DNA of 64,000 bases, taken from contig NZ_AP029018.1 of NCBI RefSeq assembly GCF_037076525.1, positions 124,001 through 188,000 of the forward strand. Reading direction: 5' to 3'. Each line of letters begins with the position of its first letter. Within the stretch, counting starts at the first letter, position 1. The stretch is from Selenomonas sp. TAMA-11512. Lineage in GTDB: Bacteria; Bacillota; Negativicutes; Selenomonadales; Selenomonadaceae. The position numbers were made by a program, and so were the translations under genes. Under the pieces are notes generated by a model. The model worked only from the letters and a program-made list of their open reading frames with translations, did not search any database and was not told the DNA's origin. This document shows positions 1 to 64,000 of the stretch, one piece after another.

Positions 1-430
1 TCTCTTCCTCGACGCCCGAGATGACGCCAATCTCGCCCTCGATCGCGGTGCCCTTGGCGTGCGCGTACTGCGCGACCTCCAGCGTACGTGCGATGTTCTC
101 CTCCAGGGGAAGATGTGAGAAGTCCATCATGACGGCGTCCCAGCCCGTATCGACGCACAGCTTGCCGAGCTCCGTACTGCGGCAGTGATCGAGGTGCAGC
201 GCCACCATGATGCCGGCATCCCGACGCGCCGCGTCGACGATGTCAAAGATCTGCCTGGCGCCGAAGTGCTCCACGGTGCCCGACGATGTCTGGAGGATGA
301 GGTTGACGCCCAGATCCCGCGCGGCCTCGACAGCGGCGCGTGCCGAGAGATAGTTGAAGATATTCACTGCTCCCACAGCGATGTGCTTCTCTTTCGCCTG
401 ATCTAAAATCGTTGTAAATGTATTCGCCAT
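1..430 (-). CDS. class II fructose-bisphosphate aldolase family protein (3' end outside window)
   Basis: First 143 codons of a zinc-dependent class II aldolase of the FbaA/GatY/KbaY family, which cleaves a ketose bisphosphate to dihydroxyacetone phosphate and an aldehyde. The start at 430 has a strong AGGAGG. The motif HLDHC at about residues 79-83 holds a family zinc-binding His and the catalytic Asp, and EGEIG near residue 130 is also typical. The C-terminal half lies to the left of the window, so substrate (fructose-1,6- or tagatose-1,6-bisphosphate) cannot be told. It is read from its own promoter and sits downstream of a GntR regulator whose likely operator overlaps that promoter. Confidence 0.85.
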   Translation of the reverse strand, partial: MANTFTTILDQAKEKHIAVGAVNIFNYLSARAAVEAARDLGVNLILQTSSGTVEHFGARQIFDIVDAARRDAGIMVALHLDHCRSTELGKLCVDTGWDAVMMDFSHLPLEENIARTLEVAQYAHAKGTAIEGEIGVISGVEEE

Positions 431-475
431 GATCAAATCCTCCTGTACATTGTGCTGCGCATCTTTCTTGTTTAG

Positions 476-504
476 ATATTACCATAGCTGTATATACAAG
501 TCAA
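476..504 (-). promoter_or_regulatory. promoter of the aldolase gene with embedded TGTATATACA palindrome
   Basis: On the minus strand TTGACT, a 17-base spacer and TAATAT form a near-consensus promoter 46 bases upstream of the aldolase start. The spacer contains the perfect palindrome TGTATATACA, and the block ACTTGTATATA recurs upstream of the GntR gene, so this is the best candidate operator of that regulator. Confidence 0.6.
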
Positions 505-540
505 TACAAATTATATAAATTTGTAAAAATTTTTCAGTCT

Positions 541-560
541 GCATCCGTCCGAACGGATGC
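541..560 (-). terminator. hairpin downstream of the GntR gene
   Basis: GCATCCGT and ACGGATGC form a perfect 8-bp stem with a 4-base loop. On the minus strand a T-rich stretch follows about 9 bases later. Probably the end of the gntR transcript; the T run is not adjacent, so efficiency is uncertain. Confidence 0.45.
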
Positions 561-631
561 GGCGCGGCGACGGCGAGTCACTACTTCTTCAGGCACATCG
601 CATCCGCGCTGTCGGTAAGCAGCGACGCAGC

Positions 632-1354
632 TCACTCCTCGAAGGTGAGCTGCAGCTTCAATTTATCGCCGCGAAAGATGACCTTCGTATACTCGTAGGG
701 CTTGTCGTCTCCTCCGTAGATCACGTCCTTGAGAAGGAGCAGCGGATGGCCTTTCGGGACTTCGAGCAGTGAGGATTCCTCTTCGGATGCCCCGACGGAT
801 TCGAGCGTCTCCACGACGCGCTTTCGCTGCAGACCGCAGCAGCGGTTGAGCAGGACGCAGAGCTGCTCCTGCTCAAGCAGCTCTGGCGTGAGAGACTGAC
901 TGTATTTCGGCGCGATGTACGAGGTGTGAATGCTGATTGGGAAATCCTTCGCCCATCGTATGCGCCTGATCTTAAACACATTATCGAGGGGACGGATGCC
1001 CAGGTGCTTCGCGACGGTCTCGCCGCACTGTTCGATGCCGCAGGAGACCATCTTCGTGCGGACTTCATAGCCTTTCTGCTCCAGCTGATCCCGGATGTCC
1101 ACATAGGCGGTGCTGGAGGCGACGATCTTCTCCGCGACGAAGGTGCCCTTTCCCGGCACGCGATAGAGCCTGCCCTCGCGCGTCAAATCAACAAGCACGG
1201 ATCGTGCCGTCATGCGGCTTACGCCGTAGGTATCGCTCAGCTCATTCTCGGACGGAATCCGCTCGCTCGGCTCCAGCTTGCCGGACTCGATGTCTTCGAG
1301 AAGGATATCCTTAAGCTGCTGATATAAGGTTTTCGGGTTGTTTCGATCTAACAC
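632..1354 (-). CDS. GntR-family transcriptional regulator with UTRA effector domain
   Basis: A 240-residue HutC/FadR-superfamily regulator. Residues about 5-70 form the GntR winged helix (LYQQL at the start, SENELSDTYGVSRMTAR as recognition helices, then the G-KGTFV wing), and residues about 90-235 form a UTRA ligand-binding domain that usually senses a sugar phosphate or small acid. The start is GTG at 1354 behind GGGAGG. It lies between the ABC importer operon and the aldolase gene, all on the same strand. A TACTTGTATATA-type site about 90 bases upstream matches one in the aldolase promoter, suggesting it regulates both itself and the aldolase. The ligand is unknown. Confidence 0.88.
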   Translation of the reverse strand: MLDRNNPKTLYQQLKDILLEDIESGKLEPSERIPSENELSDTYGVSRMTARSVLVDLTREGRLYRVPGKGTFVAEKIVASSTAYVDIRDQLEQKGYEVRTKMVSCGIEQCGETVAKHLGIRPLDNVFKIRRIRWAKDFPISIHTSYIAPKYSQSLTPELLEQEQLCVLLNRCCGLQRKRVVETLESVGASEEESSLLEVPKGHPLLLLKDVIYGGDDKPYEYTKVIFRGDKLKLQLTFEE

Positions 1355-1437
1355 AATTTCCTCCCGGCAATATGGCTGCTCATCTTTTCAATGCTTTTAT
1401 ATGAGATATTATAGCAGATGCCGTCAAAAAAATACAT

Positions 1438-1458
1438 ACTTGTATATAGCTCTATGAC
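1438..1458. promoter_or_regulatory. candidate GntR operator upstream of its own gene
   Basis: ACTTGTATATAGCTCTATG closely resembles ACTTGTATATACAGCTATG found (minus strand) in the aldolase promoter at about 484-503. It lies upstream of the gntR -10 element (TATAAT on the minus strand at 1410-1415). Confidence 0.4.
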
Positions 1459-1483
1459 AATCGTTACAGCGGACTGTACTCCT

Positions 1484-2233
1484 TCATCCCGTGAGCTGCG
1501 CGTCTAAAAGCCGTCTCGTTGCGGGATGCTTTGCGCGGGTCAATTCCGAAGGCGCGAGCTCCTCGACGATGCAGCCCTCCGACATGACGAGGATGCGATC
1601 GACAACCGACTGCACGGCGGCGAGGTCGTGACTTACGAAAATTCCCGCCGATGGGCGTTTCTTCCGCAATTCTCGGATGAGCTCCAGGATCTGCGCCTGC
1701 GTGATCACATCGAGCGCGCTGGTCGGCTCGTCATAGAGAATCAGCTTCGGCGCGGACAAAAAGGCGCGGGCAAGCACGACGCGCTGCAGCTGTCCCCCGC
1801 TGAGCATATGGGGACGGGCGCTGAGAAGATCCGCGTCCAGCCCGACGGAGGCAAACAGCTCCTCCAAATGTCTGTCCTCCTGCCGCAAGCCTAAGCTGCG
1901 CAGCGGCTCACACAGAAATTCCCCGATCGTCATGCGCGGGGAGAACATCTCCGACGGCTCCTGTACCACAAGCTGTACGTATCGGTATAGCTCCGGCGAT
2001 GTCGGGGAGAGGGGGATTCCCTCGCCCACGGAAAGGGAGACCGTCCCCGTGTCAGGCTCGATAAGCCCTGCGACGACGGAGAGCAGCGTGGATTTCCCAC
2101 AGCCGCTCAGCCCGACGATACCGAGCATCTCCCCCTCCGAAACACTGAAGGAAACGTCCTTCAGCACGGGAATGCGGCGTCCCTCGCTTTCAAACGATTT
2201 TCCTGCATGCTCCACCGTCAAAATGCGGCGCAT
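1484..2233 (-). CDS. ABC transporter ATP-binding protein, OppF/DppF/NikE type
   Basis: Second ATPase of a peptide/nickel-type importer, 249 residues. Walker A GLSGCGKST lies at about residues 41-49, the signature LSGGQLQR near 144-151 and Walker B LILYDEP near 164-170. I place the start at 2233, directly behind GGAGGAAG; an upstream ATG at 2287 overlaps the stop of the preceding gene as ATGA but has a poor ribosome binding site. It is the last gene of the five-gene importer operon read from the cobalamin riboswitch. The short C-terminus lacks the oligopeptide-specific extension seen in OppF, fitting a NikE-like protein, but the substrate cannot be read from an ATPase. Confidence 0.88.
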   Translation of the reverse strand: MRRILTVEHAGKSFESEGRRIPVLKDVSFSVSEGEMLGIVGLSGCGKSTLLSVVAGLIEPDTGTVSLSVGEGIPLSPTSPELYRYVQLVVQEPSEMFSPRMTIGEFLCEPLRSLGLRQEDRHLEELFASVGLDADLLSARPHMLSGGQLQRVVLARAFLSAPKLILYDEPTSALDVITQAQILELIRELRKKRPSAGIFVSHDLAAVQSVVDRILVMSEGCIVEELAPSELTRAKHPATRRLLDAQLTG

Positions 2234-2283
2234 CGTATCTTCCTCCTCCACAAAGTGTGTGCCGGAGCTTCCCGGCTGCATAC

Positions 2284-3054
2284 TCATCGGACCTGCAGGG
2301 CGGCATCGAGCAGCGCCTGGGTGTAGGGATGCTGCGGATGCTTGAGGATGTCCCTGCTCCTGCCCGCCTCGACCGTGCGTCCCTTTTGCAGGACGAGAAA
2401 TTGATCCGCGAGATAGGATGCCGCGTGTATGTGATGCGTGACAAGGAGAATCGAGGCCCCGCGCGCAAGCTCTCCCCGCATCGTGTCCAGAAGCTCCCGT
2501 ACGGCAACGACATCGAGTGCGGCAGTCGGCTCGTCCAGCAGGATGAGGCGCGGGGCAAAGGAGAGCAGCATGGCGAGCGCCACCCGCTGCCGCTGTCCTC
2601 CGCTGAGGCGAAAGACATACGAGGAAAGAATCCGCTCCGGATCTTCAAAGCCCGCCTTCCGCAGCGCCTCCGCCGCGAAATCGTGCGTGTCGCGTGCGCG
2701 CATGCCGTGCGCCGTGAGGAAATCCCGAAACTGCTTTTCGATCGTACGAATCGGATTCAAGAATCGCCCCGGCTGCTGAAACATGATGGCGATGTCGTGT
2801 CCCGCGAGGGCGCGCCGCTCTTCCCGCCGCATGGAGAGAAGAGAAGTGCCCTCGTAAAGAAGATCGCCCCCCGCGACGCTTTCATCGCTCGGCAAATCGC
2901 CCAGAATCGTGCGCAGCAGCGTGCTCTTGCCCGATCCGCTTTCACCGACGACGGCAAGGGCCTCTCCCGCGGGCAGAGCGAGGCTTATGCCCTTTAGAAT
3001 TTCGCGACTGCCGCAGAGCACATGTAGATCCTTTGCTTCAAATCGAAGGCTCAT
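2284..3054 (-). CDS. ABC transporter ATP-binding protein, OppD/DppD/NikD type
   Basis: First ATPase of the importer, 256 residues. Walker A GESGSGKST is near residue 37, the signature LSGGQRQRVALA near 155, and Walker B LILLDEPTAALD follows. It forms a heterodimer with the protein encoded just downstream and powers the two permeases upstream in the operon. Its start overlaps the end of the preceding permease gene by 17 bases, so the genes are probably translationally coupled. At 256 residues it matches NikD (about 254) better than OppD/DppD (about 330), which carry a C-terminal peptide-transporter extension and iron-sulfur motif absent here. Confidence 0.88.
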   Translation of the reverse strand: MSLRFEAKDLHVLCGSREILKGISLALPAGEALAVVGESGSGKSTLLRTILGDLPSDESVAGGDLLYEGTSLLSMRREERRALAGHDIAIMFQQPGRFLNPIRTIEKQFRDFLTAHGMRARDTHDFAAEALRKAGFEDPERILSSYVFRLSGGQRQRVALAMLLSFAPRLILLDEPTAALDVVAVRELLDTMRGELARGASILLVTHHIHAASYLADQFLVLQKGRTVEAGRSRDILKHPQHPYTQALLDAALQVR

Positions 3055-3904
3055 GCACGTCCTCCTTTTCCGTCAGTTCCGCTCGATACGGATCGAAGAA
3101 ATCGCGCAGGGCATCGCCGAGCAGGTTGAAAATCAAAACGGTGATGAAGATGGCCAGCCCCGGAAAGATGAGGAGATGCGGCGCCGTCTGCATGTATTCG
3201 CGCGCGCCCATGAGCAGCGTTCCCCATTCCGGGCTCGGAGGCGGGATGCCGATGCCGATGAGCGACAGACCCGCGACAAGCAAAATTACCTCGCTGATGT
3301 GCTGGCAGAGAAAGAGCAGCAGCTGCGGCAGGGCATTCGGCAGAATGTAGAGAAACAGCACGCGAAAAAATCCGGCCCCGGCAAACGGCGCATAGCGCAC
3401 ATATCCCTTTTCCCGCTCCGTGCGGACGAGCGTGCGGGCGATGCGGGCGTACTCCGGCCACGTCGTAAGCGCGAGGGCAAGGATAACGCTGCCGACGGAT
3501 TGGCCCAATACACCCAGGAGTGCAATCATAAAAATGCGGTTCGGAAAGGCGAGGAAGAAATCGAGCACCGCCGTCCCGGCAAGCTCGGCGCGTCCGCCCA
3601 AAAGCGCGATCGCCGATCCGATGAAGATGCCGAACAGCGCGGTAATCCCGACGCCTAGGAATGCGATGGAAAGCGTCACCCGCGCCCCGTAGAGAATGCG
3701 GGAAAACTCATCCCTGCCCAGGGAATCCGTCCCCATCCAGTGCGCCGCGCTTACGCCCTGCAGGCGTCGGCCCATCTCCACCGCGTCCGGATCGTAGGGC
3801 GCGAGCCATGGGGCAAAGAGCGCCAGCGAGAGCCAAAGCAGGGCGAGAACACAGCAAACGAGCACGACCTTATCCGCGGCAAGCCGCCGCAAGAACATCG
3901 TCAT
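3038..3904 (-). CDS. ABC transporter permease, DppC/NikC type
   Basis: Inner-membrane permease of 288 residues with an N-terminal membrane segment (about residues 12-33), the DPDAVEMGRRL / GTDSLGRDEFSR segment typical of DppC/NikC proteins, then the binding-protein-dependent transport domain with about five further helices. The start at 3904 overlaps the preceding stop as ATGA; a longer version from 3967 is possible but has no better ribosome binding site. It pairs with the DppB/NikB-type permease encoded immediately upstream. Confidence 0.88.
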   Translation of the reverse strand: MTMFLRRLAADKVVLVCCVLALLWLSLALFAPWLAPYDPDAVEMGRRLQGVSAAHWMGTDSLGRDEFSRILYGARVTLSIAFLGVGITALFGIFIGSAIALLGGRAELAGTAVLDFFLAFPNRIFMIALLGVLGQSVGSVILALALTTWPEYARIARTLVRTEREKGYVRYAPFAGAGFFRVLFLYILPNALPQLLLFLCQHISEVILLVAGLSLIGIGIPPPSPEWGTLLMGAREYMQTAPHLLIFPGLAIFITVLIFNLLGDALRDFFDPYRAELTEKEDVHEPSI

Positions 3905-4842
3905 AGGGAATCGCCCGCCTTTCCGTGCTGCCTGGGATCGAGCAGATAGCAGAGGATGTCCGCGCAAAGATTCGCGAGAATGAACATGCTCGCCCCCCAG
4001 AGCACATACCCCTGCATGAGGTGATAATCATGCTGCGTCACGGCCTCCACCATCAGGGCGCCCATCCCCCGCCAGCCGAAAATGGATTCGATGACAACAG
4101 ACCCGCCTAAAAGGCCGCCGACCGTCAGTCCCATCATGGAGATCAGGCCGGGCAGGGCATTCGGCATGAGGTAGCAGAACAGGATCTTCCATTTGCCGAG
4201 CCCCAGCGCACGCGCCCCGGCGATGTAGTCCTTCTGATATTCCTCCAACAGCGCCGTTCGCAGGCGGCGGATATAGAGCCCCGATATCCAAACGGAAAGC
4301 GCCGCCGTCGGCAGGATGAGCCCCTGCGCACCGGTCGCAATGACGGGCAGGTACGAGAGCTTCACGGCAAAGATGAAAATCAGCAGCAGGGAAAGCCAAA
4401 AGGTCGGAATCGCAATTGCGCCAAACGTGAGAAAGCGTATGAGCGCGTCCACCCAGCGGCTGCGGTAAAAAAAAGCAAGCAGTCCGAGCGGGAGCGTGAT
4501 GAGGATCGACACGACAAGGGCGGATGCCGACAGCTGTACCGTGAGCGGAATCGCCTGCGCGAGCAGGGTCGAGACCGGCGTGTGAAAGATGATCGAATAT
4601 CCGAGATCGCCCTGCAGCACGCCCTTCAGCCAAATCCAATATTGTACGGGCACGGGTTCATCCAACGCGTATTTGTGCCGCAGCTCCGCCACCACCTCGG
4701 GCGAGGGGGAAAGCCCCAGCTGCTCCATGTGGAGCGTGACGGGATCAATCGGGGAAAGATGCAGGATCCAAAAGCTGAGGACAGTGGCGATGAAGAGATT
4801 CAGAACCAAGGAAAAAAGTCGGCGCATGACACCGCTTTTCAT
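3901..4842 (-). CDS. ABC transporter permease, DppB/NikB type
   Basis: Permease of 313 residues with the DppB/NikB pattern: N-terminal transmembrane helix (about 9-29), an external DP-V-LH segment, then five helices. The EYQKDYIAGARALGLGKWKI segment is the cytoplasmic coupling loop (EAA-like motif) that contacts the ATPases. The start at 4842 has AAGGAGG. A stem-loop separates it from the binding-protein gene upstream, as is usual where the binding protein is made in excess. Confidence 0.88.
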   Translation of the reverse strand: MKSGVMRRLFSLVLNLFIATVLSFWILHLSPIDPVTLHMEQLGLSPSPEVVAELRHKYALDEPVPVQYWIWLKGVLQGDLGYSIIFHTPVSTLLAQAIPLTVQLSASALVVSILITLPLGLLAFFYRSRWVDALIRFLTFGAIAIPTFWLSLLLIFIFAVKLSYLPVIATGAQGLILPTAALSVWISGLYIRRLRTALLEEYQKDYIAGARALGLGKWKILFCYLMPNALPGLISMMGLTVGGLLGGSVVIESIFGWRGMGALMVEAVTQHDYHLMQGYVLWGASMFILANLCADILCYLLDPRQHGKAGDSL

Positions 4843-4861
4843 AAAAACCTCCTTGCTTACA

Positions 4862-4909
4862 GTGCAGAAGAAAAGCCCGACCGTTCGCAGCCGAGCTTTT
4901 CTCTGTGCA
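4862..4909 (-). terminator. intercistronic stem-loop between binding-protein and permease genes
   Basis: AAAAGC and GCTTTT, extended by imperfect pairing of the flanking GTGCAGA/TCTGTGCA segments, form a long hairpin between 4937 and 4842, with TTTTC following on the minus strand. It probably acts as a partial terminator or 3'-end stabiliser of the binding-protein message. Confidence 0.5.
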
Positions 4910-4936
4910 TTGTTTTGCGAAGTGAATACGTCCGCT

Positions 4937-6451
4937 TTACTCGACGGTAATATCCTTCGTAATCACATAGTAGTCGATGGGGAATACCGGCACGTTTTTC
5001 ACATTCGACTTCGCGACGATCGTGTTCGCGGGGAAGGCGAGGAAGAGACGGGAATCGTCGGCTACGACGAGCTCGGAGATCGCTTCGATCTGCTCATCGC
5101 GGAGCTTCGGATCGAACGTCATCTGCAGCTGCGCGATTTTCGCGTCGACCTCCGGATTCGAATAGTGCGAGCGGTTTGAGGCCCCTTCCGTGCGGAATAC
5201 CTTGCTTACGAAATTATACGGGTCGTTTGTCGGCACCGTGACCCAGTTCTCCTCGACAAGGTCAAAGTCGCCCGTTTCACGCGCTGTCGCGGCATTCTTC
5301 ACCTTCACGATCTCGACGTTGACGCCTGCCGCTTTCAGCTGTGCCTGAATCGCTTCATACATCGCAGTCTTCGTGCCCCAGACAGCCATTTTCAGCACCA
5401 GCGGACGGCCGTCCTTTTCGTAGATACCGTCCGCATTTTTCGTCGTGTAGCCTGCGGCCGCAAAGAACTTCTGCGCCGCTGCCGTATCCAGCACGCGCTT
5501 TGATTTTACATGACCGTAGGGAACCGTCGGCGGGAAAATCTCCCCTGCCGGGGCCGCTCCGTTGCCCTCAATCTGTGCAAGCGCCTCATAGTCCGTGGAG
5601 GCTGCCAGCGCATGGCGAAGGTTTGCGTCCATCAGAATGCGGTCGAAATTTGCCGACAGCATGAAGACGCGCGTGCCGATCGTCTGGTAAATCTTGAACG
5701 AATCGTTTTCAAACAGGCTGCGGCTCGCCGCGTCCACGCGCTGTATCATGTCCAGCTCGCCCGACTGCAGCGCCATGGCACGCTTCGTGTTGTCCTCGAT
5801 ATTCTTCACCGTCAGAGTGTCCAGACCTGCCTTGCCGCCCCAGTAATTTTCATTGCGCTTCAGCTCGATCGACTCGCCCTTCACAAAGCCCGTCACCTGA
5901 TACGGACCGGTGAGAATCGGCGTCGTCTCGACATTCGAGAGATCCTTCGTATCCACGATGATGAATTCCGGTGCGCTCATTACCGCGACAAGGGAGGCAT
6001 TCGGCTGGTTTGTCTCGATCACGAGATCCTGCCCTTCCACGCGGATCTCTTTGATATCCGCCGCCGCCCTTGAGCCCTCAAGCTGCTTTATCGTGCGCTC
6101 GATGGAGGCCTTCACCAGTTCCGGCGTCATATCGTCGCCGTTGTGGAACTTCACGCCCTTGCGAATTTGGAACTTCCACGTCGTCGGATTGACGTTCTCC
6201 CACTTCTCCGCGAGCTGCGGGGCAAATTCCATCTTCTCCGTCACCGTCACGAGATTTTCTCCCGCACCCGTCCGAATGACCATCCAGCCGTCTTCTCCGC
6301 GGCCCGGATCCATCGTCTCGCCGAACCAGTACACGCCGACGGTCAAATGCTTCGCCTTGGAATCCGACGCCTGCTTTTCCGTACCGCCGCACCCTGCCAG
6401 CATCAAAGCCGCCATCATCACCGCGAGTAGGGCAAACACTGCCTTACGCAT
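4937..6451 (-). CDS. ABC transporter substrate-binding lipoprotein, family 5 (NikA/DppA-like)
   Basis: Extracytoplasmic binding protein of 504 residues. The start at 6451 has GGAAGGA and gives a lipoprotein signal peptide ending in LAGC, with lipid attachment to the Cys near residue 21. The mature part is a family 5 binding protein (for example VNPTTWKFQIRKGVKFHNG and LTGPYQVTGF). It is first in an operon with two permeases and two ATPases and is preceded by a cobalamin riboswitch and terminator, so its expression should fall when cobalamin is plentiful. This family includes peptide and nickel binders; riboswitch control points to cobalt/nickel or a corrinoid-related ligand. That ligand is inference. 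Confidence 0.87.
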   Translation of the reverse strand: MRKAVFALLAVMMAALMLAGCGGTEKQASDSKAKHLTVGVYWFGETMDPGRGEDGWMVIRTGAGENLVTVTEKMEFAPQLAEKWENVNPTTWKFQIRKGVKFHNGDDMTPELVKASIERTIKQLEGSRAAADIKEIRVEGQDLVIETNQPNASLVAVMSAPEFIIVDTKDLSNVETTPILTGPYQVTGFVKGESIELKRNENYWGGKAGLDTLTVKNIEDNTKRAMALQSGELDMIQRVDAASRSLFENDSFKIYQTIGTRVFMLSANFDRILMDANLRHALAASTDYEALAQIEGNGAAPAGEIFPPTVPYGHVKSKRVLDTAAAQKFFAAAGYTTKNADGIYEKDGRPLVLKMAVWGTKTAMYEAIQAQLKAAGVNVEIVKVKNAATARETGDFDLVEENWVTVPTNDPYNFVSKVFRTEGASNRSHYSNPEVDAKIAQLQMTFDPKLRDEQIEAISELVVADDSRLFLAFPANTIVAKSNVKNVPVFPIDYYVITKDITVE

Positions 6452-6827
6452 CCATATCCTTCCTTTCCCGACTGTTAATCCATATAAAACAACATAAAAA
6501 GTACGGTCAAACACCACCTCCCGGTATGCATCGCATCGGCCAATCGCTCAAAGCATCGTCCCGTTTACCGTACGGGCACCGCATAGCAAGCACGGAAGCA
6601 TGCTTCGCAAATCATCATCGCCGCTGAGGAAAAGAAAAATCTCCCTACCGTAAAGGTAAGGAGATTTGCACGCAAAGCTATGTGCATGACGCTTCATATC
6701 ATGCATGTCATGCACAGCGCTTACACGAAAATATCCAATACATCTCGTAAATCCACTTGATTTCTTGAACGTTCACAAGTAAGTCGCCCAATAATCCCCT
6801 TCCCATCGCTCGCAGGTCAGACGGTGA
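6452..6827 (-). other. leader between riboswitch and ABC operon
   Basis: This 376-base stretch has no convincing gene. It contains the terminator at 6636-6669 and an unassigned segment near 6545-6610. I see no second aptamer. Confidence 0.5.
6636..6669 (-). terminator. intrinsic terminator downstream of the cobalamin riboswitch
   Basis: On the minus strand, CAAATCTCC...GGAGATTT forms a stem with an inner ACC/GGT extension, followed immediately by TTCTTTTCC. It lies between the riboswitch (6828-6990) and the binding-protein start (6451), so it is the likely regulated expression platform. Confidence 0.75.
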
Positions 6828-6990
6828 TTGTCAGACAGGCAGTTCTCCTGGCTCGGTTCCTCACTTTGCTGCGCCTTCCCGGAGGTTTCTCCAGTGACAT
6901 TCCTGCAGCATCGCTCCCCTTACAGTGGAGTGACCGCTCCGGCTTTGACCGGATTCTCTTTTCAGCTCGGCTGAGCACCTGTCCCGATTT
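6828..6990 (-). promoter_or_regulatory. cobalamin riboswitch
   Basis: Read on the minus strand, the segment holds the class hallmarks in order: ACAGGTGCTC near the 5' end, GAGAATCCGGTCAAAGCCGG, the CACTGTAA block, TCACTGG, GGGAAGGCG and the B12 box AGCCAGGAGAACTGCC at 6838-6853. This matches the Rfam-type cobalamin element very closely. About 160 bases downstream comes an intrinsic terminator, then the five-gene ABC importer, so adenosylcobalamin or a related cobamide should switch the importer off. Confidence 0.93.
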
Positions 6991-7135
6991 CTATGATGTT
7001 GTCAAATCTGAGGATTCCTCAGACCAAAATTTATGCTACTCCAAAAGGTGTGTCTTGTCAATTGCTTTTTCCGCAGAAGGATTCCTTTTGTCATGCGCAT
7101 TGAAGGTCTTGACCGCTTCCGTCAAGACCGAGCGC

Positions 7136-7759
7136 CTATCGTTCTTTGTAGACGAAGCTGTCGCTGCGCGGGTCGTAGCGCAGATCATAGGCTTTCATGA
7201 CGGCGCCGATCTCGGAGAACAGTCCCTTGCCGAAGCACAGGCGCATGACGGGCTCGCCGTTCAGCTCGGAGCGGACGAGGATCGTCTGGAAATCATCGGG
7301 CGACGGATTGTAGAAGTCGGCGCTGTCGAGGTAGACGCGGTATTGACCGGTCACGGGCGACTTGCCGACGATGAGGGCGTACCCTTTGATGTGCCGGTTC
7401 GGCATCCACGCAAGCTCCGTGTTGGAGTGATAGCAGAAGAAGGTCTGCCCGCCGCTCGTAAAGGCCATGATCTCTCCATAGGAGGATTTCGTCACCGGAG
7501 TGCTGTGCTCAAAGAGCAGCTCTTTGCCGTTCCAGAGGGAAAAGTTTTCCAGCGTGCCGAGCTGTATGAGCGTCGCCTTGATTTCATTCTCTCCGACGCG
7601 AAAGTAAGCGCGGCGTATGTTTTTTTCACGGTCCGTGTGCACGGGCGTCAGCAGCGGCGCGGGCAGAGGAGGCAGCGCGGATGCGGCGAATGCGGGAAGC
7701 GGCGCCGCGAGAAAGAGTGCCAGCAAAAGCGCGGCGAGGTATGTGCGATATGCGGTCAT
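7136..7759 (-). CDS. hypothetical exported protein
   Basis: Unrecognised protein of 207 residues. The start at 7759 has GGAG and yields a clear signal peptide: basic MTAYR, a hydrophobic AALLLALFLAA core and a cleavage site after AFA near residue 25. The mature part is mixed alpha/beta with no motif that I know; the segment VYLDSADFYNPSPDDFQTI suggests a small ligand-binding or surface fold. It is transcribed alone, with TATAAT on the minus strand at 7803-7808. A GGTCTTGAC/GTCAAGACC hairpin at 7105-7129 just after the stop may end the transcript. Confidence 0.7.
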   Translation of the reverse strand: MTAYRTYLAALLLALFLAAPLPAFAASALPPLPAPLLTPVHTDREKNIRRAYFRVGENEIKATLIQLGTLENFSLWNGKELLFEHSTPVTKSSYGEIMAFTSGGQTFFCYHSNTELAWMPNRHIKGYALIVGKSPVTGQYRVYLDSADFYNPSPDDFQTILVRSELNGEPVMRLCFGKGLFSEIGAVMKAYDLRYDPRSDSFVYKER

Positions 7760-7885
7760 GTACAAGGCTCCTTTGCTTTCATGAGGGTGTTCGTACGGAT
7801 TCATTATAGCACAGCGAGGCGAGATGAAAAAGAAAAGAAGCCGCCGCCGGAGGCAGCAGCTTCGTCCGTATCGTGAAGGCAAGGG

Positions 7886-7918
7886 AAGCGCTGCATCCGG
7901 CAAGGGGATGCAGCGCGT
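7886..7918. terminator. strong GC-rich hairpin after the AICAR formyltransferase gene
   Basis: GCGCTGCATCC and GGATGCAGCGC form a perfect 11-bp stem with a 7-base loop. On the minus strand it lies 30 bases past the stop at 7948. The downstream T content is modest, so it may be a stabiliser as much as a terminator. Confidence 0.55.
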
Positions 7919-7947
7919 TTTCGTATGAGCCGAGTATGTGATATGTC

Positions 7948-9117
7948 TCAGTGGTGGAAGAGGCGGATGTGGGTCATCGCCATCGTGATGCCGTACTTGT
8001 TCGCTGTCTCGATGACGTGGTCGTCGCGGATGGAGCCGCCGGACTGCGCGATGTAGGAGACGCCGGACTTCCTTGCGCGTTCGACGTTGTCACCGAAGGG
8101 GAAGAACGCGTCTGAGGCGCAGGAGACGCCTTTGATATCGGCGAGATACGCCTTTTTCTCTTCATGGGTAAAGGGTGCGGGTTTCTCTGTGAAGATACGC
8201 TTCCAGTCGTCTGTCTCGAGGAGGTCTTCCGCCTCCTCGCCCAGGTAGACGTCGATGGCGTTGTCGCGATCCGGGCGGCGCACGTCATCGCGGAACGGCA
8301 GGCCGAGCACGCGCGGGCTCTGGCGGAGCTGCCAGATATCCGCCTTGCTGCCGGCGAGGCGCGTGCAGTGGACACGAGACTGCTGTCCCGCGCCGATGCC
8401 GATCGCCTGACCGTCCTGCGCGTAGCAGACGGAGTTCGACTGGGTATACTTCAGGGTGATGAGCGCGATGAGGAGGTCGCGCTTCGCGCCCTCGGGGAGG
8501 TCTTTCGACGTCGTGACGATGTCGGAGAGACAGGATGAATCAATCTTCAGGTTGTTGCGCTCCTGTTCGAAGTGAATGCCGAAGACGGTTTTTTCCTCGA
8601 GGACGGGCGGCGCATAGGAGGGATCCATTTGCAGGACGAGGTAGGCGCCCTTGCGTTTGCTCTTCAGGATGTCGAGCGCCTCGGCAGAATAAGAGGGCGC
8701 GATGATGCCGTCGGAGACTTCACGGGCGAGGAAGGACGCGGTCTGCGCGTCGCACGCGTCGGAGAGGGCAACAAAGTCGCCGTAGGAGGACATGCGGTCG
8801 GCGCCGCGCGCGCGAACGTAAGCGGTCGCCACGGGACTGAGAGCGATGCCCTCGACAAAGTAGGCTTTCTCGAGCGTCTCGGAGAGGGGCACGGCGACAG
8901 CGGCGCCCGCCGGGCTGACGTGCTTGAAGGATGCGGCGGCAGGGAGTCCCGTCGCCTCTTTCAGCTCCGTGACGAGCTGCCAGGCGTTCAAGGCGTCGAG
9001 GAGGTTGATGTAACCGGGCTTTCCGTTCAGGACGGTGAAGGGCAGCGCACCGTCGGTGAAGACGCGCGCCGAGGATTGGTTGGGGTTGCAGCCGTATTTC
9101 AGGGCGATTTCGTTCAT
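7948..9117 (-). CDS. stand-alone phosphoribosylaminoimidazolecarboxamide (AICAR) formyltransferase
   Basis: Catalyses formylation of AICAR to FAICAR with 10-formyltetrahydrofolate, the penultimate step of IMP synthesis. The 389-residue protein covers only the AICAR transformylase half of PurH: YGCNPNQSSARV at the N-terminus, SFKHVSPAGAAVAVP with the catalytic Lys-His pair near residues 67-68, QSNSVCYAQDGQAIGIGAGQ centrally and the closing MTHIRLFHH. The IMP cyclohydrolase domain is absent, so that step must be encoded elsewhere. The start at 9117 is the first residue that aligns with the family, although the ribosome binding site is weak (GAAAGGAACG). The 5' leader contains a repeat element that may be a MITE. 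Confidence 0.9.
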   Translation of the reverse strand: MNEIALKYGCNPNQSSARVFTDGALPFTVLNGKPGYINLLDALNAWQLVTELKEATGLPAAASFKHVSPAGAAVAVPLSETLEKAYFVEGIALSPVATAYVRARGADRMSSYGDFVALSDACDAQTASFLAREVSDGIIAPSYSAEALDILKSKRKGAYLVLQMDPSYAPPVLEEKTVFGIHFEQERNNLKIDSSCLSDIVTTSKDLPEGAKRDLLIALITLKYTQSNSVCYAQDGQAIGIGAGQQSRVHCTRLAGSKADIWQLRQSPRVLGLPFRDDVRRPDRDNAIDVYLGEEAEDLLETDDWKRIFTEKPAPFTHEEKKAYLADIKGVSCASDAFFPFGDNVERARKSGVSYIAQSGGSIRDDHVIETANKYGITMAMTHIRLFHH

Positions 9118-9136
9118 ATCTTCGTTCCTTTCGTTG

Positions 9137-9411
9137 CTAAGGAAACACGGATAAATGCAGCACAGCCATCTTGGCGTATCTTTTCCGCCCTCTCTGCGTC
9201 GGCAAATCCTCCACAGAGCACCACTCTGCGTTCGGTTTACCATGAAACCCCAAGAGGTCAAACCGAAGGAGCAGACCGATTGGTTAGGTTTCTGTAAGGG
9301 CGGAGCGCACAATGTCCGCAAAGCGGACGTTTGTACGTATAGCTTGCCTCCTTGACAGAACGAAAAATCTACACCAATCTGACAAACTTCATTTTATCAG
9401 CGTTTCCCTAA
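9137..9411. mobile_element. MITE-like element with ~19-bp terminal inverted repeats
   Basis: The left end CTAAGGAAACACGGATAAA is an imperfect inverted repeat of the right end TTTATCAGCGTTTCCCTAAG, 275 bases apart. No transposase is encoded. The interior carries one copy of the repeat also present at 39.4 and 41.2 kb. No clear target duplication is visible. It sits between a likely promoter (9470-9498) and the AICAR formyltransferase start. Confidence 0.5.
9237..9343 (-). repeat. dispersed repeat, copy A
   Basis: Reverse complement of a ~107-base sequence also found at 41161-41272 and, more degraded, at 39409-39512. All contain ACAAACGTCC-CTTTG, AATCGGTCTGC-CCTTCGG and a closing TGGTAAA. GTCCGCTTTGCGGAC forms a small hairpin. 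Confidence 0.8.
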
Positions 9412-9469
9412 GGGAGTGAGGTGCGGGTCGCTGGGCAAGCCGCACGGAATCAAACATATACATAATTAT

Positions 9470-9498
9470 AGCATACATGGATGACGCAGGCTTGTAAA
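9470..9498 (-). promoter_or_regulatory. candidate promoter for the AICAR formyltransferase gene
   Basis: Minus-strand TTTACA, 17-base spacer, TATGCT. Transcription would run through the MITE-like element before reaching the start codon at 9117. Confidence 0.45.
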
Positions 9499-9504
9499 AT
9501 ATTT

Positions 9505-9656
9505 GGTTTTTACCGCACAGGAGGTAAAAAGCGGTCGATGTATTGCGCGGGTGCTCTGTCTCTGCCGAAAGCGCGCATCGGCAAAGCGTCAGCCGCACGC
9601 TGTTTGTCCGCATATATGCGAAAAGGGAGCGACTCGATGCCGGGTCGTCTTTTTTC
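9505..9656 (+). other. structured intergenic segment, unassigned
   Basis: Stem-forming blocks follow each other: TTTTTACC/GGTAAAAA (overlapping ACCGC/GCGGT, mutually exclusive), TGCCGA/TCGGCA, and GACTCG-ATGC-CGGGTC followed by GTCTTTTTT, which looks like an intrinsic terminator at about 9629-9653. No coding content is convincing. It may be a small RNA or an attenuator; I do not recognise a known class. Confidence 0.3.
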
Positions 9657-9736
9657 ATTTGCATCTCTTTGCGCTAGGATAGACGTGCGCAACATATTTG
9701 AGAAGCCGGCTTCTCACTGAAGGAAAGGTGAGAAGA

Positions 9737-10369
9737 ATGAAACGTGAATATCCCAGACATAAGATCTCGACCGAAGCGCTCGTCGCCCTCGCCCAGCTCG
9801 GCAACAAGCCCGCGCTGGAGACGCTGTGCGTGCGATTCTGCGCGCTGCTCCACAAGGCATCTCGACAGAACTACCTCCGTACGATGGAAGAAGATGCGTA
9901 TCAGACCGTGTCGGAATCGTTTCTGAAGGCGGTGCGGGACTATGACTTCTCTCGCGGCACGCCGTTTGAGGGATACGTCAAGCGAAAGGTCTACGGCGAT
10001 CTTCTGACGTGGTTTCGATCCGTGCGCCGTCGCTGGGACAGGGAGGTCACGCCGTCCGCCACCGAGTCGGGCGAGGACTTCTTTGATCTCGTGGAAGGTG
10101 ATGCTTCACCCGAGGCGAGTGTCGTTCTGCGGGAGAGCCTGCGGCAGGCGATTGCCGTGCTCACGGAGAGGGAGCGGCGCATCCTGCAGCTGCTCTATGT
10201 GGAGGGGCGCACGCTCAAAGAGGTGTCCGCAGCCGTCGCGCTCTCCGTCAAGGGCGTATTCTCCGCGCGGACGAGAATCCTGAAGAAGCTGCGTAACGTG
10301 ATGGAAGCGGGAGAGCGGGCGTGCCTGTCCGCAGCACCCGGACAGGCGGCAGCTCCGGCTCCTGTATAG
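9737..10369 (+). CDS. sigma-70-family RNA polymerase sigma factor
   Basis: A 210-residue protein with sigma region 2 (about residues 15-95; YQTVSESFLKAVRDYDFSRGTPFEGYVKRKVYGD) and region 4 (about 130-185; LTERERRILQLLYVEGRTLKEVSAAVALSVKGV), with no region 3 between them, so it resembles ECF/SigH-like factors. The tail is Ala/Pro-rich. The start at 9737 sits behind AGGAAAGGTGAG; a longer version from 9698 lacks this. No anti-sigma gene is adjacent. The next gene, 92 bases downstream with its own promoter, encodes a ComK-like protein, so a role in a developmental or competence-like programme is possible but unproven. Confidence 0.8.
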   Translation: MKREYPRHKISTEALVALAQLGNKPALETLCVRFCALLHKASRQNYLRTMEEDAYQTVSESFLKAVRDYDFSRGTPFEGYVKRKVYGDLLTWFRSVRRRWDREVTPSATESGEDFFDLVEGDASPEASVVLRESLRQAIAVLTERERRILQLLYVEGRTLKEVSAAVALSVKGVFSARTRILKKLRNVMEAGERACLSAAPGQAAAPAPV

Positions 10370-10387
10370 GAGGGGAATGAATGGATG

Positions 10388-10416
10388 TTGCAAAATCCGA
10401 ACGTATATGCTATATT
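10388..10416 (+). promoter_or_regulatory. promoter upstream of the ComK-like gene
   Basis: TTGCAA, exactly 17 bases, TATATT. It lies in the gap between the sigma-factor stop and the start at 10461, whose AGGAGG is at about 10449-10454. Confidence 0.55.
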
Positions 10417-10460
10417 ATTTCAGAACAAATGTTTTAATACTATAAGCAGGAGGTTTTGTC

Positions 10461-11003
10461 ATGAGAAAAGCTTTGGTTAGTGAGATGCTGCCCGAGGACG
10501 GGCGAATTACGGCGATACTGCCGGCGTATACGGAGAAGGGGGACGCGACGCGCATCCTGCTCTCGACGGGAGAGGAGGTTCTGCTTGCCGTGCGGACAAA
10601 GCGCGCCCTTGAGCTGCTCGCGGCGCGTCACTGCCAAAGCCTGGAACTCCTTCGACGATGGGGGCGGCGGCACGTCAACGGGATGAACGGCCTCGCTCTC
10701 GCGATGGCTCCAGAGCTGGTGCTGCTCCCTCTGCGTGTGCGCGCGCCGCGCGTACGCGGAGACGCGACGCTCGGCTTTATCAATGTCGCCCTCGGCGAGG
10801 TGCGGCTTCGACCGGTGGAGATGGGAACGGAGCTTATCCTGCCGACGGGGCAGCCGATCCGCAGCCTCTGGCAGGCGGCGACGGTGCGGCGTCATTTGCT
10901 GTCGGCACGTCTTCTCGCCCATCAGAGAGAAGCCGAAGCGGCCGCCGTGTTTTTCCGCCGATTCCGGGGGATGTTCGTGGACGGCAGGAGAGAGAATGCA
11001 TGA
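10461..11003 (+). CDS. ComK-like protein (putative competence transcription factor family)
   Basis: A 180-residue protein that I align by eye with ComK. Shared features in order are an N-terminal ITAILP strand, a central Cys followed by paired Arg (RHCQSLELLRRWGRR), a hydrophobic ELVLLPLRVRAPRVRG segment, a GFINVALGEV segment, then LPTGQPI and a closing QAATVRRHLLSARLL helix. ComK is the master activator of competence genes in Bacillus, binding AT-rich DNA. Similarity is low, so the name is a hypothesis. The gene follows a sigma-factor gene and precedes a kinase-like gene, all on the plus strand. A short inverted repeat overlaps its stop codon. Confidence 0.45.
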   Translation: MRKALVSEMLPEDGRITAILPAYTEKGDATRILLSTGEEVLLAVRTKRALELLAARHCQSLELLRRWGRRHVNGMNGLALAMAPELVLLPLRVRAPRVRGDATLGFINVALGEVRLRPVEMGTELILPTGQPIRSLWQAATVRRHLLSARLLAHQREAEAAAVFFRRFRGMFVDGRRENA

Positions 11004-11126
11004 CAATTCTCTCTCTATTTGATATAATAAGTATGCAATAGAGGGGACTGCGTCCTCCGTGTCTCATCCGAAAGGGGAGACAAGGGAATCCGACACTTCG
11101 TACGGTAGGATAGTGAGGTGAGCGAG

Positions 11127-11936
11127 ATGAGCGAATTACATGAGGTGAGAACGGCGGAACGCATCGAGCGTGTCGAGCATGAACTCGCGGCGCACGGGAC
11201 GGAGCGGATCTTCTCGTTTTTCGATGAGGAGTCGAATCGCACGGTCTATGTCAAGCAGGCAGAGCCTGTGCACAACGCGGCATGGCTGCGATTTTCCCGC
11301 TGGGCGACCATTACGCTGGGGCTCGGCATCCTGCAGCCGGGCGCGGATCCCGACGGGGAGAAAGCGCTTCGCTTGGAGGCGGGCCGTCTCCGACGTCTGC
11401 AGGATCGCGGCATCTCGGTCCCCGAGGTCTACGCGGCGGGGTACAACTGGATCGCGCTCTATGACGCGGGAGAGAACGCGGCGGTCTGCATCCGGAAGGA
11501 TGTGTGCTCCTATGAGGAGAAGCGTCGGCTGATCGTCGCGGCGGCGGAAAACCTCGCGTCCCTTCACTCGATGGGGCTGCATCACGGTCGTCCGCACCTC
11601 AAGGATATGCTGTGGGACGGAGAGACGATCTCGCTCCTCGACTTTGAGGACGGATACCTGATTGATGTGGCGCGGGAAAAGCGCATCATGCGCGATCTCC
11701 TGCTGTTTCTGCAGAGCATCTACAAGGAAGCGGCGGAGGCGGGAAAGGACTGTGGCCCGGAGCTTGCGCAGCTCGCGTTCTCGACGTACGCGGCGAAGGA
11801 GACGTACTACGCGTCGTACGCGAAAAAGTACTTCGGCGATCTCTCCGTGCTGTATCTGCTGCTCGGCATCCTGCGCTGCGCGGGGTCGGATCTCGAGAGC
11901 GTATATCAGACACTGAAGCTGTTTCGGCAGGCATAA
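11127..11936 (+). CDS. protein-kinase-fold protein, InaA/Kdo-kinase-like
   Basis: A 269-residue protein with features of the atypical kinase fold used by lipopolysaccharide (Kdo/heptose) kinases: an N-terminal VYVKQAEP strand with the putative ATP-anchoring Lys near residue 48, ALRLEAGRLRRLQDRGISVPEVYA (helix plus strand typical of the group), a loop HHGRPHLKDMLWDG replacing the canonical HGDLHPGN, and LLDFEDG as the metal-binding DFG equivalent. The usual Asp of the catalytic loop is missing (GRPH in place of GDLH), so activity is uncertain. The start at 11127 follows GAGGTGAGCGAG; GTG at 11118 is an alternative. The substrate is unknown. Confidence 0.6.
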   Translation: MSELHEVRTAERIERVEHELAAHGTERIFSFFDEESNRTVYVKQAEPVHNAAWLRFSRWATITLGLGILQPGADPDGEKALRLEAGRLRRLQDRGISVPEVYAAGYNWIALYDAGENAAVCIRKDVCSYEEKRRLIVAAAENLASLHSMGLHHGRPHLKDMLWDGETISLLDFEDGYLIDVAREKRIMRDLLLFLQSIYKEAAEAGKDCGPELAQLAFSTYAAKETYYASYAKKYFGDLSVLYLLLGILRCAGSDLESVYQTLKLFRQA

Positions 11937-12053
11937 GGTGATGGCTGCGGCGTCCTCGCGGGGTGTCCCGCATTTTTGTGAAACAGCCGGTCTGCCCGCG
12001 TCGCTCGGCGCCGTGCGCTTGCAAGGGATAGTATAGGAAAAACGCATATATTT

Positions 12054-12101
12054 AGCCCCGGTACGTTCCCCATGACGGGAAAGGTGCCGGGGCTCTTTTT
12101 G
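12054..12101 (+). terminator. intrinsic terminator between convergent genes
   Basis: AGCCCCGGTAC and GTGCCGGGGCT form a stem of about 11 bp followed by CTTTTTG. It ends the kinase-like gene on the plus strand and may also serve the convergent exonuclease gene. Confidence 0.8.
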
Positions 12102-12106
12102 TCGTC

Positions 12107-12793
12107 CTATTTCTTCCAGAGCGGGAGGACATCCCTGCCGTCCTGGGGCTTGTAGGTGATGCGCGTGATGGCCTCGTGCGGCTTCGGCGCGCCGAACTTC
12201 GGATTGTAGCCGAATATGTCGACGTAGCTGATGAGATCGGGCTTCTCGCGCTCCATGGCGTCGAGGACGGCGACGGTCGCCTTCGCGTCATCCGTGGCGC
12301 GATGGGAGTTCTCCTCGTCGACGCCGTACGCCCCGATCGCGTCGATCAGCTTGTGCGGATAGGGCCGCCGGTCGCGGTATACGGTCAGGGCATCGAGGAA
12401 GTGGGCGCGGCGCAGGCAGATGTCGAGGCGGAAGCTCTTCAGGAAATGGTACAGAAAGAGGAGGTCAAACTGCGCGTTGTAGGCGACGATGAGTGTGCGG
12501 TCGCCGGAGAGCTGCGCGGCAATGTGCTCCGCCGCGTGCTTTTTGTCGACGCCTTCGCTTGTCAGCTGCGCATCGGTGATGCCCGTAAGCTCGACGATCT
12601 TCGGGGGGAGGCGCTTGCCCTTCGAGAGGCGGATGAGGAGATTGAGGTCGGTCGTGTCCTTCGTGGAGACAGCCCCCTTTTGGAGGCGGACGCCGCCGTA
12701 TTCGATGATCTCCTCGGAAAACGCGGAGAAGCCGGTCGTTTCGGTATCCAGGGTGACGATGTTGTCGAAGTGATGAAACAGTGAATTCAGCAT
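12107..12793 (-). CDS. DnaQ-type 3'-5' exonuclease (polymerase III epsilon-like)
   Basis: A 228-residue DEDD-superfamily exonuclease. Exo I is NIVTLDTETTGF (the DxE pair near residue 16), Exo II is LIVAYNAQFDLLFL, and Exo III is SHRATDDAKATVAVLDAM, giving the DEDDh arrangement (His and Asp five residues apart). Size and lack of polymerase or helicase domains fit a free epsilon-like proofreading or repair nuclease, not PolC. The start at 12793 has GGGAG. It lies downstream of gltX-tRNA-Glu but beyond a strong terminator, so it is probably a separate unit. Confidence 0.85.
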   Translation of the reverse strand: MLNSLFHHFDNIVTLDTETTGFSAFSEEIIEYGGVRLQKGAVSTKDTTDLNLLIRLSKGKRLPPKIVELTGITDAQLTSEGVDKKHAAEHIAAQLSGDRTLIVAYNAQFDLLFLYHFLKSFRLDICLRRAHFLDALTVYRDRRPYPHKLIDAIGAYGVDEENSHRATDDAKATVAVLDAMEREKPDLISYVDIFGYNPKFGAPKPHEAITRITYKPQDGRDVLPLWKK

Positions 12794-12874
12794 ATGATGA
12801 TCTCCCGTAAAAATCGCGTTCCTGCCGGCGCTAAGGCCGTCCTGTCCTGCTTTAATACTGATGAACGAGCGATA

Positions 12875-12906
12875 CAAAAAAGCCGAAACACGTCTGTGCT
12901 TCGGCT
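12875..12906 (-). terminator. intrinsic terminator of the gltX - tRNA-Glu transcript
   Basis: On the minus strand AGCCGAA and TTCGGCT pair around a 12-base loop and are followed by TTTTTT. It lies 9 bases beyond the 3' end of the tRNA. Confidence 0.85.
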
Positions 12907-12914
12907 GTAAAGGC

Positions 12915-12989
12915 TGGTGACTCCTATGGGATTCGAACCCATGAACCCGCCGTGAGAGGGCGGTGTCTTAACCACTTGACGAAGGAGCC
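12915..12989 (-). tRNA. tRNA-Glu (anticodon CTC)
   Basis: Complete cloverleaf on the minus strand: acceptor GGCTCCT/AGGAGTC, D-arm GTCAAGTGGTTAAGAC, anticodon stem CCGCC/GGCGG with loop CTCTCAC (anticodon CTC), T-arm GGGTTCGAATCCC and an encoded CCA. It starts 24 bases past the gltX stop with no terminator between, so gltX mRNA and its cognate tRNA are probably transcribed together. Confidence 0.95.
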
Positions 12990-13013
12990 TCATGAACAAT
13001 AGAAATTATACTA

Positions 13014-14459
13014 TTATGCTTCCAGCTTGTCAATGCTTTTTTTGTACCTTTCCAGAGAGTTTTCTTTGCCCAGGATGTAGAGGACTTCGGTGAGGCCTCC
13101 GGGCGTGACGGGCTGACCCGCGACGGCGATGCGCAGAGGCCACATGACGGCGCCTTTTTTCAGGCCCGTCGACTCGACGAACGGATCGAGCGCGGCGTTG
13201 ATGCCGTCGGGCGTCCAGTCGGTGATCGACTCGAGCACGGGGAGAGCCTGGGGGAGGATTTCCCGTGCGCCCTCGACGGTCGTCTTGTTGCGCTTGTTGA
13301 CAAAGGCGTCGAGTGCGTAGTCGGGCATTTCTTTCAGGAAGCCGATCGTGGCGGGGATTTCGGAGAACTTCGCGAGACGGGACTGCAGGATCCCTGCGAG
13401 ATAGTCCCACTTCTCGTCGATGTGCGCCGGCAGATCGCCCGCGAAAGGCTTTGCGAGCGCGGCGAACTTCGCAGGATCCATCGCCTTGAAGTACTCGCCG
13501 TTCATCCAGTCCAGCTTTTGGTAGTCGAAGAGAGCCGGGGACTTCGAGAGTCCGTCGGCGGAGAATTCTCTGATGAGCTCGTCCATCGTGAAGATTTCCT
13601 GCGTGCCCTTGGGCGACCAGCCGAGCAGGGCGACGTAGTTCGTGACAGCTTCGGGGAGGTAGCCGAGGTCGATGAGGTCACCGAAGTTCACGGCGCCGTG
13701 GCGCTTGGACAGTTTGGAGGTCTTGCCGTCCGCGTCCTTGCCCATGACGGGTGGAAGGTGGAGGAAAGCGGGCGGCGTCCAGCCGAAGAATTTGTAGAGG
13801 AGCACGTGCTTGGGCGCGGAGGTGATGTACTCGGCGCCGCGGATGACGTGGCTGATCGCCATGAGGTGGTCGTCGACGACGTTGGCGAAGTTGTACGTTG
13901 GAAGTCCGTCGCGCTTGAGGAGGATCTGATCCTCGAGCTCGCTGTTTTCAAACGTGATGAGGCCGTGGACGAGATCCATATACGTCGTCGTGCCCGTCAG
14001 CGGCATGCGCTGGCGGATGACATAGGCGTCGCCCGCGTCGAGGTGCGCCCGGATCTCTTCCTCGGAGAGATCGCGGCAGTGACGGTCGTAGCCGGAGAAG
14101 TCGGTCTTGTGCGCATCCTTGTCCTTGGGATCGCAGAAGCAGCGATAGGCATGCCCGCTTTCGAGGAGCTTCTCGGCGTACTCGCGGTAGATCTCCCTGC
14201 GCTCGGTCTGGACGTAAGGACCGTAGTCGCCGCCCTCTTTCGGGCCCTCATCGACATAGATGTGTGCGGCGGCAAGCGTCTTCTCGATAAAGTCGACGGC
14301 TCCTTCGACGAGGCGTTCCTGATCCGTGTCCTCGATGCGCAGGATGAAGGTGCCGTTCTGCGACTTGGCGAAGAGGTAGCCGTAGAGCGCGGTGCGAAGA
14401 TTGCCGATGTGCATGAAGCCGGTTGGGCTGGGGGCAAAGCGTGTGCGAATTGCAGACAT
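13014..14459 (-). CDS. gltX: glutamyl-tRNA synthetase
   Basis: Class I synthetase of 481 residues that charges tRNA-Glu (and, where GatCAB is used, tRNA-Gln) with glutamate. The HIGH-type motif PSPTGFMHIGN is at about residues 10-20 and the KMSKS-type loop KLSKRHG at about 249-255. Full length for the family, with the C-terminal anticodon-binding domain intact. The start at 14459 has AAGGAGG. A near-consensus promoter lies at 14569-14597, and tRNA-Glu follows directly on the same transcript. Confidence 0.97.
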   Translation of the reverse strand: MSAIRTRFAPSPTGFMHIGNLRTALYGYLFAKSQNGTFILRIEDTDQERLVEGAVDFIEKTLAAAHIYVDEGPKEGGDYGPYVQTERREIYREYAEKLLESGHAYRCFCDPKDKDAHKTDFSGYDRHCRDLSEEEIRAHLDAGDAYVIRQRMPLTGTTTYMDLVHGLITFENSELEDQILLKRDGLPTYNFANVVDDHLMAISHVIRGAEYITSAPKHVLLYKFFGWTPPAFLHLPPVMGKDADGKTSKLSKRHGAVNFGDLIDLGYLPEAVTNYVALLGWSPKGTQEIFTMDELIREFSADGLSKSPALFDYQKLDWMNGEYFKAMDPAKFAALAKPFAGDLPAHIDEKWDYLAGILQSRLAKFSEIPATIGFLKEMPDYALDAFVNKRNKTTVEGAREILPQALPVLESITDWTPDGINAALDPFVESTGLKKGAVMWPLRIAVAGQPVTPGGLTEVLYILGKENSLERYKKSIDKLEA

Positions 14460-14460
14460 T

Positions 14461-14553
14461 TTATATCCTCCTTGGCGGATGGTTCTTTCCTTCTATATAC
14501 ATGTCAGGACTTGCTCCGCGATGCCGGGGCTTGTCATAGGCGCCGCCGAACAT
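14461..14553 (-). CDS. possible 30-codon leader ORF upstream of gltX
   Basis: An ATG at 14553 behind TAGGAT opens 30 codons ending in TAA one base before the gltX ATG; its last codons contain the gltX ribosome binding site. The encoded peptide begins MFGGAYDKPRHRG and is not Glu-rich. It could couple translation to gltX or be chance. Confidence 0.2.
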   Translation of the reverse strand: MFGGAYDKPRHRGASPDMYIEGKNHPPRRI

Positions 14554-14568
14554 CGTAATATCCTAGCA

Positions 14569-14597
14569 AGTATACAATAAATGGAGTGACAAATCAA
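14569..14597 (-). promoter_or_regulatory. promoter of gltX
   Basis: Minus-strand TTGATT, 17-base spacer, TATACT, giving a leader of about 105 bases before the gltX start. Confidence 0.6.
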
Positions 14598-14646
14598 ATC
14601 TCACTTTTGCTGCGGGGAAAAACATGTGCGGAGATGATCAGGCTGA

Positions 14647-14665
14647 ATTTATCAGTGCTTTCTAA
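14647..14665 (+). repeat. solitary copy of the MITE-end motif
   Basis: ATTTATCAGTGCTTTCTAA matches the end motif TTTATCAGCGTTTCCCTAA at 9393-9411 and TTTATCAGTGCTTCCTAA at 41287-41304. No partner end is seen nearby. Confidence 0.4.
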
Positions 14666-14765
14666 CAGGAAATAGAGGATGAATGGAGAAATAAGTATAT
14701 ACTGAACAATTTTGCGAAAACATACGGTATGCACGCTGCTCTTGATTGGTTAGGGGGGCATTAAA

Positions 14766-15620
14766 ATGGCAGAGCAAATCGATCTCTCGAGAGATCCGCG
14801 CATCCACTTGCTGACGCGCAAGATAGGCGCAATTTTCTTTCACTACCATGTCCGGGAAGATGTCATGGATTTTTCCATTGTGCGGGAGGGGTCAAAGCCG
14901 CGCCGCATAGAGGAGTTTCGACGCCGTCTGAACGGGGATCTTCGAGGTATGGTGCATCCCGATTTTCTGGAGGGTCTGTCGGCATATTTCCTCGGGCAGA
15001 CGATGGGGAGGGAGCGCTTCCTTCTCGATATGGGAAAAACGCCGACGGGCAAGTATTCGTGGTACACGTTCGTCATTGAGCGGGAGACCGATGCGGGCGG
15101 CCATGTCACGGGCGTTCAGGGGGTCTGTTGGAACACGGAGAATATCTCCGGAAAGCAGGAGCGCAAGGGGAGCTTCCGATCGGAAAGGGACGCGGTTACG
15201 GGCACGGCGAACGAAGCCGGTCTCATGCGCATCCTGGACAGCCATCTGTCGGGGCCCGGGAAGAATGATCAGAATGCGGTCATCCTCATCCGGATAAACA
15301 ACTTCAAGCAGTGTGAGCGTTCTGCCGGACGTCGGGTGTCGGACGCTCTGCTCATCGATCTGTCGAAATACATCGGTGAGTATTTCCTCCCGGGAGATCG
15401 CCTGGCGCATCTGGGCAGCGCGTGCTTTGCGGTCTTCGTGCGGGGCGTGGAGAATCGTGAACACATCACGGCGATGGCGGACAACCTAGCCTTCAAGCTG
15501 TCTTCCCCGAGCGACCGCTTCGGCAGGTATCGGCTGGAGATATCGACGTCGGTTGCATGGTTCCCGGATGACAGCAGACGCGGCGGCGAGCTGCTGACGA
15601 TTGCCAAGGGCAGGCTGTAA
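14766..15620 (+). CDS. GGDEF-derived signalling protein lacking the catalytic motif
   Basis: A 284-residue protein. The N-terminal half (about 1-140) looks like a PAS-type sensor (GKYSWYTFVIERETDAGGHVTGVQGVCWN). The second half follows the diguanylate cyclase fold: DAVTGTANEAGL for the usual D-LTGL-NR-L, then VILIRINNFKQ for the first strand with the metal-binding Asp replaced, RRVSDALLIDLSKYI, and LAHLGSACFAVF where active enzymes have R-GGDEF. The GGDEF signature is therefore gone, and the protein is probably a non-catalytic sensor or c-di-GMP/partner-binding module. It is divergent from gltX and read alone. Confidence 0.65.
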   Translation: MAEQIDLSRDPRIHLLTRKIGAIFFHYHVREDVMDFSIVREGSKPRRIEEFRRRLNGDLRGMVHPDFLEGLSAYFLGQTMGRERFLLDMGKTPTGKYSWYTFVIERETDAGGHVTGVQGVCWNTENISGKQERKGSFRSERDAVTGTANEAGLMRILDSHLSGPGKNDQNAVILIRINNFKQCERSAGRRVSDALLIDLSKYIGEYFLPGDRLAHLGSACFAVFVRGVENREHITAMADNLAFKLSSPSDRFGRYRLEISTSVAWFPDDSRRGGELLTIAKGRL

Positions 15621-15627
15621 AAAAAAC

Positions 15628-15656
15628 TTGCAGACTCTCGTGTCACATGCTATAAT
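15628..15656 (+). promoter_or_regulatory. promoter of rpmE
   Basis: TTGCAG, exactly 17 bases, TATAAT. It starts a leader of about 105 bases before the L31 start; the leader contains the stem AAGCTGCCGC-AGA-GGCGGCTT. Confidence 0.75.
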
Positions 15657-15768
15657 ACCTTGAAAGCGCGGCTGGGCTTTTCCCCGGAGGGGACAGGTCT
15701 GACCAAGCTGCCGCAGAGGCGGCTTGTATAATTTCCTTACCCGAATCGGGAGAAGCGAGGTGTAGTAT

Positions 15769-15969
15769 ATGAGAGAAGGTATCCATCCGGAATTCTTCGA
15801 GGCGAAGGTCTCGTGCGGATGCGGCAATACGTTTATGACGGGCTCGACAAAGAAGGAGCTCAAGGTGGACGTGTGCTCGAAGTGCCATCCGTTCTTCACG
15901 GGGCGCCAGAGAGATGTTGCCGCGGGCGGCCGTATTGAGAAGTTCAATAAGCGTTACGCAAAGAAGTAG
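15769..15969 (+). CDS. rpmE: 50S ribosomal protein L31
   Basis: A 66-residue L31 of the zinc-ribbon (C+) type, with Cys at residues 16, 18, 36 and 39 (SCGCGN and [11 protein letters not shown]). Family length and the closing KFNKRYAKK are normal. It is transcribed alone from a strong promoter with a 105-base leader that could carry autogenous control, and is followed by a terminator. Confidence 0.97.
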
Positions 15970-15979
15970 TTTCGTGTTT

Positions 15980-16024
15980 AAGGGGCTGGCGTGCACGTGG
16001 TTTCGTGCCGCCGGTCCCTTTTGA
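15980..16024 (+). terminator. intrinsic terminator of rpmE
   Basis: AAGGGGC and GTCCCTT with inner GGCG/CGCC and CACG/CGTG pairs, followed by TTTTGATTT. Confidence 0.7.
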
Positions 16025-16099
16025 TTTAAGTCATCTCCGCGTGTATCGGCGATTCCCGGCGGAGCGCGGATACGCTGTAATATATATGAGTGGTGAAAT

Positions 16100-17080
16100 A
16101 TGAAGGAAAACAGTATCAGTATCGGCGGGCAGGCCGTCATCGAAGGGGTGATGATGCGCGGCCCCGTGAAGGTCGCGACCGCCGTCCGCACGCCGTCGGG
16201 CGAAATCGAAGTCGAGACGAAGGACATCGTCTCGTTCCTGGACCGATACCCCCTATTCAAGAAGCCGTTTCTGCGGGGCACGATCGCTCTCGTCGAATCC
16301 CTCGTCTACGGCATCAAATCGCTTTCCTACTCCGCGCAGATGGCGGGGGAGGACGATGAGAAGATCACGGATCGGGAGCTTGTCGGCACGATTCTGCTCG
16401 CCTTTCTGCTCGCGGCCGTTCTCTTTATCGCCATCCCGACAGGGGCGGCGAAGCTCTTTGATATCCTGACGGATGATCCCGTGTTTCTGAACCTCATGGA
16501 AGGCGTCCTGCGGCTCGTCATCTTTCTGCTCTACATCTGGGGAATCGGGCGTGCCAAGGATATTCAGCGCGTGTTTCAGTATCACGGCGCCGAGCACAAG
16601 ACGATACACTGCTTCGAAGCCGGCGAGGTGCTGACCGTCGAAAACGTCCAGCGTCATCCCCGTCTCCATCCGCGCTGCGGCACGAGCTTTCTCCTCATCG
16701 TCATGCTCGTCTCCATCTTCGTCTTTGCCTTTCTCGGCTGGCCGAGCCTCATCGAACGAATCGCGAGCAGGGTCCTTCTCCTGCCGGTCGTGGCGGGCAT
16801 TTCCTATGAGTTCATCCGCCTGGCGGGGCGATCCGAGAATTTCTTTGTCAAGGCGTTTTCCTGGCCCGGACTCCAGCTGCAGTGCATCACGACGAGTCCG
16901 CCGGATGACGATATGGTCGAGGTGGCTATTGAGTCCGTCAAGGCGGCGCTGCCGAGGGAGCTGATTCTCGCCGGTACGCCTGACTACATAGCGAAGAGCC
17001 GTCTGTCAAAAGAGACAGTGTCGGATGCCGAAAATGCGGATTCGCCCGCACTGCAGCAGGAGGCGCATCATGCTGGATAA
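16100..17080 (+). CDS. DUF1385 family membrane protein (YqhQ-like)
   Basis: A 326-residue protein of the DUF1385 family, recognised from [14 protein letters not shown] at the N-terminus, [15 protein letters not shown] and [18 protein letters not shown] in the middle. Hydrophobic helices lie at about residues 95-115, 130-150, 200-220 and 228-250. The biochemical role is not known, although the conserved His/Cys set suggests metal binding. It begins an operon: its stop overlaps prfA by 11 bases. This DUF1385-prfA-prmC order is widespread in Bacillota. Confidence 0.92.
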
Positions 17081-18143
17081 ACTTCAGGGTATCGAGGGAA
17101 AGTACATGGAGCTCGAGTCGCTTCTGTCCGATCCCGATGTGCTGGCCGATCAGGAAAAGTGGCAGCGCTTCAATAAAGAGCATGCGAGTCTGGCGCCCAT
17201 TGTCGAGAAGTACCGTGACTACGTCCGCGTCACGACGGGCATCAGGGATGCCGAGGACATGCTTTCCGGAGAGACGGACGAGGAGATGCAGGAGCTTGCA
17301 CAGGAAGAGCTGAAGGCGCTGAAGGCGGAGCTCATCCCGCTGCAGGAAGAGCTGCCGCTCCTTTTGCTTCCGAAAGACCCGAATGACGACAAGAACGTCA
17401 TCGTGGAGATTCGCGGCGGCGTGGGAGGCGAGGAGGCGGCGCTCTTCGCGGGAGATCTCTTCCGCATGTACGCTCGCTACGCGGAGCGGCAGAGCTGGAA
17501 GATCGAGATTCTCACCGAGAATGAGACCGAGATCGGCGGCTATAAGGAAGTATCCTTTTCCATTGCCGGTTACGGCGCATACAGCCGCCTGAAGTACGAG
17601 AGCGGCACGCATCGCGTGCAGCGCGTCCCCGAAACGGAATCGGGCGGGCGCATCCACACATCCGCCGTCACCGTCGCCGTGCTCCCGGAGATGGAGGAAG
17701 CGGAGGTCGAAGTCGATATGAACGATGTCCGTGTCGATACGTATCGCGCCTCGGGAGCGGGCGGACAGCATATCAACAAGACCGAGTCCGCCATTCGCCT
17801 GACGCATCTTCCCACGGGGCTTGTCGTCACGTGTCAGGACGAGAAGTCGCAGAGGAAAAACCTGGAAAAGGCTATGCGCGTCCTGCGCTCCCGTCTCCAA
17901 TACGAGGCGGAGCAGGCAGCCCGCGAGGGGCAGAACGCGGACCGCAAGAGCCAGGTAGGATCCGGGGATCGTTCCGAGCGCATCCGCACGTACAACTTCC
18001 CGCAGGGACGCGTGACGGATCATCGCATCGGGCTGACGCTCCATCGTCTGCCGGCGATACTTGACGGCGACCTCGATGAGATCATTACCGCGCTTTTGAC
18101 CGCCGATCAGGCGGAAAAGCTGAAAGAGGCGGGGAATGGCTGA
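17070..18143 (+). CDS. prfA: peptide chain release factor 1
   Basis: RF1, 357 residues, releases finished peptides at UAA and UAG. The codon-recognition motif is PET (family PxT) at residues 187-189, and the hydrolysis motif GGQ is at 231-233 in [11 protein letters not shown]. The start at 17070 has AGGAGG within the end of the DUF1385 gene. The GGQ glutamine is the substrate of PrmC, encoded next with an 8-base overlap. Confidence 0.97.
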
Positions 18144-19038
18144 GACTTGGACGATAGGCAGGCTCATCGCATGGACGACGGATTACTTCAAGAGCCGAGA
18201 AATCGAGTCCCCGCGTCTTGACGCGGAGGTGCTCCTGGCGCACCTGCTGGAGCGCGATCGGATGTATCTTTACGTGCACTTTGACGAGCCGCTTGAAGAA
18301 GCGGAGCTCGCGGCGTACCGGGAGATGGTGCGGCGGCGTGCCGCGCGGGAGCCGGTCGCCTACATCACGGGTGTGCGCGAGTTCATGGGATACGATTTTC
18401 GCGTTACGCCTGCGACTCTCATTCCGAGACCTGATACCGAAACGCTTGTAGAGGCATCTATAGACGGGCTAAAAAGGCTGAGAGAGAGAATGAGAGGTGA
18501 TACCGAAGAGTTGCGGTTTGCCGACATCGGCACGGGCACGGGCGCCATCGCCCTCTCCGTGCTCGCCGAGACGGCGGATGAGGCGGTGCATGGACGCGTG
18601 TGCGCGACGCTCGTCGATATCGCCGAGGCGGCACTCACCGTCGCGAAGGAGAACGCGGAGCGCCTCGGCGTCGCGGATCGCGCGGATTTTTGCGCGGGCG
18701 ACCTCCTCGCGCCGCTTGCACGTGCCGGGAGAGCGTACGATGCCATTCTGTCCAACCCACCCTATATCCGAGCGGATGAGATGGCGGAGCTCGCACCTGA
18801 GGTGAGGGATTACGAGCCGCGCACGGCGCTGACCGATGGTGGCGATGGGCTCGGCTTCTACCGCCGCCTCATCGCCGAGGCGCGCGGCTACATGGCGGAC
18901 ACGGCCTTCCTTGCCGTCGAATGCGGCGCGGATGAATCAGAGACGATCGTCGAGCTCGCGGAGGCGGCCGGATGGAACGATGTGGAGACGAGGAAGGATC
19001 TGGCGGGAATAGAGCGCGTCGTCATTATGTGGAAGTAA
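18136..19038 (+). CDS. prmC: release factor glutamine N5-methyltransferase
   Basis: A 300-residue SAM-dependent methyltransferase that modifies the GGQ glutamine of release factors. SAM binding is by [11 protein letters not shown] (about 130-140) and the catalytic NPPY motif is at 207-210. The N-terminal helical substrate domain is present. The gene overlaps prfA. Confidence 0.96.
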
Positions 19039-19076
19039 AGGTATCCGAACCTTGTGAAGAGGAAAGGAGACACAGC

Positions 19077-19718
19077 ATGCGCGTCCTTATCAGGGAATTG
19101 ACTGCGGAGACCTTTGCCGCCTGCCTGGATGAGGCGGCGGCTCGTCTCCTGGCGGGCGAGGTGTGTGCGCTGCCGACGGAGACGGTGTACGGGCTTTTCG
19201 CCGACGGTGCGAATGAGGCGGCATGCAGACGGCTCTACGAGGTGAAGGGGCGAGATGACGCGAAGCCGATCTCGCTCCTTGCGGCGGATGTCGAGATGGC
19301 AGATACGGTCGCTGTGCTCGGTGAGGCGGCGAGGCGTCTCTTTGATGCGTTTTCGCCGGGGCCTCTGACGCTCATCCTGCCGAAGAAGCCGGGTGCGGCG
19401 GTCGCGAAAAGTATCTGCGGAGACGGCGGCTCCATCGGGATCCGAATTCCGGCTCATGATTTGGTCCTGGCCCTTTTGAAGCGGATGGGGCGTCCGCTCG
19501 CGGCGACGAGCGCGAATCTCGCCGGGGAGAAAAGCCCCGTAAACGCAAGCGAGGTGATCGCACAGCTCGACGGGCGCATCCCTCTCCTGATCGACGGCGG
19601 TGAGACGAGGGTTCAAGCGGCTTCCACCGTAGCGGGCTGGCAGGAGGATGAGCTGCGGATATATCGATCGGGGAGTATCTCCATAGAGGATGCGAGAAAA
19701 GTCCTAAATTTATCTTGA
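19077..19718 (+). CDS. tsaC: L-threonylcarbamoyladenylate synthase (short TsaC/YrdC form)
   Basis: A 213-residue Sua5/YciO/YrdC protein making threonylcarbamoyl-AMP from threonine, bicarbonate and ATP for the t6A37 modification of ANN-decoding tRNAs. LPTETVYGLFADG and YEVKGRDDAKPISLL carry the conserved Lys/Arg substrate contacts, and PLAATSANLAGEKSP is the C-terminal signature. The C-terminal Sua5 extension is missing, so it is the TsaC form. The start at 19077 has AGGAAAGGAG. It is the last gene of the DUF1385-prfA-prmC group. Confidence 0.93.
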   Translation: MRVLIRELTAETFAACLDEAAARLLAGEVCALPTETVYGLFADGANEAACRRLYEVKGRDDAKPISLLAADVEMADTVAVLGEAARRLFDAFSPGPLTLILPKKPGAAVAKSICGDGGSIGIRIPAHDLVLALLKRMGRPLAATSANLAGEKSPVNASEVIAQLDGRIPLLIDGGETRVQAASTVAGWQEDELRIYRSGSISIEDARKVLNLS

Positions 19719-19902
19719 GTGTAGAAAAAAGACGATTTTTGCTTGCGTTTTTGACGAGAAAGAAAGATAATAATAGTAGGTATACACAGGCGTTCACCAC
19801 ATCCGTCCGTCTGATTGGGCGGTGCCTTCTCGTTGGAGGGAAACTCGGATTTGGGGAATGCATATGGCGTAGCTGAATTTATTTACAGAGGGGTTGCACG
19901 AT

Positions 19903-20742
19903 ATGGCTTTTCCAGCGAATATCCAGACGGACGAAGATGTTTTGCATGCGTTTCAGGTTGTCCTGCCATACCTTCGGCATGTCCTGCGTGAAGATGTCAC
20001 GATTGCGGTGACGGATACGCGGCACGTTGTCGCTGTCGACAAGAGCAAGGGAGTTGCCTTCCAGCCGAAGGAAGGGGATTCGATTTCGCCGAATGTCCGC
20101 CGCGTTATCGAGTCGCGCCGTGACTATGAGGGCCTCATTGACGAAGCGACGTACGGGGAGTCTGTGCGCAGCAAGATTACGCCGATCACGGGCGTATCCG
20201 GTGCGGTCATCGGAACGTTCCTCACGGCGCGCGATGTCGAGCGTGAGCTCCTTCTGGAGAATGCGGTCAACGAGGTCAAGAGCTCGACAAAGACGGTCTA
20301 TACGGCGGTCGAGCAGGTCGCGAAGTCGGCGACGGAGCTCGCCCGTACAGGGCAGGGCGCGATCGAGCAGGCATCGGATCTCAAGGAGCGCACGACGGAG
20401 ACGGCGAAGGTCATCGATTTCATCAACAACATCGCCCAGCAGACGAATCTTCTCGGCCTCAACGCGGCCATTGAGGCGGCGCGTGCCGGTGAGATGGGAC
20501 GCGGCTTTGCGGTCGTCGCGGAGGAAGTCCGCAAGCTTGCCGAGCAGTCGCGCGAGGCAACGGAGAAAATTCATACGACGCTCACCGAAATGAACCAGGC
20601 GGTCGAGGATATCGCGAAGACGATCGAATCCTCCGGCGAGATCAGCCAGGAGCAGGCTGCTTCGACGGAGGAGATCACGGCAACGCTGTCCAGGGTCGCA
20701 CAGGCGGCGGAGGACTTGGAGCGGTTCATAGAACACCCGTAA
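19903..20742 (+). CDS. soluble methyl-accepting chemotaxis-type transducer
   Basis: A 279-residue cytoplasmic transducer with no transmembrane helix. Residues about 1-115 form a small sensor domain ([16 protein letters not shown] and [20 protein letters not shown], resembling stand-alone sensors of Bacillota MCPs), followed by a coiled-coil signalling domain with the hairpin tip [20 protein letters not shown] and [18 protein letters not shown] that binds CheA/CheW. Length is about half that of classical MCPs. The start at 19903 follows AGAGGGG. It is read alone and ends at a strong terminator. Confidence 0.88.
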
Positions 20743-20755
20743 CAACGCACATATT

Positions 20756-20797
20756 AAAAAGCAGGCTGTCACGCATGACAGCCTGCTTTTTAATATG
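20756..20797. terminator. bidirectional intrinsic terminator
   Basis: AAAAAGCAGGCTGTC and GACAGCCTGCTTTTT form a perfect 15-bp stem with a 5-base loop, with A and T tracts on both sides, between the convergent transducer and azlD genes. Confidence 0.95.
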
Positions 20798-20812
20798 ATG
20801 ATATAGGCGCTT

Positions 20813-21148
20813 TTAAGCAAATACGTACTGCACGAGCGCCATGTACACGATCGTCCCGACAGCGATGGAGAGAAGGAAGCCCCGGAAGAGAATGTGGGCA
20901 AAGACGGTGGCGGCGATGCCGATGAGCTCGGGTGCGCCGTGATCGCCTGTAAGCCAAGCGACGTCCTTGACGCAGTAGACAACGAGCATGGCAAAGATGG
21001 CGTAGGGAAGCGCATTGCCCAGATAGCGGATATAGCGCGGCGTAGGGCGGCCCTCGGAGAAGATGAGGAAAGGGAGGAAGCGCGTGAGGGCGGTCGCCAG
21101 TGTGCACAGGGTGACGGTCAGGACAGCTTCAAGAGGCGTCATGGTCAT
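20813..21148 (-). CDS. azlD: AzlD-type branched-chain amino acid exporter subunit
   Basis: A 111-residue membrane protein with four predicted helices. The core RFLPFLIFSEGRPTPRYIRYLGNALPYAIFA is characteristic of AzlD. It works with AzlC to export branched-chain amino acids or analogues. It overlaps azlC by 4 bases (ATGA) and is the last gene before a strong terminator. Confidence 0.92.
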   Translation of the reverse strand: MTMTPLEAVLTVTLCTLATALTRFLPFLIFSEGRPTPRYIRYLGNALPYAIFAMLVVYCVKDVAWLTGDHGAPELIGIAATVFAHILFRGFLLSIAVGTIVYMALVQYVFA

Positions 21149-21882
21149 CTCTCGGGATAGCCTCCTTTCTTCGTGATGCGCCTGCGGAAGAGCGTCAGAA
21201 GCGAGAGGATTGCAATCATGGACGGGACGAGGAACTGCTCGCGTCCGAGGACGCAGAGAGCGATGCCGGAAGAGAGAAAGCCGATGACCGCGCTCATGTG
21301 CTGCTTCTCCTGCATGGCATGCTCCATGAAGATGGTGACGAACATCGCCGTCATGACGAAGGAGAGCCCTTTCGTATCGAAGACGGCGGCCGCGCCGACA
21401 AGACCTCCGACGGCGACGCCCGAAACCCAGTAGAATTGGTTGAGGAACGTGACCCAGAAGTAGTACCAGCCGCGGTCGATGCCCGCCGGCGGCTTTTTCG
21501 CATAGCAGATGGAGAACGTCTCATCGCAGAGCCCGTAGATGAGATAGATCTTCTTTTTGCCGAGGCCCTTGTAGGGCTCGAGGAGGGCAAGCCCGTAGAA
21601 GAGATGACGCGCCTGAATCATGAGAGCGACGAGGAAGGTCGAGAGCGGTGCAAAGGGCGAGAGGAGCAGCGTGCCGCAGACAAACTCCAGGGATCCGCCG
21701 AAGATGACCGCCGCCATGACGACGGGCTGCCAGAAGGGAAAGCCGAGAACGTGCATGTAGATACCGTAGGCGAGCCCAAGGAACCAGAAGCCGGCGAAGA
21801 TGGGGACGGTGTGCGGAAAGGCGGCTTTCAGAGCGGCGATTCGAGGCCCTGCGGGATTCGAGATGTTATGCAGGGGTTTCAT
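21145..21882 (-). CDS. azlC: AzlC-type branched-chain amino acid exporter subunit
   Basis: A 245-residue membrane protein with about six helices and AzlC signatures: FPFWQPVVMAAVIFGGSLEF, QARHLFYGLAL and DETFSI. I chose ATG at 21882; TTG at 21894 is also possible because AGGCGG lies immediately upstream of it. It forms the two-subunit exporter with AzlD. The small CxxC-protein gene upstream is 17 bases away and probably in the same transcript. Confidence 0.92.
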   Translation of the reverse strand: MKPLHNISNPAGPRIAALKAAFPHTVPIFAGFWFLGLAYGIYMHVLGFPFWQPVVMAAVIFGGSLEFVCGTLLLSPFAPLSTFLVALMIQARHLFYGLALLEPYKGLGKKKIYLIYGLCDETFSICYAKKPPAGIDRGWYYFWVTFLNQFYWVSGVAVGGLVGAAAVFDTKGLSFVMTAMFVTIFMEHAMQEKQHMSAVIGFLSSGIALCVLGREQFLVPSMIAILSLLTLFRRRITKKGGYPER

Positions 21883-21899
21883 GGAAGAAGACAAGCCGC

Positions 21900-22247
21900 C
21901 TACGATAGGATGTCTTCGCGGGCATCCAAGAGTGCCTGCCCGTTGCGGCAGGCTTCGCAGAAGCAGATCTTTTCGCCCTTTGCCTTCGCTTCGGCACCGA
22001 GCTTCTTAAAGGCGGCAAGTCCGTCGCCGAAGATGTCGGCAGCCTCGGGCGTGTTGAAGAACTCGAGCGTATCGTCGAGGCTTCGGACAGAGAGCTGAAG
22101 CTCGCTGAGAAGCTGCCTGGAGAGTTCGCGCTCATTCGGCGTGCCGACATTGGAAAGCCACTTGTCCGCAATCGCCTTGAGGTCGGCGTCGGTGGAGGGG
22201 GCGTTGGCAATCTTCTGCACGCGGTCGATGATTTCTGTTTTATCCAT
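21900..22247 (-). CDS. small conserved protein with a C-terminal CxC-x2-C cluster
   Basis: A 115-residue soluble helical protein ending in KICFCEACRNGQALLDAREDIL. Similar small proteins from anaerobic Bacillota are sometimes labelled Hsp90-like in databases, but nothing here resembles the Hsp90 ATPase fold, so I leave it unnamed. The Cys cluster could bind zinc or iron. The start at 22247 has AAGGATG. It leads the azlCD transcript, without evidence of a functional link. Confidence 0.65.
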   Translation of the reverse strand: MDKTEIIDRVQKIANAPSTDADLKAIADKWLSNVGTPNERELSRQLLSELQLSVRSLDDTLEFFNTPEAADIFGDGLAAFKKLGAEAKAKGEKICFCEACRNGQALLDAREDILS

Positions 22248-22393
22248 GGAGATCATCCTTTCTTAGTGAAACGAGATACCTTTTCATTATATCATGAACG
22301 CGCGGAAATGTAAGCGCAAAATATGGAGATGCGGAAAGTTTCGGCGGCAGGCGAAACGGCGGTGTGAGAAGGGAAAAGAGCACCATACGCACA

Positions 22394-22410
22394 CTGTGCA
22401 ATATGCACAG
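22394..22410. promoter_or_regulatory. palindromic operator CTGTGCAATATGCACAG
   Basis: Perfect 17-bp palindrome (7-bp arms, ATA centre). Its core TGTGCAATATGCACA recurs at 62079-62093 in the pucR-allC intergenic region. It lies about 70 bases upstream of a likely transcription start (-10 TACAAT at 22464-22469), the position expected for an activator site. Confidence 0.55.
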
Positions 22411-22543
22411 GAGAAAGGAGTTCTTTTCATTATTTTCCCATGGAAAAAAATGCGTAATATTGCTACAATAAGAACAGTTGTCAGGTAATGGAAATATTAT
22501 CATTACTTATGTGTCTTTTATGTATGCAAAGGAGATGGTTTTT

Positions 22544-23605
22544 GTGAAAGGTTACGCAATGCTCAAAATCGGTTCGTCCGGATGGATTGAAAAGGATCGT
22601 CCGGCCTGCGGCCCGCTCGATGCCATTTGCAAACCCCTTGCCTTGGCTGTTTGCACATCGGACATCCATACGCTGTGGGAGGGTGCAATCGGCGAGCGCC
22701 ACAACATGATCCTGGGTCATGAGGGCTGCGCCGAGGTCGTAGAGGTCGGCTCGCTTGTCAAGGATTTCAAGCCGGGTGACCGCGTGCTCGTCCCTGCCAT
22801 CACGCCGGACTGGAATTCGCTGGAAGCACAGTCCGGTTACTCCATGCATTCGGGCGGCATGCTTGCCGGCTGGAAGTTCTCGAACTTCAAGGACGGTGTC
22901 TTCGGTGAGTTCTTCCACGTCAACGACGCGGACGGCAACCTCGCGCACCTTCCGAAGGAGATCAATACGGTTGATGCATGCATGCTCTCGGATATGGTGC
23001 CGACCGGATTCCACGGCGCGGAGCTTGCCGATGTGCAGTTCGGTGATGTCGTACTTGTCATCGGTATCGGACCTGTCGGTCTCATGTCGGTTGCCGGCTC
23101 GAATTTACGCGGCGCATCCCGCATCATCGGTGTCGGTACACGCAAGGTTTGCGTCGAGGCGGCAAGGGGATACGGCGCGACGGATTTCATCAGCTACAAG
23201 GATGGCCCGATTGCGGATCAGGTCATGGAGATGACGGGCGGCAAGGGAGTCGATAAGGTCATCATCGCCGGCGGCGGCGTCGAGACGTTCAGCGAGGCGG
23301 TCAAAGCCCTCAAGCCGGGCGGCAAGATCGGCAACGTCAACTATCTCGGATCGGGCAATATGATCGATATTCCGCGTGCGGAATGGGGTGTCGGCATGGG
23401 CCATAAGCTCATCAACGGAGGCCTGATGCCGGGCGGCCGTCTGCGCATGGAGAAGCTGGGCGCATTGGTTGCGGCAGGCAAGCTGGATCTCTCACCGCTC
23501 TCGACACATGTCTTTGACGGGTTTGAGCACATCGAGGAGGCTCTCTTCCTCATGCGCGACAAGCCGGCGGAGCTCATCAAGCCGGTCGTGAAGCTCTCCG
23601 ACTGA
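22544..23605 (+). CDS. NADP-dependent secondary-alcohol (isopropanol-type) dehydrogenase
   Basis: A 353-residue zinc alcohol dehydrogenase very close to the Thermoanaerobacter/Clostridium beijerinckii enzymes that interconvert 2-propanol/2-butanol and ketones. With GTG at 22544 (behind AAAGGAG) the numbering matches: catalytic zinc ligands Cys37, His59 and Asp150, with Glu60 beside His59. The structural-zinc cysteines are absent, as in that subfamily. VIGIGPVGLMSVAG is the nucleotide loop, and GVGTRKVCVEAA matches the NADP-preferring pattern. A TGTGCA-type operator lies upstream. A CobW-type GTPase gene follows 41 bases later. Confidence 0.92.
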   Translation: MKGYAMLKIGSSGWIEKDRPACGPLDAICKPLALAVCTSDIHTLWEGAIGERHNMILGHEGCAEVVEVGSLVKDFKPGDRVLVPAITPDWNSLEAQSGYSMHSGGMLAGWKFSNFKDGVFGEFFHVNDADGNLAHLPKEINTVDACMLSDMVPTGFHGAELADVQFGDVVLVIGIGPVGLMSVAGSNLRGASRIIGVGTRKVCVEAARGYGATDFISYKDGPIADQVMEMTGGKGVDKVIIAGGGVETFSEAVKALKPGGKIGNVNYLGSGNMIDIPRAEWGVGMGHKLINGGLMPGGRLRMEKLGALVAAGKLDLSPLSTHVFDGFEHIEEALFLMRDKPAELIKPVVKLSD

Positions 23606-23646
23606 TCGGAGCTTTGGCAATGTGCTGATAGGGATGGAGGATGTGC

Positions 23647-30527: not shown

Positions 30528-32546
30528 TCAACCGCTCGCTTTTCTTACGTTCACGCTGACGTCGTAGAAGGTCGCACCGCCGCCTCTGTCGGTGCGGCGT
30601 TGGCTCGTGAGGCGGTTGATGCCGTGGCGCGGAACATGCTCTTCCCACCAGACGCCTTCGGAGACGACAACGCCCCGCTTCGTGCGTCCGGTGATCTTGA
30701 GCGTGAAGTCGGTTTCGCCGCGCGCGTTCGAGCAGGTGACGAGCTCGCCGTCTTCGAGTGAAAGCTCGGCGGCGTCTTCGGGGTGCATGAAGAGGAGCAT
30801 GGTGTTACCTCTCGTAAGCTCTTCCCGCTCGTTGAACGAGGAGTCGAGGATGCGCGGGTCGGGACCGTTGACGAGCCGGAAGGGCTCATCGTCGCCGGTC
30901 GGAGGGAAGTAGTCGGGAAGACGCGGCGTGATGTCGTCGTTCGTGATGCGAATTTTGCCTGTCGGGGTCTTGTAGTCGAGCTTCGCGTCGTCGTTGAGCT
31001 GCAGCTCGACGGGCTCGCCGCGCAGAAGAGCGTCGATGTCGACGGGCGTCTCCCATCGGATGCGGCGGATGTGTTCCTCGGTGAGCTCGCGCTCGGTCCT
31101 GTCGAAGAGGGGATCGGAGAGCCCCATTGCCTTGGCAAGGAGGCGCGCCGTATTCCAGTTGGACTTCGCCATGCCGAGCGGCTCGATCGCCTTCCAGCCG
31201 GCTGCAAGGGTGTAGTGCCCGTAGGCGGCATATACATCGTCGTGCTCGACGGAGCTCGTCGCGGGAAGAACGATGTCGGCATAGCGCGCCGTATCGGTCA
31301 GGAATCGCTCGTGGACGACGGTGAAGAGGTCGTCCCGGCAGAGTCCTGCAAGGACTGCGTTTTGGTCGGGCGCGGTGCAGGCGGGGTTCGACGAGTAGAC
31401 AAACAGACTCTTGATCGGAGGATCCTTCAGTGTCGTCAGGGCATCGCCCAGCTCGATCATGTTGACAAGGCGCGCGGGAGACGGCTGCAGGTCGGGACGC
31501 TGCAGGAAGGTCTTGTCAAAGGCGGAACTGCCGGGGACGGAAAATAAGATGCCGGCGCCGGACCGTTGCCACGCGCCGATGGCGGCTGGGAGAAATGCGA
31601 TGAGGCGGCAGCTCATCGAGCCGTTTGTATAGCGGCAGAGCCCGCTGCCGAGTCGGATGAAGGGGGCTTTTGCCGTCGCGTATACATGTGCCAGATATTC
31701 GATATCCCGGGCGGACAGCCCTGTGACGGAGGCCGTATAGGCGGGCGTATAGCGAGGGAGAACTTTATCTGCCAGCTCGTCGTAGCCGTCGACGTATCGG
31801 CGGATAAAGTCCCAATCCTCCAACCCGTCCCGATGGAGGATGTGGAGCATGCCCAGGGCAAGCGCGCCGTCGCTGCCCGACTTCAGAATGAAATGCTCGT
31901 CCGCGTACTGCGCCGTCGTCGTCTCGTACGTATCGAGGACGATGATCTTCGCGCCTCGCTTCCGTGCGATGTCGCAGTCATGCTTGAAGTGGATGTTCGT
32001 CGAGAGCATAGAGAGGCTCCAGAGGATGATGAGATCGGCGTTCTGCGCCTCCTGTGGCTTCATTGCACGGGTCGCGCCCATCACGTCCGCATAGGCTTGA
32101 CGCTTTGCGGGACTGCAGATCGTGCGGTCGAGGCGGCTCGCGCCGAGTGCGTGGAAGAGGGCGTGGTAGGCGTCGTGCTGGACAAGTCCCATGGTTCCCG
32201 CGTAGGAGTAAGGAAGGATTGCCTCGCCGCCGTCGGTCTTCACGATGCGCTTCCACTCGGAGGCGATGCGCCCGATCGCCTCATCCCACGCGATGGGGAC
32301 GAAGTCGCCGCTGCCCTTTTCCCCTTTGCGGAGGAGGGGCGTCTTGAGACGCCGGTCGTTGTAAATCGTGCGCTCATAGTGACTCATCTTCGGACAGAGC
32401 GTGCCGCGCGTGAAGGGGTGCGCGGGGTCGCCGGCGACCTTGACGATGCGATTGTTTTCGATCGTGAGGAGAAGCCCGCAGCAGTCCGGGCAGTCGTAGG
32501 GGCAGACGGAACGCTTGACGGTCGGCTGCAGCGATGGAGAAGTCAT
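30528..32546 (-). CDS. molybdopterin-dependent oxidoreductase with N-terminal [4Fe-4S] motif
   Basis: A 672-residue member of the DMSO reductase superfamily. Cysteines at 15, 19, 22/23 and about 51 (CPYDCPDCCG, LCPK) form the iron-sulfur site, followed by molybdopterin-binding domains and a C-terminal dinucleotide-binding domain (HPEDAAELSLEDGELVT). ICSPAKRQAYADVMG includes a Cys close to the molybdenum-ligand region. No signal peptide or Tat motif, so it is cytoplasmic. No iron-sulfur or membrane partner subunit is adjacent. Its ATG overlaps the stop of the fructose PTS gene (ATGA), so the two are translationally coupled. The substrate is unknown. Confidence 0.88.
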   Translation of the reverse strand: MTSPSLQPTVKRSVCPYDCPDCCGLLLTIENNRIVKVAGDPAHPFTRGTLCPKMSHYERTIYNDRRLKTPLLRKGEKGSGDFVPIAWDEAIGRIASEWKRIVKTDGGEAILPYSYAGTMGLVQHDAYHALFHALGASRLDRTICSPAKRQAYADVMGATRAMKPQEAQNADLIILWSLSMLSTNIHFKHDCDIARKRGAKIIVLDTYETTTAQYADEHFILKSGSDGALALGMLHILHRDGLEDWDFIRRYVDGYDELADKVLPRYTPAYTASVTGLSARDIEYLAHVYATAKAPFIRLGSGLCRYTNGSMSCRLIAFLPAAIGAWQRSGAGILFSVPGSSAFDKTFLQRPDLQPSPARLVNMIELGDALTTLKDPPIKSLFVYSSNPACTAPDQNAVLAGLCRDDLFTVVHERFLTDTARYADIVLPATSSVEHDDVYAAYGHYTLAAGWKAIEPLGMAKSNWNTARLLAKAMGLSDPLFDRTERELTEEHIRRIRWETPVDIDALLRGEPVELQLNDDAKLDYKTPTGKIRITNDDITPRLPDYFPPTGDDEPFRLVNGPDPRILDSSFNEREELTRGNTMLLFMHPEDAAELSLEDGELVTCSNARGETDFTLKITGRTKRGVVVSEGVWWEEHVPRHGINRLTSQRRTDRGGGATFYDVSVNVRKASG

Positions 32547-34438
32547 GCGATCACTTTCTTTTTCAATACGGAGAGGACGACTGCGCCGACAACGGCGCCG
32601 ATGAAGATGGCGAGGAGGTAGAAAAGCGGATTGCCGATGGTCGGGACGACGAAGATGCCGCCGTGCGGCGCGCGAAGCGTGCAGTCAAACGCCATTGAGA
32701 GGGCGCCTGCCGTCGCCGATCCCACGACCATCGAGGGGATGACGCGAATCGGATCCGCGGCGGCAAAGGGAATTGCGCCCTCAGTGATGAAGGAGAGCCC
32801 CATGATGTAGTTCGTGAGAGCGGACTTGCGCTCGTTCTCGGTGAAGCGGCTGGGGAAGAACGTGGAGCAGAGGGCGATGGCGATAGGCGGAACCATGCCG
32901 CCGGCCATGACCGCCGCCATGACGTGGAACTCGCCGGACGCGAGGAGACCCGTGCCCGTGACGTATGCCGCCTTGTTGATCGGACCGCCCATATCGATGG
33001 CCATCATGCCGCCGACGAGGATGCCGATGAAGATGCGGCTCGACGAATCCATGCCGGAGAGCGTCTCAACCAGCCAGCTATTGATGCCGGAGACGGGCGG
33101 ATTGATGACGAAGAGCATGAGTGCGCCCATGAGGAAGATGCCGAAGAGCGGGTAGATGAGAATGGGCTTTGTGCCCTCGAGAGAGTCGGGAAGGTTCGCT
33201 GTCAGCTTCTTGAGCGTGTTGACGATCCAGCCGCCGGCGAAACCGGCGAGGAGAGCGCCGAGGAAGCCTGCACCGCCCGCCGCCGCGAGCGCACCACCGA
33301 CGAAGCCGACGGCAAGTCCCGGGCGATCCGCCATGCTCATGGCGATGAAGCCGGCGAGCACGGGAAGCATGAAGCCGAAGGACGCGCCGCCGATCTGCAT
33401 GAGCGTCTTGGCGAAGAACGTATTCGAGCCGAAGTTCGACGGATTTGCCGGATCGTAGACGTCGACGAGGAACGCGAGGGCGATGAGGATACCGCCGCCG
33501 ATGACGAAGGGAAGCATGTGGCTGACACCGTTCATCAGGTGCTTGTATGCCTGCCGGGCAATCGTCTCCTCCTCCGCGGAGCTTGCGGCGCCGCTGTCGC
33601 TGCCGCCCGTATGACGGTAGACGGGAGCCGTGCCGGCGAGAGCCTCGTCAAGGAGCTCGTCCGCCTTGTTGATGCCGTTCGCGACCTTCGTTTGGATGAC
33701 CGGCTTGCCGTTGAAGCGGGACATTTCGACGTTCTTGTCCGCGGCGATGATGATGGCTTTTGCCTCTTTGATCTCGTCGGCGGTGAGGACATTCTTCGCG
33801 CCGCCGGAGCCGTTCGTTTCGACCTTGATGCGGATGCCGCGCTTCTTCGCGTGCTGCTCCAGGCTCTCCGCCGCCATGTACGTGTGGGCGATGCCCGTCG
33901 GACAAGCCGTAACGGCGAGGAGGAGATCGCCGTCCGCCTCGGTGACGGGGGCGGCTCCCTCCGCGGCAGGCGCCTCAAACGTGCCGTCCTCCTTCGCGTC
34001 GATGAGCGAGCGGAACTCGTCGACAGACTCGGCGCGGATCAGTGCTTCCTTGAAGTCCGGGTCCATGATCATCGTGGCGAGCTTTGAGAGAATGGCGAGA
34101 TGCTCGTCGTTCGAGCCGTCGGGGGCGGCAATCTCGAAGAAGAGGCGCGCCGGGTTGCCGTCGAGCGAAGCGAAGTCGATGCCGGAGGGAACTGTCATCG
34201 CCGCGAGGCCTGCCGTCCGGACACCCGCGCTCTTGGCATGCGGCGTCGCGATGCCGTCGCCGAGGCCTGTTGTGCCGGAGGCTTCGCGCGTCCGCACATC
34301 GGCGAGATACCGGGCGGGGTCCGAGAGATGTCCGCCCTTTTCCATGAGCTCCGTGAGAAGCTCAATGGCACTGTCCTTGTCCGTCGGATGAGCATCGAGG
34401 AGGATGCTCTCCTTTGCCAATACATCGGTAATGCGCAT
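32543..34438 (-). CDS. fruA: fructose-type PTS transporter, fused EIIA-EIIB-EIIC
   Basis: A 631-residue phosphotransferase permease. EIIA (about 1-145) has active His67 in ATPHAKS; EIIB (about 170-265) has active Cys179 in TACPTGIAHT; EIIC (about 295-630) has about nine helices. It imports fructose (or a related sugar) as fructose-1-phosphate. The start at 34438 has AAGGAGA. The usual fruK and DeoR-type fruR neighbours are missing; the only coupled gene is a molybdopterin oxidoreductase. Confidence 0.92.
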   Translation of the reverse strand: MRITDVLAKESILLDAHPTDKDSAIELLTELMEKGGHLSDPARYLADVRTREASGTTGLGDGIATPHAKSAGVRTAGLAAMTVPSGIDFASLDGNPARLFFEIAAPDGSNDEHLAILSKLATMIMDPDFKEALIRAESVDEFRSLIDAKEDGTFEAPAAEGAAPVTEADGDLLLAVTACPTGIAHTYMAAESLEQHAKKRGIRIKVETNGSGGAKNVLTADEIKEAKAIIIAADKNVEMSRFNGKPVIQTKVANGINKADELLDEALAGTAPVYRHTGGSDSGAASSAEEETIARQAYKHLMNGVSHMLPFVIGGGILIALAFLVDVYDPANPSNFGSNTFFAKTLMQIGGASFGFMLPVLAGFIAMSMADRPGLAVGFVGGALAAAGGAGFLGALLAGFAGGWIVNTLKKLTANLPDSLEGTKPILIYPLFGIFLMGALMLFVINPPVSGINSWLVETLSGMDSSSRIFIGILVGGMMAIDMGGPINKAAYVTGTGLLASGEFHVMAAVMAGGMVPPIAIALCSTFFPSRFTENERKSALTNYIMGLSFITEGAIPFAAADPIRVIPSMVVGSATAGALSMAFDCTLRAPHGGIFVVPTIGNPLFYLLAIFIGAVVGAVVLSVLKKKVIA

Positions 34439-34584
34439 AGTATTTCTCCTTGCATGTACACAGTGATTCCATAGGAAATTGCTTCAAGTTTACCACAGAG
34501 AAGTCCGTCTCGTCAAAGTCTGCCTGATGTTTCCGGAAAAGCGATATATCCATGAGACATCCATGAGACAGCAAGAGAAAAGTA

Positions 34585-34613
34585 TTGAAAACGACATTTC
34601 TATACCTTATAAT
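34585..34613 (+). promoter_or_regulatory. promoter of glyA
   Basis: TTGAAA, exactly 17 bases, TATAAT, with the glyA start 50 bases downstream. Confidence 0.75.
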
Positions 34614-34662
34614 AAAATGCAATTCCGTTTTTCTGTCAATTCCTGTGCAAGGGGGCCAACGT

Positions 34663-35910
34663 ATGAACTATGTCGAGGAAGTCACGAAGTATGTGCGATC
34701 ATGCGATGATCAGGTCGGCGCGGCGCTGGAGATGGAGCTTTCACGGCAGCGGCGCAATCTCGAGCTGATCGCTTCGGAGAACGTCATCAGTCCCGCCGTC
34801 ATGATGGCGATGGCTACTACGCCCGCGAACAAGTACGCGGAGGGATATCCCGGCAAGCGCTACTACGGCGGCTGCGAGGATGTCGATATCATCGAGAACA
34901 TCGCGATCGACCGATTGAAGAAGCTCTACGGCTGCGAGCATGCCAACGTCCAGCCGCACTCGGGCGCCAACGCGAACAACGCCGTCTATCAGGCTCTCCT
35001 GAAGCCCGGCGATACCGTGATGGGGCTCAACCTCGCGCACGGCGGTCACCTGACGCACGGCTCACCCGTGAACCTGTCCGGCATCCTGTATCATTTCGTG
35101 GCCTACAACGTCAATGACGACGGCTATCTCGACTACGACGCCATCCGCGCAAAGGCGAAGGAGTGCAGGCCGAAGATGATCGTCGCCGGCGCGTCCGCCT
35201 ATCCGCGCGAGATCAAGTTCGATGTCTTCGCCGACATAGCCAAGGAAGTCGGTGCTTACCTCTTCGTAGACATGGCGCACATCGCGGGCCTTGTCGCCGC
35301 CGGACTCCATCAGAGCCCCGTTCCCTACGCCGATGTCGTCACGACGACGACGCACAAGACGCTTCGCGGCCCCCGCGGCGGCGTCATCATGTGCAGGGAG
35401 GCGCTCGCGAAGGATATCAACAAGGCCATCTTCCCCGGCACGCAGGGCGGCCCGCTCATGCATATCATCGCCGCAAAAGCCGTCTGCTTCGGCGAAGCGC
35501 TCAAGCCCGAGTACAAGACGTACCAGGAGCAGGTCATCAAAAACGCGAAGGCGCTTGCCGATGCTATGATGACGGAGGGCTTCCATCTCGTCAGCGGCGG
35601 CACGGACAATCACCTCATGCTCGTCGATCTGCGGAATATGAACATTACGGGCAAGGAGCTCCAGAACCGCCTCGATGAAGTCTACATCACATTGAATAAG
35701 AACGCCGTCCCGAACGATCCGGAAAGCCCGTTCGTCACGAGCGGTGTCCGCATCGGAACGCCGGCCGTCACGGCGCGCGGACTGAAGGAAGACGACATGA
35801 AGATCATCGCGAAGCAGATCCGCCGGACAGTCACGGACTTTGAGACAGCGGCGGACGATATCCGCGCTGCGGTCACCGAGCTCTGCGCGAGGTATCCGCT
35901 GTACAAGTGA
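34663..35910 (+). CDS. glyA: serine hydroxymethyltransferase
   Basis: A PLP enzyme of 415 residues that interconverts serine plus tetrahydrofolate with glycine plus 5,10-methylene-tetrahydrofolate. [16 protein letters not shown], the PLP-binding [14 protein letters not shown] (Lys near residue 230) and FPGTQGGP are all intact. The start at 34663 follows AAGGGGG. It is transcribed alone from its own promoter and ends near a perfect palindromic element. Confidence 0.97.
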
Positions 35911-35960
35911 GTGATCCTGCCGGAGACATCTCGAGGCTCGCGGCATAAGTGAAAACGGGG

Positions 35961-36036
35961 CTGCTGTAGAATGACCTGACCCCCAAAAGGCAGACACCTT
36001 GGTCTGCCTTTTGGGGGTCAGGTCATTCTACAGCAG
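35961..36036. repeat. 76-bp perfect palindrome with IS-end-like core
   Basis: Two perfect 35-base inverted arms around a 6-base loop. Each arm contains TGACCTGACCCCCAAAAG, which resembles IS3-family termini, and the core TGACCCCCAAAAG recurs at 42328-42372. No transposase is present. Its folding could also terminate glyA transcription. Confidence 0.75.
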
Positions 36037-36200
36037 GAGGTTATTCACCGTCCGTATTTCGGGGAGCCGTCCGGCTTTGTGCGGGGGAGCTGGTTTTATG
36101 GGTGAGGTTTACATGAAATGCCTGCTGATGATCGGTACGAATTGATCAAATCGCGCCCTTATTCGTACTGCGAATAGGGCTCAGCTCGGCATAAGGCCGC

Positions 36201-36584
36201 TCAGTAATACCAGACATCCTTGATATGATAGCTCCAGCCCAGTGCATGCATGCAGAACTCGAAGATTTGATCCCGAGGAATGACCACGGTGGTATGGTTT
36301 CCTTTCATTCCGCTTGTGCTGTATCTCCACATGTCTGTTTTGTATTTGTTGAAATTCCAGTCGACGACTCTTATCAAGGCGCCGTTTCGCACCTCTTTTG
36401 TCGATACCTTGAAATATTTTCCGGTATCGGACGTGCCGCTGCTAATCGTATCATCCATTACGTAAATATCAACATCCTCGGCATTCCAATGGTCTACCCA
36501 TATGTCCTTTGCCTCGCAGACGGTCGTTGACATGAAAAAAGCAGAGCTCAGGATTACAGCTATGAGAAGCATGAGTTTTTTCAT
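36201..36584 (-). CDS. hypothetical small secreted protein
   Basis: A 127-residue protein with a signal peptide (MKKLMLLIAVILSSAFF, cleavage likely after CEA near residue 24). The mature part is aromatic-rich (VDHWNAEDVDIYVMDD, DMWRYSTSGM) and ends in YHIKDVWYY. I do not recognise the family. The start at 36584 has GGAGG. Base composition is more AT-rich than the neighbours, hinting at acquisition. Confidence 0.65.
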   Translation of the reverse strand: MKKLMLLIAVILSSAFFMSTTVCEAKDIWVDHWNAEDVDIYVMDDTISSGTSDTGKYFKVSTKEVRNGALIRVVDWNFNKYKTDMWRYSTSGMKGNHTTVVIPRDQIFEFCMHALGWSYHIKDVWYY

Positions 36585-36782
36585 TCCGTATTCCTCCATT
36601 TGTATGCTTTATGTGGATATATAGATTGAGTAAAAAGAAAAACGTGTGTCCCCATACAAAAATTTAATATTGCAGGGTTACAATAGATGTGAGATCGGTC
36701 GGGATATACAAAAGCGATGAAATCCTTCGGAATGCGTTTGGCAGCAGCATGACCGGGGAGGTTTGAATCGGCTGCTGCAAGA

Positions 36783-37424
36783 TTACTTTTTCCGCGTCGC
36801 CGCGGGATCCGTCAGTCCTTCGATCGCGCCGCCCGCGATTGCCCAAAGGTAAAGGCTTGCGGTGCTCGCGTAGGGGGAGTAGCGCTTTTTGTAACGATCG
36901 AAGCGCCTGCGGTCTATTTCCCTGTGGCGATAGAGCATCCGCAGACCTCGCTGTATGCCGAAATCGCCGAAGCTCAGGACGTCAGGGCGCTTGAGCGTGA
37001 AGATCATAAGCATCTCCGCAGTCCAGGCGCCGATGCCCTTGAGGGAGGAAAGGGCGGCGATGATCTCCGCGTCGGACAGCCCATTCAAGGCGGTGATATC
37101 AAAGGACTCGCTCGTCACCTTCTCGGCAAAGTCCAAGATATAGTCCGCCTTGCGGAAGCTCATGCCGACGGCCTGCAGCTCCTCGCGTCCGAGGGCGAGC
37201 AGATGTGCGGCATTCACCGTGCCGACCCTCTCGCAGAGCCTTGACCAGACGGCTTCCTGCGCCTTTCCCGAGATCTGCTGGCCGATGATGTGATGTACGA
37301 CAGCGGAAAAGACGTCGTCATGTACCGGACGCTTCAGCACGCCGAGACTCTCGATGACGGCGCCGAGCTTCTTATCCTTGGCTTTCAAATAGGCGAGCTC
37401 CTTTTCGCCGCAGGGAACATGCAT
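36783..37424 (-). CDS. DNA-3-methyladenine glycosylase, AlkA-type (HhH-GPD)
   Basis: A 213-residue base-excision glycosylase. VHHIIGQQISGKAQEAVWSR opens the domain; the helix-hairpin-helix and catalytic segment is LKGIGAWTAEMLMIFTLKRP, then SFGDFGIQRGL with the catalytic Asp. It lacks the N-terminal domain of E. coli AlkA and so resembles the short Bacillus/Deinococcus forms. It removes alkylated bases such as 3-methyladenine. The start at 37424 has AGGAGG. Confidence 0.9.
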   Translation of the reverse strand: MHVPCGEKELAYLKAKDKKLGAVIESLGVLKRPVHDDVFSAVVHHIIGQQISGKAQEAVWSRLCERVGTVNAAHLLALGREELQAVGMSFRKADYILDFAEKVTSESFDITALNGLSDAEIIAALSSLKGIGAWTAEMLMIFTLKRPDVLSFGDFGIQRGLRMLYRHREIDRRRFDRYKKRYSPYASTASLYLWAIAGGAIEGLTDPAATRKK

Positions 37425-37574
37425 GATGATTACCTCCTGTCGTATGCAAGCGGGTTCATATCCGGGCGGGCAGCGCCGCCGCATCCCTCTATCAGCTTCA
37501 CGCCGGATCCTTCGCGAGGGAGGGGCGTCGTATGTGCAGAGGCGCCTTGCCATGCGTCATGGGCGGATACTCTT

Positions 37575-38003
37575 CTAAAATACGGCAAGCAGCAGACTGC
37601 CGAGGGCAATGAGGAGGATGCCGACGGCATGTGCGAGGCTGACCTTTTCATGAAAGATGAGGATGGCGAGGATGACGGCGAAGACGACGCTGAGCTTGTC
37701 TACGGGGGCGACGCGTGAAACATCGCCGGCCTTCAGCGCCATGAAGTAAAAGAGCCAGGACGTGGCTCCGGCAATGCCGCTCAAGGCGACGAAGGCCAAT
37801 GCCTTGCGGTCGGCGAAGATTTCCGGCAGGTGGGAGGTATGGCCCTGTGCGAACATGACGGCGACGAGGAAGATCGCCATGATGACGCTGCGCACGGCGG
37901 TGGCGGCGCTGCTGTCGAGACTGTCGAGCCCCATCTTGCCGAAGATGGAAACAAAGGCGGCGGAAAGTGCGGAGAGAAGTGCATAGATCAGCCAGGATGA
38001 CAT
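37575..38003 (-). CDS. small EamA/DMT-family transporter
   Basis: A 142-residue, four-to-five-helix protein covering one EamA repeat (SALSAAFVSIFGKMGLDSLD at the start and FHEKVSLAHAVGILLIALGS at the end). Short DMT proteins act as dimers; the substrate is unknown. The start at 38003 follows AGGAGG. Confidence 0.85.
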   Translation of the reverse strand: MSSWLIYALLSALSAAFVSIFGKMGLDSLDSSAATAVRSVIMAIFLVAVMFAQGHTSHLPEIFADRKALAFVALSGIAGATSWLFYFMALKAGDVSRVAPVDKLSVVFAVILAILIFHEKVSLAHAVGILLIALGSLLLAVF

Positions 38004-38081
38004 GGGAGAGGATCCTCCTTTCGTTGTACTGCTCTCTCTATAGTATAGCATGCTTTCTCCTGCGGGAAAACCGCGTGTAGA

Positions 38082-38219
38082 GAGCTTTTCTCCGGACGTG
38101 CGGTCTCTGAGGAGCTCGGCATGGGTAACGACCGCTACGCGCTCCTCGACATCGACAACGGCGGCAAGTCCCTGACGCTCGCCGAGGCGGTGCAGGATGT
38201 CAAGCCGTTTGAAGGATGA
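38082..38219 (+). pseudogene. 3' gene remnant, unidentified
   Basis: An open stretch without a start, ending at TGA 38217-38219, encodes EELGMGNDRYALLDIDNGG... and finishes with DVKPFEG. Codon use is like that of a real gene, but no 5' part exists. Probably a truncated gene. Confidence 0.35.
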
Positions 38220-38383
38220 TGAGGGTGTCAGAGGAAGGGTTGCCTTGAGAAAATCCGCATAGCGAAAAAGCATGGATGGCGCTGTCTTATAAGTATTGGA
38301 TATTTATAGGCTTTCCCTGTATACTGAAATTGTTCTGGGGGAACGCGATATAATCGATAGATATAAGAAAGAGGGTCATTCAA

Positions 38384-39405
38384 ATGAAATTTTCACGAGT
38401 AAAGTGCATGTTGACGGCGGCGGTTCTGGGTACCTTGATGGCAGCGGGCGGCGCAGGCTCTATGGCAAGCGCCGCAGTGCAGGAAACGCAGGAAGCGATC
38501 AACGCGAGTGCGACGCGAACCCCATGGCGGCAGAGGAGAAGCTGAACCTCACGCAGAAATGGGACAAGGTATTCTCGAAGAGTAACAAGGTCGAGCATCA
38601 GAAGGTGACGTTTCATAACCGCTACGGCATCACGCTCGCCGCAGACCTTTACATGCCGAAGAATGCGAGCGGCAAGCTGTCCGCCATCGCCGTCTGCGGT
38701 CCGTTCGGCGCGGTGAAGGAGCAGAGCTCAGGACTCTATGCGCAGCAGCTCGCCGAGCGCGGCTATCTGACAATCGCCTTCGACCCGTCCTTTACGGGCG
38801 AGAGTGGCGGCTTGCCGCGCAACGTGGCGTCGCCCGACATCAACACGGAAGATTTCTCGGCGGCGGTCGATACGCGCATCAAGGCGACGGTGACCTCTAC
38901 GATGTATGATCTAACGCATGTCGCGGCGAACGGCTACTTCGACGCCATGGATGCCGAGGCTCGCTATAAGCTGCACGAGGAGCTCAATGCACAGCGCACG
39001 GAGGATTATCGAGCCGGCGTATATGCAAAAGCGGGCGGCGTCGTCGATCCTCTGCCCGAAGACGCGCCGCAGTTCGTCAAGGATTACCACACCTATTACA
39101 AGACGCCGCGCGGCTATCATGCGCGCTCGGTAAACTCGACGAACGGCTGGAATAAGACGTCGCTGCTTTCCCTGATGAATATGCCGATCTTACAGTACAG
39201 CGGCGAAATCAAGAGCGCCGTGCTCATGATTCACGGCGATGCGGCGCATTCCGTCTACTTCAGCAAGGATGCCTTTAAAAAGCTCAAAGGTGAAAACAAG
39301 GAGCTTCTACTCATCCCGGATGCCGTACACATCGACCTCTACGACAACCTCGCTGTCATCCCGTTCGACAAGATCGACAGCTTCTATCAGACGTATTTGA
39401 AGTGA
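38384..39405 (+). pseudogene. alpha/beta hydrolase (YcjY/dienelactone-hydrolase-like), frameshifted and lacking the nucleophile elbow
   Basis: The start at 38384 (AAGAGGG upstream) opens a signal peptide (MKFSRVKCMLTAAVLGTLMA) whose frame stops at 38543. The mature domain continues in a different frame from about 38510 (ANPMAAEEKLNLTQKWDKVF) to 39405. Within it the sequence jumps from NTEDFSAAVD to TRIKATVTSTMYDL. In this family the intervening ~30 residues carry the nucleophile motif of the GxCGxGG type, so the catalytic residue appears to be deleted. GDAAHSVYFSKDAFK and the His in PDAVHIDLYDN remain. Both lesions indicate a dead gene unless the sequence has errors. Confidence 0.7.
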
Positions 39406-39408
39406 ACT

Positions 39409-39512
39409 ACACGCACAAACGTCCACTTTGTGGAAATTGTGCGCCGCCCTTACATGAAAGCAGCCAATCCGTCTGCGCCTTACGGCTTGGCTTCTTGGGC
39501 TTTCGTGGTAAA
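39409..39512 (+). repeat. dispersed repeat, copy C (degenerate)
   Basis: ACACGCACAAACGTCCACTTTG...GCGCCGCCCTTACATGAAA...CGTGGTAAA corresponds to copies A (9237-9343) and B (41161-41272) with several substitutions; the GCGGAC arm of the small hairpin is lost. It follows the dead hydrolase gene directly. Confidence 0.65.
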
Positions 39513-39521
39513 ATATGACAA

Positions 39522-39557
39522 AAGCACGCTCCGCCGGCATGGCAGGGGAGCGTGCTT
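39522..39557 (-). terminator. intrinsic terminator of hicAB
   Basis: AAGCACGCTCC and GGAGCGTGCTT form a perfect 11-bp stem; on the minus strand TTTTGTCATATTTT follows. It lies 6 bases past the hicB stop. Confidence 0.85.
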
Positions 39558-39562
39558 CTCGT

Positions 39563-39904
39563 TTATACCTGTTCGCCTGCAGCTGCTTGCATCAGGGTAT
39601 CTTTGATGAATTGATTCAGGGACACGTCGTGCCGCGTCGCTTCCAATGCCAGCCGGCGATGGAGTTCGCTTGGGATACGGATGTTGAAGCTGCCCTTGAA
39701 TTCCTTATCGGGATTTTTGTGAAATTTTTCGCAGGCATCTAAATAATTGTCAATGCAATGACGGAAAGAGGTTTCCAATTCGCTGACGCTCACACCGTGA
39801 AAATTCAGTGAATCGTTGATGCCGAAGACTTCGCCGACAAAGAGTCCGTCTTCTGCATCGAACGAAATCTTCGCATGATAGCCTTTGTATTCCAACAGAT
39901 TCAT
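39563..39904 (-). CDS. hicB: HicB-type antitoxin
   Basis: A 113-residue antitoxin. Residues about 1-65 form the degraded RNase-like HicB fold (AKISFDAEDGLFVGEVFGIN) and about 70-110 a ribbon-helix-helix DNA-binding domain (FNIRIPSELHRRLALEATRH). It neutralises HicA and represses the operon. It starts 12 bases after the hicA stop. Confidence 0.92.
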   Translation of the reverse strand: MNLLEYKGYHAKISFDAEDGLFVGEVFGINDSLNFHGVSVSELETSFRHCIDNYLDACEKFHKNPDKEFKGSFNIRIPSELHRRLALEATRHDVSLNQFIKDTLMQAAAGEQV

Positions 39905-39916
39905 TGTGATTCCTCC

Positions 39917-40174
39917 TTAGAGTTCATTGTGATCTTTCAAAAATTGGATGACTTTCCTGATTTGGTAACGGTAAAGCTCCTTTCCGGGGTGCGGGCCGTC
40001 AAATTGCAGGATGCGTTTGGTTGCTGTGTGAAAATAACCGATGCCGGAGCCTCTGCCGCCCTGAAATTTTTCACAGCCGCATTTTTTCATCAATGTGTCG
40101 AGCTCTCGTACTGTAAAGTTCGTGGGAGTGGGCTTCCGGCTGATTTTTTCCAGCAGCATTTCCTTTGTTGGCAT
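39917..40174 (-). CDS. hicA: HicA-type mRNA interferase toxin
   Basis: An 85-residue HicA toxin with a double-stranded-RNA-binding-like fold. FTVRELDTLMKKCGCEKFQ, GRGSGIGYFH and FDGPHPGKELYRYQIRKVI match the family; the last segment carries the HPG element. It cleaves mRNA and is first in the operon, the usual hicA-hicB order. The start at 40174 has GAGGTG. Confidence 0.88.
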   Translation of the reverse strand: MPTKEMLLEKISRKPTPTNFTVRELDTLMKKCGCEKFQGGRGSGIGYFHTATKRILQFDGPHPGKELYRYQIRKVIQFLKDHNEL

Positions 40175-40365
40175 GTATTTCACCTCAAGAAAAGTATAGC
40201 AGAGCTGCACCTAAAGAGCAACTGAATTTTAGTTACACTTACATTTTTTTAGATATTGCAGCATGATGAAACAGGCATTGGAAATCATCGGCGAGATTGC
40301 TTACAATAGAAGACAGATAAGAGATTTTGTGTGTGAAAGGAGCGGCGCGTCGGGAGGGGCATATC

Positions 40366-40575
40366 GTGAAGATCGATCAGACGGAGAAGAAGCGGTGGCT
40401 GGAGGTTTTGCTGCTCGCGTTCTTTTTTTCGGTGATGAGCGTGCAGTATCTGCCGCGGTTTTTTCATGAAGCGGCGGGCATTCTCTTCGGTGCGGCTGCG
40501 GCGCCCGCTCCCTTGTCGAGCGGTCGCGCTTTCCCGAGATGGCGCAATACGCGGAGGAAAAGGGCATCGCCATGA
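40366..40575 (+). pseudogene. 5' fragment of a small membrane-protein gene
   Basis: GTG at 40366 behind GGGAGGGG starts VKIDQTEKKRWLEVLLLAFFF, a charged N-terminus plus one transmembrane helix. After about 45 codons the reading frame enters the 3' part of an aldo/keto reductase gene out of frame and stops at 40573. The natural 3' end is lost. Confidence 0.45.
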
Positions 40576-40985
40576 CGCCGTACAGCGCGTTCGCGGCCGG
40601 CAGGCTTTCGCGGCCGCCCGGGGAGCGGACGAAGCGCATGGAAGAGGACAGCTACGCGAAGTTCAAGTACGACAAGACGGAGGAGGAGGATGCGAAGATC
40701 ATCACCCGCGTGGCGGAGCTTTCCAGGCGCCACGGCGTCTCCATGACGACGATCGCCCTGGCGTGGCTCCTCACGAGGGTCACGGCGCCGATTGCCGGAG
40801 TGACAAAGCTCTCCCATATCGACGCGCCGATCGAGGCGGCGGATTTCAAGCTTTCGCCGGATGAGCTGCTCTATCTGGAGGAGCTGTATGTGCCGCACGC
40901 CCTGTCCGGCGTCATGGCGCAGAACCGTCCGGAAAAGCGCGGGGAAACGAAGGTCTGGACGGCAAACAGTCCGAAATTAAGCTGA
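40512..40985 (+). pseudogene. 3' fragment of an aldo/keto reductase gene
   Basis: The frame from 40512 (LVERSRFPEMAQYAEEKGIA) through MTPYSAFAAGRLSR, VAELSRRHGVSMTTIALAWLL and PIAGVTKLSHIDAPIEA is the C-terminal third of an aldo/keto reductase, including the cofactor-binding end. The catalytic Asp-Tyr-Lys-His part is missing. It is joined directly to an unrelated membrane-protein fragment, so a deletion fused two genes. Confidence 0.75.
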
Positions 40986-41329
40986 GTGGTATAAGGAAGT
41001 CTACGCAGAGAAGGGGAGAAGTCCCGGGAGCGCGATGCCATGCGCATAGGGCGAAGAAGAGGCTTTTCAGGAGGCGCGGATGCATGCAGCCACCCATCCT
41101 CACACATCTGCACGGTCCTATCGTCGCCCTCGAATCCTCGATAGCTGCCGCGTATCTGTGGAAGCTGCACGCACAAACGTCCGCTTTGCGGACATTGTGC
41201 GCCCTGCCCTTACAGAAGCCTGACCAATCGGTCTGCGCCTTCGGCTTGAGATCCTGGGGCTGCATGGTAAATCCGGGCGATTCCATTTTATCAGTGCTTC
41301 CTAAAGCGTCTTGTCGGAGGAGGGGGACG
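40986..41329. other. intergenic region holding repeat copy B
   Basis: Apart from the repeat at 41161-41306, this 344-base stretch has no convincing gene. TAAGGAAGTCTACGCAGAG at 40992-41010 is a weak candidate for the opposite element end. Confidence 0.4.
41161..41306 (+). repeat. dispersed repeat, copy B, with MITE-end motif
   Basis: Best-preserved plus-strand copy: the ~107-base core up to 41272, including the hairpin GTCCGCTTTGCGGAC, then TTTATCAGTGCTTCCTAAAG at 41287-41306, the same end motif as the element at 9137-9411. It ends 24 bases before the phosphoesterase start. Confidence 0.75.
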
Positions 41330-42085
41330 ATGGCTTTTTATATCACGGGAGATATACACGGGGATATCGCGCGATTCTTGCCGGAGAACTGGCAGGGGCA
41401 CTATGGGCTGCCGCCGCTGACGAAGGAAGACGCTGTCCTTATCTGCGGCGACTTCGGCATCCCATGGGGCTTTGGTAAGGGCAGTCTGGGCACGGAGCGC
41501 GAGGGAAAGGCGACGGAGAGCGATGAGGCGAAGCTTGACGCTTTGGCGGAGCTTGGCGCTGCGATCCTTTTCATCGACGGCAATCATGAGAATTTCCCCA
41601 TCCTGCGTGCCTTTCCGGAAAGAGAGAGGTACGGCGGGCGCGTGCATGAGCTGCGCCCGAACGTCATGCATCTCGAGCGCGGCGAAACCTATGAGGTGCA
41701 GGGCCTCTCGCTTTTCGCCTTCGGCGGTGCTCTGAGCATTGACCGCGCATGGCGCATACCGGGCGAAAGCTGGTGGCAGGAAGAAACGTACAACGAAGCA
41801 GAGTATGAAAACGCCATACGCCATCTCGAGGCGGCGAATTGGCATGCCGACCTCGTCGTTACGCATACGGCTCCTTTCGCCTTCATCCGGCAAAGCGGCG
41901 CGACAGGCACGCCTCCGGTCATCCTGCACGGCCGCTTCGGCATTGATAAAACGGCGGAAATGCTCGAAGACCTCTACAAAAAAATGCACTGGAGGCTCTG
42001 GTACTTCGGCCACTTTCACAGTAGCCTGATCAATAAAGCGATGAAATTTCGCGGCATATACAGGGAAATCGACCGGATTCGGTGA
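41330..42085 (+). CDS. calcineurin-like metallophosphoesterase
   Basis: A 251-residue binuclear-metal phosphoesterase with the full motif series: GDIHGD near the N-terminus, LICGDFG, DGNHEN, VTHTAPF and GHFHS. No signal peptide. The substrate is unknown; small cytoplasmic members act on phosphoesters or nucleotides. The start at 41330 has GGAGGAGG. The repeat B end lies just upstream and may supply part of its 5' region. Confidence 0.9.
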   Translation: MAFYITGDIHGDIARFLPENWQGHYGLPPLTKEDAVLICGDFGIPWGFGKGSLGTEREGKATESDEAKLDALAELGAAILFIDGNHENFPILRAFPERERYGGRVHELRPNVMHLERGETYEVQGLSLFAFGGALSIDRAWRIPGESWWQEETYNEAEYENAIRHLEAANWHADLVVTHTAPFAFIRQSGATGTPPVILHGRFGIDKTAEMLEDLYKKMHWRLWYFGHFHSSLINKAMKFRGIYREIDRIR

Positions 42086-42270
42086 AGGCGGAGGGCGGCT
42101 GCAGCAAAAATGCAGCTGAAAATCTGCGCTGTATGCTCTGTACTTATAGCGGAAGGGCTTATGGATGCGAAAGGAAGAGACAGTCCTGCAGGAGGAGCGG
42201 CTCCTTGCCGCTGAAGCGGATATCGAGCCGACGGCTCGTCGCTTCGAATACGAACCTTGAGAGCAAAGAA

Positions 42271-42402
42271 AAAGGGGCTGTGAAATAACAGACTCTAATA
42301 CAAAAAGGCGGTCCGCAAAAACTGTAGTGACCCCCAAAAGTTAGATCCTACAAGTCTAACTTTTGGGGGTCAGGTCAATTCTCATTTTGTCACAGCCCCT
42401 TT
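42271..42402 (+). terminator. transcription terminator split by an inserted palindrome
   Basis: AAAGGGGCTGTGA (42271-42283) and TCACAGCCCCTTT (42390-42402) are perfect 13-base arms followed by GATTTTTA, a normal terminator, but its loop is 106 bases long and contains the palindrome at 42328-42372. Confidence 0.65.
42328..42372. repeat. palindromic element related to the one at 35961
   Basis: TGACCCCCAAAAGTTAGA and its perfect complement TCTAACTTTTGGGGGTCA flank a 9-base loop. The core TGACCCCCAAAAG is identical to that in 35961-36036, and the right flank GGTCA is also shared. Confidence 0.7.
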
Positions 42403-42456
42403 GATTTTTATATAAGGAGGTGTAAGATGTATATATGCACAGCAATCCTGCAAGAG

Positions 42457-43062
42457 TTACGTCGTCGTCCGGCATGAGGTTTTTTCTTTTCGAAGCAGCC
42501 AAGCAATGCGGGTGCTTTCTTCCAGCTCTTCCAATCCATAAAAAGCATCGAGGATACTTTTTCCGCCAAGAATAGGACCGTGGTTTTTCAGAATATATCC
42601 GTCACTCTCATGGATTCGTTCACGGAAAAGCTCAAAAAGTTCCGGGCTGCCCGGTGCTGCATAGGGAATACAGCCTATGCGCCCAACCTTCATAGCCAGG
42701 TATGGCGTATGATCGGGCACAATATCCGATAAATTTTCATGATCTAAACACGACCACAGCACAGAGTATGTACTGTGCGTATGGATCACACACTGTATGA
42801 TTTCACTTTTTTGAAACAGCATCGTATGCAGAGGAAATTCTTTGCTGGGCTTTCTATCCCTCAGCAAATTTCCATCACTGTCGATACAAGCGAAATCATC
42901 CGGTGTCAGCCTGCCAAAACAGGTGCCGCTCGCCGTGATAAAGAACTTGCCGTCATGGCGAAAGCTCATATTCGCCGACGAACCACTTGTTTTATTTCGA
43001 TCAAAGAGGCTTTTCGCCACCCAAACGGCATCCGTAAACTTTTGCTGCAAGGCGCTGTCCAT
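42457..43062 (-). CDS. otnC: class II aldolase/adducin-family 3-oxo-tetronate 4-phosphate decarboxylase-like protein
   Basis: A 201-residue zinc-dependent class II aldolase-fold protein. TSGSSANMSFR binds phosphate, FPLHTMLF holds the catalytic Glu region, CVIHTHSTYS gives two zinc His, and LKNHGPILGG the third. Next to an OtnK-type kinase this subfamily decarboxylates 3-oxo-tetronate 4-phosphate to dihydroxyacetone phosphate. The start at 43062 has GGAGG, 3 bases after the kinase stop. The exact substrate is inferred from context. Confidence 0.8.
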   Translation of the reverse strand: MDSALQQKFTDAVWVAKSLFDRNKTSGSSANMSFRHDGKFFITASGTCFGRLTPDDFACIDSDGNLLRDRKPSKEFPLHTMLFQKSEIIQCVIHTHSTYSVLWSCLDHENLSDIVPDHTPYLAMKVGRIGCIPYAAPGSPELFELFRERIHESDGYILKNHGPILGGKSILDAFYGLEELEESTRIAWLLRKEKTSCRTTT

Positions 43063-43065
43063 TTT

Positions 43066-44322
43066 CTACCTCCGTGTCATATCCAATGCCTGCCGGAAAA
43101 AATCTTCCTGCCCGAAATTCCCTGATTTCAATACTACACGCATATCCGATGCATCGGTCGGGATCATGATAGGCACCCCCGGAGCCACACTGTTTCCTAT
43201 GACAAATGCATGAAAACCCAAAGCCTGTGCGACAGAACCGGAGGTTTCTCCTCCCGCTACGACGAAGCGCTTGACGCCTGCTCTTTGAGCCTTTTTTGCC
43301 AAACAGGCAAAGGCCTTCTCCAAAAGCTCCGCGGTCGAGGCATCTTGGTGGGCATGAATGTTTTCCGGCGTATCTGAACTATAAAGGAGGACCTCCTGCT
43401 CCAACCGCTCTTTTGCCCATGACCAAACCTCTTCGAGATAATCGCCTTGCCGCAGAGCATTGGGATCAAGCTTAAAGCTCTTACCTCCCGATTCCTGAAA
43501 GACCTCGATTTGACGCAGTGTTGCCTTGGAGCAGCTGCCGGCAAAAACGATGCCGCATCCTTCCGTTTTATCCTGCGTCAATTTTGTCGTATAGCTTCCG
43601 CCCTTATATCGGTCAGCCAATTCTGTCAGCAAACCGGAGCCGCCGCTCAAAAGAGGGAGAGACGAAAAAATTTGTGAAATCTTTCCTGCATGCTCTTGAT
43701 TTATATAATCAGGAATTACGTAGAAGCGAGGATGATCTTTCTTGAAGTCTTCAAGCTCGCTGATTATTTCTTCAGCAGTTGCCTCATCAAGACGCTTATG
43801 CGAAATTTCCAGACAGGGATATATGCTTTGCGGCTGCATAAGGTCCTGCAAGCGCGAAGCCCACATAGGATTCAACGGATGATCCTTCATCGGGCTCTTT
43901 GCCAGCGGCGTGCCGTTGACAAAGAGTATGCCGTCCTTTACGATACGTCCATTGACGGGCAAAGACGGGCAAAGAATCGTATAAGGAACGGCCATCTCTT
44001 CCATGAAGGCATCAAGGATCGGGCCTATATTGCCTTCACGCGTGGAATCAAACGTCGAGCAATACTTCACATAAATATGTTTTGCTCCTCGGGATCGAAG
44101 TGCCTGTAAAGCGGCAAGACTTTCCTGCACCGCTCTTTTTTTGGGTGCACTCCTTGTCTTCAAAGCGATAACAATCGCCTCGGCATCCGTCTCTGGCAGG
44201 CGTCCAATTTCTCCGTTGACAAGAATTGTTTTCAGTCCTGCTTCCGCCAAAAAAGATGCAGCATCACTTGATCCCGTAAAATCATCTCCGATACAGCCAA
44301 GCAGAAGTTCTGTTTCCTTCAT
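43066..44322 (-). CDS. otnK: four-carbon acid sugar kinase (3-oxo-tetronate kinase, DUF1537)
   Basis: A 418-residue kinase of the DUF1537 family. GCIGDDFTGSSDAASFLA at the N-terminus is the substrate-binding signature, YVKYCSTFDSTREGNIGP follows, and RFVVAGGETSGSVAQAL plus VAPGVPIM in the C-terminal half form the nucleotide site. It phosphorylates a 3-oxo-tetronate made by oxidation of threonate or erythronate. The start has AAAGAGGGG. It lies between the TRAP transporter genes and otnC. Confidence 0.87.
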   Translation of the reverse strand: MKETELLLGCIGDDFTGSSDAASFLAEAGLKTILVNGEIGRLPETDAEAIVIALKTRSAPKKRAVQESLAALQALRSRGAKHIYVKYCSTFDSTREGNIGPILDAFMEEMAVPYTILCPSLPVNGRIVKDGILFVNGTPLAKSPMKDHPLNPMWASRLQDLMQPQSIYPCLEISHKRLDEATAEEIISELEDFKKDHPRFYVIPDYINQEHAGKISQIFSSLPLLSGGSGLLTELADRYKGGSYTTKLTQDKTEGCGIVFAGSCSKATLRQIEVFQESGGKSFKLDPNALRQGDYLEEVWSWAKERLEQEVLLYSSDTPENIHAHQDASTAELLEKAFACLAKKAQRAGVKRFVVAGGETSGSVAQALGFHAFVIGNSVAPGVPIMIPTDASDMRVVLKSGNFGQEDFFRQALDMTRR

Positions 44323-44382
44323 CGCAACCCCTCTTTCTTTCGAAAATCGTTGAGTTTAAGATTTTCTCATCAAGAAACGTTT

Positions 44383-45648
44383 TTATTTCACAACCCAGTT
44401 CGTCAAAGCGGGAACATAGGTAACAAGCAGCAGGACGAGAATCATCACACCCCAAAAGGGCATCATGCGCATGCTGAGACGTCCGAGCGGCACCTTCGAA
44501 ACATTGCTTGAAACATAAAGAGCAGTGCCCACCGGCGGCGTTAAAAGGCCAATGGTGAGGTTGATGACCATAAGCAGGCCGAACTGCACAAGGCTCATAT
44601 CCAAAGATCCTGCAACCGGAGCTAAAATGGGTGCCAGCAACATGATTGCCGGACTGCTGTCAAGAAACATGCCGCAAAAAAGTAACAGCAGGTTGATGAT
44701 GAGCAGAAGCAGTATCTTGTTATCGGTAATGCCGAGCAGTGCCGTGGTGATGGCCTGCGGTATCTGTTCACTTGAAAGCAGCCAACTGAAGAGAGAAGTC
44801 GCCGCAATAATCGAGGAAATCGCCGCCGTGTTCACAGCCGCCTTATAACAGATGCCCAGCAGATCCCGGACTTTGATTTCTCTGTAAACAAACATGCCGA
44901 TAAAAAGAGCATATACCGATATGACGGCGCCGCCCTCCGTCGCTGTAAAAATGCCGCCGCGAATACCGACGATAATCAGCACCGGCATGACGAGCGCCCA
45001 TACAGCGTTGCGAAAGCGCTCTACTTTATCGGAAAAACTGCTGCCGCCTTCCTTTGGATAGTCATGCTTATGTGCATAATAGACAGAATAAACGAGAAAG
45101 CCCATGCCGATCAACACACCCGGGACGACTGCCGCCAAGAACAAATCACCGATGGATGTCTGTGTTGTCACGCCATAGATAATGATGGCAATACTTGGCG
45201 GGATAATAAGCCCGATGCTGCCTGCCGCTGCAACCATTGCTGCCGAAAATTCCACATCGTAACCACGCTTTTTCATTTCCGGAACCATTACGGTACCGAG
45301 AGCAGCAGTATCTGCGACACCCGAACCCGATATCCCGCCCATGATGATACCGCTGATCGCCACCACATGTGCAAGACTTCCTCGTATATTCCCCACAAAG
45401 GCAAGTGCAAAATCAATGATTGTACGGGTAATTCCTCCCTGACTCATCAAAGTTCCTGCCAGCATAAAAAGAGGGATTGCCATGAGAGGAAACGAATCAA
45501 GAGCGGTGAACAGCCTTTGGGCAAATATGGAAATAGGATATTCCGCGAATCCGATGGCGCCTAAAGAAGCCAATGCCAGAACAAACGCTATGGGAATACC
45601 GAGGATGAGGAAAAGAGCGAAGCTTCCGAACAGGATTGCACCGATCAC
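44383..45648 (-). CDS. dctM: TRAP transporter large permease (DctM)
   Basis: A 421-residue membrane protein with about 12 helices and DctM signatures: PLFMLAGTLMSQGGITR, GGISGSGVADTAALG and IIPPSIAIIIYG. It is the ion-coupled channel of a tripartite ATP-independent transporter. GTG at 45648 overlaps the dctQ stop (GTGA) behind GGAGGTG. Confidence 0.93.
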   Translation of the reverse strand: MIGAILFGSFALFLILGIPIAFVLALASLGAIGFAEYPISIFAQRLFTALDSFPLMAIPLFMLAGTLMSQGGITRTIIDFALAFVGNIRGSLAHVVAISGIIMGGISGSGVADTAALGTVMVPEMKKRGYDVEFSAAMVAAAGSIGLIIPPSIAIIIYGVTTQTSIGDLFLAAVVPGVLIGMGFLVYSVYYAHKHDYPKEGGSSFSDKVERFRNAVWALVMPVLIIVGIRGGIFTATEGGAVISVYALFIGMFVYREIKVRDLLGICYKAAVNTAAISSIIAATSLFSWLLSSEQIPQAITTALLGITDNKILLLLIINLLLLFCGMFLDSSPAIMLLAPILAPVAGSLDMSLVQFGLLMVINLTIGLLTPPVGTALYVSSNVSKVPLGRLSMRMMPFWGVMILVLLLVTYVPALTNWVVK

Positions 45649-46124
45649 GCTTTCTCACCTCCTGCATTTTTCCATGCTTCCGCCATCTCTCGAAAGGTAT
45701 AGTAAAACATCAAAGCACCGCTGAAGGGAATCACACTGTAAACGAAGTGCATCGGCAATCGGACGGCAGAACTGTTCTGCAGCATGCCATACTGCACAAG
45801 GTAAAAACCGCTTGTCACCATCGCTCCGGACAGGAAAAGCAGAAGCAGCCCATTGAATAGAATGACCGCCTTTTTCGATACCCCCGTCAAATGCTGCAGC
45901 AGGATGTCGAGGGCAACATGCGCCTTTTCCCGAATCGCTGTTGCCATGCCCAAAAAAGACATCCAAACAAAAATATATCTGCCGATCTCCTCTGACCATG
46001 TCAAAGAATTGCCGAAAGCATACCGTGCCAAAACCTGAGCAAAAATCAGCACAGCCATGGCGAACATCAACCCGGCAATAAGCCAATAAAGGGCTTTACC
46101 GAGGATAGTATCCAGTTGTTTCAT
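45645..46124 (-). CDS. dctQ: TRAP transporter small permease (DctQ)
   Basis: A 159-residue protein with four helices and the DctQ motif TWSEEIGRYIFVWMSFLGMA. It partners DctM. The start has AAGGAGG; it lies 77 bases after the binding-protein gene and overlaps dctM. Confidence 0.93.
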   Translation of the reverse strand: MKQLDTILGKALYWLIAGLMFAMAVLIFAQVLARYAFGNSLTWSEEIGRYIFVWMSFLGMATAIREKAHVALDILLQHLTGVSKKAVILFNGLLLLFLSGAMVTSGFYLVQYGMLQNSSAVRLPMHFVYSVIPFSGALMFYYTFREMAEAWKNAGGEKA

Positions 46125-46201
46125 GGCAGCCTCCTTTTCAAAGCGGCAGGCTGCCGACGATACTTATAAAAGTATCGCCGACGACCTGCCGCACATGCAC
46201 T

Positions 46202-47194
46202 TTATCGGGCAATTGCCTGCAATATCTCGTGGTAAAGATCCAAATCCACAGTCTTGGCATATGCCTCATGCGCTGCTTTTGCCTTCGCTGCAAAGGGCGC
46301 CTTGTCCGGCTTTGTAACCTGCAGTCCGCCGGCTTCCATCTCCTTAAGCATCTTGTCGCTTTGCTCAACAACAAGCTTGTTCTCATATTCCGTAGCCGCC
46401 TGTGCCGCATCTTGAATAATCTTTTGCTGCTCCGGCGTGAGCTGCTGCCACTTCTTGTCACTCATTGCCAATGTCACATATTCATACTTATGCTCTGTCA
46501 GTGCGATGTATTTTTGTACCTCCTGAATCCTGCCTCCATAAATGAACGGCACGGGATTTTCCTGTGCATCAATAACATTTTGCTGCAAGCTCGTGTAAAC
46601 CTCGCTCCATGCCATCGGCGTAGGAGATGCACCCATTGCGCGCCAAGTTTCCACCATCGCCGGGATCTCCGGCACACGGATTTTCAATCCTTGAATATCG
46701 TCAAGTGTGTTGATCGGCTTATTCGAAGTAACTTGACGCGGCCCGCGATCCCACCAGTTCAGGATACGTATGCCGGAGCTCTTCAGGACATTTTCAGAGA
46801 TTTTCTTGCCGATCGCGCCGTTTACGACGGTATCATATTGTTCATGATTATCAAACAGATACGGCAATTCCAACAGGGAAATCGATTTGTCAAAATTACC
46901 GAGAACTCCGGCAATCAAGGCGAAATCGACGGTTCCCATCTGCATTCCTTCCGCCAAATCTCGATCGCCGCCGAGTGTAGAGTTCGGATATATTGTAACT
47001 TTCATTGTGCCGTTGGATTTTTTCTCTACCTCTTCCTTGAATTTTTCCGCCCCTTTTTGCCAAAGGTCACTCTCGGACTGAATATGGCCCAGCTTCAATT
47101 CGACTTGCCCGTCAGCAGCTTTGTTGCCACCGCAGCCGACCAACATACAGCCTGTAAACAAACATGCCAAAATACCTGTCAAAATCTTTTTCAT
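46202..47194 (-). CDS. dctP: TRAP transporter substrate-binding lipoprotein (DctP)
   Basis: A 330-residue periplasmic-type binding protein with a lipoprotein signal ending in LVGC (lipidated Cys near residue 20). DLAEGMQMGTVDFALI, INTLDDIQGLKIRVPE (with the carboxylate-binding Arg) and PMAWSEVYTSLQQNVIDAQE are DctP signatures, fitting an acidic sugar ligand. The start at 47194 has AAGGGG. Confidence 0.93.
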   Translation of the reverse strand: MKKILTGILACLFTGCMLVGCGGNKAADGQVELKLGHIQSESDLWQKGAEKFKEEVEKKSNGTMKVTIYPNSTLGGDRDLAEGMQMGTVDFALIAGVLGNFDKSISLLELPYLFDNHEQYDTVVNGAIGKKISENVLKSSGIRILNWWDRGPRQVTSNKPINTLDDIQGLKIRVPEIPAMVETWRAMGASPTPMAWSEVYTSLQQNVIDAQENPVPFIYGGRIQEVQKYIALTEHKYEYVTLAMSDKKWQQLTPEQQKIIQDAAQAATEYENKLVVEQSDKMLKEMEAGGLQVTKPDKAPFAAKAKAAHEAYAKTVDLDLYHEILQAIAR

Positions 47195-47238
47195 TGCAAC
47201 CCCTTCTTTCTTTTGCAGCATAATTCAGAAACTCTGCT

Positions 47239-48258
47239 TTACATCTTGACGAGAACCTTGATAACATCCTCCTTTTTCTTGCTCAGTATATCGAGAGCCT
47301 CCTGCGTCTTGGCAAAGGGAAGCACCTGTGTGATATATTCTTCGATTGGCAGACCGTTATTTACCAATGCCGCCGCCTTTGCAAAATCTTTCGTTTCATA
47401 GGTCATGCTGCCGAACAAGCGCAGTTCATTAAACACAAAATTGTAGGTGTATACGGGAATGTCTTTTGTAATCATCGCGACGATTCCCACCTCACCCGTC
47501 TTTTTTACACAAGCTGCCGCCTGATCCACAATGTTGGGAGCTCCGGCGGCAATGAGAGCAAGATCCGCTCCTTTGCCATCCGTCAATCGCATTACCTGCT
47601 CCCGCACATCCTCATGTATCGGATCAAACACAGCTGCAGCACCGAGCTTTAATGCCATCTCGCGATTAAAAGCCATTGTATCGGTGCAAATAATTTTTTT
47701 ATACCCATAAGCTTTTGCGGCTGCAAGGAGCAGCAATCCGATCGTACCTGAGCCAAGAATCACAAGGCAGTTCTTTTCCGGTTCACGAACCATTTCCAAT
47801 GCATGCACGGCAACAGCCAGCGGTTCGATGAGCGTCCCCACCTCATAAGAAACCCTGTCCTCTAATTTATAAAGCGTTTGCTCAGGTGCAGGGAAATATT
47901 CGACAAATGTGCCAAGCCATAGGGGCGTCCCCGGAACTTTCTTCTTTCCACAAAGATTGATATGTCCTTGTCTGCACAATTCGCATTCGCCGCATCCCAC
48001 TTGCGGTTCAACCGTCACGCGGTCACCAACCTTATATTTCGTTACCTTGCTGCCGATTTCCACGATTTTTCCCGCAATCTCATGACCTAGAACTGCAGGA
48101 GGTTTGCGAAAGGCGTGCGTTCCATGAAACAAATGCAAATCTGACCCGCATACACCGGCATTTGCTACCTGAATCAGAACCTCATCCTCTCGAATCATAG
48201 GACGCTCAATCTCCTGCATTTCCACTTTTCCAACATCTGTAACCACAGCTGCCTGCAT
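47239..48258 (-). CDS. zinc-dependent MDR dehydrogenase (polyol/sugar-acid type)
   Basis: A 339-residue medium-chain dehydrogenase. GVCGSDLHLFHG and GHEI provide catalytic zinc ligands, CGECELCRQGHINLC the four structural-zinc Cys, and VILGSGTIGLLLLAAAKA the nucleotide fold. It is first in the TRAP-otn operon, so it probably oxidises the imported C4 acid at C2 or C3 to the 3-oxo (or 2-oxo) form. The usual enzymes for this step (LtnD/DenD) belong to other folds, and no OtnI isomerase gene is present. The start at 48258 has GGAGGG. Confidence 0.85.
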   Translation of the reverse strand: MQAAVVTDVGKVEMQEIERPMIREDEVLIQVANAGVCGSDLHLFHGTHAFRKPPAVLGHEIAGKIVEIGSKVTKYKVGDRVTVEPQVGCGECELCRQGHINLCGKKKVPGTPLWLGTFVEYFPAPEQTLYKLEDRVSYEVGTLIEPLAVAVHALEMVREPEKNCLVILGSGTIGLLLLAAAKAYGYKKIICTDTMAFNREMALKLGAAAVFDPIHEDVREQVMRLTDGKGADLALIAAGAPNIVDQAAACVKKTGEVGIVAMITKDIPVYTYNFVFNELRLFGSMTYETKDFAKAAALVNNGLPIEEYITQVLPFAKTQEALDILSKKKEDVIKVLVKM

Positions 48259-48293
48259 AGTACAGTCCCTCCTTTTAAGAATGTACACTTGCT

Positions 48294-48329
48294 GCATTTA
48301 GTATAAATGCTTTATGTTGCATGCATAAA
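48294..48329. promoter_or_regulatory. two inverted repeats in the divergent otn/regulator intergenic region
   Basis: GCATTTA-GTA-TAAATGC is a perfect palindrome at 48294-48310, and TTTATG...CATAAA follows at 48311-48329. Both contain ATTTA/CATAAA half sites, so they are likely binding sites of the divergent regulator, next to a weak minus-strand promoter. Confidence 0.45.
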
Positions 48330-48459
48330 GAGGCTTTTATTTAAATATTGTTTCAAAATAGAACTATTTAAACATTTTTATATAAATATTTATTTTATAT
48401 TTATGTAATTAACTAATATGTGTTATAATGATACATATAATCAAGTGGAGTTGATAAAA

Positions 48460-50241
48460 ATGAAAACACTCAGAATTTTAGCCGTTCTTCCCTATGCCGG
48501 ATTGCAAAACCTGTTGCTGCAAAGCGTGGAGCGATATCCGCATCTAAAAATCGATTGCTTCATTGGGGATATGGAAAGCGGAGCGGCTCTTGCGGCAGTG
48601 CACGAAAAGAATGATTACTTCGCAATTCTTTCCAGAGCAGGCACAGCAGAACTGATAAAAAAGGCTACGCATCTTCCCGTTGTCGATCTGAAAATATCCA
48701 TATCGGATATGCTGCGTGCACTGCGCCTCGCTGAATCGTCCCACAAGGACTTTGCCGTCGTCGGGTTTTCTTCTATTACGCGTCACGCGGAAGTCTTATC
48801 CGATATCATGCAAATTCCATTGCACGTCGTGACCATCAACGACATTGCCGAGATTCCCGTGCAGCTTAAAACATTAAAAAAAGGGGCCTATCCTCTGATC
48901 GTTGGCGACGTCATAACGACACGGCTCGCCAAAGGTCTTGGCTTCAACACGATTCTTGTAACGTCAGGTCAGGAAAGCATAGACGCTGCACTCGACGATG
49001 TCGTAAACTGGCATTGGAACTTTCAAGTTCTTGAAGAGAGGAACAGACTTTACCAGGAAATCGTCTGCTGCTCCTCCGACATTGTGTTCATTTATGACAA
49101 TGCGGGAAAAAACATCTTTGCCACAGAGTCGCTGCTTGTAGAGGAGAACCGCTCTTTGATGCATGAAATATTCATGCAGGAATCTCAACAACTACAAAAA
49201 ACGGAGGAAACGGTCACGTTCCATAAACTACATGACATTATCTGGCGCATACGAGCAAGAAAATTTCACTCTTCCGACAAGATATACCATGTCTTTTACA
49301 GCAGACCCTTTTTTGAATCAAATAAGCTCAGTTCAAATGCCTTTTTTTATGAATCGAAACGGGCGATTACCTTGCAGCTCGAGAATTTTCGATCCGAGAG
49401 CCCTCGCTACAATGAACAGATTGCCAAGGCGAGGACTTACAGCTCGTCCTCTCTTCCTTTGATTATTCAAGGAGCGAAAGGGGTGGGGCGCAATTCTTTT
49501 GCCCGCATGGTTTTCTATAACAGTCAGTCATGTGCGAAGGCCTTTCTCATTGTCGAATGTGCGCACCTGAACGAAAGAGAGCTTCGTCTCCTTCTGGAAA
49601 AAGCAGACTCTCCGTTGACCGAGCAGGACTATACGATTTATTTTAAGGAAGTTGATCGGCTGCCGGAAATATCAGCAAAAAAATTATCCTCTTATATTGA
49701 GGATACGCGTCTCGCTAAACGGCACCGACTGATCTTTTCTTGTGAGACAACACAACCTGCAGAGGAAAACAGAAACCTTCTCTTTGATTATATAAAAAAT
49801 GTCCTTAATGCCTCCATTTTAACCATCCCGTCACTCAATGAGAGAAAAAGCGACATTCCGCTGTTGGCATCCTTATATATCAATGAATTCAACAGCAACC
49901 AAGGAAGACAAATCATAGGAATTCAAGAAGATGCGATGAAGCTGCTGCAAGCATTCGATTGGAAATATAATCTCGATCAGCTCAAGCGTGTAATTCGTGA
50001 ATGCGTAATCTTAAGTACGGGAATTTATATTAAGAGGGATATTGTTCTCTCTATTTTGCAAGATGAAACAACGAACATTCCGACCGGCACGCAATCTCCC
50101 ATTAATCTACGCCAACCTTTGGAAAAAATCACACGGGACATCCTGCGCGAAGTGATGCGGGAAGAAAACATGAATCAATCCCGCACCGCCGCACGTCTCG
50201 GCATAAGCCGCAGCACGCTTTGGCGAAAGCTGCAGGAGTGA
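48460..50241 (+). CDS. PrpR_N / AAA+ / Fis-type transcriptional regulator with degenerate ATPase
   Basis: A 593-residue regulator. Residues about 1-180 form a PrpR_N effector domain (HLPVVDLKISISDMLRAL). Residues about 195-290 are PAS-like, about 310-530 an AAA+ domain of the sigma-54-activator type, and about 550-593 a Fis helix-turn-helix (NQSRTAARLGISRSTLWRKL). The ATPase is eroded: the P-loop reads GAKGVGRNS with Arg for Lys, no GAFTGA loop exists, and Walker B is TIYFKEVDRL. It therefore should not drive sigma-54 polymerase. It is divergent from the C4-acid operon, which it likely controls. The -10 TATAAT is at 48424-48429. Confidence 0.85.
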   Translation: MKTLRILAVLPYAGLQNLLLQSVERYPHLKIDCFIGDMESGAALAAVHEKNDYFAILSRAGTAELIKKATHLPVVDLKISISDMLRALRLAESSHKDFAVVGFSSITRHAEVLSDIMQIPLHVVTINDIAEIPVQLKTLKKGAYPLIVGDVITTRLAKGLGFNTILVTSGQESIDAALDDVVNWHWNFQVLEERNRLYQEIVCCSSDIVFIYDNAGKNIFATESLLVEENRSLMHEIFMQESQQLQKTEETVTFHKLHDIIWRIRARKFHSSDKIYHVFYSRPFFESNKLSSNAFFYESKRAITLQLENFRSESPRYNEQIAKARTYSSSSLPLIIQGAKGVGRNSFARMVFYNSQSCAKAFLIVECAHLNERELRLLLEKADSPLTEQDYTIYFKEVDRLPEISAKKLSSYIEDTRLAKRHRLIFSCETTQPAEENRNLLFDYIKNVLNASILTIPSLNERKSDIPLLASLYINEFNSNQGRQIIGIQEDAMKLLQAFDWKYNLDQLKRVIRECVILSTGIYIKRDIVLSILQDETTNIPTGTQSPINLRQPLEKITRDILREVMREENMNQSRTAARLGISRSTLWRKLQE

Positions 50242-50351
50242 GAAATAAAGCGGAGAGAGTATTACCTTAAATAAACATCGGCTTTCTATATTGTATGGCG
50301 GACAACCCTCTGTCAGAGTGATCTTCGGGGGACGGCAAACAAAATAAGCAC

Positions 50352-50397
50352 AAAAAGGGAAGGATTTCCGGAAATGCGGAAATCCTTCCCCTTTTTG
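50352..50397. terminator. strong intrinsic terminator
   Basis: AAAAAGGGAAGGATTTCCG and CGGAAATCCTTCCCCTTTTT form an almost perfect stem of about 19 bp with flanking A and T tracts. It closes the regulator transcript before the PTS operon. Confidence 0.9.
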
Positions 50398-50508
50398 TGC
50401 TTCCACAATTTCCTAAATTGCGGAAGCACATCCGTCTATGATGAGAATAATCAGAATGTTATATTTGGTTTGCCAAAAGCGAAACGACGCAGTGAAAGGA
50501 GGAAAGAT

Positions 50509-50979
50509 ATGGACGTGACACTGAAAGAAGAGCTCGTTCTCCTGGATGTGGAGGCAGAGGATCGCTTTGAGCTCCTCGGCAAGGCGGCGGACAGGCTGAA
50601 AGAGGAAGGCTATGTCAAGGATTCTTACAAGGATGCGGTCATCGCTCGCGAAAAGGTTTTTGCGACAGGACTTCCCACACTCATCGGCGGCGTCGCCATT
50701 CCGCATACGGATGTCGAGCACGTCGAGAGTCCCGCCATTTGCATCGCGCGCCTCAAGACACCTGTCGATTTCGTCATCATGGGCGATGACACGGAGACGG
50801 TTCCGGTCGATCTCATCTTCATGCTTGCCATGAAGGAAGCGCACGCGCAGCTCACACTGCTGCAGAATCTGATGGGGATCCTGCAGGATGAGGAGGCGCT
50901 GAAGCTCGTCAAGATGAGCACGGACGTCAAGGAGATCGCGGATTTCGTCGTCAAACGCCTGTCGGAAACAAAAGAGTAA
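50509..50979 (+). CDS. PTS EIIA component, galactitol/fructose-mannitol type
   Basis: A 156-residue EIIA with active His66 in GGVAIPHTD. It passes phosphate from HPr to the EIIB encoded next. Similar to GatA. The start at 50509 has AGGAGG. First gene of an operon of PTS, dehydrogenase and isomerase genes. Confidence 0.92.
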   Translation: MDVTLKEELVLLDVEAEDRFELLGKAADRLKEEGYVKDSYKDAVIAREKVFATGLPTLIGGVAIPHTDVEHVESPAICIARLKTPVDFVIMGDDTETVPVDLIFMLAMKEAHAQLTLLQNLMGILQDEEALKLVKMSTDVKEIADFVVKRLSETKE

Positions 50980-50992
50980 AGGAGAGAACATC

Positions 50993-51286
50993 ATGGTAGG
51001 AGATAAGAAGCTTGTATTGGTTGCCTGCGGAACAGGCATCGCGACATCAACGGTCGTCAGCAAGGCGGTCGAGGATCTCGCGAAAGAGCACAGCATCAAG
51101 GTGGAGATCATTCAGTGCAAGATCGCTGAAGTTCCAGGTTATGCGGACCGCGCCGATCTGCTCGTCACGACGACGGTCGTCGACAAGGATAAGTACGCGT
51201 TCCCGGTCATCAGCGCCCGCTCATTTCTGACGGGTATCGGCAAGGACAAGACGATTGCCGAAATCCTCGAGAAGCTGCAGGCATAA
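50993..51286 (+). CDS. gatB: PTS EIIB component, galactitol type
   Basis: A 97-residue EIIB with active Cys12 in LVACGTGIATST, the GatB signature. It phosphorylates the polyol carried by the EIIC. It begins 13 bases after the EIIA gene with AGGAG. Confidence 0.9.
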   Translation: MVGDKKLVLVACGTGIATSTVVSKAVEDLAKEHSIKVEIIQCKIAEVPGYADRADLLVTTTVVDKDKYAFPVISARSFLTGIGKDKTIAEILEKLQA

Positions 51287-51312
51287 TTCAATTCATAAGG
51301 AGAGGGTAAACA

Positions 51313-52587
51313 ATGGAAAGTTTAACTCCTATGGTACAAGCCTTTCTGGGACTTGGACCTACTGTCATTCTTCCCGTATTCATATTCTTTATCGGACTGC
51401 TGTTCGGCCTCTCGCCGGCAAAGGCGTTCCGCTCCGGTTTGACGATCGGTGTCGGATTCGTCGGTATCAATCTCGTTGTCGGATTGCTCACATCGAATCT
51501 CGGCCCTGCAGCGCACGCGATGGTCTCAAACTTCGGCATTAACCTGCACGTCATTGATATCGGCTGGCCGGGCGCCGCATCGATTGCATGGGCGTCTCCG
51601 ATCGCTGCGGCGGTCCTGCCGATTGGCCTCATTGTCAACGTCATCATGCTTCTCACAAAGACGACGAAGACGATGGACGTTGATATCTGGAACTACTGGC
51701 ACTTCACGTTCGCGGGCGCGTTTGTCTATGCGCTGACGGACAGCATCGCGCAGGCGCTTGTCGCGGCTGTTATCTTTGAGATCGCCATCCTGAAGATCGC
51801 CGACTGGACGGCGCCTTACATGGAGAAGTATTTCGAGCTGGAGGGCGTGTCCGTCCCGACCGGTTCCACGGCATCGTACGCGCCGATCGGCATTCCTCTC
51901 ATCTGGCTCATCCAGAAGATTCCCGTCATCAAGGATCTCAAGGCGGATCCGGACAGTATCCAGAAGAGGTTCGGCATTTTCGGCGAGCCTATCTTCATGG
52001 GTCTTATCCTGGGTATTCTCATCGGTTTCCTCGCCGGCTATGAGGTCGGCAAGATGGTGCAGGTCGGCATGGCTATGGCCGGTGTCATGGTCCTGATGCC
52101 GCGCATGGTCAAGCTCCTCATGGAAGGGCTCATCCCCATTTCGGAGGCGGCTCGCGAGTTCCTGCAGAAGCGTTTCGGCGCGGAGTCCGAGGCATCGAAG
52201 ATCTACATCGGTCTCGACGCCGCCGTTACGACGGGTCATCCGTCCGTTATCGCGACGTCTCTCATTCTTGTACCGCTGACGCTTGTCCTCGCGGTCATCA
52301 TTCCGGGCAACACGGTTCTGCCGTTCGGTGACTTGGCTACGATTCCGTTCATCACGGCCATGATCGTCGCCGCCGCTCGCGGCAATATCGTCCACTCGGT
52401 CATCGCAGGCGCGATCGTGATCGGCATGTCCCTGCTCATGGCGTCGGCTACGGCGGAGTTCCACACGGCGATGGGCGTTGCAGCGCAGTTCAAGATGCCT
52501 GAAGGTGCGACCTTGATCTCCTCGATTGACCAGGGCGGTAATCTCGTCCACTTCATCATCTTCAAGGTATTCGAATTCATCAATTAA
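51313..52587 (+). CDS. gatC: PTS EIIC component, galactitol type
   Basis: A 424-residue permease of the galactitol/pentitol (PTS_EIIC_2/SgcC-GatC) family with about ten helices; GPTVILPVFIFFIGLLFGL at the N-terminus and YIGLDAAVTTGHPSVIATSL carry the family pattern. It imports and phosphorylates a polyol. The true substrate may be a pentitol (see findings). The start has AAGGAGAGGG. Confidence 0.9.
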   Translation: MESLTPMVQAFLGLGPTVILPVFIFFIGLLFGLSPAKAFRSGLTIGVGFVGINLVVGLLTSNLGPAAHAMVSNFGINLHVIDIGWPGAASIAWASPIAAAVLPIGLIVNVIMLLTKTTKTMDVDIWNYWHFTFAGAFVYALTDSIAQALVAAVIFEIAILKIADWTAPYMEKYFELEGVSVPTGSTASYAPIGIPLIWLIQKIPVIKDLKADPDSIQKRFGIFGEPIFMGLILGILIGFLAGYEVGKMVQVGMAMAGVMVLMPRMVKLLMEGLIPISEAAREFLQKRFGAESEASKIYIGLDAAVTTGHPSVIATSLILVPLTLVLAVIIPGNTVLPFGDLATIPFITAMIVAAARGNIVHSVIAGAIVIGMSLLMASATAEFHTAMGVAAQFKMPEGATLISSIDQGGNLVHFIIFKVFEFIN

Positions 52588-52709
52588 AAGCAGCGGCGCT
52601 CTCTTAAGGGGGCGCCCTGTTACTATCTGCCCGAAACAGATAAAGCATAATGCGAGCATAATGCATTTATAATGTAAAGTTGTTTAAATCAGCATAGGAG
52701 GCATTTCGA

Positions 52710-53747
52710 ATGAAAGCTTTGACAAAAATGGAGGTCGGCGCAGGACATTGGGAAGTCATCGACAAGCCCGTTCCGAAGGTCGGTGCGGGACAGATCCTCA
52801 TCAAGGTGGACTACATCGGCATCTGCGGCTCGGATCTGCATACGTTCGAGGGTCATTATAACGCCAATGCAAAGGGTGTCACGATCGGGCACGAATTCGC
52901 CGGGACGGTCGCGGAGATCGGCGACGGCGTCGAGGGATTCAAGGTCGGCGATCCGGTTACTTCGGAGACGACGTTCGAGATTTGCGGGACGTGCCGCTAC
53001 TGCAAGGACGGGGAGTACAATCTCTGCTCCTCACGAAAAGGTCTCGGCACGGCTGCGGACGGCGCGATGGCACAGTACATTCTCGCACGCGCAGCCTCCT
53101 GCCACCACCTGCCGGCAGGTGTGACGACGCGGCAGGCATCCATCACGGAAGCTGCAGCCTGTGCCGTGCACGGCGTTTCGAAGGCGACGATCGCACAGGG
53201 CGATATCGTCCTCGTCCTGGGGCCCGGACCCATCGGCCTCCTTGTCGCGCAGGTCGTCATGGCTCGCGGCGGCCGCGTCATCATGACGGGCCTCACGCAG
53301 GATGCCGGACGTCTCTCGATTGCAAAGGAGAAGTTCGGTGTGGAGCGCATCGTTGACATTCAGAAGGAGGATATCAAAGCGATTGTCAGCGAGTACACGG
53401 ACGGCTATGGCGCGGATGTTTGCTACGACTGCACGGGTGCCGTGCCTTCCATGCATCTCGGCATGGAGCTTCTTAAAAAGCGCGGGCAGTACGTGCAGGT
53501 CGGTCTCTTTGCCAAGGATGTCGTCGAGGTTGACTTCTCGAAGATCATCCAGAAGGAGCTCGTCGTCAGCGGCAGCCGCAGCCAGAACACACACGACTGG
53601 GAGCCTACGCTGCGGCTCATGGCGGAAAAGAAAATCGACGCGGATAAGATGATTACGCATGAGCTCGGCATCGATGAGTGGGATACCGCTTACAAGCTTT
53701 TGAAGAGCGGTGAGGCGACGAAGATCGTCATGCATCCGATCGGATAG
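52710..53747 (+). CDS. zinc-dependent polyol (phosphate) dehydrogenase, MDR family
   Basis: A 345-residue dehydrogenase. GICGSDLHTFEG and GHEF are catalytic-zinc motifs, CGTCRYCKDGEYNLC the structural-zinc motif, and LVLGPGPIGLLVAQ the nucleotide loop. It resembles sorbitol/galactitol-1-phosphate dehydrogenases and is one of two paralogues in the operon. The start at 52710 has AGGAGG; the 122-base gap before it holds the hairpin GGCGC/GCGCC at about 52603-52617. Confidence 0.87.
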   Translation: MKALTKMEVGAGHWEVIDKPVPKVGAGQILIKVDYIGICGSDLHTFEGHYNANAKGVTIGHEFAGTVAEIGDGVEGFKVGDPVTSETTFEICGTCRYCKDGEYNLCSSRKGLGTAADGAMAQYILARAASCHHLPAGVTTRQASITEAAACAVHGVSKATIAQGDIVLVLGPGPIGLLVAQVVMARGGRVIMTGLTQDAGRLSIAKEKFGVERIVDIQKEDIKAIVSEYTDGYGADVCYDCTGAVPSMHLGMELLKKRGQYVQVGLFAKDVVEVDFSKIIQKELVVSGSRSQNTHDWEPTLRLMAEKKIDADKMITHELGIDEWDTAYKLLKSGEATKIVMHPIG

Positions 53748-53822
53748 GATGAAAATAGAGCGGCGCTGCAGGCAAATCGGAAAAGCGGCGCCTCTCTTTG
53801 CATATGCATAGGAGGTATTGCC

Positions 53823-54875
53823 ATGAAGGCGTTAAAGTTATACGGGATCCGGGATATCCGTTTTGACGAGGCGAGCGAAGAGCCGCAGATCAAAAACGGC
53901 AGCGATGTCAAAATCAGGATCAAAGCGGCGGGCATCTGCGGCTCGGACATATCGCGCTATGCCAAGCTCGGGCCCTATGTGCCCGGGATGATCTGGGGGC
54001 ATGAATTTGCAGGCGAGGTTGTTGAGGTCGGCTCGGAGGTGGACAGGTTCAAGGCAGGGGATCGGGTCACGGTCTCGCCGGCGATGACATGCCGCACGTG
54101 CGAGTCGTGCCGCGCGGGAAAGCCGGCGCAGTGCGAGCACCTCGAAGTCCTCGGCGCGAAGGAGCCGGGCGCGTTTGCCGAGTACATTGTCGTACCGGCG
54201 GCACACGTTGTCGATATTCCCGACGGAGTCAGCTTCGAAGCGGCCGCGATGACGGAGCCGTCGGCCGTCGTGGCTCACGGCTTCTACAAGACGCCGCTGC
54301 AGCCGGGCGACAGCGTCGCTGTTCTCGGCTGCGGCACGATCGGCCTGCTCGCTGTCCAGTGGGCGAAGATCTTCGGGGCGGAAAAGGTCATCGCGCTCGA
54401 TATCGATGACGAGAAACTCGCCCTCGCCAAGAGCATCGGCGCGGATGAGACTATCAATTCGATGGGTGTGGAGCCGTATGAGAAGGTCCTCGAGGTCACG
54501 AACGGCCACGGCGTTACTCTTTCCGTCGAGTCCGCAGGCACGCCGATCACGTCGGCGCAGGCGTTCTCACTGCCCGGCAAGGGCGGCTCCGTGCTCTATC
54601 TCGGCATCCCTTACGGAGATGTCATGGTCAAGCGTCTCTACTTCGAGAAGATTGTCCGCAACGAGCTCAAGGTCTTCGGCTCATGGAACGCGGTCTCGGC
54701 GCCGTACCCGGGGAAGGAATGGACGAGTACTCTCTATTTCATGCAGGCGGGCAAGCTGCAGACGGCGCCGCTCATCACGCATCGCGCCTCTTTTGCCGAG
54801 GGCCCGCGCATGTTTGAGATGACGGCGGAGCGCAAGGAATCCTTCGGAAAGATCATGTTCCTTCCGGAAGCATAG
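53823..54875 (+). CDS. gatD: galactitol-1-phosphate 5-dehydrogenase-like enzyme
   Basis: A 350-residue MDR dehydrogenase very like GatD: MKALKLYGIRDIRFDE at the start, GICGSDISRYAKLGPYVPGM, structural-zinc CRTCESCRAGKPAQC and VLGCGTIGLLAVQ. It oxidises the polyol phosphate made by the PTS to a ketose phosphate. The substrate could be galactitol-1-phosphate or a pentitol phosphate. The start has AGGAGG. Confidence 0.88.
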   Translation: MKALKLYGIRDIRFDEASEEPQIKNGSDVKIRIKAAGICGSDISRYAKLGPYVPGMIWGHEFAGEVVEVGSEVDRFKAGDRVTVSPAMTCRTCESCRAGKPAQCEHLEVLGAKEPGAFAEYIVVPAAHVVDIPDGVSFEAAAMTEPSAVVAHGFYKTPLQPGDSVAVLGCGTIGLLAVQWAKIFGAEKVIALDIDDEKLALAKSIGADETINSMGVEPYEKVLEVTNGHGVTLSVESAGTPITSAQAFSLPGKGGSVLYLGIPYGDVMVKRLYFEKIVRNELKVFGSWNAVSAPYPGKEWTSTLYFMQAGKLQTAPLITHRASFAEGPRMFEMTAERKESFGKIMFLPEA

Positions 54876-54901
54876 GGGGATATCGGAATAGGGGGCTTTT
54901 T

Positions 54902-55501
54902 ATGGCAAGGGAGAAAATAGCTTCCGTCATTCAACTGGCAGGGGAAGAGATCCTGAAGCTCGTCGACAAGATCGACTACGATGTCGCGGCGAAGCTGGAA
55001 GAGCGTATCCTGCAGCATCCGGAAAAGAGCATCTTCTTCACGGGCTGCGGCACATCCGGAAAAGGGGCGCAGAAGATTGTCCATACCTTCCGCGTCGTCA
55101 ATCTGCCGGCGAGCTACATCGATCCGTCGGACGCCGTCCACGGAGGGCTGGGCGTCGTGCGCGAGGGAGACATGCTCGTCATCATCTCGAAGGGCGGCAA
55201 CACGAAGGAACTCACATCGTTCCTCGACAATCTCGCGGCAAAGAAGGTGTTCATCGTCGCCGTTACGGAAAATGAGGACTCGGCGATCGCGAAGGCCGCA
55301 GATCTCATTTTTAAGATTACAGTCGACCGTGAGTCGGATGTCTTCAACATGATTGCAAGTGCCAGTACGCTTGCGGTGATGGCGGTCTTTGACGCGATTG
55401 CCGTCGATCTGATGAAGGACATGGGATTTACGAAGGAAGAGCTGCTGATAAATCATCCGAGCGGACTTGTCGGGGATCGTCTGCAGGAAGAGAGAGGCTG
55501 A
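54902..55501 (+). CDS. SIS-domain sugar-phosphate isomerase
   Basis: A 199-residue single SIS domain. FFTGCGTSGKGAQKIVHTF binds phosphate, and VIISKGGNTKEL and VTENEDSAIAKAADLI complete the fold. It resembles the SIS part of arabinose-5-phosphate isomerases (GutQ/KdsD) without CBS domains, and also 6-phospho-3-hexuloisomerase. Probably isomerises the ketose phosphate made by the dehydrogenases. Confidence 0.85.
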   Translation: MAREKIASVIQLAGEEILKLVDKIDYDVAAKLEERILQHPEKSIFFTGCGTSGKGAQKIVHTFRVVNLPASYIDPSDAVHGGLGVVREGDMLVIISKGGNTKELTSFLDNLAAKKVFIVAVTENEDSAIAKAADLIFKITVDRESDVFNMIASASTLAVMAVFDAIAVDLMKDMGFTKEELLINHPSGLVGDRLQEERG

Positions 55502-55541
55502 TACGAAAGAAGAATCGCGGAAGCAGGCAAGGAGGGAAGTC

Positions 55542-57461
55542 ATGCGAAAAGAAAAGCGATGGATCAAACTCTTGGAGCTGTTGGCTGCCCATACGGACGG
55601 TCTGACAGGCGAGGTCTTGGCAACTCGCCTTGATGTGTCGGCTCGTACCGTGCGATCGGATATACGTGCGATTTCGGAACAGCTGCAGGAGATCGACGGA
55701 GTCGAGCTCGCAGCGACGCCCAATCGGGGCTATCGCCTCAAGACCGACCTCTCGGTCGAGGAAGTGCGCGGACTGCTTGCGTCGAAAGGGCTCGAAAAAA
55801 AGGGCAAGGCCGGCTCCTCGAAGCATCTCATCCGGCTCTTTCTGGAAGCGCTCTTAAAGGAAGTCAGTGTGACGCAGGCGGAACTGGCGGAGGAGATGTA
55901 CGTCAGTCTTACGACGTTTAAAGAGTATTTGGCCGAAGCGCGGAAAACGCTTGCCGGGTACGATGTCGGGATTGCCAAGGTCGGCATCGAGGGGATGCGG
56001 CTCTCGGGCGATGAATGGAGCCTGCGGCGCGTGCTCCTCGACTTCGTGATCGAGGAGGAAGAGGACGGGATCCTGCACGGATACCTCTTCCGGCGGACGA
56101 AGCGGGAGGTGCTGCAGGAGATCGTCAGGAAGTCTCCGAGCATCCGGAGCCTGCAGCTGACCGATAAGGCGGCGGAGCGGCTGCTCTATCAAACGGCGAT
56201 ATCGATCTATCGCACGAGCTGCGGTCGCGGAGCGCTCCTCGCGGCGAGCTCGGCCGGCGTTTTGGAGGAGAGCTTCGAGTACTCGGCGGCAAAGGACTTC
56301 GCCGCGGCGCTGCTGCACGAGGGCGGGCTCGATATTCCGCACAGCGAGATCTACTATCTGACACAGTGCCTGATGACGGGTAAGAAGCTCCTGCGCATGG
56401 CGGGGGAAGTCAACGATGCGCGCGTCGGACGGATTGTGGACGCGCTCTTGGTGAAGGTGGACGGAAAGTACGGCTTTCAGTTTTCCAAGGATCAATACCT
56501 GCGCGACGGGCTCATCCTCCACCTGCGCATCGCCATTGCGCGTGTCAATTTCCACATACACATTCGCAACGAGCTCCTCGCGACGATCAAGGGGGAGTAT
56601 CCGCTCGCCTTTCAGATCGCGCTGTACGCGGCGAAGATCCTGCGCGACGAGGAGCATGTGCAGTTCGACGAGGACGAGATCGGCTACATGGCGCTGCACT
56701 TCGGCGCTTCGATGACGAGAAACAGCACGGAGGAGACATCTGCCAAACGCGTCTATGTCATCTGTGCGGCGGGACTCGGCGTATCTATCTTTCTCAAAGC
56801 GAAGCTCAAGGAGCACTTCCGCGATCGCATACAGGTGCTGGACGTGCTTCCCGCCTCGCAATTTTCCGAAGAGCTGCTGACGCAGGCGGATTTCATTCTC
56901 TCGACGGTGGCTCTGCCTCATGCGTCGGAGAAGATCATCCGCATTTCGCACATGCTCAAGGCAAAGGATATCAAGACACTCGAGGATCATCTCTTCAGGG
57001 TGCGCGACCGTGCGTTGGAAGAATTTGTGCGGGGGCTCTTCTCCAAGGAACTCTTCTTCACGGGCAAGCGGTTCGGGACAAAGGAGGAGAGTCTCGACTT
57101 CCTCTGTCGGGAGGCGATCGCGCGCGGCATCATGGATGAAGAGGGGCGAGCCTCGGTCTATGAGCGTGAGGAGATGAGTTCGACGGCGATCGGGGATTTC
57201 GTCGCGATACCGCACTCGCTCCTGTCGTCTGGATATCCGCCGAGTATCTCGGTGCTTCTTCTCGACGCGCCCGTGCAGTGGGACGAGGAGTTTCAAGCTC
57301 GGCTCATCTTTCTGCTAAACATTGATCAGGCGCAGGCAAAGCTGTGGGAGCAGGTATTCCTGAAGCTCTACACGTATATCAAGGAGAACGACGGGATTGT
57401 CCGCCTCCTTCGGAATCCCTCGTATGAGTACTTCATCGAGGACTTGGTGTCGATTGTCTAG
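55542..57461 (+). CDS. PRD-containing transcriptional regulator (MtlR/LicR type)
   Basis: A 639-residue activator: N-terminal winged helix (about 8-65, LATRLDVSARTVRSDIRAI) with a second HTH near 90-150, two PTS-regulation domains (about 185-400), an EIIB-Gat-like domain (about 410-500, VYVICAAGLGVSIFLKAKL) and an EIIA domain (about 500-639, FVAIPHS). It is controlled by phosphorylation through the PTS and most likely activates the operon in which it sits. The start has AAGGAGG. Confidence 0.9.
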   Translation: MRKEKRWIKLLELLAAHTDGLTGEVLATRLDVSARTVRSDIRAISEQLQEIDGVELAATPNRGYRLKTDLSVEEVRGLLASKGLEKKGKAGSSKHLIRLFLEALLKEVSVTQAELAEEMYVSLTTFKEYLAEARKTLAGYDVGIAKVGIEGMRLSGDEWSLRRVLLDFVIEEEEDGILHGYLFRRTKREVLQEIVRKSPSIRSLQLTDKAAERLLYQTAISIYRTSCGRGALLAASSAGVLEESFEYSAAKDFAAALLHEGGLDIPHSEIYYLTQCLMTGKKLLRMAGEVNDARVGRIVDALLVKVDGKYGFQFSKDQYLRDGLILHLRIAIARVNFHIHIRNELLATIKGEYPLAFQIALYAAKILRDEEHVQFDEDEIGYMALHFGASMTRNSTEETSAKRVYVICAAGLGVSIFLKAKLKEHFRDRIQVLDVLPASQFSEELLTQADFILSTVALPHASEKIIRISHMLKAKDIKTLEDHLFRVRDRALEEFVRGLFSKELFFTGKRFGTKEESLDFLCREAIARGIMDEEGRASVYEREEMSSTAIGDFVAIPHSLLSSGYPPSISVLLLDAPVQWDEEFQARLIFLLNIDQAQAKLWEQVFLKLYTYIKENDGIVRLLRNPSYEYFIEDLVSIV

Positions 57462-57593
57462 GGACGCTCTCCGGGCGCCTGTACGGCGTCGCCCTTTCGG
57501 GCGCAGACGTTCCGCGGTTGAAATATCTGAGACTGTACATTCGCGTTATTCCCTGCTACAATAGAGAGAGTTGAAAGGGAAAGGAGTCTTTTT

Positions 57594-58412
57594 ATGGAAA
57601 ACAAGGAACTTGCCAAAACGGCAAACCACATCCGCCAAAACATTATCAAGATGCTTGCGGAGGCCGGATCGGGTCATCCGGGCGGGTCGCTCTCATGCAC
57701 GGATATCCTGACGGTGCTCTACTTCGATGAGATGCGCATCGATCCGAAGGATCCCAAAAAGGCATCGCGCGACCGCTTCGTCCTCTCCAAGGGACATGCG
57801 GCGCCGGCGCTCTATGCGACGCTGGCGGAGCGCGGCTACTTCCCGGAGGAAGAGCTCTGGAAGCTTCGCAAGACGAGCCAGATGCTGCAGGGTCACCCCG
57901 ATATGAAGCACACGCCGGGCGTCGACATGTCGACGGGCTCCCTCGGACAGGGCCTCTCCGCCGCGAACGGCATGGCGCTTGCCGCGAAGCTCGACGGCAC
58001 GGATGTGCGCGTCTATGCCGTTGCTGGTGACGGCGAGATCCAGGAAGGGCAGATCTGGGAAGCCGCGATGAGCGCGGCGCACTACAAACTCGACAACGTC
58101 ACGCTCTTTGTCGATCACAACGGACTCCAGATTGACGGCTCGAACGACGAAGTCATGACGGTCAACTCCATTCCCGATAAGTTCCGCGCCTTCGGCTGGA
58201 ACGTTCTCGAGATCAACGGGCACGACATCGCCGCCATCAAGGAGGCGCTGAAGGCGGCAAAGACGGTCAAGGGCAAGCCGACAGCCATCGTTTGCGAGAC
58301 GGTCAAGGGCAAGGGCGTCTCCTTCATGGAGAACCTGGTCGGCTGGCACGGCAAAGCGCCGTCCAAGGAGCAGTGCGAAGAGGCGATCAAGGAACTGGAG
58401 GCGGCGATCTAA
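57594..58412 (+). CDS. tktA: transketolase, N-terminal subunit
   Basis: A 272-residue protein carrying the thiamine-diphosphate-binding half of transketolase: SGHPGGSLSCTDIL, LSKGHAAPALYA, MSTGSLGQGLSAANG and GDGEIQEGQIWEAAMSAAHY. It makes a heterodimer with the next gene product and moves two-carbon units in the pentose phosphate pathway. The TAATG overlap couples the two halves. TACAAT with a weak TGTACA lies upstream at about 57532-57560. Confidence 0.94.
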   Translation: MENKELAKTANHIRQNIIKMLAEAGSGHPGGSLSCTDILTVLYFDEMRIDPKDPKKASRDRFVLSKGHAAPALYATLAERGYFPEEELWKLRKTSQMLQGHPDMKHTPGVDMSTGSLGQGLSAANGMALAAKLDGTDVRVYAVAGDGEIQEGQIWEAAMSAAHYKLDNVTLFVDHNGLQIDGSNDEVMTVNSIPDKFRAFGWNVLEINGHDIAAIKEALKAAKTVKGKPTAIVCETVKGKGVSFMENLVGWHGKAPSKEQCEEAIKELEAAI

Positions 58413-59335
58413 TGGCAACGGCAACACGCGCTGCGTATGGCAGCATCCTGGAAAAAGAACTCTATAAGAACAAGGATATCGTCGTCCTGGACGCGGACCT
58501 CGGCGCGGCTACACAGTCGGCCTCGTTCAAGAAGGTCGCGCCCGAGCGCTACCTCGACATGGGCATCTCCGAGGGGGACATGATGGGCACGGCGGCAGGC
58601 CTTGCCGCCTCCGGCAAGATTCCCATTGCCTCGACGTTTGCGATTTTCGCGGCGGGGCGCGCTTTTGAGCAGGTCCGCAACTCCATCTGCTATCCGAAGC
58701 TCAACGTCAAGATCGCGGCGACGCACGCGGGACTCACCGTCGGCGAAGACGGCGGCAGCCATCAGGCGGTCGAGGATATCTCCCTCATGCGAAGCCTGCC
58801 GAATATGACAGTCATCAATCCGGCCGATGCGAAGGAAGCGGAAGAGGCGCTGAAGGCGGCTGTTGAGCACGTCGGCCCTGTCTACATCCGGCTCGGCCGC
58901 GCAGCCGTCGAGGACATTCACGGCGACGATTATAAGTTCCGCTGGGGCAAGGGGGAAGTCCTCCGTGACGGAAAGGACGTCGCCATCATCGCCACGGGCA
59001 TCATGGTCGGCAAGGCGCTCGAAGCGGCCGATAAGCTCAAGGAAGACGGCGTGGAGGCCCGCGTCATCAACATCCACACGATTAAGCCGCTCGACGAGGA
59101 GCTCGTCGTCAAGGCCGCGCAGGAGACGGGACACGTCATCACTTGCGAGGAGCACTCCGTCATCGGCGGTCTCGGCTCCGCCGTCGCGGAAGTCCTCGCG
59201 CAAAAGTGCCCGACGAAGCAGCACTTCATCGGCATTCAGGATACGTTTGGCGAGAGCGGCAAGCCGGCGGAGCTCCTGGAGAAGTACGGCCTCACGACAG
59301 AGGCGATCGTCCGCGCCGCAAAAGATGTAAAATAA
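58412..59335 (+). CDS. tktB: transketolase, C-terminal subunit
   Basis: A 307-residue protein with the pyrimidine-binding and C-terminal domains (DLGAATQSASFKK, MGISEGDMMGTAAGLA, HAGLTVGEDGGSHQAVEDIS). The catalytic Glu lies in ISEGDM. The start at 58412 shares one base with the preceding stop and uses GGAGG. The split transketolase is typical of many Bacillota. Confidence 0.94.
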   Translation: MATATRAAYGSILEKELYKNKDIVVLDADLGAATQSASFKKVAPERYLDMGISEGDMMGTAAGLAASGKIPIASTFAIFAAGRAFEQVRNSICYPKLNVKIAATHAGLTVGEDGGSHQAVEDISLMRSLPNMTVINPADAKEAEEALKAAVEHVGPVYIRLGRAAVEDIHGDDYKFRWGKGEVLRDGKDVAIIATGIMVGKALEAADKLKEDGVEARVINIHTIKPLDEELVVKAAQETGHVITCEEHSVIGGLGSAVAEVLAQKCPTKQHFIGIQDTFGESGKPAELLEKYGLTTEAIVRAAKDVK

Positions 59336-59353
59336 ACAGCATAATCGGTTTTC

Positions 59354-59403
59354 AACTATCCTGTGCACGCTATGCAAGGCGCACAGGATAGTTCTTTTCT
59401 TTT
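59354..59403 (+). terminator. intrinsic terminator after the transketolase genes
   Basis: AACTATCCTGTGC and GCACAGGATAGTT form a perfect 13-bp stem followed by CTTTTCTTTT. Confidence 0.92.
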
Positions 59404-59505
59404 ATGATATTTGCCTTGTATTTGCGCGTACAGTTTGGTAAAGTATGTAGTGCAATCAATAAATGCAGTCATACTGCGTAACTCTGTCAAAAAGGAGCGA
59501 TGTGC

Positions 59506-60747
59506 ATGAAAAAACTTTCTATGTCGCTGACGACACAGATCCTCATCGCCACGGTCGGCGGTATCGTATTCGGTGCCGTTGTCGGTCCATGGTGTGCGAA
59601 TCTGAAGTTCATCGGAGATATCTTCATCCGGTTGATTCAGATGTCGGTCGTCATTCTCGTCATGTCGGCGGTCGCCGGAGCAATCGGCAGCGGTGACGGT
59701 CAGAGCGCGGGCAAGATGGGCTTTCACACGTTTAAGTGGATTTTTTTCTTTACAATTATCGCTGCGCTCTTAGGTGTCGGCCTTTCCCTCGGCATCCAGC
59801 CGGGTCTGGGGATCGAGGTCGTCAGCGGCGCGGATGTCGCTGCGGCAAAGGTCGCCGAGGCGTCCCTCCAGAAGACCCTGCTGAACTTCGTCCCGACGAA
59901 TGTCATCGGCTCCATGGCGGAGAGCGCGATGGTGCCTTGTATCGTGTTCTCCGTCATCTTCGGCGCCGCCATGGGCACATACCAGCGGCAGACGGGCAAT
60001 AAGGTCGTCGGAGATGCCGTCCGCGGCGTCAACGGCATCGTCACCGAAATCATCAAGATGGTCATGAACGTGGCTCCGATCGGTATCTTCTGCCTCCTGG
60101 CAAACGTCGCCGGGGTCATCGGCTTCGCCGTCATCGTCCCGATGCTCAAGTTCCTCGGGCTTCTGTTCATCGGCGATCTCATCATGTTCATCCTCTTCTG
60201 CCCGTTGACGGCGGCACTGACGGGCGTAAGCCTCTTCAAGATGCCGAAGAAGTTCGCGAAGATGTCGATCATGGCGGTCACGACAACGTCGGGCGCCATC
60301 TGCCTTCCCACGAAGATCGAGGACGAGGTCATAAAGTTCGGTGTAAGCCGCCGCGTTGCGGACTTCACGGGCCCGATCACGATGTCGATGAACAGCTGCG
60401 GCGCCGCGCTCTGCTATGTCGCCGCCGTATTCTTCATGGCGCAGTCGACGGGCATCGAGCTCTCGACGTATCAGATGTTCATGGCGTGCCTGCTGTCGAT
60501 CCTGATGTGCCTGGGCACGATTTCGGTGCCGGGCGGCTCCATCATCGTCTATACGTTCCTCGCGACGTCCTTGGGGCTTCCCATTGACTCGATTGCCGTT
60601 CTCATCGGTATCGACTGGTTTGCGGGCATGTTCCGTACGCTCATGAATGTCGATGTCGACGTGCTCGTCGCTCTCCTCGTCGCCGACAAGCTCGGCGAGC
60701 TGGATCACGATGTCTACAACGAGAAAAAGACCGTTGTCTACGAATAA
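59506..60747 (+). CDS. dicarboxylate/amino acid:cation symporter (DAACS family)
   Basis: A 413-residue membrane transporter with about eight helices and two re-entrant loops. The family TTTS-AA-LP motif appears as TTTSGAICLP, and the NMDG region as SMNSCGAALC, both variant, so substrate (glutamate, C4-dicarboxylate or serine/threonine) is open. The start at 59506 follows AAGGAGCG. It lies beyond a terminator, so it is not part of the transketolase transcript. Confidence 0.9.
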   Translation: MKKLSMSLTTQILIATVGGIVFGAVVGPWCANLKFIGDIFIRLIQMSVVILVMSAVAGAIGSGDGQSAGKMGFHTFKWIFFFTIIAALLGVGLSLGIQPGLGIEVVSGADVAAAKVAEASLQKTLLNFVPTNVIGSMAESAMVPCIVFSVIFGAAMGTYQRQTGNKVVGDAVRGVNGIVTEIIKMVMNVAPIGIFCLLANVAGVIGFAVIVPMLKFLGLLFIGDLIMFILFCPLTAALTGVSLFKMPKKFAKMSIMAVTTTSGAICLPTKIEDEVIKFGVSRRVADFTGPITMSMNSCGAALCYVAAVFFMAQSTGIELSTYQMFMACLLSILMCLGTISVPGGSIIVYTFLATSLGLPIDSIAVLIGIDWFAGMFRTLMNVDVDVLVALLVADKLGELDHDVYNEKKTVVYE

Positions 60748-60765
60748 AGAAGATGGAAAGTCAAA

Positions 60766-60811
60766 AGAGGGCTGCCCCGGCGCTGCATGTGCAGCGCCGG
60801 GGCAGCCCTCT
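60766..60811. terminator. very long GC-rich bidirectional hairpin
   Basis: AGAGGGCTGCCCCGGCGCTG and its complement, extended to perfect 22-base arms with a 2-base loop, lie between convergent symporter and PucR-type genes. Confidence 0.85.
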
Positions 60812-60829
60812 TGCGTTTCCGAAACAATG

Positions 60830-61981
60830 CTAGGTGCTTTCTTTCTTCCGTTTGGCGTGGCGAAGCGCCAAGCGGAGGGCAAGCATGAGCTCTTCGTCGT
60901 CGAAGGGCATACAGAGGACGTTCTCGATGCGCTCGAGGCGATTGGAGAGCGTGTTGCGATGAATGAAGAGGGTGGAGGCTGTCTCCTTCAGACGATGGCG
61001 GTTCTCGAGGAGGGCGGACAGGGTATCGAGAAAGGTATCGTCGGCTTCCTCGAGATCTGCGAGCGCGGGAGAGAACATATCGTAGAAGCTCTTTATAATG
61101 GGCGTGTCGGTGAGACGATGAGACAGTGTCTGATGAGGGAAGAGGATGCTCGGCTGTCCCGGCGTGCGGGCGAGGCGCAGTCCCTCCCGCGCGACATCGA
61201 GGCTCTCGCTCAGCTGCTCAGGGGTGCGGACAGGCAGTCCGATGCCGATATAGGGGCGGATGTCGGCGTACTGTTTCATGACTGCGCTGTAGATGACAAG
61301 AACAGGGTGATCGTTATAGGTCAGTCTGCGATCGGAGACGAGAAGCAGCAAGATTTTTCCGTTTTCAATTGTGTAAAGGGAAAGGGGATTCGTGCGCAGA
61401 AGAAGTTCACGTGCGAAGTCGAGCGCTTCGGAGAGCTGGCGAGGCAGCGCCTTTTCAAAGCCGATGAGGACGTAGCTGAGCTCACCGGCAGCCCAAAGGT
61501 ATGGGGCGAGGCGGCGCAGCTCGGCGAAATCGTCGGGACTCTTCGCGAGACGCAGCTGCTGCAGGAGAGGCTTGCTCTGGCCGACTTCTTCCTGCGCGCG
61601 GGCTATGCGCGTGTTGATGCGGGTCATGATCTCGGCCAGGGAGAGGGCGTTGGGGATATCGATGATGGGAAAGGAGAGGTGATTGGCGGTATCGACGGCC
61701 TCGACCGGAAGTGTTCCCAGGAAGCGCGCCGTCTTGATCGCGAGACCGGCGGCTCCCGCGCTCGACAGATCTTCAATGAGCTCGATGAGCGCTTGCGGAT
61801 CCTCGGCAAAGAGATAGCCCGTCGAGAGGACGAGCTCGTCTTTTTGCACCCAGTTGGCTACGTCGGGAGAATCCATGATATTCGCGGAGCGGATGGCACG
61901 CAGGATGCCTCTCTGTCCGGCCAGCATCTTCAGAGATCGATGCGGGAAGGTTTGCAGCAGTTCTTTGATGGTCAATGACAT
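60830..61981 (-). CDS. PucR-family transcriptional regulator
   Basis: A 383-residue regulator with an N-terminal PucR/purine-catabolism domain (about 8-125; GQRGILRAIRSANIMDSPDV), a central GGDEF-like CdaR spacer, and a C-terminal PucR helix-turn-helix (ENRHRLKETASTLFIHRNTLSNRLERI). Such proteins activate purine/allantoin breakdown genes. It is divergent from allC-allD, with a TGTGCA palindrome between, and probably controls them. The start has AGGAGAG. Confidence 0.9.
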   Translation of the reverse strand: MSLTIKELLQTFPHRSLKMLAGQRGILRAIRSANIMDSPDVANWVQKDELVLSTGYLFAEDPQALIELIEDLSSAGAAGLAIKTARFLGTLPVEAVDTANHLSFPIIDIPNALSLAEIMTRINTRIARAQEEVGQSKPLLQQLRLAKSPDDFAELRRLAPYLWAAGELSYVLIGFEKALPRQLSEALDFARELLLRTNPLSLYTIENGKILLLLVSDRRLTYNDHPVLVIYSAVMKQYADIRPYIGIGLPVRTPEQLSESLDVAREGLRLARTPGQPSILFPHQTLSHRLTDTPIIKSFYDMFSPALADLEEADDTFLDTLSALLENRHRLKETASTLFIHRNTLSNRLERIENVLCMPFDDEELMLALRLALRHAKRKKEST

Positions 61982-62288
61982 AGAGTGTTCTCTCCTATTC
62001 TTGGGGAATCATGCGTCTCGTGCCGTATATGCATTTATTTATAGTACAACATTATATCACAAATGCCAAGTGACGTTGTGTGCAATATGCACACCGCTTC
62101 TTTCTGTTTTATGAATAGTTGCACTTCAAAAAATGATTCATATTTATTACTATCAATATAGACAATTCTAACAACATGGGAATTTTTGCTTCAGGCGGCT
62201 CGGAAGGTTCGTCAAAAGAGATGTGTCGGGCCGTTGAGGATATAGGAAAGGCCGTAATCGTAATATTTTATTTGGAGGGATAATCACC
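61982..62288. other. divergent intergenic region pucR/allC
   Basis: This 307-base AT-rich region contains the minus-strand TATAAT of the regulator (62051-62056), the palindrome at 62078-62094 and TTGCAC at 62119-62124 with TATTTA at 62141-62146 as a weak allC promoter. No gene is visible. Confidence 0.5.
62078..62094. promoter_or_regulatory. palindromic operator GTGTGCAATATGCACAC
   Basis: Perfect 17-bp palindrome sharing the 15-bp core TGTGCAATATGCACA with the site at 22394-22410. It lies about 65 bases upstream of the proposed allC transcription start and just upstream of the regulator's promoter. Confidence 0.55.
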
Positions 62289-63521
62289 ATGGAAAATTTT
62301 GACTATGGCATGGAGACTGAACGCCTTTTGCAGTGGCTGGGTCAGTTCGGTCCGGATCCTGAGGGCGGAATGAGCCGCCTGCTCTACAAGAAGAGCTGGG
62401 TCGCCGCGCAGCAGGCGCTTGCGCAGCACATGCGCGACAACGGTTTTTCGGTCAAGTATGATGCCGTCGGCAATCTATTCGGCCGCATCGAGGGTACGGA
62501 ACATCCTGAAGAAACGATCCTTACGGGATCGCATGTCGATACGGTCAAAAAAGGCGGCCTGTACGACGGTGCGCTCGGCATCATCGGCGGGCTCGTCGCG
62601 CTGGAGACGCTTGTCAAGGAGTACGGCAAGCCGAAGAAGAGCCTTGAACTCGTCTCGTTCGCCGAGGAAGAGGGAAGCCGTTTTCCTTACGTATTTTGGG
62701 GATCGAAAAATCTTTTCGGCCTTGCAAAACCGAGCGAGGTGGAGAATATCACCGACTTTGACGGCATTCCTTTTGTCGAGGCGATGTCCAAGGCAGGATT
62801 CTCATTCCTTGCGGCGGATTTCAAGCCGCGTACGGATCTCAAGGCATTTCTTGAACTCCACATCGAGCAGGGCGGCGTCCTGGAACGTGAAAAGCTCCCC
62901 ATCGGTCTCGTCGAGGCGATCGTCGGACAGCGCCGCTTCACGATCAAGCTGAAGGGCGAGGCGAATCATGCCGGCACGACGCCGATGAGCTATCGCCGCG
63001 ATGCGGTGTACATCTTCTCGAAGATCGAGTGCATGATCATGGAGCATGCCTTTGCGTATGGCGATCCGCTCGTGGCGACCGTCGGCAAGGTCGAGGTCAC
63101 GCCGAACATCGTCAACGTCGTCCCGGCAGAGGTGCTCTTCACACTCGATGTGCGTCATACACAGAAGGACAAGATTGTCTCCTTCACGGATGAAGTGCGT
63201 GAGAAGATGCAGCAGATCGCCAAGGAGGCCAATGCGGAGATTGAGATTGATATGTGGATGGATGAGGATCCCGTGCCGCTTGATCCGAAGATTGTTGATG
63301 TACTCGAAGAAGCCTGCAAGGAGAACGGTCTTTCCTATCGCCGCATGCACTCGGGTGCCGGACATGATTCGCAGATCATCGCTCCGCGCGTCCCGACGGC
63401 GATGCTTTTCGTGCCGAGCCGAGCCGGCATTAGTCACAACCCGGCGGAGTACACGCATCCGGCGGATCTCGGCGAGGGTGTAAAGGCGCTCCGTGCGGCG
63501 CTCCACGCATTGGCGTACTAA
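62289..63521 (+). CDS. allC: allantoate amidohydrolase (M20-family, AllC type)
   Basis: A 410-residue binuclear-metal amidohydrolase close in length to E. coli AllC. Metal ligands are in GSHVDTVKKGGLYDGALG, FAEEEGSRF and LELHIEQGG; RMHSGAGHDSQ and NPAEYTHP are the C-terminal signatures. It hydrolyses allantoate to ureidoglycine/ureidoglycolate, ammonia and CO2. N-carbamoyl amino acid hydrolases are similar, but the adjacent allD supports allantoate. The start has GGAGGG. Confidence 0.87.
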   Translation: MENFDYGMETERLLQWLGQFGPDPEGGMSRLLYKKSWVAAQQALAQHMRDNGFSVKYDAVGNLFGRIEGTEHPEETILTGSHVDTVKKGGLYDGALGIIGGLVALETLVKEYGKPKKSLELVSFAEEEGSRFPYVFWGSKNLFGLAKPSEVENITDFDGIPFVEAMSKAGFSFLAADFKPRTDLKAFLELHIEQGGVLEREKLPIGLVEAIVGQRRFTIKLKGEANHAGTTPMSYRRDAVYIFSKIECMIMEHAFAYGDPLVATVGKVEVTPNIVNVVPAEVLFTLDVRHTQKDKIVSFTDEVREKMQQIAKEANAEIEIDMWMDEDPVPLDPKIVDVLEEACKENGLSYRRMHSGAGHDSQIIAPRVPTAMLFVPSRAGISHNPAEYTHPADLGEGVKALRAALHALAY

Positions 63522-63609
63522 AGGGCTGCTGTGCAGGCTATCGTGTCGTACGGCAGTCTGTACAGAAGTATTACATCGGTTTATGGATTTGAAAGGAAGA
63601 TGTGAAGTC

Positions 63610-64000
63610 ATGAGATTAACAAAAGAGAAACTGCACCAGCTCATGTCCGATAAGCTCACGAAGGCAGGCCTCAAGAGAGAGCACGCCGACATCATGTCCG
63701 ACGTCCTCGTCCACGCGGACCTGCGCGGCATCCACTCCCACGGCGCGATGCGCGTCGAGTATTACAGCGAGCGCATTTCCAAGGGCGGTACGAACACGAA
63801 TCCGAATTTCACCTATAAGGAAACGGGTCCGTGCAGCGGTGTATTCGACGGTGACAACGGCTCCGGTCACGTCGCGGCGAAGCTCGCGATGGACAAGGGC
63901 ATCGAGCAGGCGAAGAAGAACGGAATCTCCGTCATCGGTGTCCGCCGTGTCGGTCACACGGGTGCGCTTTCCTATTTCGTCCAGCAGGCGGCGGAGGAAG
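63610..64000 (+). CDS. allD: ureidoglycolate dehydrogenase (3' end outside window)
   Basis: First 130 codons of a malate/lactate-dehydrogenase-type (LDH2) enzyme very similar to E. coli AllD: KLHQLMSDKLTKAGLKREHA, HADLRGIHSHGAMRVEYY, RISKGGTNTNPNF and VRRVGHTGALSYFVQQAA. AllD oxidises ureidoglycolate to oxalurate with NAD. It lies 88 bases after allC, probably in one operon. Confidence 0.9.
   Translation, partial: MRLTKEKLHQLMSDKLTKAGLKREHADIMSDVLVHADLRGIHSHGAMRVEYYSERISKGGTNTNPNFTYKETGPCSGVFDGDNGSGHVAAKLAMDKGIEQAKKNGISVIGVRRVGHTGALSYFVQQAAEE

Follow-up and report, generated by a model that had tools for sequence, protein, structure and literature searches.

The NikABCDE systems of Clostridium tetani and Desulfitobacterium hafniense, which are controlled by B12 riboswitches, have been predicted to import cobalt (PMC2667541), cobalamin regulons include cobalt transporters as a standard component (PMC3766115), and in Sinorhizobium meliloti an AdoCbl riboswitch controls the ABC cobalt importer CbtJKL (PMC7689651). 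In the parts of these sources that were available, Nik-class cobalt importers rest on prediction (PMC2667541), and the transporter table of PMC7689651 contains none. NikABCDE behind a B12 riboswitch is thus a class of predicted cobalt importer that is already known (PMC2667541), and the earlier note on the present locus, in proposing a candidate for a new metal or corrinoid importer, overstated its novelty.

The locus lies on the minus strand of the window, that is, the whole stretch of 64,000 nucleotides analysed (124001-188000 of the single 2,593,422-base contig, a 2.59 Mb chromosome, of Selenomonas sp. TAMA-11512, whose placement in the Selenomonadaceae comes from its relatives), and comprises the following features:

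7033..7061, minus strand: candidate sigma-70-type promoter, TTGACA-17-TAGCAT, about 36 nt upstream of the aptamer
6821..6997, minus strand: cobalamin riboswitch aptamer (RF00174), full model, 94.5 bits; a near-identical aptamer stands ahead of the closest relative's operon
6792..6805, minus strand: candidate antiterminator strand UGGGAAGGGGAUUA, able to pair with the 5' arm of the terminator
6637..6667, minus strand: intrinsic terminator AAATCTCCTTACC-TTTAC-GGTAGGGAGATTT then TTCTTTTCC, from folding and covariation
4937..6451, minus strand: gene A, nikA-like substrate-binding lipoprotein, 504 aa; SBP_bac_5 244 bits, Opp5A_nikA the best NCBIfam match
3901..4842, minus strand: gene B, nikB-like permease, 313 aa; Opp2B (nickel) the best NCBIfam match, 310 bits, cut-off 350
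3038..3904, minus strand: gene C, nikC-like permease; nickel_nikC 261 bits, Opp2C 258 bits
2284..3054, minus strand: gene D, nikD-like ATPase, 256 aa; nickel_nikD the best match, 184 bits
1484..2287, minus strand: gene E, nikE-like ATPase, 267 aa; nickel_nikE the best match, 203 bits; last gene of the operon

Five complete genes run from 6451 to 1484 downstream of the terminator in the order A B C D E, and they encode one SBP_bac_5 protein, two BPD_transp_1 permeases and two ABC ATPases, the composition that marks the class. Pfam and NCBIfam agree in placing all five in the Nik/Opp class, in line with the complete five-gene nickel/peptide-type importer described in the earlier note; the best or near-best NCBIfam matches of all subunits are of the Nik/Opp nickel type, none exceeding its curated cut-off, and A scores 319 bits with Opp5A_nikA (NF045468; cut-off 600) and 155 with the NikA equivalog TIGR02294 (cut-off 393). 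The ATPases, whose NikD/NikE-like shortness had also been remarked, are indeed near E. coli NikD (254 aa) and NikE (268 aa) in length, unlike DppD (327 aa) and DppF (334 aa); E would measure 249 aa if started at 2233. The start of A was placed at ATG 6451, with the lipobox LAGC, in preference to the GTG at 6517 of the mechanical open reading frame, and C was taken to begin at ATG 3904, overlapping the end of B in an ATGA. A GntR gene lies at 632-1354; it was rejected as an operon member, since in the closest relative it is not downstream of E.

With the C. tetani and D. hafniense systems the locus shares a Nik-class operon behind a B12 riboswitch, cobalt having been inferred there from regulation; the likeness is drawn from their description, and the present locus differs in belonging to the Selenomonadaceae and in being accompanied by a second B12-controlled paralogue and a separate true NikA operon. 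CbtJKL, again likened by description, offers the parallel of an ABC cobalt importer with cobalamin-riboswitch control, and CbiMNQO, the ECF cobalt importer, that of the same proposed physiological role, although it is of an unrelated protein family and CbiM is missing from the window genome. E. coli NikABCDE has five genes in the same ABCDE order and short ATPases, whereas it is regulated by NikR and its NikA falls in another clade, with chelate-contact residues missing from A. The nickel system of Staphylococcus aureus (NikA/Opp5A and Opp2BCDF-type) gives the best or near-best family and fold matches for A, B and C; nevertheless, its binding protein, a nickel binder, is 27% identical to A, and the family cut-offs are not reached. 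The S. aureus system is not known to have a B12 riboswitch.

The Rfam scan covered the whole window and gave two matches, one of them the cobalamin aptamer, which is matched over its full length (model positions 1-189) with an E-value of 3.1e-22 and a gathering score of 31.5. The cobalamin aptamer read on the minus strand in the earlier note is therefore upheld by the covariance-model search proposed there, although the end coordinate given, 6990, clips it by 7 bases. The B12 box, described as intact, has the sequence AGCCAGGAGAACTGCC, one base away from the textbook AGCCAGGAGACCTGCC; the B12 box of the cbiK-leader riboswitch of the same genome carries the same A. Corrinoid binding and expression switching by this aptamer are predictions from its sequence. 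The candidate promoter agrees at 10/12 positions, where chance alone would give 1.1 matches of this quality in the region, and its position fits.

The terminator stem (6667-6637) has 13 pairs, a folding energy of -23 kcal/mol and a T-rich tail; folded alone it gives a z of -6.2, and 0/200 shuffles were as stable. The pattern scan of the region found 4 terminators with 2.0 expected, which is not significant by itself, so that the case rests on folding and on covariation with the nearest relative, a Mitsuokella MAG (G043; A 77-78% identical). In the leader of this relative the aptamer is near-identical, the linker has diverged and the terminator stem is conserved, 13/13 pairs being kept although four of them have changed on both sides and one on a single side; the intrinsic terminator claimed after the aptamer is in this way substantiated. 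The antiterminator pairing reaches -14.6 kcal/mol in the window leader, where 52/500 shuffles were as good, which is weak alone and no better than chance, and -20.0 kcal/mol in the G043 leader, with 3/500 shuffles as good. The strand at 6805-6792 is contained in a post-aptamer block, CGAGCGATGGGAAGGGGATT or variants of it, common to all five cobalamin leaders of the genome and probably corresponding to the P13/L13 element.

Those five cobalamin riboswitches, with the gene content of the genome read from the stretches around matches, are distributed as follows:

riboswitch 1 of five: ahead of the window operon
ahead of a methyltransferase and BtuFCD-like operon
ahead of a second, paralogous Nik-type importer, in the order B C A D E
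ahead of an exported CbiK, with CbiL further on
ahead of methylmalonyl-CoA mutase (mutAB)

At 1582-1596 kb the genome carries a near-complete cluster for anaerobic cobalamin synthesis (CbiD to CobD), some of its genes having been tested with HMMs and others assigned by order and sequence; the host therefore needs cobalt. The CbiM family search of the genome was negative. This pairing of a B12 pathway with a missing CbiM points to cobalt as the cargo, and a Nik-class operon that follows a B12 riboswitch in an organism able to make B12 is the arrangement by which a predicted B12-regulated cobalt NikABCDE is recognised. The placement of the other riboswitches, ahead of cbiK, the methyltransferase/BtuFCD-like operon, mutAB and the second Nik-type importer, also favours cobalt, and the predicted cobalt NikABCDE of C. 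tetani and D. hafniense serve as precedent (PMC2667541).

Regarding protein A, its AlphaFold model (pLDDT 87.7, pTM 0.85) finds its best fold match in S. aureus NikA in complex with a Ni-histidine-thiazolidine chelate (4xkr; E 2e-48, TM 0.84/0.90, the 0.90 on the target), dipeptide binders also appearing further down the list; the modelled fold supports a small metal-chelate binder, without deciding the metal. None of the E. coli NikA chelate contacts is kept in A (R97, W100, R137, W398, Y402 and H416 are replaced by G, A, A, V, T and a gap; 0/6). These contacts were set aside as a ligand test, because S. aureus NikA also lacks all six and they are hence not discriminating. In the tree, A belongs to clade I, which holds ten Selenomonadaceae rows (support 100/99) and joins clade II (100/100), that of the second B12-controlled importer, at 93/93. 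S. aureus NikA and BhNikA, both near to A in fold and sequence, lie outside both clades, and E. coli NikA, DppA and OppA are more distant. The phylogeny suggested in the earlier note accordingly leaves the binding protein outside the characterised peptide binders, nearest to the S. aureus and BhNikA proteins.

The distribution of riboswitches differs between the clades. In clade II, a same-strand cobalamin riboswitch is found 1.9-2.2 kb ahead of A in 9/9 genomes, counted over those with full riboswitch lists, and this favours the cobalt reading. In clade I, the operons of G000, G043 and G060 have the riboswitch immediately before them; in G051 a PepSY_TM gene lies between riboswitch and operon, and in G029 a symporter gene is interposed as well, while 6/11 operons (G090, G008, G036, G106, G101 and G089) have no nearby cobalamin riboswitch, and cobalamin control is therefore not a fixed property of this clade. 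A riboswitch search in six named-genome relatives, G089 and G090 was positive solely for the Mitsuokella MAG L016 (G060). The patchy control within clade I and the presence of two such importers in one genome are odd. In the window genome, the clade II protein shares 93% identity with its counterpart from a genus-g9 genome and 73% with that of G043, whereas the clade I protein is 77% identical to that of G043 and 52-55% to that of g9; these contrasting values suggest that the window operon may have moved, with its leader, between lineages.

CbiC was found in 118/121 genomes of the family, nearly all of which thus make corrinoids. Clade II occurs in 52 genomes and CbiM above the cut-off in 40, both together in 11 with 17 expected (Fisher p 0.019, in a test that ignores kinship and with a family, PF01891, that also covers the nickel protein NikM); this co-occurrence, lower than expected, lends weak support to a cobalt role. 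The absence of CbiM was discarded as a general marker, being muddied by the inclusion of NikM in PF01891. Two of the relatives that carry clade I encode a CbiM/NikM-type protein as well; the contigs bearing the CbiM-type gene of G043 and of G060 contain no cobalamin riboswitch.

Taken together, the operon probably serves to import cobalt, in the form of Co2+ or a small chelate, under repression by AdoCbl. We infer cobalt as the ligand, the form of the chelate, the direction of the switch and the antiterminator pairing, the OFF-with-ligand direction from the leader architecture and the usual behaviour of such switches. When AdoCbl or a related corrinoid is scarce, 6805-6792 would pair with the 5' arm of the terminator, and readthrough would allow A-E to be made; lipoprotein A would capture cobalt, either as Co2+ or as a small chelate such as a porin-passing histidine complex, and B/C with D/E would transport it to the cytoplasm, where corrin is synthesised. 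With plentiful corrinoid, the post-aptamer block would be held by the aptamer, the terminator at 6667-6637 would form and transcription would stop. Several points count against cobalt: the second B12-controlled Nik-type importer would duplicate the function, 6/11 clade I operons lack a nearby cobalamin riboswitch, two relatives with clade I have a CbiM/NikM-type protein, and the TonB receptor neighbourhood in G060 suggests a chelate or larger ligand in that genome.

It is unlikely that the operon is a general Ni/Co importer that captured the B12 switch and carries nickel, or both metals without preference. The nearest relatives with structures are nickel binders, the matching NCBIfam models bear nickel names, clade I orthologues without a riboswitch exist, and the genome holds [NiFe]-hydrogenase and hyp genes, including a hydrogenase operon with a CobW/HypB-family protein, Ni_hydr_CYTB and a large subunit recognised from its RICGVC and DPCMAC motifs. 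Nevertheless, cobalamin repression makes little sense for the supply of a hydrogenase, and the genome already has a bona fide NikA operon:

553-564 kb of the chromosome: separate Nik operon (L112), its binding protein passing TIGR02294 NikA, 547 with a cut-off of 393

The L112 binding protein groups with E. coli and Brucella NikA (100/100) and keeps 5/6 of the E. coli chelate contacts (R97, W100, R137, W398 and Y402), and none of the five riboswitches of the genome lies near its operon. The nickel of the hydrogenase probably comes through L112, which makes nickel unlikely as the main cargo of the window operon and constitutes the strongest argument against a nickel importer there.

Import of a cobamide, a corrinoid precursor or a cobalt-tetrapyrrole appears improbable. 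Corrinoid uptake is also placed under cobalamin riboswitches, Nik-class binding proteins can bind haem (NikA, PMC2667541), an exported CbiK is part of the same regulon, and genes for a PepSY_TM protein, a TonB receptor and a BtuF-like protein lie downstream of the clade I operon of G060, neighbours that suggest a chelate or a larger ligand there. However, the search of the window genome for a TonB plug domain was negative, which speaks against a cobamide or another large ligand, corrinoids have a separate BtuFCD-like operon at their disposal that is itself riboswitch-controlled, and the closest fold of A is that of a small metal-chelate binder. It is very doubtful that the two importers divide the work, with cobalt ions or small chelates handled by clade II and a larger cobalt carrier by the window's clade I, be it a cobaltophore or cobalt-sirohydrochlorin, which would be formed outside the membrane by the exported, B12-controlled CbiK. 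An ordinary peptide importer that acquired its cobalamin riboswitch by chance is the least credible reading, since the shared SBP_bac_5 superfamily and the dipeptide binders among the lower fold matches are set against short ATPases, Nik/Opp2/Opp5A best matches in all five subunits, the distance of A from E. coli DppA and OppA and the presence of the riboswitch itself.

Cobalt import thus remains the preferred reading. The leaning towards cobalt or nickel that the earlier note had drawn from B12-riboswitch control holds, with precedent (PMC2667541). The ligand, which that note held could not be named from sequence, can be narrowed further: the separate NikA operon makes nickel unlikely as the main cargo, and the B12 pathway without CbiM points to cobalt as the probable one. 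What is specific here is the true NikA operon beside two B12-controlled paralogues, together with the patchy riboswitch control of clade I. The name 'nickel' given by annotation models is probably wrong for these genes. With a single chromosome that carries a true NikA operon together with two Nik-type operons under B12 control and lacks CbiM, this genome is a clean test case for a direct comparison of metal specificities among members of one family.

The genome carries a second Nik-type importer, with the gene order B C A D E, which is preceded by a cobalamin riboswitch of its own, kept in all nine genomes checked, and whose binding protein A shares 38% identity with that of the window.

L009:5757-11078 (own genome ~1033756-1039077), +, second Nik-type importer

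In two relatives, G060 (a Mitsuokella MAG) and G051, cobalamin riboswitches lie ahead of the clade I importers, those orthologous to the window's, and of adjoining PepSY_TM genes, which in G060 are joined by TonB receptor and BtuF-like genes; these proteins may act with the importers as reductases and receptors in taking up chelated cobalt.

L126:3960-7672, (-), PepSY_TM, TonB receptor and BtuF-like protein, G060
L123:14534-16231, (-), PepSY_TM protein, G051

Immediately upstream of the window's riboswitch lies an ORF without a match in Pfam or NCBIfam; in the gene at 7948-9321 (-), AICARFT/IMPCHase (PF01808) is the sole domain matched.

Window 7136-7903, (-), 255-aa ORF

Two COG0523/CobW-type GTPases (PF02492 plus CobW_C), the window's being preceded by an alcohol-dehydrogenase-like gene, are possible metal chaperones.

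Window ~23640-24610 (L168:1489-2457), +, GTPase
L167:1024-2145, (-), GTPase

A cobalamin riboswitch with a terminator ahead of the B12-dependent methylmalonyl-CoA mutase would be paradoxical if it is an off switch; the pairing is already known, since a mutA riboswitch has been described in Veillonella parvula (PMC9600662).

L008:5633-5411, (-), cobalamin riboswitch
L008:5299-5279, intervening terminator
L008:5113-2921, mutase gene

The cobaltochelatase CbiK, whose leader (in L002) contains a cobalamin riboswitch, bears an apparent signal peptide (AEA-AY) and is the sole chelatase found within the genome stretches read; cobalt insertion would therefore be located outside the membrane, unless the genome holds another chelatase.

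L007:12094-13092, (-), CbiK

Follow-up and report, generated by a model that had tools for sequence, protein, structure and literature searches.

Two questions are raised by this locus: whether the second of three neighbouring genes, whose product the first-pass annotation had likened to ComK from the order of its motifs, is truly related to that regulator, and what its position beside a sigma factor gene signifies. ComK switches on DNA uptake in Bacillus, where it activates the DNA-uptake genes and is itself controlled by MecA-ClpCP. The window (the whole stretch of 64,000 nucleotides analysed, G000:C1:124001-188000) comes from the 2.59-Mb single-contig genome of Selenomonas sp. TAMA-11512, a member of the Negativicutes, the class referred to throughout. 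Full-text searches of open-licence PMC papers, covering Negativicutes, Selenomonas, Clostridia, LytTR and Veillonella competence, found no paper describing a ComK relative or such a regulator in the class. A 2017 paper demonstrated that Veillonella parvula, including strain SKV38, is naturally transformable via a pilus-type locus, and described this as a first for the family; a term search finds neither comK nor sigma anywhere in its main text (PMC5397411). A further paper mentions comK a single time, as a loner gene of a detection model, and Negativicutes likewise a single time, in another place (PMC6668835). The reading that we prefer, at somewhat better than even confidence, is that the ComK-like protein belongs to the ComK superfamily and acts with the adjacent sigma factor as a two-gene transcription module.

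Layout of the locus

The three plus-strand ORFs lie where the first-pass annotation had placed them, and the promoter that it had assigned to the ComK-like gene is present as well (Table 1). Overall, the scan detected four promoter-like sites in 9300-12200, against 0.7 per shuffle; the third gene probably has a promoter of its own, because the best site of the scan is ATGACA-17-TATAAT ahead of that gene.

Table 1. Features of the sigma/ComK-like locus and one further site, in window positions
Feature	Position	Strand	Remarks
Sigma-70 family factor gene, 210 aa, regions 2 and 4	9737-10369	+	Pfam and NCBIfam matches; best match to profile A7 in its own genome
Promoter-like TTGCAA-17-TATATT, TG ahead of the second hexamer	10388-10416	+	5' of the ComK-like gene
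ComK-like gene, 180 aa	10461-11003	+	Member of an uncharacterised family, assigned by sequence to the ComK superfamily as a distant branch
Terminator-like hairpin, weak T tail	10987-11016	+	At the 3' end of the ComK-like gene; four such sites in the region versus 2.2 expected
Promoter-like ATGACA-17-TATAAT, 11/12	11000-11028	+	Best site of the scan; probably for the kinase-like gene
Kdo/WaaP-Bud32-like kinase gene, ATG start	11127-11936	+	Alternative GTG start at 11118; neighbour outside the conserved module
Sigma-H-type site	14667-14692		About 73 bases before a diguanylate-cyclase-like GGDEF gene (14766-15620)

The third gene narrowly passes the model of the Kdo/WaaP kinases (PF06293, 22.1 bits versus a cut-off of 21.3), its Bud32-like matches remaining below their cut-offs, and a sequence search of the PDB yielded no relative. 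Its catalytic loop had been described as changed: the HGRP loop was correctly seen, but it does not look aberrant. The same HGRP-LKD-LWDG-DFE arrangement is shared with a Rhizobium relative (HGRPNLKDILWDG...FIDFE), and the loop thus looks typical of the family to which the kinase belongs. A kinase homologue at E <= 1e-3 was found in none of the 40 loci around ComK-like relatives, and the third gene is therefore unlinked to the other two elsewhere. In view of this absence and the separate promoter-like site, a three-gene operon was rejected, and the single block into which the three genes had been gathered is not supported; the kinase is a bystander, an ordinary neighbour of the sigma/ComK-like pair.

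Distant kinship with ComK

The 180 amino acid ComK-like protein has no Pfam match at E <= 10 and no NCBIfam match, and a comparison with the PDB by sequence gave no relative, the one match being to a designed protein (E 0.14). Homologues at E <= 0.01 occur in 60 of 151 genomes of the same family, and at the level of the class a 21-member family profile has matches in 99 of 250 genomes and a 38-member profile in 92 of 200, nearly always in single copy. Relatives with named records are from Sporomusa, Pelosinus, Sporomusaceae and Selenomonadales.

When the family profiles A1 and A3 were compared with five ComK proteins using hhalign, probabilities of 80% (A1) and 94% (A3, at about 10% identity) were obtained; with 60 ComKs they were 95.0 (A1, E 4e-8) and 95.6 (A3, E 1e-8), the alignment extending over 144 columns, which is the whole ComK core. 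The reversed ComK profile gave 0.1% and 0.4%, and 30 column shuffles (A3) gave at most 1.5%. An HMM was also built from ComK alone, that is, from 59 retrieved ComKs together with that of B. subtilis, leaving out both L113-L118 and the intermediates L109-L112, L116 and L163; of the 1710 ORFs in 41 loci, those at ranks 1-15 were all family members (E 4e-8 at best), and the best non-member had an E of 0.07. Not all 41 family members score with this HMM, and the window protein itself reached -1.2 bits. In the reverse search, the family HMM gave the intermediates 75-118 bits and some ComKs E values of 2e-5 to 0.02. The relation to ComK is thus well supported at the sequence level as one that runs via the family rather than via the window protein alone, and the resemblance first noticed from motif order has, through profile searches in both directions and the shuffled and reversed controls, proved to be beyond chance.

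It could be argued that the resemblance is one of analogy, in which a LytTR/FlbD-like beta fold was arrived at without shared descent. An identity of 10% in the hhalign alignment, the lead of LytTR domains among structural matches (see below) and weak FlbD matches (PF06289, best 0.0027, in L067) are in its favour, but whole-core collinearity, near-zero values for reversed and shuffled profiles, two-way HMM recovery and intermediates that exceed the curated ComK cut-off make this explanation very improbable. The weak FlbD similarity, seen in L067 and L112, falls in the C-terminal half of these ComK-like proteins.

As to common descent with ComK, the protein is best called a ComK-superfamily relative on its sequence, and not a PF06338 member, because the window protein has no PF06338 match and PF06338 is absent from the 11 families that a scan of 21 members listed, while the intermediates L109-L112, which are from other lineages, pass the cut-off in hmmscan (24.3-30.9 bits versus 22.3). 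Among five members from the class, L067 alone matches PF06338, with an E of 0.011. The likeness to ComK of B. subtilis and other Bacilli thus consists of similar size, conserved blocks that follow one another in the same order over some 140 residues, and two-way profile similarity; the class members differ in having only about one residue in ten in common with ComK and in falling below Pfam detection, and also in lacking K-box enrichment specific to the 5-base spacing and in having a partner sigma gene adjacent in the window and in many relatives.

Some PF06338 matches were rejected. The one in G040 (L001) is spurious, as it overlaps an opposite-strand region that reads by eye as argJ/argC, and the true family member of that genome is located elsewhere. 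L113-L118, some of which are above the cut-off, lie inside ORFs reading as DegT-type aminotransferases; the PF06338 model is likely to yield false positives of this kind in genome searches. Viral contigs yielded nothing related to the window protein or to B. subtilis ComK, and a Listeria query recovered three pieces of Listeria ComK from them.

Predicted structure

The AlphaFold model of the window protein, made with seven homologues in the alignment, has a pLDDT of 68.8 and exceeds 80 in blocks of either half. The top three VIA-align matches are all LytTR domains, those of pneumococcal ComE (6.4), Bacillus cereus LytTR (6.3) and AgrA (6.1), the next row being at 4.2; these matches span 90-103 residues with Z below 8, and so may reflect just a common arrangement. 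Foldseek gave no match at E <= 0.001 in the PDB (best 0.26) or in BFVD, no LytTR match by Pfam sequence search was found in the window protein (E <= 10) or among the families of the 21 members, and no solved ComK chain was found with the five-ComK profile. The 180 amino acid protein differs from ComE and AgrA in having no receiver domain. It may nevertheless reasonably be supposed from the model that the ComK-like protein binds DNA through a LytTR-like fold. The BFVD matches of the model include flagellar and swarming motility proteins (2.1 A over 67 columns).

The partner sigma factor

The sigma gene matches PF04545 (region 4) at 1e-9, above the cut-off, PF04542 (region 2) at 7e-4, below it, and NCBIfam TIGR02937 at 66 bits, again above the cut-off; its description as a two-region sigma factor, with regions 2 and 4, is therefore sound. 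Neither curated SigH equivalog model recognises it (TIGR02859, 40.5 versus 294.8; NF006147, 49 versus 212). Profile A7 for the partner sigma, which was built partly from neighbours of ComK-like genes, gives the window sigma 220 bits versus 102 for the next in the same genome, and orthologues outside the set used in building A7 (e.g., those of G049, G076 and G114) still stand out. Judged by these scores, the partner sigma is a distinct orthologue.

Of 47 loci around family members, 30 contain a homologue of the window sigma with at least 173 bits. The co-occurrence of the two genes was counted over 200 genomes of the class, 91 of which have a ComK-like gene (a 92nd, G292, with an E of 0.002, was left out) and 117 the sigma (E <= 1e-30): 85 have both, 6 the ComK-like gene only, 32 the sigma only and 77 neither (Fisher 6e-22, uncorrected for descent). 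The two genes of the 85 pairs are on the same contig in 68 cases, within 5 kb in 53 and within 1 kb in 21; the two ComK-like genes of G293 each lie about 0.3 kb from a partner sigma of their own. Orientation varies, being tandem in the window, convergent in L094 and divergent in L066 and L099. Because all three arrangements occur, the order of the sigma and ComK-like genes is not conserved; what is kept instead is their association, and the weight originally placed on a sigma factor beside a ComK-like gene is borne out by co-occurrence and linkage. Outside the class, a sigma gene directly follows the ComK-like gene of G531 (L109), which passes the Pfam cut-off, and among 50 ComK or intermediate loci, six of them false PF06338 matches, a sigma gene is within the fetched stretch at L109, L108, L119 and a Priestia plasmid locus.

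Sequence comparison thus establishes a collinear relation to the whole ComK core, conservation in the class, and an association with one orthologous sigma that shows in strong co-occurrence and in frequent linkage. We regard as real, at the level of genome sequence, a ComK-superfamily branch that is class-wide, has hitherto gone unassigned and has a sigma factor as its genomic partner.

Link to DNA uptake

ComEA is found in 171 of the 200 class genomes at E <= 1e-12. It is present in 90 of the 91 genomes with a ComK-like gene versus 81 of the 109 others (p 1e-7, uncorrected for descent), the sole exception being G237, which is 88% complete.

The motif used to find sigma-H-type sites was the B. 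subtilis sigma-H consensus, and start codons were set by a rule of our own, which missed 2 of 30 loci. Sites scoring at least 20 precede comEA in 14 of 28 cases versus 28 of 305 background genes, and pilB in 7 of 20; at the threshold used, they precede the ComK-like gene in none of 46 cases and the sigma gene in none of 30. In the window genome, a full-score match lies 71 bases ahead of comEA, and another upstream of the gene cluster leading to the pilus operon. These sites favour control of DNA uptake in the class by a sigma factor of the sigma-H type. Of 39 genomes that have the pair, 21 show a site at -50 to -110 from comEA, versus 12 of 37 without it (p 0.069; of 80 loci, 2 truncated ones were dropped and 2 others are sigma-only). 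As regards a promoter motif shared by com genes, for which a check had been proposed, comEA often has a sigma-H-type promoter, but this motif is broad and not restricted to genomes that carry the pair.

At several f1 comEA sites, the match is inflated by overlap with what appears to be the 3' arm of an upstream terminator (GGCAGGAG). In several comEA upstream regions, e.g., those of L209, L218, L320 and L325, the putative -35 falls on the 3' arm of a hairpin resembling the terminator of the preceding gene. In Sporomusa-like genomes (L333, L335, L336 and L219), an AT-rich inverted repeat, TTTGTAA-N6-TTACAAA, was seen by eye just 5' of the comEA -35, and is possibly an operator.

Across the window genome, AGGAWWW-N14/15-GAAWW has 89 matches versus 18 for the reversed pattern, making it about five times commoner, and in the stretches examined 41 sites have a following ORF, many of these ORFs having other functions. 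The 89 versus 18 count suggests a broad sigma-H-like regulon in this genome. Similar sites also stand before genes that, by eye, seem to encode an HD-GYP protein and a diadenylate cyclase, and the same 26-base site occurs twice (L349 and G000:C1:1103552), probably within a repeated element.

The motif being broad and not pair-specific, the idea that sigma-H-type promoters prove comEA to be driven by the partner sigma was rejected. This breadth and the weak tie to the pair point to canonical SigH for comEA, and an explanation that we consider possible, though appreciably short of even probability, is that canonical SigH drives the com genes in the class and that the sigma/ComK-like pair is upstream or unrelated. 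The enrichment of sites before comEA, the full-score site in the window genome and the abundance of the motif before many unrelated genes all fit such an arrangement, as do sigma matches in 41 of 41 genomes, most of which have several besides the partner; however, many comEA upstream regions have only a weak site or none, and the same motif may be read by the partner sigma.

K-boxes, which are pairs of AAAA-N5-TTTT, are found at ComK target promoters. Single K-boxes exceeded shuffles, but spacers of 6 and 7 were equally common, and this spacer control removed the signal, so that the K-box was rejected as the target of the family; K-box pairs were at chance level. The whole comparison assumes that comEA is a target and the site unchanged. 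That target-site searches gave nothing tying the ComK-like protein to the com genes would be expected if a true ComK-superfamily regulator, paired with its sigma, controlled functions other than uptake, for instance those of surface structures, polysaccharide or prophage. Nucleotide-sugar or polysaccharide-like ORFs, read by eye from their N-termini, do recur near the pair in some loci, and the regulons of ComK and SigH in S. aureus extend past the transformation genes (PMC10182052). On the other hand, the distribution of comEA and the fact that the known relatives are competence regulators argue against a role outside uptake, which we therefore consider rather unlikely.

Discussion

Under our preferred reading of a ComK-superfamily protein and a sigma factor acting as a module, the ComK-like protein would bind DNA, as the resemblance of its model to LytTR domains suggests, and activate transcription, and the sigma factor would make either the ComK-like protein or its targets conditional. 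The targets would include DNA-uptake genes, namely comEA-comEC and the type IV pilus/comG-like operon. From the genomic evidence, a competence switch role for the pair is plausible; the analysis gave no support for the alternative first suggested, a stress switch.

This arrangement would parallel SigH and ComK1 of Staphylococcus aureus, both of which are essential for the transformation genes (PMC10182052); SigH is likewise described as driving comE and comG (PMC3486894). In both cases, a secondary sigma and a ComK protein occur together, and the DNA-uptake genes of the class often have a sigma-H-type motif. The class differs in that the two genes are frequently neighbours and are co-inherited, and in that the motif is not pair-specific.

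More broadly, and with rather less confidence than an even chance would warrant, we suggest that there may be a class-wide competence switch consisting of a dedicated sigma and a ComK-superfamily activator of LytTR-like fold, that the superfamily may be far older and wider in the phylum than is annotated, and that the sigma-ComK partnership may be ancient, with SigH and ComK1 of S. aureus its descendant. At the level of the present comparisons, the ComK superfamily appears to reach well beyond the Bacilli, in proteins without a current Pfam or NCBIfam assignment, and the sigma/ComK-like pair provides a specific two-gene candidate for the regulators of DNA uptake in the class.
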